Shown in pieces: positions 1 through 63,276 of a stretch of DNA of 63,276 nt. Where the stretch lies: positions 1 to 63,276 of the forward strand of contig JAQMWT010000606.1 of the NCBI GenBank assembly GCA_029834535.1, read 5' to 3'. A model generated the notes under the pieces. The model was not told where the DNA came from and did not search any database. It saw only the letters and a program-made list of their open reading frames with translations. The first letter of the stretch is position 1; the number at the start of each line of letters is the position of its first letter. A program made the translations under genes and the position numbers. This stretch comes from Chrysophaeum taylorii. Its lineage: Eukaryota; Sar; Pelagophyceae; Pelagomonadales; Pelagomonadaceae.

Positions 1-482
1 TCTGGCCCTGGCTCTTGGTGATCGTTTTGGCGTCGGCGGGCCTTACGGGATACAGGTTGGAGGAGCCTCGGTGACAACGACACGATCGATCATGTATCTG
101 GTACCGTTGCAGTGGCCGTGCGACGGGTCGAGGTTGCGAAGACATTAGCTCGCGATCAAAGTCAGCATGCCGTTGGTTGTCAGGGAGTTGAAAACTCTAC
201 TGTAAAGAGCGAGGCGTCGTCTTCCGACCCAGCCTAGTCAGCCGAAAAGAACTCCGACGCCTCGTCTCCGGGAAAAAAAGGCCGCGGTCATGCGCGCGTT
301 GTCAGCATCGACAACATCGTTTCGACGGGGCGTGAGAATGGCGCGCTGAAAGAGCCGCCGCGGGTCGTGGAAATAGTCTGCGAGGTCGCCGTAGACGGCT
401 TGGAGGATCACTTTCTGGCTCTCGCGCCTACCTGATGCTTACTCTCGCGCCTACATGATCCTTACCCTAAATCGAGGGACAA

Positions 483-513
<31 letters not shown>

Positions 514-538
514 AACATCTGTCGATTAGTAGTTAGGA
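1..538 (-). mobile_element. Helitron-like element, truncated by window edge
   Basis: Minus-oriented copy of the dispersed element seen whole at 26540-27631. Its 5' terminus (TCCTAACTACTAATCGACAG in element sense) is at 538, followed by a CAGA/CAAA simple repeat (about 474-516). Further in is a decayed PIF1/Helitron helicase C-terminal region whose reading frame is broken. The helicase motif around KSQGQT lies at the very left edge of the window. The element continues beyond base 1. No intact ORF is present. Confidence 0.7.
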
Positions 539-1366
539 CTGGTAATATTAATAATAATAAGTGAGGCCGCCCGCCTCTCTTGCGTCCGTGCGCCTCCTCC
601 CCCCGAGTGCAAGGGACGGGACATGCGCTCTTCATTTTTCGCGGCTCTCACCATATGTTTCTCCCTCTCTGCGATTCCGCCTCTCCCTCCATCTGCTTTG
701 CCTTTTCGGCTTCCTTCATCCTCCGCCGGCGGGCCTGCGGTCCTTTCTTATGTGTTGTTTCTGTTGTTCCCCAGAGCTCGATCGACAGCCGAGCTCAGGC
801 ATGATGAGAGTCGCTAACGACCAAAAAACCCGATCTAGAAAGAAAGAAAGAAAGAAAGAAAAAAAGAAAGAAAGAAACCGAGCCAAATCTCATCACCAAT
901 TGGAAGGATGAGGGTTTGCGTGGTTCAAGCAGGATCGTCGGCTGACGTGACGACGAGGACGTTAGGTTTCTTGGTCAATCCTCAAACTGTTTGTCTAGTT
1001 TATTATTACAGTTCGGAACTAGTCGTATTATTATTATAACAGTGCGAACAGACGGCTGTTGAAGATTGTAGGTGACGTCGCTGACTGACCCTATTGTTCA
1101 AGTTCTCATCCAACAGACACAACATTCTATGTATCTAGGGCACGAATTTCATCTCATGGTCAGTGACGCACGCGGACATCAAAGGTGCCGTTCACTTACT
1201 CCCCGTTGTTGAAGGTTGAACAGGGACGTACTTGTGGGCAGCGCTACAGAATAGTGACGCCAGGAAAGCCTAGTCTTTGCCCGACCCCACAAGAGCCAAA
1301 TTCTCAGCACTTCTCTCAGCACGACTGCTGGGACATGTGGGGACGCGCGGGGTGATCACGAGTGCC
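539..1366. other. Intergenic region upstream of bZIP gene
   Basis: No supported gene. It holds an imperfect (AAAG)n tract at about 837-877, short TAATAATAA runs and low-complexity pyrimidine-rich DNA. Small ORFs here are in composition-biased sequence and show no domain. It presumably contains the promoter and 5' UTR of the gene starting at 1367, but no motif decides this. Confidence 0.5.
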
Positions 1367-3079
1367 ATGGACGACATGGTGGGAATCGGGACATACTACG
1401 ACGACGACGACGACGACGACGACGAGGTCCTCTCGCTCAGCAGCGAGCTGTCCCTCTGCTCCATCGAGAGAGAGGGGGATGAGCATTGTGAGGGCCGCCA
1501 GAGCGCTCCCCATGGACCCGAACAACAACAACAACAACAACAAGAACAAAAAGCCGACGGCGGCAAGCGTCGCCGCATCGAATGCTCGAGGCTGTGCGAC
1601 TCGGCGTGCGGCACCTCGTCTCTCGTGTCGAAGCTCGACGTCGACCGGAACTGCGCTTGTTTGAACTTCTTCGAGGCACCAACGCAGGACGCCGCCGACT
1701 TCGCTGCCGCGCTCGGCGTTGTGACCAAGAAGAACAAAACCAAAAAGAAGACAAAGGCGGGACCGCCGCCGTTACGTCCGCCGCCCGCACCCAAGGGCGT
1801 CGCGCGCCTCCTGCCGGGACCCTCGGAAACGCAGCGCGCGCCTTCGCCGTCGCCCGCGCCCGCGCCGTCCCCCGAATCGCTCCGCAACTGGCTCGACGAC
1901 GCGCTGAGCCCCGGCGCCGAAGCCGTCCAAAGAAAACGAGGTCGCAAGCCACTTCCCATGTCTCCCACGGAGCGCGCCGAACTCGTCAAGAAGCGTAACC
2001 GCGAACACGCCCAGTCGACGCGACGACGACAGCGCATGTACGTCGAGTACCTCAAATCGCAGGTGGCGGCCGCGGGCGAAGCCGACGAACGCGGCCCGCT
2101 TTGCAAGGCAGTTGCTCTTAAGTTTCTCCAGTGTCGATGTGCCCGCGACGGCGTCGACCGCGCCGAGTGGCGCGACGTCGTCGCCGACGCGTGCGTCGTC
2201 ACCGCGCCGCTCGAGCCCTTTCGCGATTGCCGCGGTACTGTCGCCAACAACAGGCACAGCGTCCACGGAGTCGAGGCCGTCATCGACGACTCGAGGGCGT
2301 TTAACGACTTCGTCGACAAGCTAGCCGCTCGCCTCGGAGCCACTCGCGACAACCTCGCCCTCGTCTACCGCGTCAAACCGTCGGAGATCATGCTCTACGG
2401 CGACAAGCTCATGTGCCACTGGACGCTCGCGACGCTCGGCTTGCAGCCCGCGGGCTTGCCAGAGGAGATCGTGGTTGAAGGCATGATGAAAGCAACCTTC
2501 AACCGCTTCGGTCGCCTCTTGAACGTCGAACTCATCTACGACGTTGCCGCGCTCACGCAAGCGCTCAACCAGTGCGGCCTCCTCGACGACGCCTCGCCTC
2601 GCGCCGTCTTTAAGCTCGAAGAGGGGCCGGAGGACCAGCAGCAGTGTCCGCCGCCGCCGCCGCCTCCACCCTCGGATCCCGCGCCGCCGCGGCATCACCA
2701 CCAACAACAACAACAACAACGAGATGATAACAACGCGGTGTGCGTGCCGCAGCCGCCGCTCGTCGTCGACCGGGGCGGCTTGGTCGTCGCGCGCCCGATG
2801 GGCCCACCCCCCCAGCCCGCGCCAGGTGGCGCCTTTGCACCCCCGGCGCTCGGCCACCTGCAGCCGCCTTTTTCTGCGCCTCTCCCGCCGCGCTCGCCGC
2901 CCGGCATTCAATGGATGAATATGTTCCTCCCGATGGGCGTCGTCGCGGGCCACGTGCAACCCGTCGTCGTGCCCATGCCGCCCCCCCACGGCACCTCTGT
3001 TGTCCCCGTCCCCCTTCAACACCCCCACCTCCCCGCACGACCCCAGCTGCAGCCTCCCCGCGCCTGGAGCTGTCGCTGA
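1367..3079 (+). CDS. bZIP-like transcription factor with SnoaL/NTF2-like C-terminal region
   Basis: Likely nuclear DNA-binding regulator of 570 aa. The start is the first in-frame ATG (1367); the frame is open upstream only from a TTG. Visible in order are an acidic Asp run, a polyGln run, an AT-hook-like KRGRKP (about residues 190-195), and a bZIP basic region (about 207-228) with the N-x7-R signature in NREHAQSTR. Only a short, poor leucine zipper follows. Residues about 270-402 resemble the SnoaL/NTF2-like region of stramenopile bZIP proteins, with EGMMKATFN then GRLLNVELIYDV. The C-terminus is Pro/Gln/His-rich and probably disordered. The truncated zipper suggests that dimerisation uses the C-terminal fold (inference). 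Intronless. Confidence 0.72.
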   Translation: MDDMVGIGTYYDDDDDDDDEVLSLSSELSLCSIEREGDEHCEGRQSAPHGPEQQQQQQQEQKADGGKRRRIECSRLCDSACGTSSLVSKLDVDRNCACLNFFEAPTQDAADFAAALGVVTKKNKTKKKTKAGPPPLRPPPAPKGVARLLPGPSETQRAPSPSPAPAPSPESLRNWLDDALSPGAEAVQRKRGRKPLPMSPTERAELVKKRNREHAQSTRRRQRMYVEYLKSQVAAAGEADERGPLCKAVALKFLQCRCARDGVDRAEWRDVVADACVVTAPLEPFRDCRGTVANNRHSVHGVEAVIDDSRAFNDFVDKLAARLGATRDNLALVYRVKPSEIMLYGDKLMCHWTLATLGLQPAGLPEEIVVEGMMKATFNRFGRLLNVELIYDVAALTQALNQCGLLDDASPRAVFKLEEGPEDQQQCPPPPPPPPSDPAPPRHHHQQQQQQRDDNNAVCVPQPPLVVDRGGLVVARPMGPPPQPAPGGAFAPPALGHLQPPFSAPLPPRSPPGIQWMNMFLPMGVVAGHVQPVVVPMPPPHGTSVVPVPLQHPHLPARPQLQPPRAWSCR

Positions 3080-4490
3080 CCAATCACGCTCCGACGAATC
3101 CGCGTCGCTCGCTGTCCTTACGTCCTTATTTCGCGCGGCTTGGAGTGGCGCTGGACGGGGTCTTCAGCCCCCTGGTGCCCTCCCTCCTTGACGTCGCTTG
3201 CTTCTCTTCTCTCCTATTGCTGCCCGACATGTCGTTGATCACCCCGAAGAAAAACCACTCGAACGGAGACCATCCTGCTGCAGACTCGGACCACTCGGTC
3301 CTGGATTTATTATCCAAGTGATGTGTTTTCAATTCAAGCCTGTGCGCCGTTGCCCCTGGCAACAACCACGATGTGACTGACTACGCATGCCCCCTCGACG
3401 ACGTTGGCGCGACATCATCTCGTGCCACGTCTCGAGCGCCGCCACCACCACCACCACCACCTCCATGGGAATGAAATGTGCCAAATTTGTGTCGTGTCAT
3501 GTAAAAACATAAAATGTCTCTGAGCCTGCTGTGAATTGTTGCTAATTACCATAAGCTGAGCCTGTGAATTGTTGCTAATTACCATAAGCAACAACATCGA
3601 AACGTTTGATGTCTGACGCCGTTCAGGCATGCAGACGTCAGAGCCGCGTTTCGGGCGATGCAGGGAATCCGTAATCTGCGTCATTGTAGGGGGAGTTGTA
3701 GTTCAAGTAGGTACTTCCCATTCCCAATAATATTGTGTTTTTACATACATTCATTCCTGTGGGCAAATTTTGGTTTCGTTTTTCTAGGCAAATAAAGAGA
3801 GAACCCTTGCTGGAGTTGAACTGACATTTCATGTTCTTCCGCCGCGAGAAAGAACATTCTACAAAAAGGCGAAGAAGTGTTGTAAGCCAGGGAGGGTTTT
3901 TTCATTTCAAATGGGTAAAATATCATCCATCCTATTTTCTATTCAGAGGTTTGAGATTTCAATTCCCGTTGGACATTGCGCAACGGTACTTGGAATAACG
4001 GGCCATCAACGGATACGAGTCGACACAGTTGAAGTGGGCTCGAGCCAACGGCTTTCTCTTGAAGCAACGAACGATCGATCGATCGATCTCGGGCGCGGCA
4101 GGGGCGGCACAATCTGGTCATCGCGAAGTTTTTTCTCTTTTAATAAATGGGCGCTATCTGGACACGAACGGCTGTCCAACCGGGCAAAAGAGGACGCTCG
4201 CCTCGGGGGACAGACGGACAGACGGGCAGACAGACAGACACCCTTGTTGGAATGTACGTCCAGAACCGGCTGCAAGCCCCTTATTGCTTCAATCTAGCCT
4301 AGCAAAGGGCAACACTTACGTCGCTGTTTTGGAGTCGAGTCGAGCATGATAGTTCTAGGCGGTCGGACGGAGGGAGGTAATAAATATCAATTGATTGGGG
4401 CGACGGCAGGGCTAGGGGTGTCATAAGAGCGAGAGCGCAGGTGTAGTATCTAGGTGTGTAGCGTGCATGCACCCATTCCCCCCTCTACGT
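3080..4490. other. Intergenic region, no supported gene
   Basis: About 1.4 kb between the convergent bZIP and acyl-CoA dehydrogenase genes. It contains a CCA-rich trinucleotide run (about 3440-3463), a small tandem duplication at 3522-3589, a GATC run (about 4073-4088) and a GACA/GACG simple repeat (about 4205-4241). Both flanking genes end into this region, so it should hold both 3' UTRs. Confidence 0.5.
3522..3589. repeat. Two-copy tandem duplication
   Basis: A unit containing GAATTGTTGCTAATTACC occurs at 3522-3557 and 3558-3589. The second copy lacks a few bases (GAGCCTGCTGTG against GAGCCTGTG). Looks like a recent slippage or duplication event. Confidence 0.85.
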
Positions 4491-5696
4491 CTACGCAGGG
4501 GTGGGGCTGGTCGTAGCTTGGTATTCCTTCAGAAGATTGGTGGCGATGACGAGATGCATGATCTCCGAGGTACCCTCGTAAATTTCAGTGATTCGGGCGT
4601 CCCTGTAGTAGCGCTCCGCGGGCAAGTCGGTGACGAAGCCCATGCCCCCCAATATCTGCATGGCAGCGTGCGCGGTTTTTGTCGCGGCCTCCGAGGCGCA
4701 GAGCTTGGCCATGGCGGCACTTTTCGAAAACGGCATCCCGGCATCCTTTTCAGCAGCCGCGCGCCACGTCAAGAGACGGGCCCCCTCGATGGACGTAGCC
4801 ATCTCCGACAACTTGAGCTGGATCGCGTAGAGCGACGATATGGGCTTTCCGAACGCGTCTCGGTTGGACGAGTAGTTGGCGGCGAGTTCGAGCGCGGCCC
4901 GCGCTATGCCCAATCCCTGGGCGGCGATGCCGATGCGGCCCGAGTCGAGAATCCGCATCGCGATCTTAAAGCCGTCGCCCTCTTTGCCGAGCAAATACTC
5001 GCGCGGAACGCGCACGCCGTCGAGTATCAACGAGGCGGTCGTCGAGGCGCGAATCCCGAGCTTGTCTTCGGGCTTGCCGAAGGAAAAGCCGGGGGCGTCG
5101 GTGGGAACCACAAAGGCCGAGATGCCCTTGTGTTTCTTCGATTTGTCTGTCGTGGCGAACACGACGGCGGCATCAGCGACGCCTCCGTTGGTCGTCCACG
5201 CTTTCGTGCCCGAAAGAACCCACTCGCCCTCTTCGTAGACCGCCGTCGCCGCCGCCGCCGCCGCGTCCGAGCCGTTCCCGGGCTCGGAGAGCCCGAACGC
5301 CCCTACCCTCTCCCCGCTCGCGTACGGCCTCAGAAATTCTTCGAGCAATTCTTCCGAATTTAAGTATTTTTCGATCGCGTCGCAGTATAGGGAATTGTGC
5401 ACGCTCATTATTGCCCCCGTCGACGCGCAGCCCCTCGAAATCTCCTCGACGGCCGCTGCGTAGCTCACGGTGTCCAGTCCCGCCCCTCCGCGACCTTCGC
5501 TCACTTGGCACCCCATCATACCAATCCCCCCGAGCTCGCGAACCACATCCCTGGGAAACGCGTGCGCCGCGTCGAGGGCCGCGGCAACGGGAAAGAGCTT
5601 ATCCTCGGCGAACTGCCGCGCGACCTCCCGCACGCACCGCTGGCTCTCGCTCAGGCTGAACATCGACCGCGCTCCAATAAGACTCCTGCGGCCCAT
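4491..5696 (-). CDS. Short-chain acyl-CoA dehydrogenase, probably mitochondrial
   Basis: FAD flavoprotein of 401 aa that would oxidise short acyl-CoA to trans-2-enoyl-CoA and pass electrons to ETF in beta-oxidation. Length and order match the ACAD family: helical N-domain (about 12-125), beta middle domain with GAFGLSEPGNGSD near 132-144, and the typical KLGIRAS segment. The C-terminal helical domain contains QILGGMGF and the ITEIYEGTSEI signature. By family knowledge the Glu of the IYEGT segment is the catalytic base of SCAD-type enzymes. The short basic N-terminus MGRRSLIGARSMF could be a mitochondrial presequence. Intronless, converging on the bZIP gene. Branched-chain acyl-CoA dehydrogenase is the main alternative. 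Confidence 0.9.
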   Translation of the reverse strand: MGRRSLIGARSMFSLSESQRCVREVARQFAEDKLFPVAAALDAAHAFPRDVVRELGGIGMMGCQVSEGRGGAGLDTVSYAAAVEEISRGCASTGAIMSVHNSLYCDAIEKYLNSEELLEEFLRPYASGERVGAFGLSEPGNGSDAAAAAATAVYEEGEWVLSGTKAWTTNGGVADAAVVFATTDKSKKHKGISAFVVPTDAPGFSFGKPEDKLGIRASTTASLILDGVRVPREYLLGKEGDGFKIAMRILDSGRIGIAAQGLGIARAALELAANYSSNRDAFGKPISSLYAIQLKLSEMATSIEGARLLTWRAAAEKDAGMPFSKSAAMAKLCASEAATKTAHAAMQILGGMGFVTDLPAERYYRDARITEIYEGTSEIMHLVIATNLLKEYQATTSPTPA

Positions 5697-5944
5697 CGCT
5701 TTTGAGCCGCAGAGCTTCTAATTGTATAGGGCCGCGCGCCTTTGGTTGAAAAAAAAAATAAAAAAGTTAGAATAGAAGGGGGCAGTGCCTATACCCTGCC
5801 GCGAAGGGGTAATCAATTTTGAAGGCGTCGTTTACTAACTAATAATAACAATAATAAAGGTCGAGTAAACTTTTCCTAACGACGCTGCAAGTGCGCAAGT
5901 AACTCCCGAATAGTCTAGAACTTATTACTAACTCGTTGGTGCTG

Positions 5945-7228
5945 ATGTGGCGCATTCACGGGGTAGACTACGACCTCCGCGGGTTGAGCCGCGTCCACCC
6001 CGGCGGCTCGGTTGCGATCGATCTGGTCCAGGGCATGGACGCGACCGACTTGTTCGAGCAATTTCACGTTCGCAACGAAAAGCATCGCGCACTGCTATCC
6101 AAGTACAGCGTGACGCAACGCGCGGCGGCGCCCGTGTCGGCATTTCACGACGACGTCAAGGCGATGGTCAGAGAGCACTTTGGGACCACCTCGCACAAGG
6201 CCTCGCCCGCGCACCGGTGGCAAATGGTGGTCCTTTGCCTCGCGTACGCCTCGTGTTGGGTCGGGTGGTGGCGGGGCTCGATCTTTGTCGGCGGCTTCTG
6301 TCTCCCCGTCGTGGCATGGCTCGTGATGACCAACGCCTCGCACGACGCCTCCCATTTTGCCTTCTCCACCACGCCATTGCTCAACGAGGCGTGGCTCCTC
6401 GCCGCGTCTCCGTTGCTCTACTCGTGCGCGAGCTGGTACGTCCAGCACTGCGTCTCCCATCACCTCCACACTAACGATCCCGACAACGACGCCGACCTTC
6501 AGCACCACCCCTTCGCCAAGTGGCACGCCAAGGTCGACCGCCGGACCACGCCCGCGAAAAACCTCGCGTGGCACGCGACGGCCTACCTCGTCGCGACGCT
6601 CAACATGTCGCTCGTCCATCCCTGGAAGTTCGTCGTGGTACCCCTCGCCAAAACCATCCTGCTTGGTCACCCCCCCTTTGATGACCAAACCACCAAACAC
6701 CACGAAGCCGCCTTTTTTCGCGCGGCCGACCTCGTCCACCGCTCCGGCTTCTTCGCCAAACGTCCGCACCGCCTCGTCTTCGCCCTCGCGGCCTGGGTGG
6801 CCTCGCTCCTCTTCCTCGTCACCCCCCACCTCCGCTTCGACCTCCCAAGAGCCCTCGCGCTCTCCCTCCTGCCCTACGCCCTCACCTCCCTCGTCTTCAT
6901 GCTCGTCACTCAGATTTCGCACGTCCAGCTGGCCTGCCAGCGACCCAATAAATCTCACGACTTTTTCCAGCGCCAAGCGGCGACCAGCCTCGACTATGCG
7001 ACGCAATCCCACCTTTGGCGCGTCTTGACGGGCGGCCTCAACCTCCAGTCCATCCACCACGTCCTCCCCGGCGTATCGTCCTGCCACTACACGGACCTCT
7101 ACCCAAAGTTCTACAAAATTTGCCAGGATCACGGCTGCGCACCCGCGATCAAGCCAAACATCCTCGCCGCCCTCAAGTCCCACCTTTCCCACGTTGCCGA
7201 CCTCGGCGGCGGTTGTGCCGCCGAATAG
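5945..7228 (+). CDS. Cytochrome b5-fused front-end fatty-acid desaturase
   Basis: Membrane di-iron desaturase of 427 aa, probably in the ER, introducing double bonds into polyunsaturated acyl chains. The start is the first ATG (5945). The N-terminal cytochrome b5 fold has the haem motif HPGG at 18-21 and a second His at 41. Three histidine boxes follow: HDASH (133-137), HCVSHH (168-173) and QSIHH (368-372). Gln in place of the first His of box 3 is the hallmark of front-end (delta-4, -5, -6 or -8) desaturases. Hydrophobic pairs lie around 95-130 and 275-325. The b5 domain is compact and starts almost at the initiator, shorter than usual. Regioselectivity cannot be read from sequence. A sphingolipid desaturase is the main alternative. 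Confidence 0.88.
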   Translation: MWRIHGVDYDLRGLSRVHPGGSVAIDLVQGMDATDLFEQFHVRNEKHRALLSKYSVTQRAAAPVSAFHDDVKAMVREHFGTTSHKASPAHRWQMVVLCLAYASCWVGWWRGSIFVGGFCLPVVAWLVMTNASHDASHFAFSTTPLLNEAWLLAASPLLYSCASWYVQHCVSHHLHTNDPDNDADLQHHPFAKWHAKVDRRTTPAKNLAWHATAYLVATLNMSLVHPWKFVVVPLAKTILLGHPPFDDQTTKHHEAAFFRAADLVHRSGFFAKRPHRLVFALAAWVASLLFLVTPHLRFDLPRALALSLLPYALTSLVFMLVTQISHVQLACQRPNKSHDFFQRQAATSLDYATQSHLWRVLTGGLNLQSIHHVLPGVSSCHYTDLYPKFYKICQDHGCAPAIKPNILAALKSHLSHVADLGGGCAAE

Positions 7229-7374
7229 ACCGAATAGAATGAGGCCTTACTAATAATAAGGCGGTTGTTCTCTACGGGCTCCAAATCATCCAACTTCCAG
7301 GAGGGTTTGCTATGTTTTTTTTTACTTGCTGAAACTTTGATTTTCGAGCCGGCAGTTTCGACCCCAAGCGAGGC

Positions 7375-7477
7375 TGTTACGAATGGAATGAGGCGTTAAC
7401 TAGTGATAAGAGAAACACGTGTGGTACTATGGATACTGGATACGCGGTGCAGGGGTAAGTGTCATAGCTTCCTCACA
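7375..7477 (-). repeat. 3' LTR of Copia element 1
   Basis: 103-bp TG...CA repeat (plus strand TGTTACGAATGG to CTTCCTCACA). It differs from the partner at 12034-12129 by several substitutions and a small insertion (TGGTACTATGG against ATGG), so the insertion is not recent. It is very short for an LTR. Confidence 0.85.
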
Positions 7478-7554
7478 CACAGGTGCTGGAAAAGAAAGAA
7501 AAAGGAAAAAGGGGTAAGTGAGGTCCTCACAGAGGAGAAGCTTGAAGGAAGACG

Positions 7555-9214
7555 TCAGGAAAGGCATTGTGGCAGAAAGAGACAACAGAGATCAGGGCGA
7601 AGATCACGAAGTGAAGTAAAGAGCACGAAGCCGGAGGAAGGAAGGAAGGAAGGAGCTTCCGTACTGCGGGTGAAAATATCGCTAAGGGTGTCAAGACGAG
7701 TAATGTGTTGGAGATTAATGATGTGGTTGCGATGATATTCGGCGGTGCTGTAAAAGCAAATGTCGAGGTGGCGGGTGCGCCGTGTGAGACATTGGAGAGG
7801 GACTTGGGTGACGGTGGTGCTATTATCGACATACATTGGGACGGTGTGACGAGGGAGATCAAAGTCATCAAAAAGTTTGAGAAGCCAAGAGAGCTCAGCA
7901 GTAGCGGCGTAAAGAGCGAGCAATTCAGCTTCAAGAGAAGAGCGAGCAAGTAAGTACTGCGAGCAGGAGCAGTAGGCTATCATAGAGCCAGCAAGGAGAA
8001 AACAAAAACCAGTTGTAGAGTGGCGGTCATCAGGGTCGTCGGCCCAGCTGGAGTCGGAATAACCAGAGAGACGAAGGGTAGAATCGCGACCAAGAATAAG
8101 GGCAAGATCGTGAGAGCCATTGAGATAACGCAGAGTGGGAGATAAAGCGTGCCAAGCGTGCCAGTGGGGTTTATTTACCAGGATTGTGGGAAAAACGCGC
8201 ACACTGATTGACGGACCAAGTGATATCAGGGCGAGTCATGATGGAGATGAAGAGGACACAGCCAACAATACGGCGAAAAGGGATGCGTGCCATGAAAATG
8301 TGATCTGGAGAACCAGGAGTAGGACAATCAGCCGCAGAAAGATGAAGACCTTTGGGAGCGGGAGTGAGTTCTGGTTTACTGTTGATGAAGCGATGTTCGG
8401 TAAGGATTTCACGGATAGCATGGGATTGGTCAAGAGTGAGGGTTCTCCGAGGGAGATCACGCGTAATGCGAAGACCAACGTAAGAGGTGAGATCAAGTTC
8501 ATTGACGTCAGTGAAAGCGCGGAAACGGAGGAAAAAGGCTTAGTAATGGCCAATGCAATGACGAGGGTGCGCCACAAGAAGATCATCAACGACCAGAACG
8601 AGACGTAGAAGGACGGTAGAATTGAGCACGAGCTTGTAATGGCAAGTGTCACCAGATCAGCGGACGAAGCCACAGTCATTGACGAGAAAGCGTGCCAAAT
8701 AAAGCCACCAATTACGACAAGCTTGTTTGCAACCATACCAAGAGCGACGGAGCGTGTAAATGATTTTGAAACCATCGGTGGGTTGGCGAGGAGCATAACC
8801 TTCGTGTGGCCAGACATAGATGTCTTCGTCAATGAGAGCTTGGATAAAAGCGGAGTTGACATCCAACTTATGCAAATCCCAGTCGTGAACAGCAACGCCA
8901 GACAGGGGCTTGTATGAAAGCAGAGATGACATCTACAGGACGGTACGTGTCGTGGTAAGCAATGCCGTGAACCTGCGTGTAACCGCGGACAACGAGGCGA
9001 GCCTTGTACGATTTGAAGCGGCCAGAGTCATACTTCTTGCGGAGGATCCACGTGAGGGTACAAATGTTGCCAGAAACATCATCATCATCGAAAAAAGGCG
9101 AATAACATCCCAGCAACCAAGCTGACCAAGAGAGCTGTATTCTTTAGCGATGGCTTGCAACCAGCCAGGACTCTTCGGAAGCAGAGTAATAAACGTGTGC
9201 ATGGGGATCAACAA
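7555..9214 (-). pseudogene. Copia pol remnant: reverse transcriptase and RNase H
   Basis: The RNase H part (7555-8202) shows the Copia pattern: GYSDSSWADDPDDRHSTTGF, SSLEAELLAL, a DN-containing segment, and TRHLDI then LSDIFTRS. The reverse transcriptase part (about 8240-9214) shows KARLVVRGYTQVHGIAYHDT, the LDVNSAFIQA segment, IDEDIYVWPHEGY and SWYGCKQACRNW. The segments lie in different frames with stops between, so no functional polyprotein can be made. Amino-acid patterns match the corresponding part of element 2. Confidence 0.88.
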
Positions 9215-12033
9215 GGGTGTTAACTAAACAAAGGGGAAGGAAGACACAATGAACTAACAAACGAAAGCTAACAGAAGAGACATACAAAGAGTTACAGGAG
9301 GAAACAGAAGCGACGGAGGAAACAGAATCAACATCGTGACAGGAGGAAATAGAATGACCCGTATCGACATTGTGACAGGATGAAACAGAATGGCCCGTAA
9401 AAAAGTTTGTTGGTTGTAGTAACGCGCGTTGGTCGACTTTGCGCGGTCGGCCCCGTTTGGCACGACTTTGTTTTGCACTTTCTGTTGTTTTCTCTCGAGG
9501 TCGTAGAATGGTCGGTTCACGTGATGGGGTGATCAGTCCCAGTGAAACCGGCGCATTCTCATCAAACAAGGGGCGAGGGGGCAACAGCGGACAAGGGGGC
9601 AACAGCAGGAACAGGTGACAATGGGGCAACAATAGACGAGAGCTTGGAAGCGTGATTCGAGAAAGTCAGAACAACGTTGAAGTTCCTTCGGTGGTTGACA
9701 TTGCAGGAAATCGGGTAAGTGAAACTGTCAGCAAAATCGAGGTCTGAAGAACAATAGCGACAAAAGTGCCTGGGATGACGTGCGTTAGACGATTGTTGCC
9801 ACTGAGGATCGCAGCGGGGCAAAGATAGCGGAAACACAGGCTGGTACATATGATGGCGGTGTACCAGACGTCTGATGAGAACGTTGCCTTTGGGCAGATA
9901 TGTTGTATGGTGACCAGGTTATGACGATGGTTGGAGGCGACTGAAGCAAAAAACAGGCGTAAACAGGGTTGATGCGAACGTTGGGTGTTTGGTTGTTGTG
10001 GCGCGAGCAAGTTGTCATGGGCACGACCGCGTCCTATACGCGAAGATGGAAGACTTCGGACGCGCCAGCGGTGTAAGGAACGAACACAGGTAGACCAGGC
10101 TGCTGTATGCCAGCCTGCTGTGACAGATAAGAAAGTGGCCCGTTTTCGCATTCGCAAGAAGGAAATTGCCATATGGGCCAACGTTGGAGGAGCAAGCGGC
10201 GAGCTTCGCTCGTCATACTCGAATAGGCTGCGGTAGAAGTTGGCGACAGTGGCAAAACAGTTGTGGCACGTAAGAACGTTGCAGATAGCTTGCAGATAGC
10301 GTCGCAGTGGCACGTAAGAACATTGCAGATAGCGTCGCGGGTGCTGAGCACGGAATTCACGTCGATAGCAAAACCGAATTTTAAAGGTCAGAAAAGCGGC
10401 GAAAAAGGTGCGTGAAGGAGAACCACAAACCACACAGCAAAGAAGCGTCTGTCCAGGATCCCGAAGATGAGCGATCCAACCACATAGGAAGCACGAAAAC
10501 TGCGCACGCGAAAAATTGACAGGCACAGCTTAGTTGTGGCAGGTGAAATGCGCGATGGAACGTGATTCGCTGGTTTTACCAAAACCGACAATCACAACGA
10601 GGAGTGGATCAACGAATAGCTGAAAATGCACAACGGGGAGTGGAGCAACGAATAGGCGAAATACAGAACGAGGAGGGGAGCAACGACGAGGTCAAAAGAC
10701 AGAACGATGAGAGAAAAGACAGAACGAGGAGAGGAGCAACGACGAGGGGAAAATACAGAACGAGGGGTGGAGCAACGAATAGCGGAAAATACAGAACGAG
10801 GCGCCTGTGCAATGGGAGCTAAAAACAAAAACGAGGGGCGTCCGTGGGATGGGGTTGTTGATGTGCTTGCATCAGACATTCGGCGGTACACACGCTGACT
10901 TGGAATTATCTTGATTGGCAGAAAGGTGCAAAGATGATAAAATAGAGAATCGGGAAGTGTATGTGAGACGGTGGGTGTGGCCGTTTAAGGCGGTGAAGGG
11001 GGTGGAATAGATGGTGGTATTAAGAAAAGCGGCGGAGTGGAACTAGAATCAGTCAAGGTGGGAGTAGGCATAGGAGCAGAAAACGTAGTGTTAGTGGTGG
11101 TGGTTTTTTTTGGGTTGGTGTTGTTGGGTGTTTTTGGAGGAAGTTTTGCGCTGTTGAGAAGAACGGCGATGGTGGGTAGGGCGTTGTCGTGGAATAGCTA
11201 GGAACTATGAAACTTGCGGCAGTCCCCCTTAAAGTGATGATCCTTGCAGCAGCCGCCAAAATGACATTGGGTAGTGCGTCGGAATCGAGTAGAGCCAGGT
11301 TGTTGGGAAAGGGGCGCGTCTAGGGTAGGTCAGTTGGAAGAGTCGGAAGTCGTGGCTGACGACGCGGCGGATAGCGCGGCGGAAGTGGTTGTGCATGCCA
11401 TCGAAATTGATTGTTGTTGAACTTATCAAGGGTACAACTACATTCATCGGTACGAAATGCAAGACGATAAAACAAAGCCAGTAAGAAGGCTTGAAGCACG
11501 ATGCACGTAGTCAAATGCGAGGACGCACTCGAGGGTGCGTCGGATCAGGTACAATGCCGAGCAACTTGAACTCCGGTGATAGGTAAAATGCTGAGCAACT
11601 TGTATACTCCGATGATGAACTTGTTGAGGAAGTTCGCTACGCGATCCCCACGGCCCATGTAGACATTGGTAATGCGCTTGTAAAGTCGCGTGAAGTTCAT
11701 GTCGCGGTTTTCATGGATATCAACGTTGTTGCTTGACGCGAAATTCGCCTTCAGAGCAGCGAGATGCTGAGATGCTAGTCCAAGGATCGTTGGTCGAGAT
11801 AATGTGATCGCCGGTAGAAAAGATCATGTTCGCAAGACGACGTGGCCAGTGGTGGAAAAGATGTCGCGCACCGCTGAAGGCATCAAGTTTGTGCGAAAGC
11901 TTGCTAGCTTGAATTTCGATCGAGGACATGATAGACGACAACGAACCGAACACGTAGCAATGAACTGAAGCCGAGGAGGAGTCGCCGCGAAGGCAAGCAC
12001 AGGTTCGATCGAAACGAACGAACACTGCTGCCA
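9215..12033 (-). pseudogene. Copia element 1 gag/integrase region, decayed
   Basis: No frame is open throughout. At about 11213-11266 the minus strand encodes a zinc-knuckle-like CHFGGCCKDHHFKGDC. It is a disrupted form of the element 2 version, where the pattern C-x7-H-x4-C fits a CCHC knuckle with its second Cys displaced. Near the 5' LTR, the segment FSGARHLFHHWPRRL resembles the N-terminal Copia gag core (weak). The integrase catalytic core was looked for in three frames and not recognised. Confidence 0.5.
10592..10806. repeat. Minisatellite inside Copia element 1
   Basis: Imperfect tandem units of about 35-40 bp built on ACAACGGGGAGTGGAGCAACG and ACGAGGAGAGGAGCAACGACG. The same minisatellite with a different copy number sits at the same relative place in element 2 (about 24800-25072), so it belongs to the element and is length-variable. 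Confidence 0.75.
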
Positions 12034-12129
12034 TGTTACGAATGGAATGAGGCGTTAGACTAGCGATAAGAGAAACACGTATGGATACTGGATACGTGGT
12101 GCAGGGGTAAGTGTCATAGCTTCCTCACA
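12034..12129 (-). repeat. 5' LTR of Copia element 1
   Basis: 96-bp partner of 7375-7477. The last base of the LTR in element sense together with the following TG forms an ATG that opens a 104-aa gag-like frame (11720-12034, minus), so the start codon overlaps the LTR/primer-site junction. Confidence 0.85.
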
Positions 12130-12976
12130 GACGCAGCCCCTCCTCGCGCCTTCGCCGCCTGGAGATAGAAAATCTATCTAGGGCTTTTATGAACATGCAC
12201 ACGCACGCAAAACATTTAAAAAAAACTCTGTTCTCGACGAAGACGCCACAAGACAGTTCATGGCAGAAAGAGAGGTCTGGCATCAGCAACAGATGCAAGA
12301 ACTCAAAAACAAGTGCAGAGAAATATGCTGCCCCTATCCCTTTATTGACAACCAGAATTTAGGAGTAGTCTTATGACTTGTGCTCTCACGCTCATTCGTC
12401 ATCGTGCATTATCGCGCCGCGTAGAGGTACGTAGTTTTAGATATTAAACTAGGTGTAGTTTCTACGTATCGTCTGTCGTGAGGTGAGGCTAGGGGAACTT
12501 GCCTGTTCCCTGAACTCTAACCTGCCAGACTTGCACCACCGTGAGGATACTTTTTCGATGATTTTTTACCACTCCACCGCAGAATACTCTCTGCACGGCT
12601 TCCACATCGAGTCCTTGAAGCCGAACATCTGCATCGCGTAGCGAGCGAGTCTTTGCACACGCGCAGCAGGCAGGGGCCGTAGGACAACCTATAGAAAGTA
12701 AAGGTGGCTCCTTTTTTTTTTATGCGCGATGCTACAAAAAAGGCGTGGGGTCTCTCATACGGACGGACGGACGGATAGACAGACACGGCTGTCGATGACT
12801 TGAAGATGAAGCCCAAGGGATCGACGAATTGAGGGCTTGGTTGTCGAGACTCGGGGATAAGGCGCTCGTCCCGAATATAATAAATATCGGCGAGGCTGAA
12901 ATAATAAGACGGCGTTGTTGTTAGTAGTCGTTTAGTAATCAGGCTTTTGTTGTTCAAAGAGCGCGTGAGGTGTCCA

Positions 12977-13012
<36 letters not shown>

Positions 13013-13235
13013 GACGCGGCAGAATGGAGCTAAGACAAAAGAAGACGACGAGTCACGAGTCAACACTGTGTGCTGAAAATGGGTCGACTAGACAAGAACA
13101 AAAAAGTGGTGGTGGTTTGCCGTCACAGCATTTTTTGAGTTAATTTTAACTTAAAAAGGCCGCACCCGAGTGAAGAATTCGAATTCGAATTGAATCGGAA
13201 TCGGAATTGGAAATGGGGAAAAAAAAAAGAATAAG
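12130..13235. other. Intergenic region, no supported gene
   Basis: Sequence between Copia element 1 and the 3' end of the receptor gene. It includes a (CGT)n trinucleotide tract at about 12977-13013 and a GAATTCGAATTCGAATTG stretch near 13175. The minus ORF at 12517-12957 has no recognisable feature. Confidence 0.5.
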
Positions 13236-16200
13236 TCAGCAGGAGGGTGAAAGGGAGGGTGAAAGGGTAACGAGGTAGGCTGGGTAGACGTGGTGAGTGT
13301 CGTAGAGGACAAAGAGGGAGGGGTCGTTGTCGTCGTCGACGGTGGCGTCGTAGCGCAGGGTGGGGGCCTGGACTTGGAGGGGCGGGAGTTGCATCTCGGG
13401 GGAGCCGCCGCAGTAGGCGCCGACGACGACGCGGAAGACGAGGACGTGGCGGAGGTCGTCGTGATCGTGGCTGGGCTCGTACGTGGTGAAGAGGTAGGTT
13501 CCGTGGCCAAAGTCGCCGCGGGTGGCATCGAGGTGGACGTCGAGGCCGCGGTCGACGATGCGCGTCGCGTCCGCAGCCGAGGGAGGCTCGAGATAGAGGG
13601 GAAATTTGTCGGGGCGGGCGGTGCGCTTTTGGACCTCGTGGCGCGCGGCCGCGTAGGGTCGCCAGAGGCGCAAGTTTTCGATCCTGGTGACGGAGCGGAC
13701 ATCGTGGGGGTGGAAAGGGTCGGAGACGTCTCGCCACTCGCGCGATCCGACGACGAGAGGAAGAAGGCGGGTTTCGTCCGAGACGTCCCAGTGCTTTGGC
13801 GGCAATAGAAAGTCCAAGGTTGAGAAGGTGGTCGGCGCGACCGAGGGCTTGACGCACTGTTTCGGGAACCAACCCATGCGCGGCGCCGCGGAAGCCGAGC
13901 GGCCAAGGAGGGGCGGCATCTCGATGGCGTCGTCGGTTATTTTGAGCCGAGGTTCGTCGTCGTCGTCGTCGTCGTCGTCGCGGCGAGAGACGACGAGGCA
14001 TCCGAAGAACCAGTCGCCCTCCTCGTGCTCGGAAAGGACAGCGACGGTCGCTCCCCTTTCGAGGGCCAGACAGTCGGCTCCCTGGATGTCGGCCGGCATG
14101 TTCCTGACGCTCGGAAGACCGCGGACCACTCTCTCGGATAACGCCGGAACGGCCGCGGCGGATTGGTGCTGGACGTAGTCGGTCTGGATCATCGCGCAGA
14201 CGGGGCGTCGGAAGCCCGTGTCGAGGCGGGTCTGGCACATGAGTTCGAGATCCACCTCGTACTTGGCCTCTATGCCGCCGCGAGAGATTTGGTTGTAGGC
14301 GTCGAGCGCTAAGGATTTGGGAGCGTTCGAATCCTTGCGCCGCCGTAGATAGAGGTCCCCCAAGGCGCGCTGGACGAAGGGGTCCTCGTACCGCACCCAG
14401 AACGTGTTCTTGTTGTTCCACTTGGCCACGAGGTGCCGGAGATTCTCGCGCCAATAAAAATCGAACCTCACGACGCGCGTGTCCGGTACGAATTTTATCC
14501 GCCTCGAGGTCCCCGTGACGAGGTTGCGCTGCGTCATGTGCGCGACGTTGATCTCTCGGCCCGCGGGCGCCGCGGCGTTGAGGATGACGCTGTCGTGCGT
14601 TTCGTTGTCGTCGTCCTCGACCGACGACGTCGGCGACTGTTGTTGTTGTTGTTGTTGTTGTTGTTGGTACGCGGTCGTCGTCAAGGCCTGGACCGTCAAA
14701 GTGCAGAGGTGATGGCTGCCCGGCGTTGTCTCCTGTCTCCGGAGCTGGGCCTTGAGGTTTTCGGGGAGTTGCACGAACCGATGATAAACCTCGGAGATCT
14801 GGTCTTGGACGAGGTCGTCGTAGGCGATCCAAGATACGTCTTCCTCGTCGTCGTCGGGGAGTTGAAGGGCCGTACCACTACTGCTGGATAGGTGGTGGTC
14901 GTCGTCGCCGGCGCGCGCCCTCGACTCCCAGTACCACATTTCGAGGCAGTGAGCTTCGCCCATCTCCGACCGCTCGAAGACGACCGTGTTTGCAGGTTGA
15001 TCGAGGACCGACGACACGACGATGTCCTTCGCGCCCGCCTGGCACAGAAGCACGTGGGCGCTGCGCTCCTCGTGCTGGAGCGGGTCGAACGCCTCCACGA
15101 CGCAATGAGCGTTCAGCGTCGCGCTCAGCCGCGCGAGCTTCAGCCTCGACAATTCGGCCTTGTGGACCCACGCACCCAAACCCACCGAGCAGCACGCGAC
15201 GACGCAAGAGCAAGCGGCGACCAAGATCGCGATCAACGACGGCGATCGAGACGACGACGAAGACGATGAATCGTCGTCGTCTTCTTGTTCGGAAGCGAGG
15301 CGGAGCTCGCCGTCGTAGGATCCGATTGTTTCGAAGGCATGTGTTCCTTTGATGAGGTTTCGGAGGTCGAGCGAAAGAGGCGAGGAGGAGGCGGAGAGAA
15401 GGGACGAGCGGACGCGCGTCGCGTTGGTTTCGTTCTCGAGGGTCGCCGCCAGGAGCGAGACCGCCCGGACCCAAAACCCCGAATAACCGGCGACCGTCGT
15501 CGGATCGCCGTCGACATCAAAGCCAGAGTACGTATCGGTAGCTACGTACCCGGCCGTCGATTCGAGGAAACCAGAAACCGAAAGATCGTCGTCGGAGGTC
15601 GCGACGTCGAGAATCGCGTCGACGGTCGGCAGGTTCGTGAGCCACGCGACGCCCGGCTTGAACAAAAGGCGCTGCGACTCCGGGTAGGCCGCCACGTAGA
15701 CGGCATCGACCCCGGTTGTTGGAATCTCGACGTCGCGGACTCTGGCAGGATCGAAGGAGATGCCGCCGCCGGCGCGGCGCCGACAGCCGACGCACGCGTC
15801 GCCTACCACCTCGCCTCGAAAAACGTCGAGAAAGGCCTGGGCCGATTCCTGGCCCCACAAGGTGTCGTCGTGGACCACAACGACGCGATGCCAGTTGTTG
15901 CGCTCGGTTAGAGAAACGACTGCGGTTGCTATCGTCGGCTCGGGGGTCGCGAGCCTGACGAGAAGCGGGTAATCGACGCCCAAAAAACTGGTCGTCGTCG
16001 TCGCTGCCGGCGAGACGACCACGTAGTCGCCGTCGTAGCCCGTGACGTTTTCGAAAACCGCCCGTGCCTCCTCGGAGGCGAGGGCTGCGACGTCGTGAGA
16101 CCGCGCCGCAACGACCGCCCGAATCTTTTTTGGAATCTTCAGAATATCTCGCGTCGACTCGACCTCGTAAATCTCGATCGAAAGACCGAGCTCGACTGCT

Positions 16201-17627
16201 GCTGCCGCCGCCCGGCCGCACTCCTCTTTGCGGACGAGGCCGTCGCAGGGCGGGCACAACAAAGCAATCGGAGCGCGCGGCGCGTTCTGGACGATTCTCG
16301 GCGGGTCTGCTGCGACGGCCCCGTCGTAGTAGGCCCCCGTAGTTCCGTCGTGGAAGGCTTCGAGGTAGCGAGCGGCGGCAAAGAAGGGCGCTACCCCGAG
16401 CCTGCGGGTGATGTTTGCGGTGCCCGCCGCCGCCAGAGTCCTCGACATCGCAACCGTGTAAACCAGCGACGGGTCTAGGTTGATGGACTCGAGACGCGTG
16501 CCGTCCCATTCGACGAGCACGCCCCGGCTCGGCACGGCCGGAAATTCGTCGGCCGCGACGACGCGAGCCACCATATCCTCAACATCGGTGCCCCTCATCG
16601 TCGCGATCACCACTTCGGCGAGCGACGGGTAGGTCGCCAAAAGATGGGACTCGAGGACGTGGGCTTTGGGTACGTCCGCTTTCAGCTCTGCGGTCGAGAC
16701 GAAACCGAGATCGGCGCCCGCATACCACTCGAGAGCGTCCGCGAACAGATACCCCGCCGCGAGGATGTCGAGGGTTTCCGAGACATAACCGGCGTGGCCT
16801 CGCACGGGGTCGCCGAGTCTCTCGTCGACTTGTCGCTTCCACTCATCGATCTGTGTTTTGACGTCCGCGTCCTCGGGGGCGTCGCACCCGAGTTCGACGA
16901 CCGATCGGCTCTGCGCCGCGACATCAATTCGCGTCACGTACGCGCCGCCGCTCCGTACCCCCGCGATCACGACGTTCCGGCCCGCCCAGTTTTCGATCGT
17001 AAAATTCCCCTCGTACCCCACCACCAGCACCACGTCCAGCCGCACGAACTTGAGCGCCATCCCGACGACCGCGTCCGTCGTCGTCGTCGAAGAGCCGCCC
17101 GCGAGGTCTTGGGCGTCGCGCTTAGAAAACCCTCGCACGATGACCGCAACCAGGTCATCGACTTCAACGCGGTCGAGGGCGCGGGTGAGGGCGCGCTCGT
17201 ACCCGATTCCGCCGGTCTCCCTCAGCGCGAGGGTCACGAACTTTCCGTCTCTGGCCATGATCGGGTAACCGTCCAAGTTTGTCGCCACGAGAGTTTTGTT
17301 GTCGTCGAGATCGTCGCGAAACCCGAGGGCGGCGCCCGAGTAGTTGGACATTTCGAAGAGGAGGCGCGAGGCATTGGTGGCGTAGAAGAGGCCGGTCCCG
17401 GTCGCGAAATTCCCCGCGTCGATTCGCACTCCCACCATCGCCGCCTCTCTTCGCGCCGCCCCGCCCCAGCACGCACAGGGATCCGAATCGAGGCCGCACT
17501 CGACGAGGTCTGGCGTCATCGGGTAGACGGCCCCCTCGACGTCGGCGGTCACCGAGAGGACCACCGCCGACGCCGAGGAGGACACCAAGAAGAAGAAGGT
17601 GGTGATGATTTGGCACTTCAATAACAT
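13236..17627 (-). CDS. Type I transmembrane receptor: 5'-nucleotidase-like and PBP1-like ectodomain, WWE x2, SH3, PARP-like tail
   Basis: 1463 aa, unspliced, cell-surface receptor-like. The ATG at 17627 gives a clean signal peptide (1-21). About 30-250 resembles the metallophosphatase half of 5'-nucleotidases (CACWGGAARRE then RIDAGN), and about 280-440 its C-terminal domain. About 452-775 resembles a type 1 periplasmic-binding/ANF-receptor fold. One TM helix lies at about 795-821. Inside are a first WWE domain (about 884-1047, split by polyGln, ending HMTQRNLVTGTSRR), a second WWE (about 1055-1147), an SH3 (about 1182-1260, GDWFFG then GWFPKQCV) and a PARP catalytic-like region (about 1335-1455, FGHGTYLF, YDTHHVYPAYL). 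The PARP Tyr (about 1378) is present, but the usual HGT His and the catalytic Glu are not seen, so activity is doubtful. An in-frame ATG at 17759 would overlap the divergent gene. Confidence 0.75.
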   Translation of the reverse strand: MLLKCQIITTFFFLVSSSASAVVLSVTADVEGAVYPMTPDLVECGLDSDPCACWGGAARREAAMVGVRIDAGNFATGTGLFYATNASRLLFEMSNYSGAALGFRDDLDDNKTLVATNLDGYPIMARDGKFVTLALRETGGIGYERALTRALDRVEVDDLVAVIVRGFSKRDAQDLAGGSSTTTTDAVVGMALKFVRLDVVLVVGYEGNFTIENWAGRNVVIAGVRSGGAYVTRIDVAAQSRSVVELGCDAPEDADVKTQIDEWKRQVDERLGDPVRGHAGYVSETLDILAAGYLFADALEWYAGADLGFVSTAELKADVPKAHVLESHLLATYPSLAEVVIATMRGTDVEDMVARVVAADEFPAVPSRGVLVEWDGTRLESINLDPSLVYTVAMSRTLAAAGTANITRRLGVAPFFAAARYLEAFHDGTTGAYYDGAVAADPPRIVQNAPRAPIALLCPPCDGLVRKEECGRAAAAAVELGLSIEIYEVESTRDILKIPKKIRAVVAARSHDVAALASEEARAVFENVTGYDGDYVVVSPAATTTTSFLGVDYPLLVRLATPEPTIATAVVSLTERNNWHRVVVVHDDTLWGQESAQAFLDVFRGEVVGDACVGCRRRAGGGISFDPARVRDVEIPTTGVDAVYVAAYPESQRLLFKPGVAWLTNLPTVDAILDVATSDDDLSVSGFLESTAGYVATDTYSGFDVDGDPTTVAGYSGFWVRAVSLLAATLENETNATRVRSSLLSASSSPLSLDLRNLIKGTHAFETIGSYDGELRLASEQEDDDDSSSSSSSRSPSLIAILVAACSCVVACCSVGLGAWVHKAELSRLKLARLSATLNAHCVVEAFDPLQHEERSAHVLLCQAGAKDIVVSSVLDQPANTVVFERSEMGEAHCLEMWYWESRARAGDDDHHLSSSSGTALQLPDDDEEDVSWIAYDDLVQDQISEVYHRFVQLPENLKAQLRRQETTPGSHHLCTLTVQALTTTAYQQQQQQQQQQSPTSSVEDDDNETHDSVILNAAAPAGREINVAHMTQRNLVTGTSRRIKFVPDTRVVRFDFYWRENLRHLVAKWNNKNTFWVRYEDPFVQRALGDLYLRRRKDSNAPKSLALDAYNQISRGGIEAKYEVDLELMCQTRLDTGFRRPVCAMIQTDYVQHQSAAAVPALSERVVRGLPSVRNMPADIQGADCLALERGATVAVLSEHEEGDWFFGCLVVSRRDDDDDDDDEPRLKITDDAIEMPPLLGRSASAAPRMGWFPKQCVKPSVAPTTFSTLDFLLPPKHWDVSDETRLLPLVVGSREWRDVSDPFHPHDVRSVTRIENLRLWRPYAAARHEVQKRTARPDKFPLYLEPPSAADATRIVDRGLDVHLDATRGDFGHGTYLFTTYEPSHDHDDLRHVLVFRVVVGAYCGGSPEMQLPPLQVQAPTLRYDATVDDDNDPSLFVLYDTHHVYPAYLVTLSPSLSPSC

Positions 17628-17718
17628 CTTGTGGCAAGAATTATAAAGTTTTGGGCGAGGAGACAGACACCCCACCCCACCCACCACCACCAAGATTGTG
17701 AGATAGCAGCATAAGAGT
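17628..17718. promoter_or_regulatory. 91-bp head-to-head intergenic region (bidirectional promoter)
   Basis: Lies between the ATG of the receptor gene (17627, minus) and the ATG of the armadillo-repeat gene (17719, plus). It holds an AT-rich TATA-like ATTATAAAG (about 17639-17647) beside a CCACC-rich stretch (about 17671-17691). Both transcripts must start in or beyond this interval, which suggests co-regulation (inference). Confidence 0.6.
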
Positions 17719-20653
17719 ATGTGGCGGCTCCTTGTTCGTGGAGGGGACGAGACGCGCATGATGTGGGACGAGGTGCTCCCGCGCGTCCAGAAGGTGATCA
17801 CGCTCCTGCGGTACGCCGAGCGGCAGGTGACGACCGTCGAGGCCTACGCGGGGCTCGCCGTGAAGATGGTCAAGCTGGTGACGGCGTGCGCTTTGCGGAT
17901 CGAGGAGGACTACCTCCAGAGCTCGGGGACCTGGAGCGCGCACTTCGAGGAAACAGAGACGACACTCGCGGACGTCGGCGGCCTCAACACGCTCCAGTCG
18001 CGGCTCTTCGAGGCGACGTATCGCGTCAAGGTCTCGGCGCTGCTCGGGGAGGTCGACTCTGCCGTCGGGGCGCTGGGGGCGGCCCTCGCGGAAATCCCAA
18101 CGGCCGAGGAGGATTTGGCGGGGGTCTGCGACCAGCTCGAGGCCATCGACCGCGAGATCCAGGGCTCGGTCCTCGAGGAAGCGGGCGTCGACGACGTCTC
18201 CGAAGTCCTCGCGCGAGAGGTCGTGCTCGCCGGCGGGGACGAGGCGGTCCTCGCGTCGAACTTCCTCGAGAAGCTGCGGGGGCTCGCGCTGGAGCACGAC
18301 CTCGCCAAGGACGACATCGATTTGATGCGGCAGCTCCTCGCGGTCTCCGACGACGCGAGCCTGCGCGGCGACGTCCAACGCGCGCGCCGCGGCGTCGAGT
18401 GCGAGGTCGAAGACGACGAGGACTTTTTGCGGAGCGTCGTTGATTTCGACGAGATCCAGCAGCACGAGGAGATGCGGCGGCGTCAAATCGAGCGCGACGA
18501 GACCCGCGAGCAGCTCGGTCGCGAGAAGATTTTGGTCGAGGCCGTCGCCGCGGCCGTCCGCCTCACGTCCGAGCCCGCCGAAGCCTCGACCGTCTACGCG
18601 ACCAACAAGGCAGAGACCGACCGCCTCGACGCCGAGACCGCAAAGCTCGTCGCCGAGACGGCCATGCTTCAGCTCGAAGAGGCTCACGAGGATAACCGGC
18701 TCGACGCCAAGCGCCGGCTCTACGAGCAGGCCCTCCAAGCCCGCCAGAAGGCCCAAGCCCGCAAGTTCTCGTCGTCGATGGCGATCGCCATGGGGGGCGA
18801 CGTCGGGTCGAACCGGGGATCGGCCAAGGATGGGACCCTGGCCACCGAGAGCAGCGTCCGCGAACGGTCCGATTCTTTCAGCTCGCAGCAGTCGTCGACC
18901 ATCTTCTCGCTCGGATCGATCGTCCGCGAGTGCGAGGACGACGACGACAACGTCTCGATGGCGTGCTCGATGCTGACGCGCGACCCTCCGACCGACAACG
19001 CGCGCCGCGCCAAGGCCGCTGCCAAGCTCTCCGAATTATGCGGCGGCAAGAACGACGAGGTCTCGGCGCGCAGGAGGTCGCAGGCGGCTCGCCGCGGCGC
19101 TCTCAAGGCGCTCGTCGCGATGCTCAACATGCACGTCCGCCAGAACGAGCTCGACGCCGTCGCCCGGTGCCTCTGCGCGCTCGCGGCCCACCACGCCGAC
19201 AACAAGGCCGCAATACTAGACGCCGGAGCACTCCTGGTCGTCGTCGACCGCGTCGCCGACGCGGGCTGCGACAACAGATTCCTCGTGCCGCTCTGGCGCG
19301 CGCTCACCAACAGCGACGCCTACGAGGGCGCCCTCCTCCACGCGGCAGACACGGCGGTCGACCACATCGTCGCCGTCGTCGAGCACAGCTACGTCGCCGA
19401 GGAGCAGTGCTTGGCGACCGAAGCCCTCTTCCAACTCATCTGCGCGACGCATCACACCTTCAACGCCCTCCGCGCGCTCACGGGCGTCCTCCCGCGCCGC
19501 CTCCACGACGACGCGCGCGAGGCCGCCAAGGCTCGCGTCGCCAAGGAAACCGCGACGCGCGCGGTCGTGGTCATCCTCGGCTTCTCGGCCCAAGACATCT
19601 TCACCGTGCCGGGCGCCATCTCCACCATAGAAAGCCTCGCCACGGCCGGCCGCTTCTTCGAGGGCGGCGGCGGCGAGGAAGACGACGCGGCCCTCGCCGT
19701 CATCAAATCGCTCTACGATTTTCTCGTCGCCGAGTCCGATACCCAGATGATCTCTATCCTCCGCATCGAGGACCCGACGCCCGCCGCGTGGACGGCCAAG
19801 GAGCACTGCGCGCGAGCCCTCCGCCGCCTCATCAAGGCTGCCGAAGACTCGGACAAAGCAGCGCAGGGCCTCGCGATCGACACCAACCCCCACCACTACT
19901 CGGTCTCAAAGCCCCCCGCCGCCTCGCGCTCGGCCCAGCGCGTCGCGACCGCCCTCGCGCGCAAGGGCATCCTCCCCCCCCTCACGGCCGTCATCAAGGC
20001 CGCCGGCGCCCAGAACAAGCGCGTCGTCTTCGCCAAGCAAGAGGCGGCGAGAGTCGTCAGACTTCTAGCCGAACACGAGCGCAGCCTCGTCGACCAGTTC
20101 GTCACGCTCGACACCATACCCGCCTTGCTCGCCCTCATCGAGGTCGTCAACAAGGACGACCCGAAGGAGGCTGCCGTCCTCGCCTTGTGGTCCTTGTGCC
20201 GCGACTCGAAACCAAACCGCTCTCTCCTCGTCAACTTGCCCTCGGGGCTCAAGGCCGTCATGCAGCTCGTCGCCCGCACCGGCACCAATCCGTGAGTCTT
20301 ATTGTTGGTCTTCGACGGACTTACTGCTGTCCCGCAGCTCGGACGAGGCCTCCTCGCGTCTTCTCGCGGCACTCGCGACCGACGACCCGAGCCTCGAGAA
20401 AAAGATACGCAACGAAAAGCACCTCTTCAACGACATGCTCCGCACCCTCGAGTGGAACGTCAACTACGGCGACACCGTCCACGTCAAGGCCGCCGCCAAG
20501 GCCCTCCGCGACCTCATGAAGCCAAACTCCTCCGAACCTACCTCCATCAAAAAGACCCCCGCCAAACCCTCCAAGGCCGCCAAGGTCGGGATTGCGCGGA
20601 CCCAAAAAAAAGCTCCTTTCTCCCTCTTCCGCAACTCGCGCAACAAAAAATAA
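17719..20653 (+). CDS. Armadillo/HEAT-like repeat protein with N-terminal helical region; one 46-nt intron
   Basis: Spliced CDS 17719-20291 joined to 20338-20653, 962 aa. Without splicing the frame ends just after the donor; splicing restores a frame running to a Lys-rich C-terminus and TAA at 20651. Residues 1-290 are strongly helical; the pattern around 35-110 is loosely like F-BAR/BAR helices (weak). About 295-350 is a charged coiled coil (DRLDAETAKLVAETA). From about 428 on are helical repeats with short Gly/Ala turns typical of armadillo folds. The tail is basic. Such proteins act as scaffolds; the partner is unknown. It shares a 91-bp divergent promoter with the receptor-PARP gene, hinting at a common pathway (inference). 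No catalytic motif is seen. Confidence 0.75.
20292..20337 (+). other. 46-nt spliceosomal intron
   Basis: The donor is CC|GTGAGT at 20292 and the acceptor CCCGCAG| ends at 20337. Removal keeps the armadillo-gene frame across the junction, creating a Pro codon from 2 nt plus 1 nt. The C-terminal exon fits the preceding codon use. A pyrimidine-rich CTGCTGTCCCGCAG precedes the acceptor. This is the only intron supported here. Confidence 0.85.
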
Positions 20654-21664
20654 CTCGCTCACCCACCCGCTCGCTCACTCACTCATGATTTACCCGACCT
20701 GATCTGATCTGGATCATCCCCATACTGATGATGCGACGATGCCGCGTCCCGACCTCGTCTGATGATGACCGAGTGTTGCTGCTGCTGCCGCCGCTCGCGA
20801 TCTCATCATCAACAACAACAACAACAATGACAATGGATCCACACACTCCGTCTGCCGTGCAGGAGCCCATCGTAGCACTTTCTTTCTGCGTGGCGATGGC
20901 CCGTGATGATGATGATGATGATGATGATGATGACGTGTGATTTGATGTTTCCAGATACTTCCCAAGCCGCGCATGTCCCTCTCCCCTTCCCTGCTTGTAA
21001 AAAGAAACGAACAAAATGCCTCTTCGGTGTCTATTATAAGTAAAAGGCATACAGGCTGTTCTTTTAGCGTGAATCGAGTGCGACCGCAGCCTGGTTGTCA
21101 CGTTCGAATTCATCTACGGCATCACGTTCGCTGCTCGTGCCGAACGTATCGTAGACCGACCTTACGGCGATCGTGCCGCTCATTTCGGAGGCGCGCGAGA
21201 GAGAGACGCGGGTTCTTTTTGGAGGAGACGCGGTCGTTGGTCCCGAGGCGTGCGCTTTTTCAAGGTTTTCCTTCGTTCTTGGAATGCTTGGAATCTTAAA
21301 CTGCCACATATGCACAAACGTTCCTGCTCGAGTATGATGAGACTTGAGCATTATTCTTGGAATCTTCAAATCCTTCTGGATTGTGAACGGCTCGTTCGCA
21401 GACTCTTTCGGACAACGGCGGCTTTTTAAACGGCTAGTATTATCAAACGGACCAAAACAATCGCGATAAGCCAAAATATTATTGTATTATTCTTACTGAA
21501 ACAACTACGTCCGTTTCGCGTCCGTTTCGAGTACTCTCAAGGATATTATGTATATGCCGTATATGCGTCCGACTCCGGACGCGCCTCCTTGTCTTCAGGT
21601 TATTTATGTACGGGTACTTGTACGGATGATGGAGCGAACGAAGTTCCAGAGACAACACAGCTGC
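20654..21664. other. Intergenic region with trinucleotide repeats
   Basis: No supported gene. It contains (CAA)n at about 20808-20828 and (GAT)n at about 20902-20933. The minus ORF at 21064-21474 (136 aa) has no recognised motif and is treated as unsupported. Confidence 0.5.
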
Positions 21665-21760
21665 TGTGACAACTGGAATGGGGCGTTACACTAGCGATAA
21701 GGGAATGACGTAGGGATACTGGATACGTGGTGCAGGGGTAAGTGTCATAGCTTCCTCACA
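21665..21760 (-). repeat. 3' LTR of Copia element 2
   Basis: 96 bp, plus-strand TGTGACAACTGG to CTTCCTCACA, with one mismatch to 26372-26467. Confidence 0.92.
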
Positions 21761-21860
21761 CAGTTGCTGGAAAAGAAAGAAAAGGAAAAAAAAGGGGCAA
21801 GTGAGGTCCTCACACAGGTGCTGGAAAAGAAAGAAAAGGAAAATGGGGTAATTGAGACGC

Positions 21861-23243
21861 TCACCGAGGAGAAGCTTGAAGGTGGAAAAAGACGTCATGA
21901 GAGGCATTGTGGCAGAAGAAGACAGGAGATGTCTTGCGAAGGCACGAGGTGAGGTAACGAGCACGAAGCCGGAGGAAGGGAGTAGCTTCCGTACTGCGGG
22001 TGAAGATATCGCTAAGGTTGTCAAGGCGGGGGATGTGTTGGAGATCAATGATGTGATTTTGAGGATATTTAGCGGTGCTGTAAAAGCGAGTGTCAAACAA
22101 GGGCAAGATCTTGAGGACCATTGCAGTGGGGTTTACCAGGATTGTCAGTAAAAGGCGCACGGATTGACGGTCCAAGTGATATCAGAGCGAGGAATAACAG
22201 AAAGAAACAAGACACAACGGAGAATACGACGAAAAGGGGTGCGTGCCATGAAGACGTGAGCAGGGGAGCCAGGTGCAGGAGAAGCAGCTGCAGAAAGAGG
22301 AAGAACTTTGGGAGCGGGAGTAAATTCTGGTTTACTGTGGATGAGGCGATGGTCGGGGAGGATTTCACGGATAGCATGGGATTGGTCGATAGCGAGCGTG
22401 CGACGTGCGCGATCACGCGTAATGCGGAGATCAACGGAAGTGGTGAGATCAAGCTCGTTGACGTCAGTGAAGGTTCGGAAACGGAGGAAGAAGGCTTGGC
22501 AATGGCCAAGGCAATGACGAGGGTGCGCCACAAGAAGACCATCAACGACAAGAACGAGACGTAGGACAACGGTAGAATTAAGCACGAGCTTGTAACTGCA
22601 AGTGTCACCAGATCCGCGGACGAAGCCACAGTCATTGACGAGAAAGCGTTCCAAATAAAGCCACCAATTACGACAAGCTTGTTTGCAACCATACCAAGAG
22701 CGACGGAGCGTGTAAATGATTTTGAAACCATCGGTGGGTTGGCGAGGAGCATAACCTTCGGGTGGCCAGACATAGATGTCTTCGTCAATGGGAGCTTGGA
22801 TAAAAGCGGAGCTGACATCCAGCTTATGCAAATCCCAGTCGTGAACAGCAACGCCAGACAGGGGCTTGTATGAAAGCAGAGATGACATCTACAGGACGGT
22901 ACGTGTCGTGGTAAGCAATGCCGTGAACCTGGGTGTAACCGCGGACAACGAGATGAGCAGTGTGCGATTTGAAGCGGCCAGATTCATACTTCGTGCGGTG
23001 GACCCACTTCAAAGGGCAGATGGTGCCAGAAAAAGTAGAAGGAACGCGAACAACATCCGAGCAACCGAGCTGACCGAGGGAATGATATTCTTTGGCAAGG
23101 GCTTGTAACCGACGTGCAGGATTTGGATGGGCTGCTAAGAGGGGGGTGTGTGTGGGGAGCATGAAGGATGTGGGTGGGTTTGTGGGGTATGAGGGATGTG
23201 CCTGACGGGCGGAGATAAGTACGCGGGACCTAGTCGGGGTCAT
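21861..23243 (-). pseudogene. Copia element 2 pol remnant: reverse transcriptase and partial RNase H
   Basis: The RT segment (22145-22888) is open over 247 codons and includes LDVSSAFIQAPIDEDIYVW and SWYGCKQACRNW. The active-site motif reads VVDG where family members have YVDD, so polymerase activity is lost. The upstream RT part (22824-23100) has KWVHRTKYESGRFKS and RGYTQVHGIAYHDT. Only the RNase H C-terminus (KYPQNHIIDLQH, NLSDIFTRS) survives because about 0.33 kb is deleted. Confidence 0.88.
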
Positions 23244-23285
23244 CGCCGAGTCGTGGGGCAGGCGAAGAGAGGACGGGCCCCGCCG
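23133..23285 (-). repeat. Fragment of another dispersed repeat inside Copia element 2
   Basis: A GGGGAGCATGAAGGATGTGG... to GGGCCCCGCC block absent from element 1. It also occurs at about 32966-33110, 36420-36560, 36640-36790 and 60980-61130. It is the 3' part of the repeat-encoded tail protein described at 32940-33546. The minus frame reads through it into the RT segment. Confidence 0.75.
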
Positions 23286-26200
23286 GGAATGGGCTGGGCG
23301 AGACAGAGGGCAAGGAAGACATAATGAACTAACAAACGAAAGCTAGAATAATTAACGTACAGCCTGTACTACAGGGAATGATAAGGGGACACAGAATCGA
23401 AGGGAATGACAAGATGACACAGAATCGACATGAGATGACACAGAATCAACAGTGCATGGTAAAACGCCAGTATTGTGGGTTTGAGTTGGTTCTCCATTTG
23501 TTTCTGAATAATGTGCGCTTTTTTTGTCGACTTTGCGCGGTCGGCTCCGTTTGGCTCGACTTTGTTTTGCATGCTTTTTGTTTTGCATGCTTGTTGTTTT
23601 GTTGGCTCTAGTTGGCTCGACTTTGTTGTGCACGTTTTGTTGTTTTCTCTTGTTGGTTCGTCGGAGTTCATGAGCTCGTAGAATGGTCGGTTCACGTGAT
23701 GGGGTGGTCAGTCCCAGTGAAACCGGCGCATTCTCATCAAACACAGGGGGCAAGGGGGCAACAGCGGAAGAACAGGTGACAATCGGGCAACAGCAGGAAC
23801 AGGTGACAATGGGGCAACAGTAGACGAGAGCTTGGAAGCGTGATTCGAGAAAGTCGGAACAACGTTGAAGTGCCTTCGGGGGGTGACATTGTAGGAAATC
23901 TGATAAGCGAAACTGTCAGCAAAAGCGAGGTCTGAAGAACAATAGCGACAAAAGTGCCTGGGAAGACTTGCGTTAGGCGATTGTTGCCACTGAGAATCGC
24001 AGCGGGGTAAAGAGAGTGGGAACACAGGCTGGTATATATGATGGCAGTGTACCAGACGTCTGATGAGAGCGTTGCCTTTGGGCAGATATGTTGTATGGTG
24101 ACCAGGTTATGACGATGGTCGGAGGCGACTGAAGCAAAAACAGGCGTAAACAGGGTTGATGCGAACGTTGGGTGTTTGGCTGTTGTGGCTCGAGCAAGCT
24201 GCCATGGGCACGACCGCGTCCTGTACGCGAAGATGGAAGACTTCTGACGCGCCAGCGTCGTAAGGAACGAACACGGGGAGACCAGGCTGCTGTATGCCAG
24301 CCCGCTGTGGCAGAGAAGAAAGTGGCCCGTTTTCGCATTCGCAAGAACGAAGTTGCCATTTGGGCCAACGTTGGAGGAGCAAGCGGCGAGCTTTGCTCGT
24401 CATACTCGAATAGACTGCGGTAGAAGTTGGCGATAGTGGCAAAACAGTTGTGGCACGTAAGAACGTTGCAGATAGCGTCGCAGTGACACGTAAGAACATT
24501 GCAGATAGCGTCGCGGGTGCTGAGCACGGAATTCACTGCGATAGCGAAACCGAATTTTAAAGGTAAAGCGGCGAAAAAGGCGAGAGTGCGCGAAGGAGAA
24601 CCACAACATTGTGTTGATACCGTAGACGAAGAATCCGAATAACACAGCAAAGAAGCGTCGGTCCAGGATCCCGAAGATGAGCGATCCAGCCACATAGGAA
24701 GCACGAAAGCTGCGCACGCGAAAAATTGACAGGCACAGCTTAGTTGTGGCGGGTGAAATGCGCGATGGAACCTGATTCGCTGGTTTTACCAAAACCGACA
24801 AGCACAACGAGGAGTGGATCAACGTTTAGGTGAAAATGCACAACGGGGAGTGGATCAACGAATAGCAGAAAATGTAGAACGGGGAGTGGATCAACGAATA
24901 GCTGAAAATGCACAACGGGGAGTGGAGCAACGAATAGGCGAAATACAGAACGAGGAGGGGAGCAACGACGAGGTGAAAAGACAGAACGAGGAGAGGAGCA
25001 ACGACGAGGGGAAATTACAGAACGAGGAGAGGAGCAACGACGAGGTGAAAATACAGAACAAGGAGGGAGCAAAACAAAAACGAGGGGCTTCCACAAAAAC
25101 ACTTTTCCTTCACAAAAACGAGGGGCTTCCGTGGGATGGGGTTGTTGATGTGCTTGCGTCAGAAAATCGGCGGTACACACGCTGACTTGGAATTATCTTG
25201 ATTGGCAGAAAGGTGCAAAGATGATAAGATAGAGTATCGGGAGGTGGATGTGAGACGTTGGGTGCGGCCGTTTAAGGCGGTGAAGGGGGTGTAATAGGTG
25301 GTGGTATTAAGAAAAGCGGCGGAGTGGAACTAGAATCAGTCAAGGTTGGAGTAGGCATAGGAGCAGAAAAGGTAGTGTTACTGGTGTTGGTTTTGGTGGG
25401 TTGGTGTTGTTAGGTGTTGTTGGAGTCATTGGGAGTGTTGCGCTGTTGAGAAGAACGGCGATGGCGGGTAGGGCGTTGTCGTGGAATAGCTAGGAACTTT
25501 GAAACTTGCGGCAGTCCCCCTTAAAGTGATCCTTGCAGCCGCCAAAATGACATTGGGTAGTGTGTCGGAATCGAGTAGAGCCAGGTTGGTGGGAAAGGGG
25601 AGCGTATAGGGTAGGTCAGTTGGAAGAGTCCGAAGTCGGGGTTGTGGCTGAAGACGCGGCGGATAGCGCGGCGGAAGTGGTTGTGCATGCCATTTAAATT
25701 GATTGTTGTTGAGCTTCTCAAGGGTACAACCACATTCATCGGTACGAAACGCGAGACGATAAAACAAAGCTAGTAAGTCGTGAAGCACGATGCACGTAGT
25801 CAAATGCGAGGACCCACTCGAGGGCGCGTCGGATCAGGTACAATGCCGAGCAACTTGAACTCCGGTGATTGGTACAATGCCGAGCAACTTGTATACTCTG
25901 ATGATGAACATGTTGAGGAAGTGCGCTACGCGATCCCCACGGCCCATGTAGACATCGGTAATGCGCTTGGAAAGTCGCGTGAAGTTCATGTCGCGGTTTT
26001 TATGGATATCAACGTTGTTGCTTGACGCGAAATTCGCCTTCAGAGCAGCGAGATCCTTCTGCAGAGCAGCGAGATGCTGAGAAAATCTGCTTCAGAGCAG
26101 CGAGAAGCTGAGATGCTAGTCCACGTATCGTTGGTCGAGATAATGTGCTCGCCGGTAGAAAAGATCATGTTCTCAAGACGACGTGGCCAGTGGTGGAAAA

Positions 26201-26371
26201 GATGTCGCGCACCGCTGAAGGCCTCAAGTTTTTGCGAAAGCTTGCTATCTTTAATTGCGATCGAGGACATTAGAGACGAGAACGAACCGAACACGTAGCA
26301 ATGAACTGAAGCCGAGGAGGAGTCGCCACGAAGTCAAGCACAGGCTCGACCGTGGAGGACACCTGCTGCCA
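23286..26371 (-). pseudogene. Copia element 2 gag/integrase region, decayed
   Basis: No continuous frame. A zinc-knuckle-like segment CHFGGCKDHFKGDCRKF lies at about 25502-25553 (minus); C, H and the last C fit CX2CX4HX4C, while the second Cys is displaced. Near the 5' LTR a gag-like FSGARHLFHHWPRRLENM is seen (26040-26294). A minisatellite occupies about 24800-25072. The integrase core was not recognised. Confidence 0.5.
24800..25072. repeat. Minisatellite inside Copia element 2
   Basis: Imperfect tandem units of about 35-40 bp (ACGGGGAGTGGATCAACGAATAGC and ACGAGGAGAGGAGCAACGACG forms), homologous to 10592-10806 but longer. Confidence 0.75.
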
Positions 26372-26467
26372 TGTGACAACTGGAATGGGGCGTTACACTA
26401 GCGATAAGGGAATGACGTAGGGATACTGGATACGTGGTGCAGGGGTAAGTGTCATATCTTCCTCACA
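26372..26467 (-). repeat. 5' LTR of Copia element 2
   Basis: 96-bp partner of 21665-21760, followed on the plus strand by the target duplication GCTGC. Confidence 0.92.
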
Positions 26468-26658
26468 GCTGCGATTCGAATAATAATCCGTCCATCGTCC
26501 GTCTACGTATCTTTTCGGGTAGCCGTTTTTGTTGAGAAATCCTAACTACTAATCGACAGATGTTTGTCTGTCTGTCTGTTTGTCTGTTTGTCCCTCGATT
26601 TAGGGTAAGGATCAGGTAGGCGCGAGAGTAAGGATCAGGTAGAAGCGAGAGCCAGACA

Positions 26659-27220
26659 GTGATCCTCCAAGCCGTCTACGGCGACCTCGCAGACTATTTC
26701 CACGACCCGCGGCGGCTCTTTCAGCGCGCCATTCTCACGCCCCGTCGAAACGATGTTGTCGATGCTGACAACGCGCGCATGACCGCGGCCTTTTTTTCCC
26801 GAAGACGAGGCGTCGGAGTTCTTTTCGGCCGACTAGGTTGGGTCGGAAGCCGACGCCTCGCTCTTTACAGTCGAGTTTTGAACTCCCTGACAACCAACGG
26901 CATGCTGACTTTGATCGCGAGCTTAAAGTCTTCGCAACCTCGACCCGTCGCACGGCCACTGCAACGGTACCAGATACATGATCGATCGTGTCGTTGTCAC
27001 CGAGGCTCCTCCAACCTGTATCCCTTAAGGCCCGCCGACGCCAAACGATCACCAAGAGCCAGGGCCAGACGCCCCGCGAGGTCGGCGTCCTCTTGCCCAA
27101 GCCCGTCTTCTGTCACGTCCAGCTCTACGTGGCTCTCTGTCGATCGGCAACCCCGAGGATATGCTCTTCTGAGTCGACGACTCCACCCTACCCCACACGT
27201 GCTGCGCAATACCGATAAGC
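26659..27220 (+). pseudogene. PIF1/Helitron helicase C-terminal fragment
   Basis: Frame 1 opens with ILQAVYGDLADYF and RAILTPRRNDVVDADNARM, the segment typical of Helitron helicases (AILTP...VD.IN). A second frame (26988 on) carries [15 protein letters not shown] and [14 protein letters not shown], matching the conserved INKSQGQT and FSHGQLYVALSR blocks. The two blocks are out of frame, and the Walker motifs upstream are absent, so it is non-functional. Confidence 0.8.
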
Positions 27221-27239
27221 CCCCTCCCGGCGTCTACAC

Positions 27240-27631
27240 GCGCACTGTAGGTGAACTTACTGGGACCAGGTGAACTTACTGGGGTTTGAGATTGGGATAG
27301 GTGAATATAGTGACCAGGTGAACTTACTGGGACCAGGTGAACATACTGGGACCAAGTGAACTTACTGGGGACCAAGTGAACTTACTGGGGTTTTTAGAGT
27401 GAACGCAAGGGCTAGCGGCGTGTACGGATCAAAGGAGCTTAGATTGGCGGAGGTGAGAGCGACGAGCTCGAAGGAGAGTGGGGTGAGTGGATGTGAGCAC
27501 GAGTGGGCTTACGCCGAACTTACTGGGGTTAGAGATTGGGACTAGGTGAACTTACTGGGACCAGGTGAACTTACTGGGGTTAGAGATTGGGACCAGGTGA
27601 ACTTACTGGCGAACTTACTGGCCTGCACTTG
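27240..27631 (+). repeat. Subterminal minisatellite of the Helitron-like element
   Basis: Degenerate tandem array of a roughly 19-bp unit GTGAACTTACTGGGACCAG, with spacers GGTTAGAGATTGGGACTAG and a GAGTGAACGC... block. Related arrays occur at about 34160-34500, 34935-35045, 36100-36400, 60021-60330 and 61186-61505, in both orientations. Confidence 0.85.
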
Positions 27632-27776
27632 TCAGTATTAAAAGACGCATGAATGTTCGGTATATTAAGATATGGTCCTGACCGTTAAATGGCATGTTTG
27701 AGCAAGGTTCAACTTCGTTGAAGGTTCAAATCCTTCAACGAACGTTCAAAGCCTTCAACGGTCCAAACATTTCAAA

Positions 27777-28436
27777 ATGAGTAGCCCCGAAATAATGATG
27801 GCGACGCCTCAGGATCTCGCAGACCAGCCACGGCGTCTCGTGCGTAAAGAGCGGCGCGATCGCGAGGGAAGCACACCAATGATGCGACACCTTGAGCTTC
27901 GAGATGACCCCCGGGCGTCCTCCAGTATCTTTAGGACTACGATGGCAGTGCCGCTCCTCGAGAAAATCATGCGACTTCCGTACCTCGAGATCGTGCTCGA
28001 GAAGGCCAACGACCTGAAAGCTGCGCGCGCGACGGTCGGGCCGCCCAGGAGAATCAATCGCCCTCTCGAACGTGGCGAGGTCGACGAACGCGCAGACTTT
28101 TTGCAGCTATTGGTCTTCGCGCGCGCGTTCAAGATTGCCGGCGTGATGTCCACCATTTTGGCTACGTGGATAACGCCGTCAAACTCGCCTGTTACGACGC
28201 CTTCAAGACCGCAATTCACCCGAATTCATCGCGTCTTCGGATCTTGTTTCGTTCGCGATCCCACCGAAACATACGAGACGATTCACGTCGCTCGCGACGG
28301 CAACGAAACTTGGCTCGAATACTCGAACGACGACGAGGAGCTCCTCGAAAGCCGCGAAGATCGCACTTTCGGGGTCGTGAGAGAGAAGATCCTTTCATAT
28401 ATCTTAATGACCGACCATCAACAGCCCCGAGCGTGA
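27777..28436 (+). CDS. Unrecognised ORF, possibly frameshifted
   Basis: 219 aa from an ATG at 27777. The first two thirds have the GC-rich codon use of neighbouring genes and look coding (LPYLEIVLEKANDLKA, DFLQLLVFARAFKIAGV). After about 28150 a different frame reads YVDNAVKLACYDAFKTAIHPN, which looks more protein-like than the annotated frame, suggesting an indel. No domain is recognised. It lies between the Helitron-like element and the histidine kinase pseudogene and may be a decayed gene. Confidence 0.4.
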   Translation: MSSPEIMMATPQDLADQPRRLVRKERRDREGSTPMMRHLELRDDPRASSSIFRTTMAVPLLEKIMRLPYLEIVLEKANDLKAARATVGPPRRINRPLERGEVDERADFLQLLVFARAFKIAGVMSTILATWITPSNSPVTTPSRPQFTRIHRVFGSCFVRDPTETYETIHVARDGNETWLEYSNDDEELLESREDRTFGVVREKILSYILMTDHQQPRA

Positions 28437-28670
28437 GCCCCTTTTAATCACACGGTCCCTGCGTGTGCTGCCACTCGGGGGCATATTTTCCCCGGGAGGC
28501 GGGGATTAGGATTTTTTTCCTAATTCTCGCGTCAGCTTGGTCCTTCGGATTAGTAAGCCGGGGATACTATACTACATAGTAGATACGGAAGTTGAGGAAG
28601 TCCGTAATCTGATAAGGCTTGATTCTTGGCGGTTTGGCTCGCTAGCTGTACCTTGTGGTAGAAAGATGTT

Positions 28671-31293
28671 GTGTGTGGCCAAGAGCCAAAACGCCGACGT
28701 CGGCCACGATTGGCTGTGTGCTTTGTGACGATCGTGACGTTGTCGGTGGTGGCCATCTTCTCGCACGCCGCCCTCGTTCTGCCGACGCGTATCGCGAGGT
28801 CACGAAGCTGTGCGACGACGTGCTCCGAAGCTTCGCGGAGTATGCGGACGAGAGCGCGGCCATGGCGGTGACGATATTTGAGGATGTGCTGGCGGGCGTC
28901 CGCTTGCTGGCCGAGGCGAGCCTAGATGATTATCTGATTCCCGAGTCGAGAGACGTTGCCGAACGATTCAATTTGCTCGAGCCGCCCCGAACGGCTGCGT
29001 TACGAGCAAGCGACGCGACAACGGTCGCTCCCGGTGTCGTCGTACGTGGCCGCCGGTGCTGCGAGGCAGAAGCTTCGACGTATTTATCCGCGTGGACGGA
29101 CGGACGTCCTCGCAATTCCTCTGGATATTTATTTTTGACTTATTCTCGACGTCGCGAAACGAGAGAACATTACCACCAATCTCGACGCGAGCGTGCCCTG
29201 GACTGGGCAAGCCAAAAAACCTCGAATCTGTCGGAGAGCAGCAGCAGCCTCGGTGCGAACTTGTACACGTACCTCCAAAGTCAGAGGCCTCGCGTCGAGG
29301 ACCTCGACCAATCGTCTTAAGACGATCAACGCGACCAACGAGACCAAGATCCCTCCCTCCGGGATATTATTTTGCCTTGGTGATCATGTTGCCCGCGTGT
29401 TCGGGGGCGGCGACAACGGCAGGCCCACCACCACGTGCACGGACGGCGACGACCTCGTGGCCTGGGCCAAACCTCTGCGCGCGCGACTCCGCGACGACGA
29501 GAGAGGTTCGAGCTCAAGTACGCGGACAGCACCGGCGCCGTCGAGGGCGCCGACTATGATATCACAAAAGCCACTCTTTTCGGGTCGACGCCAAAGCCTC
29601 GCGGCGACTCTTCGCCGACGGAAACAACGACTACCGAGCCGAGCTCGCGCGCGTCTTGGGCGTCGAGCTCCCGTCGTTCGCGGTCTACGCGTACGCGCTG
29701 TCCGCTGCCGCGAGCGTCTCGCGCTCCGAACAATCGTCGCCGACCGCAGCGCCGTCATCAACCAAACTACCGACGCGGTCTCGTCGCAAGAGCGACGGCG
29801 CCTTCCCAGTCGCTGACGAGGGAGCTCGTCTTCGGCAGCCTCTGCCACGCGGACCGCATTCCGCACAGCGTCGCCTCCGACGACAATACCGATGCTTCGC
29901 TTCGACGACGGCCCGCCGAGTCGACGGAGGGCTAGGCGATCGTCGTCGCGGACGTCGCGATCGACCACCTGCGGCTCGACTACTACGGCAAGTCGTTCGA
30001 GTTCGCCGCGCGACGCGTCGCCGTGGAAGAGTGGGTCGCGCGAGTCTCGGACGCGACGGACAGAATACTGCGAGAACGCGAGCGCCGAACTGCGCGCGCG
30101 GGTCGAGAAGGACGAGCAGCGATTTGTCAACCACGAGATCAAGAACCGCCTCGTCCTATTCCAGGACGTCTTGGACCAGTAAGCCAAGGCATAATGCGAA
30201 GTCTCCTCGCGAGAGTCCTTCCTCGGCTTGATAAAGAAGCGCGCCAAGGCTGTCGCGGAAGGAGTGTACCGCGCTATTGAGGCGCCAACCCGGGACTTTG
30301 TCGCCGCGTTCGTCGACGCATTGGCGCCTCGTTGACGGCGGCGTAACGATCGACGTCCGCGACATTCGGGGGAAGGACGAGGCGGAAGTCTCGGTCGACC
30401 CCGTCTTGCTCGTCCTCGGCAACCTCCTCGAGAACGCGATCCACCGCGGCGAGGTCGTCGTCGTCGAGACGGGGCCAGCCTGCCATCACGCGCCTCCCAA
30501 CGACGCCGGTCGCCGTGCAGGTTGTCAACGAGGCGTGCGATGCGCTCCACCCGACCCTTCTGGCCATCCGTCGGCGAGGAAGGCCTAAACGCGCCAAGAG
30601 GCCAGCGCCTCGACGGCGCACGCGCGCAAGCCGCCGCCGCCGACGACGACGACGACTCTGCGGATAAACCGCCGCCGCCGCCGCCGCCGCGAGTCGCTGC
30701 TGCGGAGGAGGAGTCCCTCCCGCAACAACATCAAGCAGCTGCCGCCGCGACGGTCGGGATCGCCGCGACGAGCGATCGACCACGGCGATCCCCATGGCCA
30801 ACGCGTGCTGTCGACGACGAGCGCCGGGAGCCCCCGGCTCAAACTGCTGCTCGCGGGGCACGTCGTCGCCGAGCTCCGGTTGAACAACGCCCGACTCGCG
30901 GCATTCCTCGCTGTCACGTTTTTCATCCTCGACGACTCGATGATGGCGCTAGCGCTGCTGCAGAAGCGGGCGAGGGCAGCCTTTCCGGACAAAGCTGCCG
31001 AGACGCTCACCTCCCTCGAGGGCGTTGTCGACAGAGTCTTCGCGGCGGCTCCGTCGTCGCGTGCCTTCTGGACGAAAACCTCCCAGCCAAGGACCAGCGC
31101 CGCCGCCGCGGGTCGGCTGCTGCTGCTCGGTCGCGACTTCCCCAAGAACGTCCTGCTCTCTGTCTCCTCGCCGACTGGACATTTTTTCACGCGTCTGTCG
31201 GCTTCCACGGCTCCGCCGCCGCCGCCGCCGCCATGGAGCGGGCTCGACCATCGTCGGACCAACGACGACGACAGCAGCAAGCGGAGCGCGTAG
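28671..31293 (+). pseudogene. Hybrid sensor histidine kinase, multiply frameshifted
   Basis: Fragments in the right order but in all three frames. A membrane helix CFVTIVTLSVVAIFSHAALV (about 28720-28780) is followed by a helical sensor stretch (AYREVTKLCDDVLRSFAEYA, about 28783). The H-box VNHEIKNRL (about 30126-30152) follows a coiled-coil linker. The ATP-binding N-box VLGNLLENAI (about 30412-30441) comes next. A receiver-like segment has FILDDSMMA (about 30922-30948) with a putative phospho-Asp segment LLDENLP (about 31064-31085). Stops and shifts separate each block, so no functional kinase can be made. GGXG boxes of the ATPase domain were not located. By family it would have been a membrane hybrid kinase with His-to-Asp phosphotransfer. 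Confidence 0.68.
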
Positions 31294-31359
31294 ACTGATG
31301 ACTGAACACGCATAACTTTTTTTTGTTAGGGAGGGCGAGAACTTTTTGTTTCTTCTTGA

Positions 31360-32823
31360 CTAGGTCAAGGAGGAGGATGGCGACTCGGAGGTGCGCTTGT
31401 AGGTGGTGGGGCTGGCGGCGAGGTTGGTGTTGCCAGTCCAGGCGAAGGAGCGGAAGCTCTGGATGCGGTCGTTGAAGGTAGCGTCGTCGTCGGGGATGTC
31501 GAAGTTGACGCGTCGCTGGACGGACTTGAGGTCGTCGTCGGCCTGGGGTTTGGGGGTGGGGACGTAGAGGTGGCCCTGCTTGTCCTGGTGGAGAAAGGCG
31601 GGGAGGGGCGGGCAACCCTCGGGGGGGTCGAGGTCCCCGCGCTCGGCGAGCACCCAGTCGATCGACCCGAAGAAGGGCGCTGAAAAGATTGTCTTTGGTG
31701 TCGCGCGCTTGTTCGGGTACTTGTGGAGGAGCGCCTTGAGGATTCCCTGGATATGGGGGTCGGCGAGGGGCGGGTCTTCTCCTTCTTCTTTTTCATTCCC
31801 CCGTTGGATTTTTTTGTTTGGGAAAACGGGCTGCGAGTTGAGAATATTCGAGAAGAGGATTCGGGGGGACGGCGCTGCGAAGGGTGTGTCCGTGCCGTGG
31901 GCGAGTTCGTAGACCGAGCAGCCGTAGGCCCACCAATCGACGGCCGTGGTGAGATGGGAGTGTGACCTGAGGAGCTCGGGAGCCATGTAAGCGACTGTGC
32001 CGTTGAAACCGCTCGAGGCAAAGGGCTGCGGACCCCAATAGGAAGAAGACGCCCTCTTCGCAGCAATGACGGTGCTTATCCCAAAGTCGCTCAGGGCGAT
32101 GTGACCGTGCTGATCGATCAGGACGTTGGCAGGCTTGACGTCGCGATGGACGACGCCCTTGGAGTGAAGGTATCGAATCGCGCACGCGAGCTCGGCGGCG
32201 TAAAACCGGACAGAGACGAGGGGAAAGAAGGGAATTTTGCCCGGCGTCCGGCGGCGGCGCTTCAGGCTGTCCCCCAAAGACCCCCCAACGTAAAAGTCGG
32301 TGCACAGGTACAGAGATTCGAGGCTTTGAAACGCGCACCGGAGCGTCACGACAAACCGATGGTGAACGTCGCGCGCCACCGCGCGCTCGCGGAGCACCGC
32401 AGTGCTCGACTTGGTCTTCAGGAGCTGCCTTTTCTTGAGGACCTTGACGGCGAACAGGGCACCGCCGCCGCCCTTGACGCGCGCGAGAAAGACCGTACCA
32501 AAAGCTCCGCGTCCAATCCTACGGATCGCGTCGAGGTCCGACGGCCGCAAAGGCTGCTTCGACAACACGAGCGACGGCGACGGCTTTTGCTCGGGGGTCG
32601 CCTGCTGCTCGGGGGTCACCGGCCGCGCGAGCCGGGCCCCAGAATCACCAAGGTCGACGTATATGGTGTACCCGCTCGGAGACGCCACCTTCTCCTTGTC
32701 GACGACGACGCTCACCGCCGATTCCCGCAACAAACCGAGGTACCGACCCACCATCGTCCCCATGTGCAGGCTGTCGGGCCAGTCCGGCTTGTTCGACGCC
32801 GCGCACTTCTCGTAGTCATCCAT
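31360..32823 (-). CDS. AGC-type serine/threonine protein kinase
   Basis: 487 aa from the ATG at 32823 (the frame extends only to a TTG upstream). The kinase domain spans about 97-385. It has a Gly loop GRGAFGTV (104-111), the VAVK-type Lys in FAVKVLKK (about 127), the alpha-C Glu in LRERAVA (about 146), catalytic HRDVKPAN (226-233), DFG (246-248) and GTVAYMAPELL (about 275-285). All catalytic residues look intact. The C-terminal tail with NFDIPDDDATFNDRIQSF resembles the AGC tail (proline- and turn-rich, FxxF). The 96-residue N-terminal extension has no recognised domain. Nearest families are PKA/PKG/S6K-like; the exact subfamily is not decidable. Intronless. A repeat nest begins 55 bp upstream, leaving a very short promoter. 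Confidence 0.87.
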   Translation of the reverse strand: MDDYEKCAASNKPDWPDSLHMGTMVGRYLGLLRESAVSVVVDKEKVASPSGYTIYVDLGDSGARLARPVTPEQQATPEQKPSPSLVLSKQPLRPSDLDAIRRIGRGAFGTVFLARVKGGGGALFAVKVLKKRQLLKTKSSTAVLRERAVARDVHHRFVVTLRCAFQSLESLYLCTDFYVGGSLGDSLKRRRRTPGKIPFFPLVSVRFYAAELACAIRYLHSKGVVHRDVKPANVLIDQHGHIALSDFGISTVIAAKRASSSYWGPQPFASSGFNGTVAYMAPELLRSHSHLTTAVDWWAYGCSVYELAHGTDTPFAAPSPRILFSNILNSQPVFPNKKIQRGNEKEEGEDPPLADPHIQGILKALLHKYPNKRATPKTIFSAPFFGSIDWVLAERGDLDPPEGCPPLPAFLHQDKQGHLYVPTPKPQADDDLKSVQRRVNFDIPDDDATFNDRIQSFRSFAWTGNTNLAASPTTYKRTSESPSSSLT

Positions 32824-32939
32824 GGTGGTAATCAAACGGTTTTTTTTATCGGACCGTTGAGGAGTTGGGTGGGGGGTTCCTTACTACTAATCGACACATG
32901 TTTGTCTGTCTGTCTGTTTGTTTCAATGTTTGTCTGTCT

Positions 32940-33546
32940 TTAAATGTCGACTGCTAAGACTCCCGGGGGTGTGTGTGGGGAGCATGAAGGATGTGGGTGG
33001 GTTTGTGGGGTACGAGGGATGTGCCTGACGGGCGGAGATAAGTACGCGGGACCTAGTCGGGGTCATCGCCGAGGCGTGGGGCAGGCGAAGAGAGGACCAA
33101 GGGCCCCGCCTTGGTAGGTCGTACGCATGCTGCCGCCGGACGTATGTGCGACGAAGGGTGACGTCCTGCTGGGATCGGGCGGCCTGGGTGGGGTTCCCCG
33201 AGGCGGCGACATGGGTGAGGGCGGTGAGGGCACAGCGAGCCCGGCCTAATGCGTTGGCAATCCCCCACTCACGGCAGATGCGGCGAGTTTGGGCCGCCTT
33301 TGCCTCTGTGAAGTTGGCGCAGCCGCTTGTCACCCAGGTTCGCGCAGCGATGCGCTCTGCGCATGTTTGGGCGAGAGCGTGGCACGCCGCGCTGGCCTCA
33401 CCGAAGGCACCAAAGACGAGGCCGGCGACGGTGCCGTAGCTACGTAGCCGCTGTTCGACAGGGCCCAAGAAGCCAGGCGGTGGTGCTGTACCCGGCTGGG
33501 GGATGATGACGTCGATGCCTGTCCCTCGATTTAGGGTAAGGATCAT
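32940..33546 (-). pseudogene. C-terminal fragment of an unidentified repeat-encoded protein
   Basis: The minus frame reads VEQRLRSYGTVAGLVFGAFGE, ERIAARTWVTSGCANFTEA, RRICREWGIANALGRARCAL and YVRRQHAYDL. The pattern of a GAFGE block, then an RR.WG block and Ala/Arg-rich helices resembles the C-terminal tails of reverse-transcriptase-linked ORFs common in algal and dinoflagellate genomes (from memory, weak). The same segment recurs on plus at about 60825-61060. There is no catalytic core here. Confidence 0.45.
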
Positions 33547-33566
33547 GTAGGCCCGCGACCCAGACA

Positions 33567-34130
33567 GTGATCCTCCAAGCCGTCTACGGCGACCTCGCAG
33601 ACTGTTTCCACGACCCGCGGCGGCTCTTTCAGCGCGCCATTCTCACGCCCCGTCGAAACGATGTTGTCGATGCTGACAACGCGCGCATGAATGACGGCGG
33701 CCTTTTTTTCCCGGAGACGAGGCGTCGGAGTTCTTTTCAGCTGACTAGGCTGGGTCGGAAGACGACGCCTCGCTCTTTACAGTAGAGTTTTCAACTCGCT
33801 GACAACCAACGGCATGCTGACTTTGATCGCGAGCTTAATATCTTCGCAACCTCGACCCGTCGCACGGCCACTGCAACGGTACCAGATACATGATCGATCG
33901 TGTCGTTGTCACCGAGGCTCCTCCAACCTGTATCCCTTAAGGCCCGCCTACGCCAAACGATCAACAAGAGCCAGGGCCAGACGTCCCGCGAGGTCGGCGT
34001 CCTCTTGCCCAAGCCCGTCTTCTGCCACGTCCAGCTCTACGTGGCTCTCTGTCGATCGGCAACCCCGAGGATGAACTCATCTGGGTCGACGACTCCACCC
34101 TACCCCACACGTGCTGCGCAATACCGATAA
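33567..34130 (+). pseudogene. PIF1/Helitron helicase C-terminal fragment
   Basis: Same decayed fragment as at 26659. The second frame carries [15 protein letters not shown] (from 33957) and [14 protein letters not shown]. The frames are shifted relative to each other, and stops lie around 33785. Confidence 0.8.
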
Positions 34131-34649
34131 GCCCCCTCCCGGCGTCTACACGCGCACTATAGGTGAACTTGCTGGGACCAGGTGAACTTACTGGAACCAG
34201 GTGAGCTTACTGGGGTTAGAGATTGGGACTAGGTGAATTTTGTGACCAGATGAACTTCCTGGGTCCAAGTGAACCTACTGGGGTTTTTAGAGTAAACTCA
34301 AAGGATAGCAGCGTGTGCGGATCAAAGCAGCTTAGATTGGCGGGGGTGACGGCGACGAGTTCAAAGGAGAGTGGGGTGAGTGGATGTGAGCACGAGAGGG
34401 TTTACGCCGAATTTACTGGGACAAACAAGCGCAGGCCAGTAAGTTCACCTAGTCCCAATCTCTAACCCCAGTAAGTTCACCTGGTCCCAGTAAGTTTCTT
34501 GATATTTTTTGAAGAAGTAAGTTCACCTAGTCCAAATCTCTAACCCCAGTAAGTTCGGCGTAAACCCACTCGTGCTCACACCCACTCCTTCGAGCTCGTC
34601 GCTCTCGCCTCCGCCAGTCTAAGCTGCCTTGATCCGCACACGCCGCTAA

Positions 34650-34908
34650 CAGGGTCGGATAAGAAAGTTCGTACGAGCCGTTAACTATGTTTCAGTTTGT
34701 ACTAAGACATACTCAACGGATCGCTGAGCTATGTTCATTTGTACTCAAGCAGTATGTGCCGCCACGCCGCGAGATCGTCGCGATGGAACTAGTCCCCATA
34801 GTGAAGTCGGCATCCTTTCGTCCCCTCACGCAAAAAAAGGGAAAAGCCCACGCGTTGTAGGACCCGTCGTTGCGGCGCGGGCTAGTCTCGTTTTCTTATC
34901 CGGCCCTA
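34650..34908. mobile_element. hAT-like MITE, 259 bp
   Basis: Terminal inverted repeats CAGGGTCGGATAAGAAA (left) and the complement of TTTTCTTATCCGGCCCTA (right) agree at about 15 of 17 positions. It is flanked by CCGCTAA at 34643-34649 and 34909-34915, a 7-bp target duplication (8 bp with one mismatch). The CAGGG end and 7-8-bp duplication fit hAT elements. Uninterrupted copies of the host repeat (CCGCCAACCTTTGAG) exist near 60190 and 61350. No coding capacity. Confidence 0.8.
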
Positions 34909-35524
34909 CCGCTAATCTTTGAGTTTACTCTAAAACCCCCAGTAAGTTCAGCTGGTCCCAGTAAGTTCACCTGGTCACTATATTCACCTAATCCCAATCT
35001 CTAACCCCAGTAACTCACCTGGTCCCAGTAAGTTCACCTATAGTGCGCGTGTAGACGCCGGGAGGGGGCTTATCGGTATTGCGCAGCACGTGTGGGGCAG
35101 GGTGGAGTCGTCGACCCAGATGATTATATCCTCGAGGTTGGCGATCGACAGGGAGCCACGTAGAGCTGGACGTGGCAGAAGACGGGTTTGGGCAAGAGGA
35201 CGCCGACCTCGCGGGGCGTCTAAGACAAGCAGACAGACAAACAAACGAACATCTGTCGATTAGTAGTCCTAACTACTAATCGACAGATGTTTGTTTGTTT
35301 GTTTGTCTGTCTGTTTGTCCCTCGATTTAGGGTAAGGATCAGGTAGGCGCGCGAGCGAGACATCAGGTAGCAGTCGACATTTAAAGACAGACACCACACA
35401 CACCCCCCCCTCTTAGCAGTCGACATTTAAAGACAGACATCAGGTACACACACACCCCCCCCTCTTAGCAGTCGACATTTAAAGACAGACATCAGGTAGG
35501 CGCGAGAGCCAGATAGTGATCCTC

Positions 35525-36103
35525 CAAGCCGTCTACGGCGACCTCGCAGACTATTTCCACGACCCGCGGCGGCTCTTTCAGCGCGCCATTCTCACGCCCC
35601 GTCGAAACGATGTTGTCGATGCTGACAACGCGCGCATGACCGCGGCCTTTTTTTCCCGGAGACGAGGCGTCGGAGTTCTTTTCGGCTGACTAGGCTGGGT
35701 CGGAAGACGACGCCTCGCTCTTTACAGTAGAGTTTTCAACTCCCTGACAACCAACGGGATGCTGACTTTGATCGCGAGCTTAAGGTCTTCGCAACCTCGA
35801 CCCGTCGCACGGCCACTGCAACGGTACCAGATACATGATCGATCGTGTCGTTGTCACCGAGGCTCCTCCAACCTGTATCCCTTAAGGCCCGCCTACGCCA
35901 AACGATCAACAAGAGCCAGGGCCAGACGCCCCGCGAGGTCGGCGTCCTCTTTCCCAAGCCCGTCTTCTGCCACGTCCAGCTCTACGTGGCTCTCTGTCGA
36001 TCGGCATCCCCGAGGATATACTCTGGGTCGACGACTCCACCTACCCCACACGTGCTGCGCAATACCGATAAGCCCCCTCCCGGCGTCTACACGCGCACTA
36101 TAG
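35525..36103 (+). pseudogene. PIF1/Helitron helicase C-terminal fragment
   Basis: Another copy of the decayed helicase end. The [15 protein letters not shown] and [14 protein letters not shown] blocks are in the frame starting 35845; the AILTPRRNDV block is in a different frame upstream. Confidence 0.8.
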
Positions 36104-36814
36104 GTGAACTTACTGGGACCACGTGAACTTACTGGGGTTTGAGATTGGGACTAGGTGAGCTGAGTGACCAGGTGAAACTGGGACCAGGTGAACATACTGG
36201 GGTTTTTAGAGTAAAGTTTTTAGAGTAAACTCAAAGGTTGGCGGCGCGTGCGGATCAAAGCGGCTTAGATTGGCGGAGGCGAGAGCGACGAGCTCAAAGG
36301 AGTGGGTGTGAGCTAGGTGAACTTACTGACCAGGTGAACTTACTGGGACCAGGTGAACTTACTGGGGTTAGAGATTGGGAGTAGGTGAACTTACTAGCCT
36401 GCACTTGTAAGGACAAACGGGGCCCGTCCTCTCTTCGCCTGCCCCACGACTCGGCGATGACCCCGACTAGGTCCCGCGTACTTATCTCCGCCCGTCAGGC
36501 ACATCCCTCCTACCCACAAACCCACCCACATCCTTCATGCTCCCCCCACACCCCCCCCTCTTAGCAGTCGACATTTAAAGACAAGCAAAGACAAACAAAC
36601 AACCTTCGTCGCACATACGTCCGGCGGCAGCATGCGTACGACCTACGGGCGGGGCCCGTCCTCTCTTCGCCTGCCCCACGACTCGGAGATGACCCCGACT
36701 AGGTCCCGCGTACTTATCTCCGCCCGTCAGGCACATCTCTCCTACATCACACACCCACCCACATCCTTCATGCTCCCCACACACACCCCCCTCTTAGCAG
36801 TCGACATTTAAAGA

Positions 36815-37131
36815 CAAACAAACAAACAAACAAACAAACAAACAAACAAACAAACAAACAAACAAACAAACTAACAAACAAACAAACAAACAAACAAACA
36901 AACAAACAAACAAACAAACAAACAAACAAACAAACAAACAAACAAACAAACAAACAAACAAACAAACAAACAAACAAACAAACAAACAAACAAACAAACA
37001 AACAAACAAACAAACAAACAAACAAACAAACAAACAAACAAACAAACAAACAAACAAACAAACAAACAAACAAACAAACAAACAAACAAACAAACAAACA
37101 AACAAACAAACAAACAAACAAACAAACAGAC
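36815..37131. repeat. (CAAA)n microsatellite, about 79 units
   Basis: About 317 bp of near-perfect CAAA repeat with one interruption (CTAAC near 36871). It ends next to the Helitron-like terminus at 37157. All three minus frames are open because TTTG repeats lack stops; the resulting FVCL polypeptides are artefacts. Confidence 0.97.
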
Positions 37132-37157
37132 AAACATCTGTCGATTAGTAGTTAGGA

Positions 37158-40100
37158 TGCGAGACTGTGGCTAGCAGCGAGTGTGCGGGAATGGAGGAGG
37201 AGATAGGCATGGCTGTTGACTTCCATTGATTCGTAACACAACTGGGTGGGGCTAGCGGTGTGCGGCAGTGACATCCGGTAGAATGCTGAGAGCAGAGCGC
37301 GTGTCCAACCGGTGGAGATTGGGGGTTATCCTCGCGGGTGCTACGGAAAATGTCGACTGGGTGCGAATCGCAATGGCGGCTGTTGGGCTCAGAGTTCTGC
37401 AAGATGGAATCTGCATTGTGAACGGAGAGGAGCGAACCGGTTGCGTCATAAGAGTGTAATACGCGAGTGCAGTCGGGGCTATATCCGAAGCAGTATTCTG
37501 ACAGTAATGTCGACAGATGCGAGGTATGATCAGAACTGGGAAAGGATTTCGCGTGAAGTTGTGTTGTAACCGAACCATAGTGGTGCAGAGCTTCAACGTC
37601 AAGCATAGTGCTGGGAGGGACGTTAAAAGAGATGAGCAAAGGACTCTGCGTGCGGCTATCATTTAGTGGCGGGCATTTCTTGCGCGAGACTGGCGATAAC
37701 TGCGATGTGTGGCTTTGGCGTGACAGAACTTCGTTTGCATATGGCAACGTGCAGGATAAAATCGAGCGAGCTGAAACTTGAGAGGTGTGACTTGCAGAGA
37801 CTGACGGAAGAGCGTGGGAGGCTCTGAATTGCATTGATGACGGAACTTAGTGTCATCACAAATCGTCGGGGGTTTGGTCGTCGGGAGTCGCGTTGAAGCG
37901 GGGAGGAACGACGAATGCTCATCAGGTCTTGGCGTGTGACAGAGGTCCTTGGAAAGAGGGACTTCGGTACGTGCATTGAAGAGAGTTCCGATGTAGCCAG
38001 AGTAGCCATAGGAGGCATGACTGATACGAATCGAAACGAACCTTGTCGTCGGTGGAAAACGAATGCGCCCTCGTAATTCTAACTGGGTGAAATCTACGAA
38101 TTGCCGGTGAGACGAAGAGACCATGGTTGCGGAACGAGCGCAGAGCCGGGCGGCGGTCGGAGGAGGCGCTTCAGCGGTGGCAGAGACGACAGTGTTCTGC
38201 TTATCCTGAACCAAAGGGTGTTCGGGAGTCGTACTGTGCGACAAGCGAGCGAGCATCTCAGTTGACTGTGAGTGTACCATGGGTATGGCGCAATGTCCGT
38301 AGTCTAAACCGAGAGAGGCGGTGAGCGTGCCGTCGCGAGTGCGTAGGAGCCTGTGCGGTGTCTGGGCTTTAATCGGAATATGACATATGACGTCATAAAA
38401 GGCGATGGGAGCTGAATCAGACGTGATGGGACTGGCTAGTAGTGCCGGGAGCAGCATGTCGGGGGTAGCGCTCAGAGATGAGGGTGGACGCAGTCCACTT
38501 CTATCTTGGTTACCGTGTGTGGCGGTACTATGAGCGTAAACAACTGACATGAAGTGAATGCTTGTGTCCCAAACGAGAATGCGAGTATAGTCGCATGGGA
38601 AGGTTGCATTTTGTCTCTGCTGCAGTCAAAAGCTTTGGAGGAAACCAATGGAGAAACCAGGAGCACATGGGTGGCGTCTGGTGGCCAAAGTTCCTGTGGG
38701 AGTGGCTGAGGTGACTCCAAAGTAGGATTCCTTCTTGGGTATGACTCAAGCGTTGCGATGGGTTCATGCTCGAGATCACAGTCGTCCAATAGGTGACATG
38801 AGGTGATCGCGAATGAGCGATGCGTCGACCTGGTGTCAGGGGAGACCGAGGTGGTGCAGTGACCTGACTGGCTGAGGTAGCCGTGCTGGTAAGATTCCAG
38901 CGGGTGCGCGTAACTCTGGGGAGTGCTGACATTGGCTTGTGCCTGATCTGCAGTCGTGCAGGGAGGCGAGAATGTCTGTGCTAATACGGATTGCAGCGAC
39001 AGGGACGGGTCATGTGCCTGGGAGGCTGAAACGCGGCCTTTGTCTTCCAGAGGCAAAGGGAACAAGCAAAGCTGTAGCTTCGTCTCGTCGTGATCAGATA
39101 GGCGCAATGAGCTTGTGCGCGTGATCGTGGTGTGTTTACCTGTATCTTCATGATGTACCTGTGTGTCCTGCTGTGGTGCTTCTGCGAGCGGGACATATCT
39201 GAAGGATTGGTCTATCGGATGGGGTGCATCAGCCATGAATGAGACAGGAGCCACTAGCAGCGCAAAGTCAGGTGACAGAACGTGTGCGTGGTCGAGCAAT
39301 TGAGCGTTGGACCTGAGCATCATCTGGATAGTCCGAACCGTGCTGTGCAGTTGGTTTGCATTGTCTCGTCTGCTACATCAATGGACTGACTGGTGTAGCT
39401 AGCTTTTGTGGTCTTATTTTTCGTCTTGTCATCCAATAGAGACTGCGAGATTGTACTCGTTGCTATGTGCGAGACTAGAATTAGCTGTTGAGCAGCTGTG
39501 GAGAGCTGAGTGCTTTCTTGTCTGGCAGTTTTTGTGGCTTTGGAGTTCCAGAGACATGATTGCGCAGCTTCCGACTTCTTTGCATTGGGGATTGCCTTAA
39601 AGTAACTCGTAAGTTCAACGTCGGACGTCGGAAAATGCATCGAAAGACCTGTGAGGTCACCAATTGAAATACGCCCTCGTAAGGCGTGCGCGACGTGGTG
39701 CGGGCGCGAGCGACTTATGTTGGTGATCTGAAGGTCGTGAGATACGCTGCGGCGCGGAGCGTCGGTGGAAATGACGAGTGTCTTGGTGTCAATGGCGGTG
39801 ACGCGGCGAGCATCGAAAAGCGTGTCATGCTCCAAGAGCAAAAGCGCATGATGCGGGTGGTCCGAAGTCAGTGCCAAAAGGGTTGTGGCTCGCGGCTGAC
39901 CTGTCTGCAAGGTAGGGCAGATGGGCGCGTGAGCTGAGATCCCGTGGTGGGGAGTATCCGGCCTGGAATGCTTGGGATCCAGTGCGGGAAATTGAAAGGG
40001 GGGATCGCCGAAGGAGAGTGCAGTAGTACCAAGGGCGATGAAAGGGTCAGTCTTGCTGGGTGCATCCTCAATGGCGGAGATGCGAGGATCAGAGCAGTGA

Positions 40101-41880
40101 GTGCCGTAGTGACCAGGGTTGCCCATAGGCGTGTAGGGCATTCGAGGGTGCGGGCATGCGACATGCGTCCTCGAATGAGGAGTTACGTGCCGAGCGATAA
40201 GACGCTTTTGAGGGAGGCAACGTGCGTGACTAGGGTGCATGTTTGTGGTGGAGCCGGCAGCTGGCGTGGAACGTTTGTTGTACATTCCAGTGATGCGAAA
40301 GTGCTGACAGAATCGGTTCAGGTGGAGAGAGTCTATGCATTGTGCGCGGAGAATGTCTCCTGAGAACGCAACATCGATTTTCCGGAGGCAGCGCAAGCGT
40401 GTGGCGTCCAGAAGGGAGCTATGCAAGGGGACATAAAGGACCGAAGTGGTCGCAATGGCAGCATGCATAGTTTGAGGCTGATCGGGCCGTTCAGGACTCT
40501 CGAAATATTTGTCTATTACTGCAGCCATGGGGAAGGCTTTCCAGAAGCTTGGTTGCGGTGAGACATAAGGATCGGCAGCCGAAAGGAGTGCGCCCTCTGA
40601 CTGAGAGTTGGGGAGCGGGTGATCATGTGCTGCGACTGATGCTCGTGCGGAGACGTCCATCGAATCGTGAAATGGTGATCGCAGATGGGACCATGCAACC
40701 TGCTGAGCAGTGTCATCCAGTGCATTCGGCCGAGAAGGTGGATGGTGGTTGCAGCAGCGAGCGCCGGTGAGCGGCAGTGCGCGCCTGTCTTCGGGGAGAG
40801 AAGGCAGCGAGGTGGAACCAGCTTCGAAGTGATCGGGAGTGACTGATCGAGAGATATCGGACAAGGCGGGAGTGCCTGGTGAATCTGAGCTGATACCTGC
40901 GAGTGCGGTGAGTGCCTGCGAGTATGTTGACCGTGGGACCGTTGACAGCGTGTCTTGTCCGTGTGGATACGGCATTGCGGGGGCATTGGTGATGGTGCTT
41001 GGATCAGGTGGCTGATCTGGAATGGTCGGGGAGAACATCTTCGCGGCTAGTGAAGTGGGTCTTGCTTCTTCGCTGTATGCATCATACCAGGGGGCTAATC
41101 CGAGGGGATGTTGTCAGTGGCCTGCGGCTCTTGCGCCTCGTGCATAGAATACGGCGGGGCCTTGGGTCCTTGAGTGTGGTTGCCGTAGTCGATGTAAGCA
41201 TAATACTCGGGAACATCTCGAGGTGTCTTGTTCTTTCATTTGTGGAAAGTGGGATCGAGGTAGCTTGGTGTTCCTTCGACAAGACTGCTTCCTGGGCCGT
41301 TGTGCCCGAAGAGAGAAGAAGCCCTTGTGCATGTCTTGGCAGCATGATGGTGAGCATGACTATCAGGCAAAGAGCTGTCTTTTGATAATGGCAGCATGAT
41401 GGTGAGCATGACCATCAGGCAAAGAGCTGTCTTTTGATAATTCGGAATTTGTCGACTCTTGATGTTGGTGGTCTTGTTTCTTGGTGGGACTTTGCACGTG
41501 GTGATCGTCGCTGGTGGTAGGGGTACGGTCGCCGGTGTTGGATGTACGCCCTCGCAACTCGGACGCGGGGATGTGGTCGAGTTGGGATGAACCAGGTGGC
41601 TGAGAAGGCGAGCGGGTGCAAAGGGGTTCAGGGGTTGCCAGAGAGGCGAAGAGTGATTTGGCAGAGGAGGAGGGGCCAGAGATGGCGGGGAGTTGAGAAC
41701 TGAGAGACGGAGTGGGTGGTGAACCAGGAGAACCAGGTCCGGGGCATCCGTGGAGGTGGTGATGATACTCGGGGAGAGTTGGGGGAGAGGCATTGGAGGT
41801 TGGTTCGGAATGAAGGCTGGTTGTGGATGGGGAAAGGAGGTAAAAGATGCGATGCAGCATCGTTGGTGGGGTGGGTGGCA
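37158..41880 (-). other. CA-rich minus-strand region with stacked open frames, function unknown
   Basis: Overlapping long minus-strand frames at 39320-41038 (572 codons), 38472-39323, 37663-38550 and 37145-37834, plus 41363-41881, run one after another in different frames. Their products are rich in His, Ser, Thr and Pro, with no recognisable polymerase, protease, integrase or RNase H motif. The minus strand is C/A-rich and so poor in stop codons, which alone can produce such frames. They may be the decayed 3' part of the gag-like element that starts at 43564, but this is not shown. Confidence 0.35.
41339..41446. repeat. Two-copy tandem duplication of about 54 bp
   Basis: Unit containing GCATGATGGTGAGCATGAC and AAAGAGCTGTCTTTTGATAA, repeated once with one substitution (ACTATC against ACCATC). 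The second copy adds frame-neutral length to the minus frames. Confidence 0.85.
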
Positions 41881-42555
41881 TCTAATGAGGTGAGAATGGT
41901 GTGGAGAACGGCGTTGGTTTCAGAATGGGAGTTGCGGATGTCGGCGTGGGCGGTTTCGAGTGCCTTGAACTGTGTGTGGGTGAGATGGAGTTCCGCGTGG
42001 GTGGAGATCAGTTCGTTGGCTTGGATGGCGAGCTGGGCAGTGGCGAAAGCCAGGGCGGCGTCGGTGATGTTGAGTTCGGCGGCTGTGGAGGACAAAGCGT
42101 CATCCTTGCGAATGGGCATGGCCTTGGTTGCGGCCAATTCAGCGGTTTAGGAGCGGAATGCAGCCTTGGTGGTGGCCAACTCGCGTTGGAGCGAAGACGG
42201 AGGTGCATTGGAACTTTGAGAAAGGAAGTGGGTTTTTGCTTGGGTGGAGACGGAGGAATGGTCGTAGTCGTGGAATGCGTAGTCACGCGGGTGGAGATGC
42301 AAATCGGGGGAACAGCGACTTTCGAAAGGTGATGAAGGTCTGTCAGGAGGGTCCGATGGTTGGGCGGCAGTAGCTTGAGCCGCGGAAGGAGCTGGGGTAG
42401 GAATGGAAGTGCCGGGCCGTCGTGGCCGCAGGTGGCATGATCATCAAGGAGATGAGTGGTGCGGCGAGGGGGTTGACGAGGATGTTGGGGAACTTGAATA
42501 GATGGTGAAGTGGGAGTCGCCGATAGTGGGGAGTTAGGCTCCAGTGAAGGAGGTG

Positions 42556-42830
42556 TAGGTTGGCACCTATTCGCCTCCCGGGCGGGCCGGTTGGCAGCCG
42601 GAACGTTCGCAGTGGGACGGGGTATGGCCGGGGGGCGAAGACGGAAGGTTATCGACGAGTTGGTTGTCAGTCACATCGCGGTCTCCTCGTCGCATGGCGA
42701 CAAGCTTGATGGTCACTCTCCGCCGACCGACCTTTCGGCGCTCCTCGTCTACAGGCCCGTGATTCCGGACTGGCACCTGTCGGTCCGGCCTGGCTCCCAT
42801 GCTCGGGAGAGGTCTGAAGTTAGTTAGTTA
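42556..42830 (+). mobile_element. SINE-like retroposon, 5'-truncated copy 1
   Basis: Begins TAGGTTGGCACC and ends in a (GTTA)n tail. It is flanked by the identical 10-bp target duplication GAAGGAGGTG (42546-42555 and 42831-42840). Nearly the same sequence occurs at 58778-59058. Confidence 0.88.
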
Positions 42831-43421
42831 GAAGGAGGTGGAGGCTCCGGTGGGGTTGGTGGAGTGAAGGGAGTAATGTTTAGTGGTTGTGGTGGTGGAG
42901 TGTTCAACATTGATGGTGCGATATTCGAACAAGGTGGAGTGTCCTCGTGAATGTGGGGTGTGCCGGGTTGTGGAGTAACCTTGGCTATGCCTGGGTCCGG
43001 AGGGAAGGCAGTGGGGTCTGAGACTTTGCCGTGGGGTGTTTGACATCCGGTGGGGTTGTCGGTAGGAGGTGGGTTCTGTTCATGTTCGAGAACGTTTTGA
43101 ACAGTAGGAGGAGGGGTGACCATCGAGATGATCGGGTCTTGGGTCGCGATTTCGCGAGAAGTTTGCTTTTGCTTGAGGGGGGTTGCCGTAAGCACAGCTG
43201 GTGGAAGAGCTTGTTGAAGTTGTTCGTCTTGATCTAGTTGCACGTCTGGATCGAGTTGCTCGTCTTGAGCTGCGATGCTTGCGGTGGCAGCGATGTTTGC
43301 GGCGAACGCAGCAAGTATGGCAGCGCTTTTGGCTCTTCGATGAGCGTTAGCAGCTTCGAGCTTTTGCAAATCAGCGTTGATGATTTGCCAGAGAGCTTGT
43401 TGTGTAGCGAATTGCGTCGCT

Positions 43422-43513
43422 CCTCGTCTACAGGCCCGTGATTCCGGGCTGGCTCCTGTCGGTCCGGCCTGGCTCCCATGCTCGGGAGAGGTCTGAAGTT
43501 AGTTAGTTAGTTA
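43422..43513 (+). mobile_element. SINE-like retroposon, strongly 5'-truncated copy 2
   Basis: The last 92 bp of the family (CGTCTACAGGCCCGTGATTC to the TTAG tail). It is flanked by a 13-bp target duplication GAATTGCGTCGCT (43409-43421 and 43514-43526). Confidence 0.88.
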
Positions 43514-44130
43514 GAATTGCGTCGCTACTTCCAGACTCGGGACTTGTGGGTCGTGAGTCGCCATCGTTTTGGGGTTGCGTTTTGCGCGTTGTTGTTTGCC
43601 TTTCACACTTTGTTCACACTTGTTCACCAATAGCAAGCGATGAGACTTGACTACGGTCTTAAAACTTTCAGGAACTTCAGGAGATTGCCTTACCTGGAAA
43701 TCCTGAGTCTTTGTCCGAGATCGATGTCTTTCGGAGGACGTTTCTCTACCAGTACCAGACTGGGTCTAAACCTAGAGAACAGTAAAAATCACTGTGCCCC
43801 TTGTAGAGAATGGTGGCAGTGGTAGTGCCACTCTTATTGCCCTGTCTCTAACGGCACAAAGAGCAGCACGGTGTTCGACACAGCGATTTTGGGTTGTTTA
43901 GTTGTGAGTGTGAGGTTTAGGGGGGGGGGATCCTAACCCTAAATGGAATTTTCTATCTCTAGTTTTCGAGACACGGCACCAGGTACATGTGAGAAGAACA
44001 TGGCGGTCATATATATCGTGTTATTTTGATACCTCTCAGTCGTCAGAGGTCGTTGTCGTTCTCTTCCTCCGCTCTTCGCCGTCATCATCATCATCGACGT
44101 CAGTTTCTTCGCCTGGAAAATCTTGATCGC

Positions 44131-44655
44131 CTAGTGTGTTTTGCGTCTTCTTGTAGATTCCCCACAGGCGGCCATAATCAATGTCGCCATGCACGTACTT
44201 CCAGAAGGGTAGTTGTGTTTGATGACGACAAACGAACCAAGAATTATCGGCGGTACACTTAAACGGAACGCGCTTTTTGTCAGTTTGCCGAATCGGAACA
44301 CACGTTCCTCGTGCGCCTCAGTTTGAGTCGCGCTGCCTTTACTTTCGAACATGAGCGTCGCAGTCGGGTAATCTGCCCGGATCTTGGGATCAGCGTACAT
44401 TTGAAGCAGGTCCACTCGCTTGGCTCGAATGCCATCTTCTTTGACGAAACGAGACCATTCTGCCCTGGGCATAGAGAGGAACCTCGCATTTTCTACTTCT
44501 GCGTTGTGGGCTTGCGGAGCAGTTGCGGTCTTCGAGTTGTCGCTGTCGTCACCTAAATCTAGCAGATCGTCGTCGTCGTCGTTGTCATCACTATGACTCG
44601 TTTTGCGTCGCTTCATTGGGGAAGGCAGCGCTGGCTCCGGTTGCATCAAGTCCAA
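44131..44655 (-). CDS. Unrecognised arm gene, second ORF (left copy)
   Basis: 174 aa. An acidic Asp-rich low-complexity stretch (DDNDDDDDLLDLGDDSD) is followed by a conserved block (RAEWSRFVKEDGIRAKRVDL, MYADPKIRADYPTATLMFE). The block is preserved in the right arm (62444-62833), which supports it being coding in the ancestor of both arms. Basic residues MKRRKT near the start could be a nuclear signal (inference). Overlaps the upstream ORF by 10 bp. Confidence 0.5.
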   Translation of the reverse strand: MDLMQPEPALPSPMKRRKTSHSDDNDDDDDLLDLGDDSDNSKTATAPQAHNAEVENARFLSMPRAEWSRFVKEDGIRAKRVDLLQMYADPKIRADYPTATLMFESKGSATQTEAHEERVFRFGKLTKSAFRLSVPPIILGSFVVIKHNYPSGSTCMATLIMAACGESTRRRKTH

Positions 44656-45161
44656 CGCGCGCGCTGCCTCTCTCCATATACTGTCGAACCGAGTCTCTTG
44701 ACTAAAGTAGCCTGCGCAACAGGGAGCACTTTTTCAATATTGATCGAAGGGCTCGGCATCATCAGGTTGCCGACAGCCTTCGGTGGGGAGAACTGCGTGC
44801 AACGCCTCTCCGGTTCTTTTGTGCAAATGTCCCGAGCAGTTGAGACCAATCCATCGCATTCCCCCCATTCCACCTCATGGAACTTGCGCTTGTTCTCGAG
44901 GCCCGTCTTGCGTATCGGTACCCGAAGTGCGTCTCGTTTCAGATTGTTGAGTGCGCGGACGGTGAAGACGCGAACCATGTCGACGACCGGGACGTCGCCT
45001 TCGGTTTGGAGTGTCAGCACATGCAGAGGCTTCATGAAGCCTTCCAATTGAGCACTACATCTCCAATCTCTTGACGACATCGCAGAGACTCGGGGCTGTG
45101 ATGGCGGATTCGACCTGAATGATGATGGCTTGAATGGCTTCTCCTCGTCATCCTCGGACAC
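44646..45161 (-). CDS. Unrecognised arm gene, first ORF (left copy)
   Basis: 171 aa from the ATG at 45161 (MSEDDEEKPFKPSSF). It has an acidic start followed by a mixed alpha/beta stretch (HVLTLQTEGDVPVVDMVRVF, RVPIRKTGLENKRKFHEVEW). It ends 10 bp past the start of the next minus ORF (44655), in another frame, so the two may be one gene split by a frameshift or an unseen intron. The right-arm copy at 59548-59976 has an extra G in a G-run after HEVEW and shifts frame there. No domain recognised. Confidence 0.5.
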   Translation of the reverse strand: MSEDDEEKPFKPSSFRSNPPSQPRVSAMSSRDWRCSAQLEGFMKPLHVLTLQTEGDVPVVDMVRVFTVRALNNLKRDALRVPIRKTGLENKRKFHEVEWGECDGLVSTARDICTKEPERRCTQFSPPKAVGNLMMPSPSINIEKVLPVAQATLVKRLGSTVYGERQRARWT

Positions 45162-45179
45162 GTCACAAGATTTTGCGCA

Positions 45180-45565
45180 CGAAAATTAGTATACGCCCAG
45201 CCGCAAAGGAGCCGCGCCGGCGATCGCCGCGAAGAGCTGAGGTGCCTCGATGCCCGCTGTCGCGAAGGCTCAAGCCGTGTTGGCGAGGTTCTGCGGATTG
45301 AACTCGCCAAGCCACGACCGGGCCGCGAGGGCAATCGCGTCGAAGAGCTGAGGTGCCTCGATGCCTGCCGTCGCGAAGGCCCAAGCCGTATTGGCGAGGT
45401 CCTGCGGATTGAACTCGCCAAGCCACGACTGGGCCGCCCAGGGCAATCGTGTCGAGGAGCTGAGGTGCCTCGATGCGCGCTGTCGCGAACGCCCACGCCG
45501 TGTTGGAGAGGATCTGCGGATTGAACTCGTCCAGCCACGAAGGAGCCGCGTCAGCGATCGCCGCA
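45180..45565 (-). pseudogene. LANTAWAFA-type helical repeat fragment (left copy)
   Basis: Three to four tandem units of 111 bp (37 aa) read on minus. The consensus includes FNPQDLANTAWAFATAGIEA and PQLFDAIALAA. This pattern belongs to helical RNA-binding repeat proteins of the RAP-domain/OPR-like kind found in algal organelle regulators. An in-frame TGA replaces the Trp codon in one unit, and the same TGA is in the right-arm copy. No RAP domain is present. A broken fragment. Confidence 0.65.
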
Positions 45566-45569
45566 GCAG

Positions 45570-46057
45570 CAGACCCCGGGTCTGCTGCCTACTGGTCTTT
45601 GCTGCGCCCAGCTTTTGAAGGCAAGTACAGCCCGATCGACCGTGCGCCGACAGACAAGCATTACCTCATGGGCTGGTTTGCGCACTGCCCTGAGGACCTT
45701 GAACGCAGCGATCTGGTTCTAGAGCTCGCTCGTGCGCGCGACGAGCACGTGCGTCTTATCCACGAGCAAATCATTTCGTGCGTCTCTTTTGCTGATCCCG
45801 AGCTCGACACGCGCGAGAGATCAGCGCTCGATCCGTTTGACAATGGTTTCGTTGCTTTGGATCTCAGAAGGACCATCGACGCACGCTCCTTTTTTGTTTT
45901 CTACTTCTCTCAGTTCTGATATCGAGACAAGTTGGGTCGTGAACTTCGCGAAAAAACTGAACGCGAGCTCCTCGCCATGAACAAAGAGCTCGCGGCCAAG
46001 GAGGCTATACTCAAAACGCTCAAGGAACGATGCGCCGAGCTCGAAAATGTTGCATGA
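45570..46057 (+). pseudogene. Array family ORF copy L1, 5'-truncated with nonsense codon
   Basis: Lacks the N-terminal part (joined to the helical repeats). It carries TGA (45917-45919) in place of the Trp codon after FVFYFSQF; beyond it the frame continues to TGA at 46055. The same TGA occurs in copies R4 and R5 on the other side. Confidence 0.8.
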
Positions 46058-46792
46058 GCTGTGCTCCGAGTTGCTCGTCGCCAATAGCCCCAGCCTTCCG
46101 AGCGCCTCTCCATACGTGAATCATCTGAGCCTGATGTTGTGATTCGGGCTGCTGCAACTTGCGAAGTGGCTTGGGGCATCGCCGCGCAGAGAACGTCGGT
46201 CCGAGGCATAGATTCGCTGGGGGCATTTCCTCCGCGCGTTCGCTCGAGCTCGTTACCATTGCCGTCGATGTCAACAAACAACGCCGTTCTCGGGATTAGC
46301 GATTGGCTATCCGCGCGCGCCACGGCACTCCACAGGGAGTGAAGATCGAGTGGGCACGTGACGACACCGAGAAGAGCACAGCTCCGAGGGGAACGCCACG
46401 AAGGCTAACTACAGGTCAGCCCAGTGCATGGGGCATAGGCTAATCCCAACACCGTAGCCCGGAGGATCGGAGTCACGGGGAACTTAGGCGTGGGGCGCAG
46501 AAAGGAGCGTCGAGGGAAAGTTGACACCTGTCGCCAAGCGACGCGGAGACAGCGATTTGAACGACAACCAACTCGTCGTCATCTTTTTCTTCTACGTCCC
46601 TCGGACATACTCCGCCCCACTTCGACCGGCTTCCAACCGGCTGGCCCAGGAGGCGAACATACGCCACGAGGACGGTCACGAGGCTCAGGGTGAGCGAGGT
46701 TACGCGACCAGTGGAAGGGTAAGGTACGAACAAAGGTTCGACCCTCATTTTCAATCCGAAACCCCTTTTGGGTCCCCATTGAGAAACGGGCC

Positions 46793-47518
46793 ATGTCGAG
46801 CATTCTAGTTGTACTAGCGCTTCTTCACCGCTCGTCGTCCTTGGGCCCGGGGCACATGGGCCGATGCACGCACCAGCGGCCTCTCGCCGCTAAGCACGCG
46901 GAGTCTCCGATCAACGAACCCCTGTCGTTTCATGCACTCGACCGACCGGTGCTCACGGAGGCGGGATACACGGTTGTTTCGAAGGTGCCGCTCGTTGCTG
47001 ATGGGCAAGGGGCCTCGAACTTTGCGGTTCTGGCCGAGGGGTCTGCTGCCTCCTGGTCTTTGTTGCGCCAGGCTTTTGAAGGCAAGTACGGCCCGATCGA
47101 CCGTGCGCCGACAGACAAGCATTACCTCATGTGCTGGTTTGCGCGCTGCCCTGAGGACCTTGAACGCAGCGATCTGGTTCTACAACTCGCTCGTGCACGC
47201 GACGAGCACGTGAGTCTTATCCACGAGCAAATCATTGCGTGCGTCTTTTTTGCTGATCCCGAGCTCGACACGCGCGAGAGATCAGTGCTCGATCCGTTTG
47301 ACGATGCTTTCGTTGCTTTGGATCTCAGAAGGACCATCGACGCGCAGTCCTTGTTTGTTTTCTACTTCTCTCAGTTCTGGTATCGAGACAAGTTGGGTCG
47401 TGAGCTTCGCGAAAAAACTGAACGCGAGCTCCTCGCCATGAACAAAGAGCTCGCGGCCAAGGTGGCTATACTCAAAACGCTCAAGGAACGATGCGCCGAG
47501 CTCGAAAATGTTGCATGA
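46793..47518 (+). CDS. Array family protein, copy L2, intact
   Basis: 241 aa from the ATG at 46793, not related to any family I recognise. Residues about 80-205 form a compact, probably globular part with WSLLRQAFEGKYGPIDRAPT, CWFARCPEDLERSDLVLQLA and ADPELDTRER. It is followed by FVFYFSQFWYRDKLGREL and a heptad coiled coil (TERELLAMNKELAAK, LKTLKERCAELENVA) to the end. One KELAAK heptad is present. The N-terminus has a short hydrophobic stretch (MSSILVVLALL) that could be a weak signal or anchor. Repeated conservation of the frame in the array supports coding. Function unknown. Confidence 0.65.
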   Translation: MSSILVVLALLHRSSSLGPGHMGRCTHQRPLAAKHAESPINEPLSFHALDRPVLTEAGYTVVSKVPLVADGQGASNFAVLAEGSAASWSLLRQAFEGKYGPIDRAPTDKHYLMCWFARCPEDLERSDLVLQLARARDEHVSLIHEQIIACVFFADPELDTRERSVLDPFDDAFVALDLRRTIDAQSLFVFYFSQFWYRDKLGRELREKTERELLAMNKELAAKVAILKTLKERCAELENVA

Positions 47519-48214
47519 GCTGTGCTCCGAGTTGCTCGTCGCCAATAGCCCCAGCCTTCCGAGCGCCTCTCCATACGTGAATCATCTGAGCCTGATGTTG
47601 TGATTCGGGCTGCTGCAACTTGCGGAGTGGCTTGGGGCATCGCCGCGCAGAGAACGTCGGTCCGAGGCATAGATTCGCTGGGGGCATTTCCTCCGTGCGT
47701 TCGCTCGAGCTCGTTACCATTGCCGTCGATGTCAACAAACAACGCCGTTCTCGGGATTAGCGATTGGCTATCCGCGCGCGCCACGGCACTCCACAGGGAG
47801 TGAAGATCGAGTGGGCACGTGACGACACCGAGAAGAGCACAGCTCCGAGGGGAACGCCACGAAGGCTAACTACAGGTCAGCCCAGTGCATGGGGCATAGG
47901 CTAATCCCAACACCGTAGCCCGGAGGATCGGGGTCACAGGGAACTTAGGCGTGGGGCGCAGAAAGGAGCGTTGAGGGAAAGTTGACACCTGTCGCCAAGC
48001 GACGCGGAGACAGCGATTTGAACGACAACCAACTCGTCGTCATCTTTTTCTTCTACGTCCTCGGACATACTCCGCCCCACTGCGACCGGCTTCCAACCGG
48101 CTGGCCCAGGAGGCGAACATACGCCAAGAGGACGGTCGCGAGGCGCAGGTTGAGCTAGGTAGGCGACCAGTGGAAGGCACGGTTGTTTCAAAACGCAAAT
48201 TTCGGCGGCTTAGG

Positions 48215-49262
48215 CCCTCAGTCTTAGCAGTCGACATTTAAAGACAGCACACATTAAAAACCCTCGTTCGCTTTTTCACCTTACCCTCTCCGACGATGCC
48301 TCGGCCTCCGACTCTAGCGCGACGTGTTAGGCGTCTTGGCGTCACGTCCGCGCGCCCAACGCTGTCAGCGAGAGGGCCTGTTGTCCTGGAGGTCCTGCCG
48401 GCCCAGGACTTCGAGGCTTTGAGCGCCGACTCCCGCTTGCCGGCGCCCTTGGCGCATGCGCAGTGACGGTTCAGCTCGTTGGCGACCTTGTGGATGGCCT
48501 CGCAGGCGTCCTCGGTGAAGAATCCGAACGTGTGCCAGCGTGTGGCGGCGTACTTGACATGATCATCGATGATGTGGAGCTTGAGCTTCACGTGGATGGT
48601 CGGGTACACCATGCGTGCGGCGGTTGACACGGTGTCGCAGGCGGGGCAGAGCCTCTCAACCTCGGAGTCGGTGAGGAGACGCGCAGCGCGAATAAGATGG
48701 AAGAGAGACGCGTAGGCGCGCTAAAAGGGGTTGACGCGCTAGATGACGGCCTCGATCTCTTCCTTTGCCTTTGTCATCGTGTGACCATCCGTCTCCTTGA
48801 GCTCATCGGTGGGTAATCTAGTCCACATGCCGTCGATGTCATCCAGAAAGAGGCCTTTATGGTCGCTCACGCGGTCGCTCACGACGCCACGCTGCAGTAC
48901 GCCCGACCTGCAACCTGCGATGTATCAAATGAGATCAACGCAGCTCTTTATCAAACTACATGCGAGCACAACGGATGGGGGATATGCTAATACCAGCGCC
49001 TTGACGCGCGGCATAAAAAGGCACGGCGTTCAGAGGAGGGCTTCAGAGAGGAAAATAGAAAGGGTGTTGCTATCCTGTCGCGATTCGTCACGGTCTCGGG
49101 CGAGGAATTAAGAGGTCGTTGGTATGCGGAATCCGCGGAGTGCCTTGTTGAGACCCGGCACGTGAACAGTGGGGACTCGCGCGGATGTTTCGAGGCACAC
49201 CTTCATCGACTAGAAAACGCTACCCCCGACGTGCTGCTCCCGGCACTACTAGCATGTGAGCT
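48215..49262. other. Spacer at the centre of the inverted array
   Basis: Unique 1.05-kb sequence between the two inverted arms; the flanking array arms meet at CTAAGCCGCCGAAATTTGCG on both sides. It starts with the dispersed motif AGCAGTCGACATTTAAAGAC (48228). Apart from the fragment at 48238-48630 it holds no supported gene. A G/C-mixed tract with ORFs of about 100 codons shows no domain. Confidence 0.8.
48238..48630 (-). pseudogene. Transposase-like C-terminal fragment in the palindrome spacer
   Basis: The minus frame contains HVKLKLHIIDDHVKYAATRW followed by GFFTEDACEAIHKVANELNR. The pattern of H-x-L..H-x3-H then G-[FL]-[FY]-[ST]-E-x3-E-x-[IV]-H recalls the C-terminal region of KDZ-like and related transposase ORFs. 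This is from memory and not decisive. Only about 60 residues match, and the rest is low-complexity basic sequence. Confidence 0.35.
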
Positions 49263-49403
49263 GTCCCTAAGCCGCCGAAATTTGCGTTTTGAAACAGCCG
49301 TGCCTTCCACTGGTCGCCTACCTAGCTCAACCTGCGCCTCGCGACCGTCCTCTTGGCGCTCGGGAGACTGGGGCTATTGGCGACGAGCAACTCGGAGCAC
49401 TAC

Positions 49404-50192
49404 TCATGCAACATTTTCGAGCTCGGCGAATCGTTCCTTGAGCGTTTTGAGTATGGCCTCCTTGGCCGCGAGCTCTTTGTCCTTGGCCGCGAGCTCTTTG
49501 TCCTTGGCCGCGACCTCTTTGTCCTTGGCCGCGAGCTCTTTGTCCTTGGCGAGGAGCTCGCGTTCAGTTTTTTCGCGAAGCTCACGACCCAACTTGTCTC
49601 GATACCAGAACTGAGAGAAGTAGAAAACAAACAAGGAGTGCGCGTCGATGGTCCTTCTGAGATCCAAAGCAACGAAACCATCGTCAAACGGATCGAGCAC
49701 TGATCTCTCGCGCGTGTCGAGCTCGGGATCAGCAAAAAAGACGCACGCAAGGATTTGCTCGTGTATAAGACTCACGTGCTCGTCGCGTGCACGAGCGAGT
49801 TGTAGAACCAGATCGCTGCGTTCAAGGTCCTCAGGGCAGCGCGCAAACCAGCACATGAGGTAATGCTTGTCTGTCGGCGCACGGTCGATCGGGCCGTACT
49901 TGCCTTCAAAAGCCTGGCGCAACAAAGACCAGGAGGCAGCAGACCCCTCGGCCAGAACCGCAAAGTTCGAGGCCCCTTGCCCATCAGCAACGAGCGGCAC
50001 CTTCGAAACAACCGTGTATCCCGCCTCCGTGAGCACCGGTCTGTCGAGTGCATGAAACGACAGGGGTTCGTTGATCGGAGACTCCGCGTGCTTAGCGGCG
50101 AGAGGCCGCTGGTGCGTGCATCGGCCCATGTGCCCCGGGCCCAAGGACGACGAGTGGTGAAGAAGCGCTAGTACATCTAGAATGCTCGACAT
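49404..50192 (-). CDS. Array family protein, copy R1, intact with four heptads
   Basis: 262 aa, same protein as copy L2 but with a 21-bp heptad unit (KDKELAA, one as KDKEVAA) repeated four times in the coiled-coil tail. Otherwise nearly identical. The expansion keeps the frame and simply lengthens the coil by three turns of heptad. Confidence 0.65.
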   Translation of the reverse strand: MSSILDVLALLHHSSSLGPGHMGRCTHQRPLAAKHAESPINEPLSFHALDRPVLTEAGYTVVSKVPLVADGQGASNFAVLAEGSAASWSLLRQAFEGKYGPIDRAPTDKHYLMCWFARCPEDLERSDLVLQLARARDEHVSLIHEQILACVFFADPELDTRERSVLDPFDDGFVALDLRRTIDAHSLFVFYFSQFWYRDKLGRELREKTERELLAKDKELAAKDKEVAAKDKELAAKDKELAAKEAILKTLKERFAELENVA

Positions 50193-50842
50193 GGCCCGTT
50201 TCTCGATTGGGACCCAAAAGGGGTTTCGGATTGAAAATGAGGGCCGAACCTTTGTTCGTACCTTACCCTTCAGCTGGTCGCGTAACCTCGCTCACCCTGA
50301 GCCTCGCGACAGTCCTCTTGGCGTATGTTCGCCTCCTGGGCCAGCCGGTTGGAAGCCGGTCGCAGTGGGGCGGAGTACGTCCGAGGGACGTAGAAGAAAA
50401 AGATGACGACGAGTTGGTTGTCGTTCAAATCGCTGTCTCCGCGTCGCTTGGCGACAGGTGTCAACTTTCCCTCAACGCTCCTTTCTGCACCCCTTGTCTA
50501 AGTACCCTGTGACCCCGATCCTCCGGGCTACGGTGTTGGGATTAGCCTATGCCCCATGCACTGGGCTGACCAGTAGTTAGCCTTCGTGGCGTTCCCCTCG
50601 GTGCTGTGCTCTTCTCGGTGTCGTCACATGCGCACTCGATCTTCACTCCCTGTGAAACGCCGTGGCGCGCGCGGATAACCAATCGCTAATCCCGAGAACG
50701 GCGTTGTTTGTTGACATTGACGGCAATGGTAACGAGCTCGAGCGAACGCACGGAGGAAATGGCCGCAGCGAATCTATGCCTCGGACCGACGTTCTCTGCG
50801 CGGCGATGCCCAAAACCACTTCGCAAGTTGCAGCAGCCCAAA

Positions 50843-51694
50843 TCACAACATCAGGCTCGGATGATTCACGTATGGAGAGGCGCTCGGGAGACTGGGGCTA
50901 TTGGCGACGAGCAACTCGGAGCACCACTCATGCAACATTTTCGAGCTCGGCGAATCGTTCCTTGAGCGTTTTGAGTATGGCCTCCTTGGCCGCGAGCTCT
51001 TTGTCCTTGGCCGCGAGCTCTTTGTCCTTGGCCGCGAGCTCTTTGTCCTTGGCGAGGAGCTCGCGTTCAGTTTTTCGCGAAGCTCACGACCCAACTTGTC
51101 TCGATACCAGAACTGAGAGAAGTAGAAAACAAACAAGGAGCGTGCGTCGATGGTCCTTCTGAGATCCAAAGCAACGAAAGCATCGTCAAACGGATCGAGC
51201 ACTGATCTCTCGCGCGTGTCGAGCTCGGGATCAGCAAAAAAGACGCACGCAAGGATTTGCTCGTGTATAAGACTCACGTGCTCGTCGCGTGCACGAGCGA
51301 GTTGTAGAACCAGATCGCTGCGTTCAAGGTCCTCAGGGCAGCGCGCAAACCAGCACATGAGGTAATGCTTGTCTGTCGGCGCACGGTCGATCGGGCCGTA
51401 CTTGCCTTCAAAAGCCTGGCGCAACAAAGACCAGGAGGCAGCAGACCCCTCGGCCAGAACCGCAAAGTTCGAGGCCCCTTGCCCATCAGCAACGAGCGGC
51501 ACCTTCGAAACAACCGTGTATCCCGCCTCCGTGAGCACCGGTCTGTCGAGTGCATGAAACGACAAGGGTTCGTTGATTGGAGACTCCGCGTGCTTAGCGG
51601 CGAGAGGCCGCTGGTGCGTGCATCGGCCCATGTGCCCCGGGCCCAAGGACGACGAGCGCTGAAGAAGCGCTAGTACAACTAGAATGCTCGACAT
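50843..51694 (-). pseudogene. Array family ORF, copy R2, frameshifted
   Basis: Identical to the family until GRELREK, where one T of a T-run (about 51072-51076 on plus) is missing. The frame then shifts, so the coiled coil is read in a wrong frame and runs on to 50843. In the original frame three KDKELAA heptads would be present. One-base loss; could also be a sequencing error in the homopolymer. Confidence 0.75.
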
Positions 51695-52429
51695 GGCCCG
51701 TTTCTCGATTGGGACCCAAAAGGGGTTTCGGATTGAAAATGAGGGCCGAACCTTTGTTCGTACCTTACCCTTCAGCTGGTCGCGTAACCTCGCTCACCCT
51801 GAGCCTCGCGACAGTCCTCTTGGCGTATGTTCGCCTCCTGGGCCAGCCGGTTGGAAGCCGGTCGCAGTGGGGCGGAGTACGTCCGAGGGACGTAGAAGAA
51901 AAAGATGACGACGAGTTGGTTGTCGTTCAAATCGCTGTCTCCGCGTCGCTTGGCGACAGGTGTCAACTTTCCCTCAACGCTCCTTTCTGCACCCCTTGTC
52001 TAAGTACCCTGTGACCCCGATCCTCCGGGCTACGGTGTTGGGATTAGCCTATGCCCCATGCACTGGGCTGACCTGTAGTTAGCCTTCGTGGCGTTCCCCT
52101 CGGAGCTGTGCTCTTCTCGGTGTCGTCACATGCGCACTCGATCTTCACTCCCTGTGAAACGCCGTGGCGCGCGCGGATTGCCAATCGCTAATCCCGAGAA
52201 CGGCGTTGTTTGTTGACATTGACGGCAATGGTAACGAGCTGGAGCGAACGCACGGAGGAAATGGCCGCAGCGAATCTATGCCTCGGACCGACGTTCTCTG
52301 CACGGTGATGCCCCAAGCCACTTCGCAAGTTGCATTAGCCCGAATCACAACATCAGGCTCGGATGATTCTCGTATGGAGAGGCGCTCGGGAGACTGGGGC
52401 TATTGGCGACGAGCAACTCGGAGCACCAC

Positions 52430-53155
52430 TCATGCAACATTTTCGAGCTCGGCGAATCGTTCCTTGAGCGCTTTGAGTATGGCCTCCTTGGCCGCGAGCT
52501 CTTTGTCCTTGGCGAGGAGCTCGCGTTCAGTTTTTTCGCGAAGCTCACGACCCAACTTGTCTCGATACCAGAACTGAGAGAAGTAGAAAACAAACAAGGA
52601 CTGCGCGTCGATGGTCCTTCTGAGATCCAAAGCAACGAAAGCATCGTCAAACGGATCGAGCACTGATCTCTCGCGCGTGTCGAGCTCGGGATCAGCAAAA
52701 AAGACGCACGCAAGGATTTGCTCGTGGATAAGACTCACGTGCTCGTCGCGTGCACGAGCGAGTTGTAGAACCAGATCGCTGCGTTCAAGGTCCTCAGGGC
52801 AGCGCGCAAACCAGCACATGAGGTAATGCTTGTCTGTCGGCGCACGGTCGATCGGGCCGTACTTGCCTTCAAAAGCCTGGCGCAACAAAGACCAGGAGGC
52901 AGCAGACCCCTCGGCCAGAACCGCAAAGTTCGAGGCCCCTTGCCCATCAGCAACGAGCGGCACCTTCGAAACAACCGTGTATCCCGCCTCCGTGAGCACC
53001 GGTCTGTCGAGTGCATGAAACGACAGGGGTTCGTTGATCGGAGACTCCGCGTGCTTAGCGGCGAGAGGCCACTGGTGCGTGCATCGGCCCATGTGCCCCG
53101 GGCCCAAGGACGACGAGCGGTGAAGAAGCGCTAGTACAACTAGAATGCTCGACAT
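52430..53155 (-). CDS. Array family protein, copy R3, intact
   Basis: 241 aa, one KDKELAA heptad, and LKALKERFAELENVA at the end. All family landmarks are present from the ATG at 53155. Confidence 0.65.
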   Translation of the reverse strand: MSSILVVLALLHRSSSLGPGHMGRCTHQWPLAAKHAESPINEPLSFHALDRPVLTEAGYTVVSKVPLVADGQGASNFAVLAEGSAASWSLLRQAFEGKYGPIDRAPTDKHYLMCWFARCPEDLERSDLVLQLARARDEHVSLIHEQILACVFFADPELDTRERSVLDPFDDAFVALDLRRTIDAQSLFVFYFSQFWYRDKLGRELREKTERELLAKDKELAAKEAILKALKERFAELENVA

Positions 53156-53887
53156 GGCCCGTTTCTCGATTGGGACCCAAAAGGGGTTTCGGATTGAAAA
53201 TGAGGGCCGAACCTTTGTTCGTACCTTACCCTTCAGCTGGTCGCGTAACCTCGCTCACCCTGAGCCTCGCGACAGTCCTCTTGGCGTATGTTCGCCTCCT
53301 GGGCCAGCCGGTTGGAAGCCGGTCGCAGTGGGGCGGAGTACGTCCGAGGGACGTAGAAGAAAAAGATGACGAGCTGGTTGTCGTTCAAATCGCTGTCTCC
53401 GCGTCGCTTGGCGACAGGTGTCAACTTTCCCTCAACGCTCCTTTCTGCACCCCTTGTCTAAGTACCCTGTGACCCCGATCCTCCGGGCTACGGTGTTGGG
53501 ATTAGCCTATGCCCCATGCACTGGGCTGACCAGTAGTTAGCCTTCGTTGCGTTCCCCTCGGTGCTGTGCTCTTCTCGGTGTCGTCACATGCGCACTCGAT
53601 CTTCACTCCCTGTGAAACGCCGAGGCGCGCGCGGATAACCAATCGCTAATCCCGAGAACGGCGTTGTTTGTTGACATTGACGGCAATGGTAACGAGCTGG
53701 AGCGAACGCACGGAGGAAATGGCCGCAGCGAATCTATGCCTCGGACCGACGTTCTCTGCACGGTGATGCCCCAAGCCACTTCGCAAGTTGCATTAGCCCG
53801 AATCACAACATCAGGCTCGGATGATTCTCGTATGGAGAGGCGCTCGGGAGACTGGGGCTATTGGCGACGAGCAACTCGGAGCACTAC

Positions 53888-54613
53888 TCATGCAACATTT
53901 TCGAGCTCGGCGAATCGTTCCTTGAGCGTTTTGAGTATGGCCTCCTTGGCCGCGAGCTCTTTGTTCATGGCGAGGAGCTCGCGTTCAGTTTTTTCGCGAA
54001 GTTCACGACCCAACTTGTCTCGATATCAGAACTGAGAGAAGTAGAAAACAAAAAAGGAGCGTGCGTCGATGGTCCTTCTGAGATCCAAAGCAACGAAAGC
54101 ATCGTCAAACGGATCGAGCACTGATCTCTCGCGCGTGTCGAGCTCGGGATCAGCAAAAAAGACGCACGCAAGGATTTGCTCGTGTATAAGACTCACGTGC
54201 TCGTCGCGTGCACGAGCGAGTTGTAGAACCAGATCGCTGCGTTCAAGGTCCTCAGGGCAGCGCGCAAACCAGCACATGAGGTAATGCTTGTCTGTCGGCG
54301 CACGGTCGATCGGGCCGTACTTGCCTTCAAAAGCCTGGCGCAACAAAGACCAGGAGGCAGCAGACCCCTCGGCCAGAACCGCAAAGTTCGAGGCCCCTTG
54401 CCCATCAGCAACGAGCGGCACCTTCGAAACAACCGTGTATCCCGCCTCCGTGAGCACCGGTCTGTCGAGTGCATGAAACGACAGGGGTTCGTTGATCGGA
54501 AACTCCGCGTGCTTAGCGGCGAGAGGCCGCTGGTGCGTGCATCGGCCCATGTGCCCCGGGCCCAAGGACGACGAGCGCTGAAGAAGCGCTAGTACAACTA
54601 GAATGCTCGACAT
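53888..54613 (-). pseudogene. Array family ORF, copy R4, nonsense after FYFSQF
   Basis: Open for 195 codons to TGA at 54026-54028; the coiled-coil part continues in frame beyond the stop to 53888. Carries the RSFFVFYF variant and MNKELAAK, shared with R5 and with L1 on the opposite arm. Confidence 0.8.
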
Positions 54614-55348
54614 GGCCCGTTTCTCGATTGGGACCCAAAAGGGGTTTCGGATTGAAAATGAGGGTCGAACCTTTGTTCGTATCTTACCCTTCAGCTGGTC
54701 GCGTAACCTCGCTCACCCTGAGCCTCGCGACAGTCCTCTTGGCGTATGTTCGCCTCCTGGGCCAGCCGGTTGGAAGCCGGTCGCAGTGGGGCGGAGTACG
54801 TCCGAGGGACGTAGAAGAAAAAGATGACGACGAGTTGGTTGTCGTTCAAATCGCTGTCTCCGCGTCGCTTGGCGACAGGTGTCAACTTTCCCTCAACGCT
54901 CCTTTCTGCACCCCTTGTCTAAGTACCCTGTGACCCCGATCCTCCGGGCTACGGTGTTGGGATTAGCCTATGCCCCATGCACTGGGCTGACCAGTAGTTA
55001 GCCTTCGTTGCGTTCCCCTCGGTGCTGTGCTCTTCTCGGTGTCGTCACATGCGCACTCGATCTTCACTCCCTGTGAAACGCCGAGGCGCGCGCGGATAAC
55101 CAATCGCTAATCCCGAGAACGGCGTTGTTTGTTGACATTGACGGCAATGGTAACGAGCTCGAGCGAACGCACGGAGGAAATGGCCGCAGCGAATCTATGC
55201 CTCGGACCGACGTTCTCTGCACGGTGATGCCCCAAGCCACTTCGCAAGTTGCATTAGCCCGAATCACAACATCAGGCTCGGATGATTCTCGTATGGAGAG
55301 GCGCTCGGGAGACTGGGGCTATTGGCGACGAGCAACTCGGAGCACCAC

Positions 55349-56074
55349 TCATGCAACATTTTCGAGCTCGGCGAATCGTTCCTTGAGCGTTTTGAGTATG
55401 GCCTCCTTGGCCGCGAGCTCTTTGTTCATGGCGAGGAGCTCGCGTTCAGTTTTTTCGCGAAGTTCACGACCCAACTTGTCTCGATATCAGAACTGAGAGA
55501 AGTAGAAAACAAAAAAGGAGCGTGCGTCGATGGTCCTTCTGAGATCCAAAGCAACGAAAGCATCGTCAAACGGATCGAGCACTGATCTCTCGTGCGTGTC
55601 GAGCTCGGGATCAGCAAAAAAGACGCACGCAAGGATTTGCTCGTGGATAAGACTCACGTGCTCGTCGCGTGCACGAGCGAGTTGTAGAACCAGATCGCTG
55701 CGTTCAAGGTCCTCAGGGCAGCGCGCAAACCAGCACATGAGGTAATGCTTGTCTGTCGGCGCACGGTCGATCGGGCCGTACTTGCCTTCAAAAGCCTGGC
55801 GCAACAAAGACCAGGAGGCAGCAGACCCCTCGGCCAGAACCGCAAAGTTCGAGGCCCCTTGCCCATCAGCAACGAGCGGCACCTTCGAAACAACCGTGTA
55901 TCCCGCCTCCGTGAGCACCGGTCTGTCGAGTGCATGAAACGACAGGGGTTCGTTGATCGGAGACTCCGCGTGCTTAGCGGCGAGAGGCCGCTGGTGCGTG
56001 CATCGGCCCATGTGCCCCGGGCCCAAGGACGACGAGCGGTGAAGAAGCGCTAGTACAACTAGAATGCTCGACAT
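55349..56074 (-). pseudogene. Array family ORF, copy R5, same nonsense codon
   Basis: Same TGA (55487-55489) and same RSFFVFYF and MNKELAAK variants as R4. Differs from R4 by a few substitutions (for example THERS for TRERS). Confidence 0.8.
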
Positions 56075-56810
56075 GGCCCGTTTCTCGATTGGGACCCAAA
56101 AGGGGTTTCGGATTGAAAATGAGGGTCGAACCTTTGTTCTTACCTTACCCTTCAGGTGGTCGCGTAACCTCGCTCACCCTGAGCTTCGCGACCGTCCTCT
56201 TGGCGTATGTTCGCCTCCTGGGCCAGCCGGTTGGAAGCCGGTCGCAGTGGGGCGGAGTATGTCCGAGAGACGTAGAAGAAAAAGATGACGAGCTGGTTGT
56301 CGTTCAAATCGCTGTCTCCGCGTCGCTTGGCGACAGGCGTCAACTTTCCCTCAACGCTCCTTTCTGCGCCCCTCGTCTAAGTACCCTGTGACCCCGATCC
56401 TCCGGGCTACGGTGTTGGGATTAGCCTATGTATGCCCCATGCACTGGGCTGACCAGTAGTTAGCCTTCGTGGCGTTCCCCTCGGTGCTGTGCTCTTCTCG
56501 GTGTCGTCACATGCGCACTCGATCTTCACTCCCTGTGAAACGCCGTGGCGCGCGCGGATAACCAATCGCTAATCCCGAGAACGGCGTTGTTTGTTGACAT
56601 TGACGGCAATGGTAACGAGCTCGAGCGAACGCACGGAGGAAATGGCCGCAGCGAATCTATGCCTCGGACCGACGTTCTCTGCGCGGCGATGCCCCAAGCC
56701 ACTTCGCAAGTTTCAGTTGCCCAAATCACAACATCAGGCTCGGATGATTCACGTATGGAGAGGCGCTCGGGAGACTGGGGCTATTGGCGACGAGCAACTC
56801 GGAGCACCAC

Positions 56811-57536
56811 TCATGCAACATTTTCGAGCTCGGCGAATCGTTCCTTGAGCGTTTTGAGTATGGCCTCCTTGGCCGCGAGCTCTTTGTCCATGGCGAGGAG
56901 CTCGCGTTCAGTTTTTTCGCGAAGCTCACGGCCCAACTTGTCTCGATACCAGAACTGAGAGAAGTAGAAAACAAACAAGGAGTGCGCGTCGATGGTCCTT
57001 CTGAGATCCAAAGCAACGAAAGCATCGTCAAACGGATCGAGCACTGATCTCTCGTGCGTGTCGAGCTCGGGATCAGCAAAAAAGACGCACGCAATGATTT
57101 GCTCGTGGATAAGACTCACGTGCTCGTCGCGTGCACGAGCGAGTTGTAGAACCAGATCGCTGCGTTCAAGGTCCTCAGGGCAGCGCGCAAACCAGCACAT
57201 GAGGTAATGCTTGTCTGTCGGCGCACGGTCGATCGGGCCGTACTTGCCTTCAAAAGCCTGGCGCAACAAAGACCAGGAGGCAGCAGACCCCTCGGCCAGA
57301 ACCGCAAAGTTCGAGGCCCCTTGCCCATCAGCAACGAGCGGCACCTTCGAAACAACCGTGTATCCCGCCTCCGTGAGCACCGGTCTGTCGAGTGCATGAA
57401 ACGACAGGGGTTCGTTGATCGGAGACTCCGCGTGCTTAGCGGCGAGAGGCCACTGGTGCGTGCATCGGCCCATGTGCCCCGGGCCCAAGGACGACGAGCG
57501 GTGAAGAAGCGCTAGTACAACTAGAATGCTCGACAT
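56811..57536 (-). CDS. Array family protein, copy R6, intact
   Basis: 241 aa, one heptad written MDKELAAK, full-length from the ATG at 57536. Intact coding frame; same unknown family as L2. Confidence 0.65.
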   Translation of the reverse strand: MSSILVVLALLHRSSSLGPGHMGRCTHQWPLAAKHAESPINEPLSFHALDRPVLTEAGYTVVSKVPLVADGQGASNFAVLAEGSAASWSLLRQAFEGKYGPIDRAPTDKHYLMCWFARCPEDLERSDLVLQLARARDEHVSLIHEQIIACVFFADPELDTHERSVLDPFDDAFVALDLRRTIDAHSLFVFYFSQFWYRDKLGRELREKTERELLAMDKELAAKEAILKTLKERFAELENVA

Positions 57537-58272
57537 GGCCCGTTTCTCGATTGGGACCCAAAAGGGGTTTCGGATTGAAAATGAGGGTCGAACCTTTGTT
57601 CTTACCTTACCCTTCAGCTGGTCGCGTAACCTCGCTCACCCTGAGCTTCGCGACCGTCCTCTTGGCGTATGTTCGCCTCCTGGGCCAGCCGGTTGGAAGC
57701 CGGTCGCAGTGGGGCGGAGTATGTCCGAGGGACGTAGAAGAAAAAGATGACGAGCTGGTTGTCGTTCAAATCGCTGTCTCCGCGTCGCTTGGCGACAGGT
57801 GTCAACTTTCCCTCAACGCTCCTTTCTGCGCCCCTCGTCTAAGTACCCTGTGACCCCGATCCTCCGGGCTACGGTGTTGGGATTAGCCTATGTATGCCCC
57901 ATGCACTGGGCTGACCAGTAGTTAGCCTTCGTGGCGTTCCCCTCGGTGCTGTGCTCTTCTCGGTGTCGTCACATGCGCACTCGATCTTCACTCCCTGTGA
58001 AACGCCGTGGCGCGCGCGGATAACCAATCGCTAATCCCGAGAACGGCGTTGTTTGTTGACATTGACGGCAATGGTAACGAGCTCGAGCGAACGCACGGAG
58101 GAAATGCCCGCAGCGAATCTATGCCTCGGACCGACGTTCTCTGCACGGCGATGCCCCAAGCCACTTCGCAAGTTTCAGTTGCCCAAATCACAACATCAGG
58201 CTCGGATGATTCACGTATGGAGAGGCGCTCGGGAGACTGGGGCTATTGGCGACGAGCAACTCGGAGCACCAC

Positions 58273-58675
58273 TCATGCAACATTTTCGAGCTCGGCGAAT
58301 CGTTCCTTGAGCGTTTTGAGTATGGCCTCCTTGGCCGCGAGCTCTTTGTCCTTGGCGAGGAGCTCGCGTTCAGTTTTTTCGCGAAGCTCACGGCCCAACT
58401 TGTCTCGATACCAGAACTGAGAGAAGTAGAAAACAAACAAGGAGTGCGCGTCGATGGTCCTTCTGAGATCCAAAGCAACGAAACCATCGTCAAACGGATC
58501 GAGCACTGATCTCTCGCGCGTGTCGAGCTCGGGATCAGCAAAAAAAGCGCACGAAATGATTTGCTCGTGGATAAGACTCACGTGCTCGTCGCGCGCACGA
58601 GCGAGCTGTAGAACCAGATCGCTGCGTTCAAGGTCCTCAGGGCAGCGCGCAAACCAGCCCATGAGGTAATTGTCT
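58273..58675 (-). pseudogene. Array family ORF, copy R7, 5'-truncated by SINE-like insertion
   Basis: C-terminal 129-132 residues only (GWFARCPEDLERSD onward, KDKELAAK heptad, LENVA end). The upstream coding part is separated by the SINE-like element at 58687-59058; beyond it the remaining coding sequence (about 59070-59125) joins the helical-repeat fragment as in the left arm. Confidence 0.8.
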
Positions 58676-58686
58676 GTCTGCGCACG

Positions 58687-59058
58687 TAATGTCCCTTACC
58701 CTGATCGCCGACTGCGGTTGCGATGGAGGACGGTGCCTCATGAATCCTGAGCCTTGCGAGAGCATCCGCCCTCCCGGCGTAGGTTGGCACCTATTCGCCT
58801 CCCGGGCGGGCCGGTTGGCAGCCGGAACGTTCGCAGTGGGACGGGGTATGGCCGGGGGGCGAAGACGGAAGGTTATCGACGAGTTGGTTGTCAGTCATAT
58901 CGCGATCTCCTCGTCGCATGGCGACAAGCTTGCTGGTCACTCTCCGCCGACCGACCTTTCGGCGCTCCTCGTCTACAGGCCCGTGATTCCGGACTGGCTC
59001 CTGTCGGTCCGGCCTGGCTCCCATGCTCGGGTGAGGTCTGAAGTTAGTTAGTTAGTTA
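58687..59058 (+). mobile_element. SINE-like retroposon, longest copy (372 bp)
   Basis: Starts TAATGTCCCTTACCC and ends in a (GTTA)n/(TTAG)n tail. It is flanked by an 11-bp target duplication GTCTGCGCACG/GTCGGCGCACG (58676-58686 and 59059-59069, one mismatch). It interrupts the outermost minus unit. The equivalent site in the left arm (about 45645-45655) is empty. No clear Pol III A/B box pair was found, so a LINE 3'-end origin is possible. Confidence 0.85.
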
Positions 59059-59139
59059 GTCGGCGCACGGTCGATCGGGCCGCACTTGCCTTCAAAAGCT
59101 TGGCGCAGCAAACACCAGTAGGCAGCAGACCCGGGGTCT

Positions 59140-59515
59140 GCTGCTGCGGCGATCGCTGACGCGGCTCCTTCGCGGCTGGACGAGTTCAATCCGCAGAACC
59201 TCTCCAACACGGCGTGGGCGTTCGCGACAGCGCGCATCGAGGCACCTCCGCTCTTCGACACGATTGCCCTGGCGGCCCAGTCGTGGCTTGGCGAGTTCAA
59301 TCCGCAGGACCTCGCCAACACGGCTTGGGCCTTCGCGACGGCAGGCATCGAGGCACCTCAGCTCTTCGACGCGATTGCCCTCGCGGCCCGGTCGTGGCTT
59401 GGCGAGTTCAATCCGCAGAACCTCGCCAACACGGCTTGAGCCTTCGCGACGGCGGGCATCGAGGCACCTCAGCTCTTCGCGGCGATCGCCGGCGCGGCTC
59501 CTTTGCGGCCGGGCG
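59140..59515 (+). pseudogene. LANTAWAFA-type helical repeat fragment (right copy)
   Basis: Reads EFNPQNLSNTAWAFATARIE, then EFNPQDLANTAWAFATAGIE, then a third unit with a TGA in the Trp position, then PQLFAAIAGAAP. Unit length is 111 bp. Same stop as in the left arm, so it was dead before the duplication or has been homogenised. Family as for 45180-45565. Confidence 0.65.
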
Positions 59516-59547
59516 TACACTAATTTTCGTGCGCAAAATCTTGTGAC

Positions 59548-60016
59548 GTGTCCGAGGATGACGAGGAGAAGCCATTCAAGCCATCATCATTCAGGTCGAA
59601 TCCGCCATCACAGCCCCGAGTCTCTGCGATGTCGTCAAGAGATTGGGGATGTAGTGCTCAATTGGAAGGCTTCATGAAGCCTCTGCATGTGCTGACACTC
59701 CAAACCGAAGGCGACGTCCCGGTCGTCGACATGGTTCGCGTCTTCACCGTCCGCGCACTCAACAATCTGAAACGAGACACACTTCAGGTACCGATACGCA
59801 AGACGGGCCTCGAGAACAAGCGCAAGTTCCATGAGGTGGAATGGGGGGGAATGCGATGGATCGGTCTCAACTGCTCGGGACATTTGCACAAAAGAACCGG
59901 AGAGGCGTTGCACGCAGTTCTCCCCACCGAAGGCTGTCGGCAACCTGATGATGCCGAGCCCTTCGATCAATATTGAAAAAGTGCTCCCTGTTGCGCAGGC
60001 TACTTTAGTCAAGAGA
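59548..60016 (+). pseudogene. Unrecognised arm gene, first ORF (right copy), frameshifted and interrupted
   Basis: MSEDDEEKPFKPSSF onward as in the left copy, with W-G for W-R and a few other changes. Seven Gs instead of six at about 59845-59851 shift the frame after HEVEW, giving a different tail to 59976. The gene is then cut by the Helitron-like insertion at 60017. Confidence 0.75.
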
Positions 60017-62368
60017 CAAGTGCAGGCCAGTAAGTTCACCTAGTCCCAATCTCTAACCCCAGTAAGTTCACCTGGTCCCAGTAAGTTTCATATAAGTTCA
60101 CCTGGTCAGTAAGTTCACCCAGCTCACACCAACTCCTTTGAGCTCGTCGCTCTCGCCTCCGACAATCTAAGCTGCTTCGATCCGCACGCGCCGCCAACCT
60201 TTGAGTGAGTTTACTCTAAAAACCCTTTGCTCTAAAACCCCAGTATGTTCACCTGGTCCCAGTTTCACCTGGTCACTCAGTTCACCTAGTCCCAATCTCA
60301 AACCCCAGTAAGTTCACGTGGTCCCAGTAAGTTTGTTGATCGTTTGGCGTAGGCGGGCCTTAAGGGATACAGGTTGGAGGAGCCTCGGTGACAACGACAC
60401 GATCCATCATGTATCTGGTACCGTTGCAGTGGCCGTGCGACGGGTCGAGGTTGCGAAGACTTTAAGCTCGCGATCAAAGTCAGCATGCCGTTGGTTGTCA
60501 GGGAGTTGAAAACTCGACTGTAAAGAGCGAGGCGTCGGCTTCCGACCCAACCTAGTCGGCCGAAAAGAACTCCGACGCCTCGTCTCCGGGAAAAAAAGGC
60601 CGCGGTCATGCGCGCGTTGTCAGCATCGACAACATCGTTTCGACGGGGCGTGAGAATGGCGCGCTGAAAGAGCCGCCGCGGGTCGTGGAAATAGTCTGCG
60701 AGGTCGCCGTAGACGGCTTGGAGGATCAATGTGTGGCTCGCGGGCCCACATGATCCTTACCCTAAATCGAGGGACAAACAGACAGACATAGCAGTCGACA
60801 TTTAAAGACAGACAGACATCTACCGTGAGTGGGGGATCGCCAACGCATTAGGCCGGGCTCGCTGTGCCCTCACCGCCCTCACCCATGTCGCCGCCTCGGG
60901 GAACCCCGCCCAGGCCGCCCGATCCCAGCAGGACGTCACCCTTCGTCGCACATACGTCCGGCGGCAGCATGCGTACGACCTACGGGCGGGGCCCGTCCTC
61001 TCTTCGCCTGCCCCACGCCTCGGCGATGACCCCGACTAGGTCCCGCGTACTTATCTCCGCCCGTCAGGCACATCCCTCATACCCCACAAACCCACCCACA
61101 TCCTTCATGCTCCTCACACACACCCCCCCCTCTTAGCAGTCGACATTTAAAGACAGACAAACAAACAAACAGACAAACACAAGTGCAGGCCAGTAAGTTC
61201 ACCTAGTCCCAATCTCTAACCCTAGTAAGTTCAGGTCTGGTCCCAGTAAGTTTCATATAAGTTCACCTGGTCAGTAAGTTCACCTAGCTCACACCAACTC
61301 CTTTGAGCTCGTCGCTCTCGCCTCCGCCAATCTAAGCTGCTTTGATCCGCACGCGCCGCCAACCTTTGAGTTTACTCTAAAAACCCTTTACTCTAAAAAC
61401 CCCAGTATGTTCACCTGGTCCCAGTTTCACCTGGTCACTCAGCTCACCTAGTCCCAATCTCAAACCCCAGTAAGTTCACCTGGTCCCAGTAAGTTCACCT
61501 ACAGTGCGCGTGTAGACGCCGGGAGGGGGCTTATCGGTATTGCGCAGCACGTGTGGGGTAGGGTGGAGTCGTCGACCCAGATGAGTATATCCTCGGAGAT
61601 GCCGATCGACAGAGAGCCACGTAGAGCTGGACGTGGCAGAAGACGGGCTTCGCCAAGAGGACGCCGACCTCGCGGGGCGTCTGGCCCTGGCTCTTGTTGA
61701 TCGTTTGGCGTAGGCGGGCCTTAAGCGATACAGGTTGGAGGAGCCTCGGTGACAACGACACGATCGATCATGTATCTGGTACCGTTGCAGTGGCCGTGCG
61801 ACGGGTCGAGGTTGCGAAGACTTTAAGCTCGCGATCAAAGTCAGCATGCCGTTGGTTGTCAGGGAGTTCAAAACTCGACTCTTGAGAGCGAGGCGTCGTC
61901 TTCCGACCCAACCTAGTCGGCCGAAAAGAACTCCGACGCCTCGTCTCCGGGAAAAAAAGGCCGCGGTCATGCGCGCGTTGTCAGCATCGACAACATCGTT
62001 TCGACGGGGCGTGAGAATGGCGCGCTGAAAGAGCCGCCGCGGGTCGTGGAAATAGTCTGCGAGGTCGCCGTAGACGGCTTGGAGGATCACTATCTGGCTC
62101 TCGCGCCTACCTGATCCTTACTCTCGCGCCTACCTGATCCTTACCCTAAATCGAGGGACAAACAGACAGACACCACAAACCCACCCACATCCTTCATGCT
62201 CCTCACACACACACCCCCCTCTTAGCAGTCGACATTTAAAGACAAACAGACAGACCCCACACCCCCCCCTCTTAGCAGTCGACATTTAAAGACAAACAGA
62301 CAGACAGACAAACAAACAGACAAACATCTGTCGATTAGTAGTTAGGATCTGTCGATTAGTAGTTAGGA
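60017..62368 (-). mobile_element. Composite Helitron-like insertion in the right arm (2352 bp)
   Basis: Element ends are TCCTAACTACTAATCG (at 62368, minus sense) and GGCCTGCACTTG (at 60017). The left arm retains the uninterrupted host sequence CCGAGTCTCTTG near 44690-44701, so the insertion sits between G and T with no duplication. Inside are two decayed helicase fragments on minus (about 60298-60760 and 61476-62110), two GTGAACTTACTGG minisatellites, a tail-protein fragment (about 60825-61060, plus), several AGCAGTCGACATTTAAAGAC motifs and CAGA/CAAA tracts. Confidence 0.82.
61476..62110 (-). pseudogene. PIF1/Helitron helicase C-terminal fragment
   Basis: Frame 61476-62090 has ILQAVYGDLADYF and RAILTPRRNDVVDADNARM. 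Another frame (61531-61761) has [15 protein letters not shown] and [14 protein letters not shown]. Frameshifted relative to each other. A shorter copy with only the first block lies at 60298-60729. Confidence 0.8.
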
Positions 62369-63276
62369 CTCGGTTCGACAGTATATGGAGAGAGGCAGCG
62401 CGCGCGTTGGACTTGATGCAACCGGAGCCGCCCCTGCTTCCCCATGAAGCGGGGACGCAAACAACGAAGGGAGACCATAAATGTCTATGATGACAACGAC
62501 GACGACGACGATCTGCTAGATTTAGGTGACGACAGCGACAACTCGAAGACCGTAACTGCTCCGCAAGCCCACAACGCACAAGTAGAAAATGCGAGGTTCC
62601 TCTCTATGCCCAGGGCAGAATGGTCTCGTTTCGTCAAAGAAGATGGCATTCGAGCCAAGCGAGTGGACCTGCTTCAAATGTACGCTGATCCCAAGATCCG
62701 GGCAGATTACCCGACTGCGACGCTCATGTTCGAAAGTAAAGGCAGCGCGACTCAAACTGAGGCGCACGAGGAACGTGTGTTCCGATTCGGCAAACTGACA
62801 AAAGCGCGCTCCGTTTCAGTGTATCGCCGATAATTCTTGGTTCGTTTGCCGTCATCAAACACAACTACCTTCTTCTGGAAGTACGTGCATGGCGACATTG
62901 ATTATGGCCGCCTGTGGGAATCTACAAGAAGACGCAAAACACACTAGGCGATCAAGATTTTCCAGGCGAAGAAACTGACGTCGATGATGATGATGACGGC
63001 GAAGAGCGGAGGAAGAGAACGACAACGACCTCTGACGACTGAGAGGTATCAAAATAACACGATATATATGACCGCCTATCGTTCTTCTCCCATGTACCTG
63101 GTGCCGTGTCTCGAAACTAAGGTAGAAAAATCCTTTTAGGGTTAGGAACCCCCCCCCCCCTAAACCTCACACTCACACTAAACAAGCCAAAATCGCTGTG
63201 TCGAACACCGTGCTGTGCTCTTTGTCCGTTAGAAGACAGGGCAATACGGAGTGGCATACCAACTGCCCCATTCGTC
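62369..63276. repeat. Right outer arm of the inverted duplication, distal part
   Basis: Reverse complement of about 43812-44694. It carries the second arm ORF and its 3' flank with a G/C homopolymer (about 63150-63160, CCCCCCCCCC) that differs in length from the left arm. Homology runs to the window end. Confidence 0.92.
62444..62833 (+). pseudogene. Unrecognised arm gene, second ORF (right copy)
   Basis: Open for 129 codons with the conserved RAEWSRFVKEDGIRAKRVDL and MYADPKIRADYPTATLMFE blocks. The N-terminal basic segment differs (MKRGRKQRRET) and the C-terminus shifts frame after GKLTK relative to the left copy. The Helitron-like insertion separates it from the first ORF. Confidence 0.6.

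Follow-up and report, generated by a model that had tools for sequence, protein, structure and literature searches.

In the window analyzed here, a 63,276-nucleotide stretch of DNA from the pelagophyte Chrysophaeum taylorii (a stramenopile alga), a receptor-type gene runs on the minus strand from an ATG at position 17627 to a stop at position 13236, with 1463 codons plus the stop. The predicted protein carries a signal peptide, a 5'-nucleotidase-like double domain, a Venus flytrap, a transmembrane (TM) helix, two WWE domains, an SH3-like domain, and a PARP-like tail, arranged as follows.

13236 to 17627, minus strand: whole receptor-type gene, 1463 aa plus stop (reading frame; alignment with P0003)
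17565 to 17627, minus strand: signal peptide, residues 1 to 21 (sequence and hydropathy; boundary set by eye)
16794 to 17564, minus strand: N-terminal (metallophosphatase-like) half of the 5'-nucleotidase-like part, metal ligands lost, residues 22 to 278 (six-member profile; motif check)
16350 to 16793, minus strand: 5'-nucleotidase C-terminal-like domain, residues 279 to 426 (Pfam 5_nucleotid_C, 8.5e-7, over the cut-off; profile)
15303 to 16274, minus strand: Venus flytrap, or type 1 periplasmic-binding (ANF receptor, mGluR-like) domain, residues 452 to 775
15165 to 15239, minus strand: single TM helix, residues 797 to 821 (hydropathy 2.56; matching segment in 17 of 17 rows)
14490 to 14957, minus strand: WWE domain 1 with a low-complexity insert, residues 891 to 1046 (Pfam WWE; alignment with the PARP11 WWE, 0.0071; Foldseek match to the DTX1 tandem WWE, 2.5e-5)
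14181 to 14477, minus strand: WWE domain 2, residues 1051 to 1149 (Pfam WWE, best stretch 1069 to 1143; alignment with the HUWE1 WWE)
13845 to 14072, minus strand: SH3-like domain, residues 1186 to 1261 (Pfam SH3_2, 0.24; best relative P0007, 6.3e-4, below the curated cut-off)
13263 to 13697, minus strand: PARP-like domain with the catalytic His lost, residues 1311 to 1455 (phmmer to PARP12, 2.4e-14; motif check)

Sequence and fold comparisons show this domain order and the homology of each domain, except for the SH3-like one, whose signal is weak. A profile of eight family members, compared with solved structures, matched PARP15 (4.6e-34), 5'-nucleotidases (2.3e-10), and mGluR5 (5.6e-5), each in the expected order.

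The original prediction described a single unbroken frame of 1463 aa, and this was borne out. On base composition alone, the probability that 1462 codons lack a stop is about 5e-17, and the GC content at codon positions 1, 2, and 3 is 0.66, 0.46, and 0.80; therefore, this is not a chance frame. P0003, a protein of 1617 aa from another source, shares 34% identity with the window protein in an alignment covering 98% of the latter, and it contains the same Pfam families. Because of this alignment and the 14 loci with the same order in the C. taylorii genome (described below), we treat the frame as one gene. Its exact start is uncertain, since the frame extends upstream without a stop as far as position 17801. 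A divergent frame of 858 aa on the plus strand (17719 to 20295) has its ATG about 90 bases from that of the receptor gene and no Pfam match at 0.001. Neighboring genes in the window encode an acyl-CoA dehydrogenase (4494 to 5696, minus strand), a cytochrome b5-fatty acid desaturase (5939 to 7225, plus strand), and a protein kinase (31363 to 32835, minus strand), with no evident functional link.

A metallophosphatase/5'-nucleotidase-like ectodomain had been predicted, and its homology was confirmed, while its metal ligand motifs proved to be lost. A profile of six members matches the 5'-nucleotidase 2z1a at 1.2e-14 and CD73 at about 1e-7, with both domains recognizable. Pfam Metallophos has no match in the window protein or the relatives scanned, and none of the metallophosphatase motifs DxH, GD, GNH, and GHxH occurs in the 11 distinct rows that cover their positions. 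The alignments to 2z1a and CD73 include the GD and GNH positions but not that of DxH, whose absence was read from the sequence. The NGGGIR stretch of CD73-type enzymes holds nucleotide-binding residues of the 5'-nucleotidase C-terminal domain, and the aligned positions in the family are occupied by nonmatching residues. The 5'-nucleotidase fold was not among the best 50 fold matches in either of two ectodomain searches, as the flytrap fills both lists. Elsewhere in the genome, a metallophosphatase plus 5'-nucleotidase C protein (C457:7357-9072) does have a Pfam Metallophos match, unlike the receptor family, and it also has EF-hand-like matches under the cut-off.

For the second half of the ectodomain, the predicted PBP1/ANF-receptor-like domain held up: a fold search identified the type 1 periplasmic-binding fold, which is closest, among the fold matches listed, to the flytraps of class C receptors. 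The Pfam ANF_receptor score in the window protein is 22.2 bits, just under the cut-off of 25.4. Of the two ectodomain parts, the flytrap is more likely to bind the ligand. Flytrap receptors seem to be abundant in this alga, with 34 ANF matches in the genome. Several proteins (L048, L049, L050, L051, L053, L058, and L064) combine ANF_receptor with Ephrin_rec_like, L048 falling just under the Ephrin cut-off and L064 having an additional weak match to TRP (an ion channel). At C675:309000-315522 (L031, L071, and L080), a frame of 1180 aa encodes a 5'-nucleotidase-like plus ANF_receptor ectodomain. The frames after it contain TM segments, and one of these frames is similar to the membrane part of the genome's other ANF receptors (weak TRP matches), an arrangement with a similar ectodomain and another output.

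Judged by hydropathy, the window protein fits a single-pass type I receptor, with a signal peptide and one predicted TM helix between the two halves. Residues 797 to 821 form the strongest hydrophobic segment, and a weaker one (186 to 204) falls within the 5'-nucleotidase homology. A hydrophobic segment separates the outer and inner halves in all 17 rows, the weakest being that of P0003 (1.73); several rows have further hydrophobic segments elsewhere, mostly weaker. Glycosylation sequons showed no clear preference for the outer half in the six other members counted.

The two WWE domains of the original prediction were recovered both by Pfam (2.6e-9, in two stretches, over the curated cut-off) and as a fold, since a Foldseek search with the model of the tail returned, besides the DTX1 tandem WWE, the ZAP central domain (6.2e-4). 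The model of WWE domain 2 reached a pLDDT of 79 to 86 over model residues 261 to 320 and was lower before. Each domain has a conserved glutamine: Q1033 and Q1132, in the WWE Gln columns, are invariant in the eight rows, as are the WWE and linker motifs, and they align with the WWE domains of PARP11 and HUWE1. The HUWE1 alignment to WWE domain 2 places the adenine-binding Gln in register, at an E value (0.25) that is not significant alone. Human WWE structures, as described in part of PMC11269756, have a conserved Gln that pairs with adenine, and Q668 mutants of ZAP do not bind PAR according to passages of PMC8853533. The window copy keeps both adenine-binding glutamines and is a candidate ADP-ribose reader. 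The SH3-like assignment is weaker: SH3_2 scores 11.6 bits in the window protein, well under the cut-off of 21.8, is below the cut-off in six of the eight proteins scanned, and is not listed in P0003 and P0009.

The predicted PARP-like tail stood as sequence homology, with no Pfam PARP match and no confident PARP fold. The tail is closest to PARP12, PARP14, and PARP15, with phmmer E values to PARP12 of 1.9e-13 for the whole window protein and 2.4e-14 for the fragment. The Pfam PARP model has no match in the window protein, and the window is also missing from the genome-wide PARP search. The structure model, built with eight sequences, gave no confident fold for the PARP part (mean pLDDT of 43.2), and the PARP rows in Foldseek had E values of 0.09 or worse; the identity of this part thus rests on sequence.

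Of 15 distinct rows, 12 retain the catalytic His; the three that have lost it are the window copy (P0002), P0003, and P0009. We aligned the rows with PARP12 and PARP14 and read the tail positions that we take to form the H-Y-x triad. Where it is fully readable (11 rows), the triad is H-Y-I, or H-Y-V in C379; the C149 row cannot be read past the His. An H-Y-I/L/V triad is the mono-transferase pattern of PARPs. Because the His is so widely kept, with H-Y-I/V wherever readable, the family looks like one of receptor-type mono-ADP-ribosyltransferases. The idea that PARPs make ADP-ribose chains, part of the original prediction, does not apply to the window copy with its lost His, and the intact paralogues have H-Y-I/V. 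The window copy would instead be a pseudo-enzyme, PARP-like rather than a PARP enzyme, that probably works as a noncatalytic partner or reader. The three His-less proteins form one clade, with support of 99/99 on all tail columns and a weaker 82/98 without the PARP columns. Since P0003 and P0009 share the loss with the window copy as a clade, the inactive form recurs in other sources.

The domain order is common to a whole gene family, which supports both the order claimed and the idea of an unusual receptor tied to ADP-ribose signaling. In the C. taylorii genome (70.8 Mb on 697 contigs), at least 14 loci have collinear 5_nucleotid_C, ANF_receptor, and PARP or WWE matches, among 18 places with 5_nucleotid_C. 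These loci lie on C125, C129, C149, C242, C323 (three in tandem), C370, C379, C388, C439 (three), and the window; the remaining four 5_nucleotid_C places are on C366, C675, C148, and C457. The family counts are lower bounds because the family searches rest on a loose first look. A PARP match is present in all of the same-order loci except C149 and the window (12 of 14), and WWE was found by the loose search in 2 of 14, to which a direct Pfam scan adds P0006 and P0007. These two proteins (CTAYLR_008111 on C129 and CTAYLR_008075 on C125, respectively) are contained letter for letter in genome frames. Two family members carry the source names "hypothetical protein" and "Poly [ADP-ribose] polymerase."

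Single open frames span 10 of the 14 loci, and broken or intron-like frames occur in C149, the C439 copies, and C388. The C149 frame contains extra in-frame sequence in its first WWE region and becomes divergent in the PARP part, which is the pattern expected of an unspliced intron; some paralogues are likely to contain introns. The true starts in C149 and C379 are uncertain, because there the earliest Met of the frame falls within the 5'-nucleotidase part. In all four paralogue pairs examined, of which three are combinations of the three tandem C323 copies, dN/dS lay between 0.14 and 0.44 in the outer as well as the inner half. Candidate ADP-ribose erasers are encoded in the same genome, with Macro at three places and ADP_ribosyl_GH at three loci. 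On C439, an ADP-ribosylglycohydrolase-like match (69878 to 70735) lies about 31 kb from the tandem cluster of three receptor-PARP copies (101829 to 123905).

Beyond this genome, the same order is seen in two long proteins, P0003 and P0008. There are also modular relatives, which lack either the 5'-nucleotidase part (P0004 and P0005) or the PBP1 part (P0009). A search of public proteins for this ectodomain fused to a different output, with about 8000 candidates scored, gave no proteins besides P0008 itself, P0006, and P0007. No relative was found in the viral contigs, prokaryote genome contigs, and phages searched.

We consider it reasonably probable that these proteins are a family of single-pass pelagophyte receptors in which a small-ligand-sensing ectodomain is coupled to a cytoplasmic ADP-ribose module, with the window copy as a noncatalytic partner or reader, a function that we infer. 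A small molecule, perhaps amino-acid-like, would bind the mGluR-type flytrap, and the dead 5'-nucleotidase-like part may serve as a structural or dimerization element. On the model of receptor cyclases and pseudokinase receptors, ligand binding could rearrange dimers and so alter the cytoplasmic tail, which might then act, in those paralogues whose His-Tyr-Ile/Val is intact, as a ligand-controlled mono-ADP-ribosyltransferase of cytoplasmic targets. In the window copy, the two WWE domains could hold ADP-ribosylated proteins at the membrane, or the protein could pair with active paralogues, the pairing being a guess modeled on other receptor families. More tentatively, we propose a new class of enzyme-linked receptors in pelagophytes, receptor mono-ADP-ribosyltransferases, in which a ligand of the mGluR-like flytrap outside the cell would switch a PARP-type transferase inside; active and pseudo-enzyme subunits would coexist, and WWE domains would read the mark of the neighboring subunit.

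The ectodomain could alternatively serve in scavenging or adhesion at the cell surface, with the cytoplasmic WWE-PARP part as a constitutive, membrane-anchored ADP-ribose module that is not gated by ligand. The modular relatives lacking one or the other ectodomain part fit this reading, which we nevertheless find unlikely: the flytraps of class C receptors and of receptor cyclases sense ligands, and the similar ectodomain pair on C675 lies upstream of frames whose TM segments are shared with other ANF receptors, as expected for a sensory module. Less likely still is that the window protein is a decaying receptor-PARP paralogue whose function is gone. Its lost His, a PARP domain too divergent for Pfam, and a shortened ectodomain (796 residues before the TM helix versus 884 to 1210 in the other full-architecture members measured) are what decay might leave behind, but the frame is intact over all 1463 codons, the His loss is common to one clade with P0003 and P0009, and the WWE and linker motifs are invariant.

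The original prediction proposed an extracellular nucleotide sensor, and that, or an ecto-nucleotidase, coupled to ADP-ribose signaling has behind it a real homology to 5'-nucleotidases in both halves. Such a role is not supported and appears quite improbable, as the family has lost the motifs that hold the metal ligands and the nucleotide contacts of CD73-type enzymes, and a 5'-nucleotidase half without them would be a poor nucleotide sensor. An artefactual fusion, in which a chance open frame or an error in the gene model joins two adjacent genes, is nearly refuted; the imperfect frames of some paralogues would suit it, yet the 14 loci and both P0003 and P0008 keep the order, and full-length proteins are named for C. 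taylorii. Separately, a reading as a receptor guanylyl cyclase was rejected, as Pfam finds no cyclase domain in the window protein.

Studies of PARP-catalyzed ADP-ribosylation usually treat it as a response inside the cell to DNA damage, stress, or infection. If the ligand-sensing receptor reading is correct, a PARP module used as a receptor tail would place ADP-ribosylation directly downstream of external ligands and would add a new output type for enzyme-linked receptors, beside receptor kinases and receptor cyclases. With the family expanded to at least 14 loci, in an alga whose clade forms blooms, the proposal can be tested with recombinant domains. The parts are known from other systems; the literature searched appears not to describe their combination, or the expansion that gave a family with both active-looking and pseudo-enzyme branches. 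As the original prediction had anticipated, no receptor with this order or with a PARP-type tail was described among the matches listed in the titles and abstract openings of the open-licence PMC literature.

Among known systems, ecto-5'-nucleotidase CD73 and the bacterial 5'-nucleotidases share both domains with the family by profile, and differ in keeping the metal and nucleotide ligands that the family has lost. The ligand-binding domains of class C GPCRs (mGluR, T1R, and CaSR) precede seven TM helices, in contrast to the one TM helix and WWE-PARP tail here. Receptor guanylyl cyclases, such as the natriuretic peptide receptors, likewise have an ANF-type flytrap, one TM helix, and an enzyme-like tail, but the window protein has a PARP-like output in place of a cyclase domain. 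None of the three Guanylate_cyc places in the genome is on a contig with an ANF match. Plant RCD1/SRO proteins combine a WWE domain (in RCD1) with a PARP-like domain reported to be without transferase activity, but they have an RST domain and no receptor part, according to sections of PMC4245714; the same sections mention other TM-bearing PARPs and no receptor with a ligand-binding ectodomain. The inner half most resembles PARP Clade 3 (PARP12, PARP13 [ZAP], PARP11, and PARP14), in which WWE domains precede the PARP domain. Human members have zinc fingers, macrodomains, or only WWE plus PARP in the sections of PMC4245714 concerned, whereas in the algal family a receptor ectodomain and TM helix precede the WWE pair. 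PARP13/ZAP itself has tandem WWE domains and a vestigial catalytic site (from passages of PMC8853533), and the window copy and its two His-less relatives suggest that a pseudo-enzyme branch has been kept in this family as well, as in ZAP and the pseudokinase receptors.
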